In this document: piece by piece, positions 1-10,999 of the stretch | How positions within the stretch are numbered: position 1 is the first letter of the stretch | Layout of the letters: every line of letters starts with the position of its first letter | Source of the DNA: Desulfobacteraceae bacterium | Lineage (GTDB): Bacteria > Desulfobacterota > Desulfobacteria > Desulfobacterales > UBA11574 | Assembly: GCA_030671225.1 (NCBI GenBank) | Contig: DAOVAE010000016.1 | Location: 1 to 10,999 of the forward strand | DNA: 10,999 nt | Reading direction: 5' to 3' | Notes under the pieces: model-generated | The model's input: only the letters and a program-made list of their open reading frames with translations | Told to the model about the DNA's origin: nothing | The model's database searches: none | Made by a program: the position numbers and the translations under genes

Positions 1-300
1 AAAGGCCCGAGTGCCATTGCTTTAAGCTATGAAGATCCGATTGCACCGGCAAAGGTCTTAACAAAGTTTGCTAACGAGCATGACAAGCTTGAAATTAAAA
101 CCGGTGTTTTGGAAGGTAAAGTGCTCGATATAAACGCCATCAAGGCTATGTCGATCCTGCCTTCCCGTGAGGTGCTTTTAGGACAATTCCTCTCAGCCGT
201 CAATGGTGTTCCTACGAAATTTGTACGAGTTTTAAACGCTGTACCGGTGCAGTTTTTAAATGTACTTCAGGCCGTCAAGGAACAGAAAGAAGCTGCATGA
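1..300 (+). CDS. rplJ: 50S ribosomal protein L10, C-terminal part (5' end outside window)
   Basis: Frame 1 is open from the first base to the TGA at 298-300 and encodes the last 99 residues of L10. L10 anchors dimers of L7/L12 to the large subunit and so forms the base of the stalk that recruits translational GTPases. The visible part begins KGPSAIALSYEDP, matching the L10 segment G-(T/S)-A-(I/L)-A-(L/F), and runs through LPSREVLLGQ. It ends in the long C-terminal helix (VPVQFLNVLQAVKEQKEA) that binds L7/L12 in this family. The gene continues upstream of the window, so the start codon cannot be judged; an internal ATG at 109 is in frame but is not the real start. rplL follows after 79 bp, the usual rplJL order. 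In E. coli, L10 with L7/L12 represses its own mRNA upstream of rplJ; that site would lie outside this window. Confidence 0.95.
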   Translation, partial: KGPSAIALSYEDPIAPAKVLTKFANEHDKLEIKTGVLEGKVLDINAIKAMSILPSREVLLGQFLSAVNGVPTKFVRVLNAVPVQFLNVLQAVKEQKEAA

Positions 301-379
301 GGTTCGACAAAAAGAGACGTTTTTCAAAGGTCTCAAAGATATAGACATTAATTGAAAGTTAATATGGAGGAAAAATAAA

Positions 380-763
380 ATGGCGGATGTTACCAAAGAA
401 GATGTAATTGAGTTTATAGCAAGCATGTCGGTGCTTGAACTTTCCGAGCTTGTTAAGGAAATGGAAGAAAAATTCGGTGTTTCAGCTGCTGCGCCGGTTA
501 CTTTAGCTTCTGCAGCACCTGCCGGGGCCGGAGAAGCTCAAGTGGAAGAAAAGACCGAATTTGACGTTGTTCTGACAACTTTTGGAGACAAGAAAATCCA
601 GGTGATCAAGGAAGTCAGGGCGATTACCGGTCTGGGTCTCAAGGATGCGAAGACATTGGTCGATGAAGTTCCAAAGCCGGTAAAGGAAGGAATTCCTAAA
701 GATGAGGCTGAAAAGATTAAGAACCAGCTTGAAGAGGCAGGCGCTCAGGTTGAAATAAAGTAA
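380..763 (+). CDS. rplL: 50S ribosomal protein L7/L12
   Basis: This 127-residue protein is the full usual length for L7/L12, the multicopy stalk protein that contacts EF-Tu, EF-G, IF2 and release factors and stimulates their GTPase activity. The N-terminal dimerisation and L10-binding domain spans roughly residues 1-34 ([20 protein letters not shown]). An Ala/Pro/Gly-rich flexible hinge covers about 35-55. The C-terminal factor-binding domain starts near [10 protein letters not shown] and contains the conserved KIQVIKEVR and TGLGLKDAK segments, ending GAQVEIK. The ATG at 380 is supported by a strong GGAGG at 366-370, nine bases upstream. The gene lies between rplJ and rpoB as expected. In E. 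coli the rplL-rpoB spacer carries an attenuator that sets ribosomal protein versus polymerase output; the 139-bp spacer here could do something similar but has an unusual repeat structure. Confidence 0.98.
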
Positions 764-773
764 TATATAATTA

Positions 774-879
774 GGAAATAGGTAATGGGTCATAGGGCAA
801 AAGGTGGTGTGCTTAGTATTTCAATACCGGCCATATAATACACATGTTCTTATAACCTATAACCTATAACCCCATAACC
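774..879. repeat. Inverted clusters of a 7-bp repeat in the rplL-rpoB spacer
   Basis: The right cluster holds three exact tandem copies of TATAACC at 851-857, 858-864 and 865-871, followed by a degenerate copy ending CCATAACC at 872-879. The left cluster, 774-796, reads as degenerate tandem copies of the reverse complement (GGAAATA, GGTAATG, GGTCATA, then GG). The two clusters could pair: 781-796 against 863-879 is complementary at about 15 of 17 positions with one bulge, leaving a loop of about 66 bases. A small inverted repeat, GTATT-TC-AATAC, lies inside that loop. The block occupies most of the spacer between the rplL stop and the rpoB ribosome binding site (GGAG at 894-897). It could act as an RNA structure that tunes rpoB expression, or it could be a genome-wide repeat. 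No run of T follows it, so it is not an obvious intrinsic terminator. Confidence 0.6.
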
Positions 880-902
880 AAATTTAATATATTGGAGATG
901 CC

Positions 903-3900
903 ATGTCGGCAAGGATTTTGACAAATAAGCGTATAAGGAAAAACTTCGGCAAGATTCAAAAGATAGTTGATATTCCTGATCTTATAGCAGTGCAACGGGA
1001 ATCATACGGCCGATTTTTGCAAATGGACGTTCCTCCGGAAAAACGTAAAGATATCGGCCTGCAGGCCGTTTTTAAGTCCGTATTTCCGATAAAGGATTTT
1101 ACCGGAAGTGCATCTCTTGAATTTGTATCTTACAGATTCGCCGAGGTTAAGCACGGCATTCAGGAGTGCATACACAGGGGAATGACCTATGAGATTCCGA
1201 TCCGAATCACTGTCAGGCTTGTGGTATACGATATTGATAAGGATACAGGAGTTACGAACATCCGTGATATCAAGGAGCAGGAAATCTACTTCGGCACAAT
1301 TCCTTTAATGACAGATAATGGAACTTTTATCATTAATGGAACCGAACGTGTTGTAGTAAGCCAACTCCATAGATCTTCCGGCGTATTTTTCGATCATGAC
1401 AAAGGGAAGACACATTCCAGCGGCAAGGTTATCTATACTTCCAGGATTATACCGGTACGCGGGTCGTGGATCGATATGGAGGTCGATCACAAAGATATCG
1501 TTAATATTCGGATCGACAGGAGGCGTAAATTTCCTGTTACGATCCTTTTTAAAGCTTTTGGCTATACTTCCGAAGATATCCTGGCCTATTTTTATCAGAC
1601 AGAAAAAATTGTTATCCATAAAAAGCGGATATTCAAGAAGTTTGATGAAGAGTTGCTGAGAGGGCAGCGTGCCAGCCTGGATATCAATGATCCTAAAACA
1701 GGCGAAAATATAATTTTGAAAGGGCGTGTGTTCACTAAAACGGCGATCAAGCGGATGAAATCCGCAAATGTAGAATTGATTCCTTTAAATGTTGAAGATA
1801 TTCTCGATATGGTTTTCGCAAATACAATAGTTGATCCCGGCAATGGAGAGACTATAGTAAAATGCAACCAAATATTTACTGAAGAAGTTTTTCAATCCTT
1901 GCTTGATGCCGGTATAGATAAATTTGAACTGCTTGTCATCGATGGTGCAACCAGCAGTGACTCCATCCACAAAACCCTGCTTTTGGATAAGGTCGAAAAA
2001 AAAGAGGAAGCACTTATTGAGATATATCGAAGACTCAGACCAGGTAATCCCTCAACACCGGAAGTGGCTCAGGATTTTATTGACCACATGTTTTTCAAGT
2101 CCTCCTATTACGATCTTTCCGGTGTGGGTCGAATGAAGATTAACCTTCGCCTTGATATTAACTCCTCCATCGACCTTAAAGCTCTAAGAAAAGAGGATAT
2201 ACTCCTTGCAGCCAAAACCCTGGTAAGATTAAAAGATACCCAGGGAGCTGTTGATGACATCGATCATCTTGGGAATCGACGGGTACGTGCGGTCGGTGAA
2301 CTTTTAGAGAACCAGTATCGTATCGGACTTGTCCGCATGGAACGGGCTATTAAAGAACGGATGAGCCTTCAAGAGGTCGATGCGCTTATGCCGCACGACT
2401 TGGCCAACCCCAAACCGGTTTCAGCTGTGGTTAGAGAATTCTTCGGGACCAGCCAGCTCAGCCAATTCATGGATCAGACCAACCCGCTTTCAGAAACGAC
2501 CCATAAACGGCGTCTGAGCGCCCTGGGTCCGGGTGGATTAACTCGTGAAAGAGCCGGCTTTGAGGTAAGGGATGTGCATCCGTCACATTACGGGCGGATC
2601 TGTCCCATAGAGACGCCGGAAGGGCCCAACATAGGTCTTATTGTTTCCCTTAGCACTTATGCCAGGGTTAATGAATATGGATTCATTGAAACGCCGTACA
2701 GTGTTGTAAAAGATGCCACTGTATTGCAGGATGTTCGTTTTATCAGTGCCTTTGAAGAAAAGGAGCACCCGATCGCCCAGGCTAACGCACTTGTTGACGA
2801 AAACAGAAAATATGTCAATCCCCTTGTAACATCACGAGTAAAAGGGGAGTTCATGATGATCAAGGCCGAAGATATAGAACTGATGGATATTTCTCCCAAC
2901 CAACTGGTGAGTGTATCCGCATCCCTGATACCGTTTTTAGAAAATGATGATGCCAACAGAGCGTTGATGGGATCGAACATGCAACGCCAGGCGGTCCCCC
3001 TGATTGTAAACAAAGCGCCTCTGGTGGGTACAGGTGTTGAGGGAGTGGTAGCCAAGGATTCAGGCGTTACGGTTGTTGCAAAGTATGATGGCACAGTGGT
3101 GGACGTGGATGCTTCCCGTATTGTTCTGAAGCATGAACCTCAAAACGGCGATGATGGTTCCGAAATACCGGTTAAGATATACAACCTTTCAAAATTCATA
3201 CGGAGTAATCAGAATACATGTTTCAATCAACGTCCGATTGTAAGAAAAGGACAAAAGGTCAAAGCAGGAGAGGTCATAGCAGACGGTCCTGCAACAGAAC
3301 ACGGCGAACTTGCTCTGGGCAAAAATATAACGGTGGCATTCATGCCATGGGGTGGTTATAATTTTGAGGATTCGATTCTGGTGGGCGAGAGACTTCACCG
3401 GGAGGGCGTGTATACATCCATCCACATTGAAGAGTTTGAAGTAGTGGCCAGAGATACCAAGCTGGGCAGAGAAGAAATCACGCGAGACATTCCGAATGTT
3501 GGCGATGAAGCCTTAAAGGATCTGGATGAAAGCGGTATTATAAGGCTTGGCGCTGAAGTCGGACCGGGAGACATTCTGGCAGGCAAGGTAACGCCTAAGG
3601 GTGAAACACAGCTTTCTCCTGAAGAAAAGCTTCTGCGTGCCATATTCGGTGAAAAAGCAGGAGATGTAAAAGATAGTTCTTCACGGGTACCTCCTGGTGT
3701 ACAAGGGATTGTGATCGATGCAAAAGTATTTTCAAGACGGGGTATTGAGAAGGATAATCGCAGCAGGTTGATCGAAGAAGAGGAGATCGCTGAACTTAAA
3801 AAAGAAAGAGATGATAAGCTTGCAGTCATTAATGATGTGGTTCGCACGGAGCTGGAAAAATTGCTTGTGGGTCAGAAATGTTTCACAACCCTGAAAAAAG

Positions 3901-5003
3901 GCAAGAAGGTTCTGATTTCTAAAGGGAGCGAAATAGCTCCAGAGATGCTGGCCGAGATTCCCGTGGCTCAGCTTGAGGGGATTGTACTTAAAAGTCCTAA
4001 ATTGACCGAACAGATCCATAATATTCTTGAGCGATACAGGGCTCAATGCGAGCGTTGCAGAAAGTCTTTTGAACAGAATGTAAGCCGTTACGAGAAAGGC
4101 GATGACCTTCCTCCTGGAGTAATCAGAATGGTTAAAGTCTATGTAGCCATGAAGCGTAAGCTGTCCGTTGGTGACAAGATGGCCGGCCGCCACGGTAACA
4201 AGGGCGTTGTATCGAGAATTCTTCCCCAGGAAGACCTCCCTTATTTTGAGGACGGGACACCGGTTGATATGGTCCTGAATCCTCTGGGAGTCCCATCCAG
4301 GATGAATGTGGGACAGGTTCTGGAAATTCATTTGGGTTGGGCTGCAAAAGGTCTTGGCGATCAGATTAACAGGCTTTTGGAAGAAAGAAAAAGTAAGGCC
4401 CTTCGACAGAAACTTAAGCGGATATTCTCTGATACGTCTGCCACGGAGATGATCGACGGCTTGGAAGATGAAGGTTTGTTTGAATTTGCAAGCAATTATA
4501 AAGATGGTGTTCACATGTCCACACCGGTTTTTGATGGTGCCAAAGAGGATGAGATAAAAGATCTTCTCGCTGAGGCAGGGCTTTCAACAACCGCTCAGAC
4601 TAACTTGTTCGACGGGCGTACCGGAGAGCCTTTTAAAGAAAAGATCACCGTTGGTACTATGTATGTGCTGAAACTTCATCACCTTGTTGACGACAAGATC
4701 CATGCACGCTCTATTGGTCCATATTCGCTCGTGACCCAGCAACCGCTTGGCGGCAAAGCACAATTCGGCGGTCAGCGTCTTGGTGAAATGGAGGTCTGGG
4801 CCATGGAGGCTTATGGAGCGGCGAATGCTCTACAAGAGTTTTTAACAGTTAAGTCGGATGACATGGCAGGAAGGACTCGTATGTATGAAAAGATCGTAAA
4901 AGGTCAGAATACTCTCGATCCGGGCCTGCCTGAATCTTTCAAGGTTTTGACCAAGGAATTGAAGAGTCTAGGTTTAAATATAACCCTTATGGAAGGAACA
5001 TAA
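903..5003 (+). CDS. rpoB: DNA-directed RNA polymerase subunit beta
   Basis: This 1366-residue protein is the beta subunit of RNA polymerase (E. coli 1342), which with beta' forms the active-site cleft. The rifampicin pocket at about 515-541 reads [13 protein letters not shown] then [19 protein letters not shown]. The main resistance positions are wild type (Q521, D524, H534, R537, S539, equal to E. coli 513, 516, 526, 529, 531), so rifampicin sensitivity is predicted. The acidic pair in NFEDS is E822/D823. The active-site lysines in [12 protein letters not shown] are K1092 and K1100 (E. coli 1065 and 1073). Both large proteobacterial insertions appear present: SI1 roughly 230-350 and SI2 roughly 945-1070. 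SI2 here contains a CxxC pair (C1049, C1052). The C-terminus carries [18 protein letters not shown], the beta' contact region. The ATG at 903 follows GGAG at 894-897, and the N-terminus ([16 protein letters not shown]) fits the family. The stop is directly followed by rpoC. Confidence 0.99.
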
Positions 5004-8000
5004 ATGGAAACTTTATACGATTTCTTCACCAAACCAACTGATCCAAGGCTTTATACAAGTGTTAGGATTGCCCTGGCATCACACGAGCAGATTTTAGAAT
5101 GGTCAAATGGGGAGATTAAGAAACCGGAGACAATTAATTATAGGACTTTTAAGCCCGAGCGTGACGGTCTTTTCTGTGCCAAGATTTTCGGCCCCACAAA
5201 AGACTACGAGTGCAACTGCGGAAAATATAAGCGGATGAAACACAGGGGCGTTATTTGTGAAAAATGTGGTGTGGAAGTTATTCAATCCAAGGTCCGAAGG
5301 GAGCGAATGGCGCACATAGAACTCGCTACACCTTGTTCTCATATATGGTTTTTGAGAAGCCTCCCGAGCAAGATCGGCAATCTTCTTGATCTGACGCTAA
5401 AAAGTCTGGATAAAGTGATTTACTTTGACAGTTATATTGTTATCGACCCCAAAGATACGGATCTTAACCGCCATCAGCTTCTATCGGAAGAAAAATATCG
5501 AGAGGCACGTGAAATCTACGGGAACAAATTCGAAGCGGGAATAGGGGCCGAAGCTGTTAAGATACTGCTGGAGAATCTCGATCTCGATGTAATAAATAAT
5601 GAACTGAGAGTTGATATTAATACCACCGGTTCTTTGGCAAAACGGCAAAAGCTCTCCAAACGGCTAAAAATTATCGATGCATTCAGGCGTTCGGGAGTAG
5701 AACCGACCTGGATGATCATGGATGTTATTCCGGTTCTTCCGCCGGATTTACGGCCGCTTGTCCCTCTTGAGGGTGGGAGATTTGCAACATCTGACCTAAA
5801 CGACCTCTATCGAAGGGTCATTAATCGCAATAATAGGTTAAAACGACTTATAGATTTAAAGGCTCCTGACATTATTGTTCGGAATGAGAAAAGGATGCTT
5901 CAGGAATCGGTGGATGTTCTTTTCGACAACGGTCGTCACGGCAGAGCGATTATGGGAACTAACAAACGGCCGTTAAAATCGCTGAGTGATACCTTGAAAG
6001 GCAAGCAGGGACGTTTCCGGCAGAATCTTTTAGGGAAAAGGGTCGATTATTCTGGCCGTACCGTTATCACCATAGGGCCGGACCTCAGGTTACATCAGTG
6101 TGGCCTGCCAAAAAAGATGGCCCTGGAGATGTTCAAACCGTTTATTTATTATCGTCTCGAACAAAAAGGGATCGTGTCAACGGTAAAGAGTGCCAAGAAG
6201 ATGGTGGAACGGGGAGTTCCGGAGGTCTGGGATACTTTAGATGAGGTGGTAAAGGAGTATCCGGTTCTTTTGAACCGCGCCCCCACTCTTCATCGGCTGG
6301 GGATTCAGGCGTTTGAGCCGATTCTCATTGAAGGAAAGGCTCTGCAGCTTCACCCGCTGGTCTGTACGGCATTTAATGCAGACTTCGACGGTGATCAGAT
6401 GGCTGTTCATATACCCCTTTCAGTGGAGGCTCAGATAGAGGCCAGGATATTGATGTTGTCCAGCAACAACATACTTTCTCCGGCGAATGGGAGCCCGATA
6501 ATTGTGCCGAGTCAGGATATTGTTCTCGGTATATATTACATGACAAGAGGGGTTACCGGATCCAAAGGCGAAGGGAAAATATTTGCAAATCCCGAAGAGG
6601 TTCGATGTGCATATGATGACAAAGCCGTTGATCTTCACGCCAAGATTATCGTTCGAATGAACGGAGAAAGGTTTAATACAACCGTTGGGCGCATACTGCT
6701 TTGGGAAATTATTCCCAAGGGTAACATAATGATGATGAGTCATATCAAAGTTTTTGATGAAGATGAGGCGGGGACCGTTCTAGGAAAGCTTAAGGCCGGT
6801 GAGGATTTTACTGAAATGGTGGTCCAATATTCCAAAGGTCTTGATAGGGATAATAAAGGGCTCATCGGTCTATTCAGAAATGACGAGTTCAAGCGGATAT
6901 TCACTACTTCGGATGAAGATACTGAAAAAGTCTTTGCTCTGGAAGAAGGAGAGATAAGCGACGTTATTTTTGCAGATGAAGCCCATCATATTTTTCAAGT
7001 GATTAAGAAACGGTCGGAGATACCTTTTTCTACAGTCAACAATGTCAGGGATAAAAAGACGCTTAGCGAGCTTGTAAATTATGCCTACAGAAATCTGGGG
7101 CCAAAGGCTACGGTTATCCTTTCCGACAGATTGAAAGACATCGGTTACCAATACTCAACCCAAGGCGGGCTTTCTATTTCTATTGACGCCATGATCATAC
7201 CGTCTGCCAAATCGGATATTTTGAAAAAGGCCGAAAAGCAGGTCGATAAAATCGGCAGTCAATACGTAGAGGGTCTTATCACACAGGGTGAAAAATATAA
7301 CAAAGTTGTTGATATATGGGCAAAAGCGACTGACGATGTGGCCGATGAGATGATGAAAGCAATGAGGATGGCTACTGTAGCCGACACTGAAGGCAACCCT
7401 GTTCTTGATGAGGACGGGAAGCCTGTTATTGAAGAAAGTTTTAACCCCATTTACATGATGGCAGATTCCGGGGCCAGAGGCAGCAAGGATCAGATGCGTC
7501 AGCTTGCAGGGATGCGAGGACTTATGGCGAAACCGTCTGGTGAAATCATCGAAACACCAATTAGCGCTAATTTCAGGGAAGGCCTTTCCGTACTTCAATA
7601 TTTCATTTCGACTCACGGCGCCAGAAAGGGCCTTGCAGATACGGCCTTAAAGACCGCCAACTCGGGATATCTTACCCGGCGGCTTGCCGATGTTGGCCAG
7701 GACTGTATTATCTCCGAAGATGACTGCGGAACTATGCTGGGTGTTGAGGTTGAATCTCTGATGGAAGGCGGTGAAGTGATTCAGCGTCTTGAGGAACGTA
7801 TTTTAGGGCGTGTTGCCATGGAGGATATCAATGATCCGTTTACTGAAGAGGTGATTGTCAAGGCCGGTGAAGATCTGGATGAAGAAGCCGTAAAGATCGT
7901 TGAAAATGCAGGAGTTGCCAGAGTGAAAATCAGGTCGGTTCTGACATGCAAGAGCAAGCATGGTGTGTGTGCCAAGTGCTATGGCCGGGACCTTTCCCAC

Positions 8001-9401
8001 GGAGCAAAAGTCGAAATTGGTCAGGCGGTCGGAATTCTTGCGGCTCAGTCAATCGGTGAGCCCGGAACCCAGTTGACTATGCGTACATTCCACATTGGAG
8101 GAACGGCCAGCCGAAGGGTTGAGCAGGCCGACATCAGATCCCGGGCCGAAGGTAAGGTTAAATTTCTTAATCTTAATGTTGTGGAAAAAGATGGAAATAT
8201 ATTTGTAGTTATGAGCCGGCGGGGGGGTGAAATAGCCATAGTTAGTGATACCGGACGCGAAAGAGAAAGGTTCCCTGTCATTTACGGAGCCCACATTGAG
8301 GTAAAAGACGGTGATCAAGTTAAGGTCGGAGATCTTCTGGCAACCTGGGATCCCTTTACAACGCCAATTATTTCAGAAGTTGACGGGACCGTTAAATTTG
8401 GTGATGTTATATCCGGGAAGACCATGCAGGAGAAGGTCGACCCTGTTACAGGCAAATCCAGTCGTACAATCATCGAATCCAAAAGCGGTGAGGAACGTCC
8501 AAGGATTTCAATCAAGGGCAGAGATGGAAAAACAGTCAAGCTGCCGGGATCATCGGAGATGGCGCGATATTTACTACCGATAAATGCTATTTTGCTTGTT
8601 GAAGAAGGAGATGATGTTAAAGCTGGTGATGTGATTACAAAGCTCCCCAGAGCAACGACCAAGACAAAGGATATTACCGGCGGTCTTCCAAGGGTGGCCG
8701 AACTCTTTGAGGTTAGAAAACCCAAAGAAACCGCAGTTTTGAGTGAAATAGACGGGTATGTTTCGATAGCCAAGGCCACGAAAAAAGGTAAACAGAAAGT
8801 TATTATTACGCCTGTAGATGTTGGTGAAAAGAAGGAATATCTGATTTCACACGGTAAACATATAAACGTTTTTGAAGGTGATTATGTCAGAGCAGGCGAG
8901 GCACTGATAAGCGGTTCGGCTATTCCTCAAGACATATTGAATATCAAAGGTGAGATTGCATTAGCACGCTATCTTGTTGATGAAGTCCAGGAGGTTTACC
9001 GCTTACAAGGAGTCCGGATAAATGATAAGCATATAGAGGTTATTGTACGGCAAATGATGCGGTGTGTTAAAGTTATTGATGCTGGTGATACCGATTTTAT
9101 TATTGAAGATCAGGTTGACAGAAAGATATTTGAAAAAATTAACCGGGCAGTAATTGAGGAAGGAAAGAAGCCCGCTGTTGCTGACCACCTTATACTGGGG
9201 ATTACCAAGGCATCACTTTCCACTGAAAGCTTTATATCTGCCGCTTCATTCCAGGAGACGACCAAGGTCCTTACTAATGCCAGCATTGCTGCCAAAGAAG
9301 ACAACCTTCAGGGGCTTAAAGAGAACGTTATTATGGGAAGAATCATTCCTGCGGGGACCGGCCTTTATAAATACAGAGATGTTGAGGTTTCAGCCGGTTA
9401 A
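5004..9401 (+). CDS. rpoC: DNA-directed RNA polymerase subunit beta' with a parvulin-like domain insertion
   Basis: This 1465-residue beta' subunit (E. coli 1407) carries the catalytic Mg-binding NADFDGD motif, with D460, D462 and D464 at the same numbers as in E. coli. The N-terminal zinc ribbon uses C70, C72, C85 and C88. The second zinc site uses C908, C982, C989 and C992, a uniform +94 offset from E. coli 814, 888, 895 and 898. The bridge helix is near 863-898. The trigger-loop start [10 protein letters not shown] contains M1026, R1027 and H1030, followed by an SI3-type insertion (about 1040-1225) and [15 protein letters not shown]. Most of the offset comes from an extra block of about 98 residues at 575-672 resembling a parvulin isomerase, annotated separately. 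The C-terminus ends soon after [13 protein letters not shown] and lacks the long tail of E. coli. The ATG directly abuts the rpoB TAA, with AAGGA at 4993-4997 inside rpoB, so translational coupling is likely. Confidence 0.99.
6726..7019 (+). other. Parvulin/PpiC-like domain inserted in frame within RpoC (residues about 575-672)
   Basis: The beta' sequence is colinear with E. coli up to [15 protein letters not shown] (E. coli TTVGRAILWMIVPKG, ending near residue 586). It resumes at IPFSTVN (E. coli LPYSIVN). Between them is a block that reads as a rotamase of the parvulin family. It has an opening SHIKV (S579, H580), then an [19 protein letters not shown] helix segment (588-610). A KGLIGLF glycine segment follows at 618-624, then [13 protein letters not shown] at 644-656, and finally the closing [10 protein letters not shown] at 661-670. 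This is the element order of PpiC, SurA and Pin1, including the paired active-site histidines (H580 and H662). The Asp or Cys that normally follows the YS motif appears to be G612. By position it falls in the pore domain (Rpb1 domain 3), beside the secondary channel. The fold assignment is by eye from remembered family sequences. The domain borders are good to a few residues. Confidence 0.82.
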
Positions 9402-9410
9402 GACTTGTTT

Positions 9411-9563
9411 TAAATAGTGCCTGAACGAAAACTGTCTTTTTCGCCAATATCTGTGTCAGACTCAAATTTTAATCCTCGAAATACTCAATGTATTCCTGTG
9501 GTTAAAATTTTCGTCTTCCTTGATCTTAACAAAAAATCCTAGTTTTCGTTCGGGCACTAAATA
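9411..9563. mobile_element. MITE-like palindromic element with TAAATA direct repeats
   Basis: Identical TAAATA hexamers at 9411-9416 and 9558-9563 flank a 141-bp segment (9417-9557). The segment's ends are 17-bp inverted repeats (GTGCCTGAACGAAAACT against AGTTTTCGTTCGGGCAC, 16 of 17 matching). Inside are further inverted pairs: AGAC 9458-9461 with GTCT 9513-9516, AAATTTTAA 9464-9472 with TTAAAATTT 9502-9510, and AATAC 9480-9484 with GTATT 9490-9494. All of these share one centre at base 9487, so the whole element is one long imperfect palindrome with a 5-base loop. Terminal inverted repeats plus flanking direct repeats, with no coding capacity, are the hallmarks of a miniature inverted-repeat transposable element. 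It sits ten bases after the rpoC stop. Transcribed, it would fold into a long hairpin and might protect the rpoC 3' end or reduce read-through into rpsL. No transposase is present in the window to identify its family. Confidence 0.72.
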
Positions 9564-9667
9564 ATGGATTATTTGTAACATTTCAGCTTTTTGAAAATAT
9601 TTCCGCTCGTTTGAAATCGATTTGTTTCAAAGAACTAAACTATTACGATTATTTCTATATAAAACGC

Positions 9668-9694
9668 TTGACAATCTGAGGATACATGTCTAAT
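9668..9694 (+). promoter_or_regulatory. Likely sigma70-type promoter for rpsL-rpsG-tuf
   Basis: A perfect -35 hexamer TTGACA at 9668-9673 is followed by TCTAAT at 9689-9694 (5 of 6 to TATAAT). The spacing of 15 bp is shorter than the usual 17. It lies in AT-rich DNA about 57 bases upstream of the rpsL start and downstream of the palindromic element. The region 9564-9667 between the element and this promoter is AT-rich and shows no gene; it contains a small inverted repeat TTTGAAA 9610-9616 / TTTCAAA 9625-9631. A promoter here would let the str-type genes be transcribed independently of rpoBC. Confidence 0.5.
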
Positions 9695-9751
9695 AGTTAA
9701 CATTTTGTCGATACAGCCTAATTATGAATATAAAAGGATTCAGGGGAGAAA

Positions 9752-10123
9752 ATGCCGACCATTAATCAGTTAGTAAGAAAGGGAAGGAAGCGAATAAAGA
9801 AAAAGACAAATACTCCGGCACTGAAGGGTGCTCCTCAGAAAAGAGGAGTCTGTACACGCGTTTATACTTCAACACCCAAGAAGCCTAATTCTGCCTTGCG
9901 GAAAGTTGCCAGAGTCAGACTGACCAACGGTATAGAAGTTACAGCATATATCCCCGGCATAGGGCATAATCTCCAGGAACATTCGGTTGTTCTTGTTCGT
10001 GGTGGACGTATTAAGGATCTGCCTGGTGTAAGGTACCATATTGTCAGAGGCACTCTTGATACACTTGGCGTCGAGGATCGAAAACAGGGCAGATCAAAAT
10101 ACGGCTCCAAGAAGCCCAGGTAG
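9752..10123 (+). CDS. rpsL: 30S ribosomal protein S12
   Basis: This 123-residue protein matches the normal S12 length. S12 sits at the subunit interface and helps monitor codon-anticodon pairing in the decoding centre. The protein starts [12 protein letters not shown] and has the conserved [22 protein letters not shown] loop and the [20 protein letters not shown] segment. K43 and K88, whose changes give streptomycin resistance in E. coli, are both wild type. D89 is the residue methylthiolated by RimO in other bacteria. The C-terminus is [10 protein letters not shown], as usual. A strong ribosome binding site, AGGGGAG at 9742-9748, precedes the ATG. It is the first gene after the 350-bp non-coding region that follows rpoC, and rpsG follows after 99 bp. 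Confidence 0.99.
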
Positions 10124-10219
10124 AAAAATGGTACAAAATACATGATGTAATATGCACCGTGCCTGAATCTTGTGGCATGAAAATGGATAACAAATAGCAA
10201 CGAGATATTAATGGTGTAA

Positions 10220-10693
<474 letters not shown>

Positions 10694-10731
10694 ACTTTAT
10701 TGTGAACTCGCTCTAAAGGGAGGACAAAAAG

Positions 10732-10999
10732 ATGGGGAAGGAAAAGTTTGAGAGGACCAAGCCGCATGTAAATGTGGGTACGATAGGTCATATAGATCAT
10801 GGCAAGACGACCTTGACGGCGGCGATAACCAAGCACATGGGGATGAAGGGCATGGCTCAGTTTGTTCCTTTTGACCAGATAGACAAAGCCCCGGAAGAGA
10901 AAGAGCGTGGTATCACCATAGCGACGGCGCACGTTGAGTATGAGACTTTGAATCGTCATTATGCTCATGTTGATTGTCCGGGTCATGCCGATTACATCA
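10732..10999 (+). CDS. tuf: Elongation factor Tu, N-terminal part (3' end outside window)
   Basis: The first 89 codons of EF-Tu are present, and the frame is open to the window end. EF-Tu is the GTPase that delivers aminoacyl-tRNA to the ribosomal A site. The protein starts [20 protein letters not shown]. The P-loop GHIDHGKT is at 19-26, the switch I segment RGITI at 59-63 and the G3 motif DCPGH at 81-85. The DHG form of the P-loop and the [15 protein letters not shown] start are typical of EF-Tu rather than EF-G or IF2. An excellent ribosome binding site, AAAGGGAGG at 10715-10723, precedes the ATG. The gene follows rpsG by 38 bp, with no fusA between them. Third-codon positions are somewhat richer in G/C (about 55% by hand count) than in the start of rpsG (about 40%), and ACG, GCG and AUA codons are frequent. 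This may reflect high expression or a second gene copy elsewhere. Confidence 0.98.

What the first reader, a model, noticed from the sequence alone, without database searches (positions are those of the whole stretch)
6726..7019. Parvulin-type peptidyl-prolyl isomerase domain built into the RNA polymerase beta' subunit
Seen directly: the reading frame runs without a break from one conserved beta' segment (WEIIPKG) through about 98 foreign residues to the next (IPFSTVN), which are adjacent in E. coli beta'. Downstream zinc and trigger-loop residues keep a constant +94 offset. The insert carries the parvulin pattern: SHI-V start, [13 protein letters not shown] helix, [16 protein letters not shown], and [10 protein letters not shown] end. 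Known: beta' tolerates lineage-specific insertions such as SI3, and parvulins normally act as secreted or periplasmic chaperones (SurA, PrsA, PpiD) or soluble isomerases (PpiC). Inferred: the domain is a lineage-specific beta' insertion projecting from the pore domain (Rpb1 domain 3). There it might bind proline-containing partners, help assembly, or gate factors such as Gre or DksA at the secondary channel. I recall no functional description of it.
Basis: partly seen in the sequence, partly recalled or inferred. Interest (0 to 1): 0.88.

Follow-up and report, generated by a model that had tools for sequence, protein, structure and literature searches.

The report
Parvulin domain built into RNA polymerase
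In one large group of sulfate-reducing bacteria, the enzyme that copies DNA into RNA carries a protein-folding-helper domain inside its largest subunit, close in sequence to the place where starvation regulators are known to act; this looks like an undescribed way of outfitting a universal enzyme.

The parts
5004..9401 (+). rpoC, RNA polymerase beta' subunit, 1465 aa, intact; residues about 1034-1226 align with the E. coli trigger-loop insertion (named SI3 from memory)
   Evidence: ORF; TIGR02386 1759 bits; alignment with E. coli K-12 rpoC
6717..7016 (+). parvulin-fold insert, residues 572-671, at E. coli beta' positions 585-587
6741..6743 (+). codon of His580, first parvulin active-site histidine (His59 of Pin1; equivalence by alignment and recalled numbering)
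   Evidence: H in 93 of 111 non-redundant inserts
6837..6839 (+). codon of Gly612, at the Cys113 (Pin1) / Asp154 (B. subtilis PrsA) position; Cys or Asp in 3 of 111 inserts
   Evidence: role from PMC2678132 passages
6885..6890 (+). codons of Glu628-Phe629, signature of the RpoC inserts (E in 103, F in 101 of 111; 20 free-standing parvulin domains of the order have Met at 629 in 18 and are variable at 628)
6987..6989 (+). codon of His662, second parvulin active-site histidine (His157 of Pin1)
   Evidence: H in 94 of 111
7053..7058 (+). codons of Lys684-Lys685 = E. coli beta' K598/K599, near the DksA coiled-coil tip
   Evidence: K684 in 96 of 96 insert-bearing chains, K685 in 70 of 96; E. coli role PMC7676912 section 16
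7104..7127 (+). Lys701, Ile705, Asp708 = E. coli K615, I619, D622 of ppGpp site 1
   Evidence: K 96, I 87, D 96 of 96; role from PMC7676912 passages
7290..7304 (+). Glu763, Asn766, Lys767 = E. coli E677, N680, K681 (N680 is in ppGpp site 2 at the rim helices)
   Evidence: 96 of 96 each; N680 role PMC7676912 passages

Best explanation
A parvulin-type domain was inserted once, in frame, into the pore-domain region of beta' in an ancestor of most Desulfobacterales (supported by distribution and tree). It folds as a parvulin, its two ends falling on its first and last strands, and the surrounding polymerase core keeps its usual fold (predicted). It most likely works as a peptide-binding, chaperone-like accessory module rather than as an obligate isomerase: the hydrophobic substrate pocket is kept and the histidine pair mostly kept, while the Cys/Asp position is not. 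Because it sits just upstream of the helix that joins the DksA-tip contact (K598/K599) to ppGpp site 1 (K615/D622), I infer that it tunes how secondary-channel factors (DksA, Gre) and ppGpp act on the enzyme, by gripping a proline-containing segment of such a factor or of the polymerase and so shifting that helix. Insertion, family and conservation are shown; fold is predicted; spatial nearness, partner, binding and regulatory effect are inferred.
Against: DksA is found alike in the 16 carriers and the 8 non-carriers sampled, so co-occurrence gives no support. K685 (= K599) is not Lys in 26 of 96 carriers but is Lys in 11 of 11 non-carriers; R417 of ppGpp site 1 is mostly Lys in this group with or without the insert. 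The domain was lost in f19/f22 and in G070 with rpoC otherwise intact. Some lineages have eroded copies (by eye L062, L064, L066, L067, L080; 11 of 111 have neither His). The insert has higher dN/dS than beta' residues 20-470 in 45 of 45 pairs and than residues 780-1400 in 39 of 45. I could not place the insert on a whole polymerase: no coordinates were at hand.
Confidence: 0.39

Rival explanations
1. Neutral or nearly neutral decoration: a domain that happened to enter a permissive loop, folds on its own, and persists because precise in-frame removal is rare. It has no specific task.
For: Faster evolution than the N-terminal core in 45 of 45 pairs; active-site residues scattered; losses in the f19/f22 group and in G070, the latter leaving a short scar; eroded copies.
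Against: Kept in about 330 of 344 matched genomes at identities down to 28% to the window's insert with flanks; dN/dS below 1 in 45 of 45 pairs; RpoC-specific conserved residues (E628 in 103, F664 in 108 of 111).
Confidence: 0.27
2. Cis-acting folding or assembly helper: the domain chaperones or isomerises beta' itself or eases its assembly with omega and beta, as PrsA/SurA parvulin domains do for exported proteins.
For: Closest relatives are foldase parvulins; histidine pair in 87 of 111. PMC7353009 (passages) reports that RpoB, RpoC and RpoA are among proteins that aggregate in E. coli lacking six cytoplasmic isomerases and that beta and beta' co-purify with the isomerase PpiB, so polymerase subunits may be isomerase clients.
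Against: Lineages without the domain, inside and outside the order, have an otherwise normal beta'. Changes of beta' prolines with gain or loss were not examined.
Confidence: 0.18
3. Docking site for a lineage-specific factor unrelated to DksA/Gre, the parvulin groove serving only as an adaptor.
For: Pocket hydrophobics retained while the Cys/Asp position is not; RpoC-specific signature around 625-631.
Against: No candidate partner was sought or found.
Confidence: 0.12

Closest known systems
PrsA / PpiD / SurA parvulin domains (Pfam PF00639, PF13616)
   Same: Fold, order of secondary structure, histidine pair in most members, hydrophobic pocket; up to 31% identity to 20 free-standing parvulin domains of the order and 33% to B. 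subtilis PrsA.
   Different: Inside a polymerase subunit instead of a foldase; six extra residues at 635-640 relative to those 20 domains; Phe instead of Met at 629, conserved Glu at 628; Cys/Asp position not kept.
Lineage-specific insertions of bacterial beta' (HABAS, BEAN, sLC; PMC11515920; E. coli beta'i6, PMC2939025 passages)
   Same: In-frame domain insertion into the conserved beta' core, limited to a lineage.
   Different: PMC11515920 (sections 2.1, 2.4 and 4 read) lists seven insertion locations and HABAS, BEAN and sLC domains; the words parvulin, rotamase and isomerase do not occur in it. Its tables number other species, so I could only judge roughly that the present site lies near the bD4/uD3 border; the nearest listed location is 'the middle of bD4'. 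Whether the site itself is new is therefore open; the domain type differs from those named there.
E. coli DksA as a reported prolyl isomerase (PMC7461557, abstract and passages)
   Same: Links prolyl isomerisation with a protein acting in the secondary channel.
   Different: The paper says DksA is not known to belong to the three isomerase families at structural level; its activity is about 1000-fold below FklB.

Membership tests
Parvulin-type peptidyl-prolyl isomerase domain | Curated profile score above cut-off | tested here: met
   PF00639 34.6 vs 21.7 bits, PF13616 30.1 vs 22.5; PF13145 under its cut-off, 23.1 vs 27; 57 of 63 members match PF00639 at E <= 0.01
Parvulin-type peptidyl-prolyl isomerase domain | Parvulin fold | tested here: met
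Parvulin-type peptidyl-prolyl isomerase domain | Pair of active-site histidines | tested here: met
   Both in the window's protein; both in 87 of 111 non-redundant inserts, neither in 11
Parvulin-type peptidyl-prolyl isomerase domain | Cys or Asp at the Cys113/Asp154 position | tested here: not met
   Gly in the window; Cys/Asp in 3 of 111. It is no sharp criterion: 19 of 20 free-standing parvulin domains of the order also have Gly, and PMC2678132 passages say D154A in B. subtilis PrsA destroys only half the activity
Parvulin-type peptidyl-prolyl isomerase domain | Prolyl isomerase activity | not testable with these tools
   Needs a purified domain
Lineage-specific insertion of RNA polymerase beta' | In frame within an otherwise intact, conserved core | tested here: met
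Lineage-specific insertion of RNA polymerase beta' | Restricted to a lineage, empty site outside | tested here: met
   About 330 of 344 in the order; no spanning match in 274 matched outsiders of the phylum; 7 of 7 fetched outsiders have 2 residues at the site. Other phyla were not searched genome by genome
HABAS/BEAN insertional domains | HABAS or BEAN fold | tested here: inconclusive
   The fold matches listed for the insert are parvulin-domain proteins by title or family; absence of HABAS/BEAN rows is no proof

The most novel reading that the evidence does not exclude
A universal, essential enzyme has acquired a working proline switch: the built-in parvulin isomerises or grips a proline-containing segment at the secondary channel, so that Desulfobacterales RNA polymerase controls its DksA/ppGpp or Gre responses through a cis prolyl isomerase. 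That would be a new mode of transcription control.
Probability: 0.12. Interest if true: 0.92.

Novelty: new variant of a known kind. Interest (0 to 1): 0.72.

Why it matters
The beta' insertions named in the survey that I read are HABAS, BEAN and sLC modules (PMC11515920). A folding-enzyme domain just ahead of the helix that joins DksA and ppGpp site 1 makes a concrete question testable: can stringent-response wiring, or polymerase assembly, be retuned by a domain added to the polymerase itself? Natural losses inside the same order, one of them inside a genus, supply matched pairs for comparison. The insert is also a handy marker for most of Desulfobacterales; carriers by record title include Eth-SRB1/2 and Olavius symbionts.

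Tried and rejected
Assembly error or chimera: rejected, the insert recurs at the same place in many genomes. Antiphage role: no PADLOC match for the insert (a weak test). Viral origin: no match at E <= 0.001 in the viral structure library (absence is no proof). DksA co-occurrence as support: found in 24 of 24 genomes, 16 carriers and 8 non-carriers, so it does not discriminate. Donor: at most 31% identity to 20 free-standing parvulin domains of the order and 33% to PrsA singles out none. A protein search from a divergent member (L078) gave 7 proteins, all with RNA polymerase domains.

Literature: searches showed no paper on a parvulin domain in beta'. Searches held 0 papers. The others I judged from titles and abstract starts, and one search listed 20 of 75 papers. 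Of the listed papers I opened PMC13114784, PMC2939025, PMC7353009 and PMC2678132 for passages and PMC7461557 for abstract and passages; PMC11515920 I came to through a reference list. The library lacks most subscription journals, and two likely sources (Lane and Darst 2010, recalled; Iyer 2004, from a reference list) are not held, so prior mention there is not excluded.

Limits of the counts. One search listed only the best matches row by row; '330 of 344' is my reading of its per-genome table together, which looked again at 30 genomes picked as ambiguous or as comparators. 11 lack the insert (G044, G113, G256, G286, G041, G028, G198, G271, G310, G345, G070); 3 cannot be decided because the contig ends (G270, G333, G380); some counted carriers show only part of the insert for the same reason (for example G200, G300). 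45 of 389 had no match and are left out. One search asked for genomes at least 90% complete: 296, of which 13 of the order (the window's own included) and 283 outside, 9 of these without a match; row ranges were listed for only part of them, so for the rest 'no spanning match' rests on the best E-value, and a very diverged insert would also look like a split match. The tree used 114 chains chosen by me. Conservation counts use 111 representatives of 209 unique segments. The 20 free-standing parvulins are hits taken; 17 have frames of 632-680 aa (PpiD-like by length; the name is recalled), two (L219, L220) look identical, and not all their genomes are known carriers.

Passages of PMC7353009 raise the folding-helper rival from 0.13 to 0.18; the best explanation goes from 0.42 to 0.39 and the docking rival from 0.13 to 0.12.

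Full report
What is there. The window holds an rplL-rpoB-rpoC-rpsL-rpsG gene order (names from my reading of the ORF translations; only rpoC was tested with profiles). rpoC (5004-9401) is one open frame of 1465 residues and scores 1759 bits with the curated beta' model. Aligned with E. coli K-12 beta', the offset goes from -13 at P584 to +86 at G586 and is +94 at the zinc cysteines and trigger-loop residues. About 100 residues (572-671, DNA 6717-7016) have been added at a place that is closed in E. coli. The profile match to E. coli chains in the PDB also ends at residue 586.

Who has it. A search of 389 genomes of the same class, of which those listed (all but 25) are of the same order, gave 344 with a match to the 310-residue probe. 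By my reading, about 330 carry the insert, 11 lack it and 3 cannot be judged. In a phylum-wide draw of 296 genomes at least 90% complete, 283 lay outside the order; 274 of these matched, with best E-values no better than 5.6e-42, against 1e-84 or better for most carriers, and the listed rows are split at the insert. Seven outsiders that I fetched have two residues at the site. Named carriers include Desulfatitalea alkaliphila M08but, a Desulfonema limicola assembly, Eth-SRB1 and Eth-SRB2, and Olavius symbionts (record titles), so the order is Desulfobacterales (for D. alkaliphila). A protein search returned 134 hits, of which the 120 listed all carry RNA polymerase domains. Phyla other than the window's own were not searched genome by genome.

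History. In a tree of 114 beta' cores without the insert (96 carriers, 11 non-carriers of the order, 7 outsiders), families f61 (4 chains) and f6 (1 chain), which lack it, branch before the clade of all carriers (support 0.976, 0.984 and 1.0 at the successive nodes). The five f19/f22 chains without it lie inside a clade of 15 with carriers (support 0.996; their own grouping only 0.46), and G070 lies with two carriers of its genus (support 1.0). The simplest reading is one gain and at least two losses. Many inner nodes are weak, and the outgroup's own branching is unsupported (0.114). G070 keeps a few residues of each end of the insert, an in-frame scar.

Selection. Across 45 close pairs dN/dS of the insert is below 1 in all and 0.09-0.30 in 39. 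It is higher than that of beta' residues 20-470 in 45 of 45 and than that of residues 780-1400 in 39 of 45. The domain is thus constrained, but less than most of the core. The pairs share branches and are not independent.

Active site. In 111 non-redundant inserts His580 is kept in 93, His662 in 94, both in 87, neither in 11; the Cys113/Asp154 position is Cys or Asp in 3; pocket positions 621/629/633 are hydrophobic in 97. E628 (103) and F664 (108) are conserved here but not in 20 free-standing parvulin domains of the order, where 629 is Met in 18. Those have Gly at the Cys/Asp position in 19 of 20, so its absence does not set the insert apart. PMC2678132 (passages) reports that B. subtilis PrsA D154A loses only half its activity and that Pin1 H59L/H157L is surprisingly active, so activity cannot be read from these residues either way.

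Place and likely work. PMC7676912 (section 16 read) places DksA residues near the coiled-coil tip 6-10 A from E. coli K598/K599, at the start of a helix that reaches K615 in ppGpp site 1, and suggests that DksA acts on site 1 through it. The insert sits 12 residues before K598. In 96 carriers the equivalents of K598, K615, D622, E677, N680 and K681 are all kept and R362 in 95; K599 is not Lys in 26, and R417 is mostly Lys, as in the non-carriers. I therefore propose a peptide-binding accessory module that tunes secondary-channel regulation. Shown: insertion, family, distribution, conservation. Predicted: fold and usual surroundings. Inferred: nearness in three dimensions, partner, effect. Against it: DksA genes are found alike in carriers and non-carriers, and the domain can be lost. 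A weak independent hint is the report that E. coli DksA has slight prolyl isomerase activity (PMC7461557, abstract and passages). A hint for the folding-helper rival is that RpoB, RpoC and RpoA aggregate in E. coli without six cytoplasmic isomerases and that beta and beta' co-purify with PpiB (PMC7353009, passages).

Comparison with what is known. PMC11515920 (sections 2.1, 2.4 and 4 read) lists seven places for lineage-specific beta' insertions and HABAS, BEAN and sLC domains; the words parvulin, rotamase and isomerase do not occur in it. Its tables number other species, and by rough count the present site is near the bD4/uD3 border, so I leave open whether the site is new. PMC13114784 (passages) does not mention parvulin. 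Databases already flag the domain mechanically (precomputed Pfam column), but I found no discussion of it in the searches named. The kind, a lineage-specific polymerase insertion, is known; the domain type appears new.

Noticed in passing
L196 (G070:C14), junction near 24075/24076: In-frame loss of the insert in a 97% complete genome whose genus mates carry it, leaving a short scar of both insert ends; a natural deletion experiment.
   Followed up: yes
L094 (G100:C153), beta' residue about 793 in window numbering: A further insertion of about 143 residues in beta' of one carrier, seen as 84+34+25 extra residues in the alignment, not identified.
   Followed up: no
L133, L181, L186, near window residue 526: 49-52 extra residues in the variable stretch upstream of the parvulin insert.
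   Followed up: no
window 5003/5004: The rpoB stop codon and the rpoC start codon abut without a gap.
   Followed up: no
genomes such as G236 and G093: 12 of 201 near-complete, low-contamination genomes of the class gave no match to this RpoC segment; probably missing contigs or the tool's limited first look, not absence of rpoC.
   Followed up: no
L211-L230, position equivalent to window residue 612: Free-standing parvulin domains of these hosts have Gly at the Cys/Asp active-site position in 19 of 20, so the order's parvulins may be atypical as a set.
   Followed up: partly
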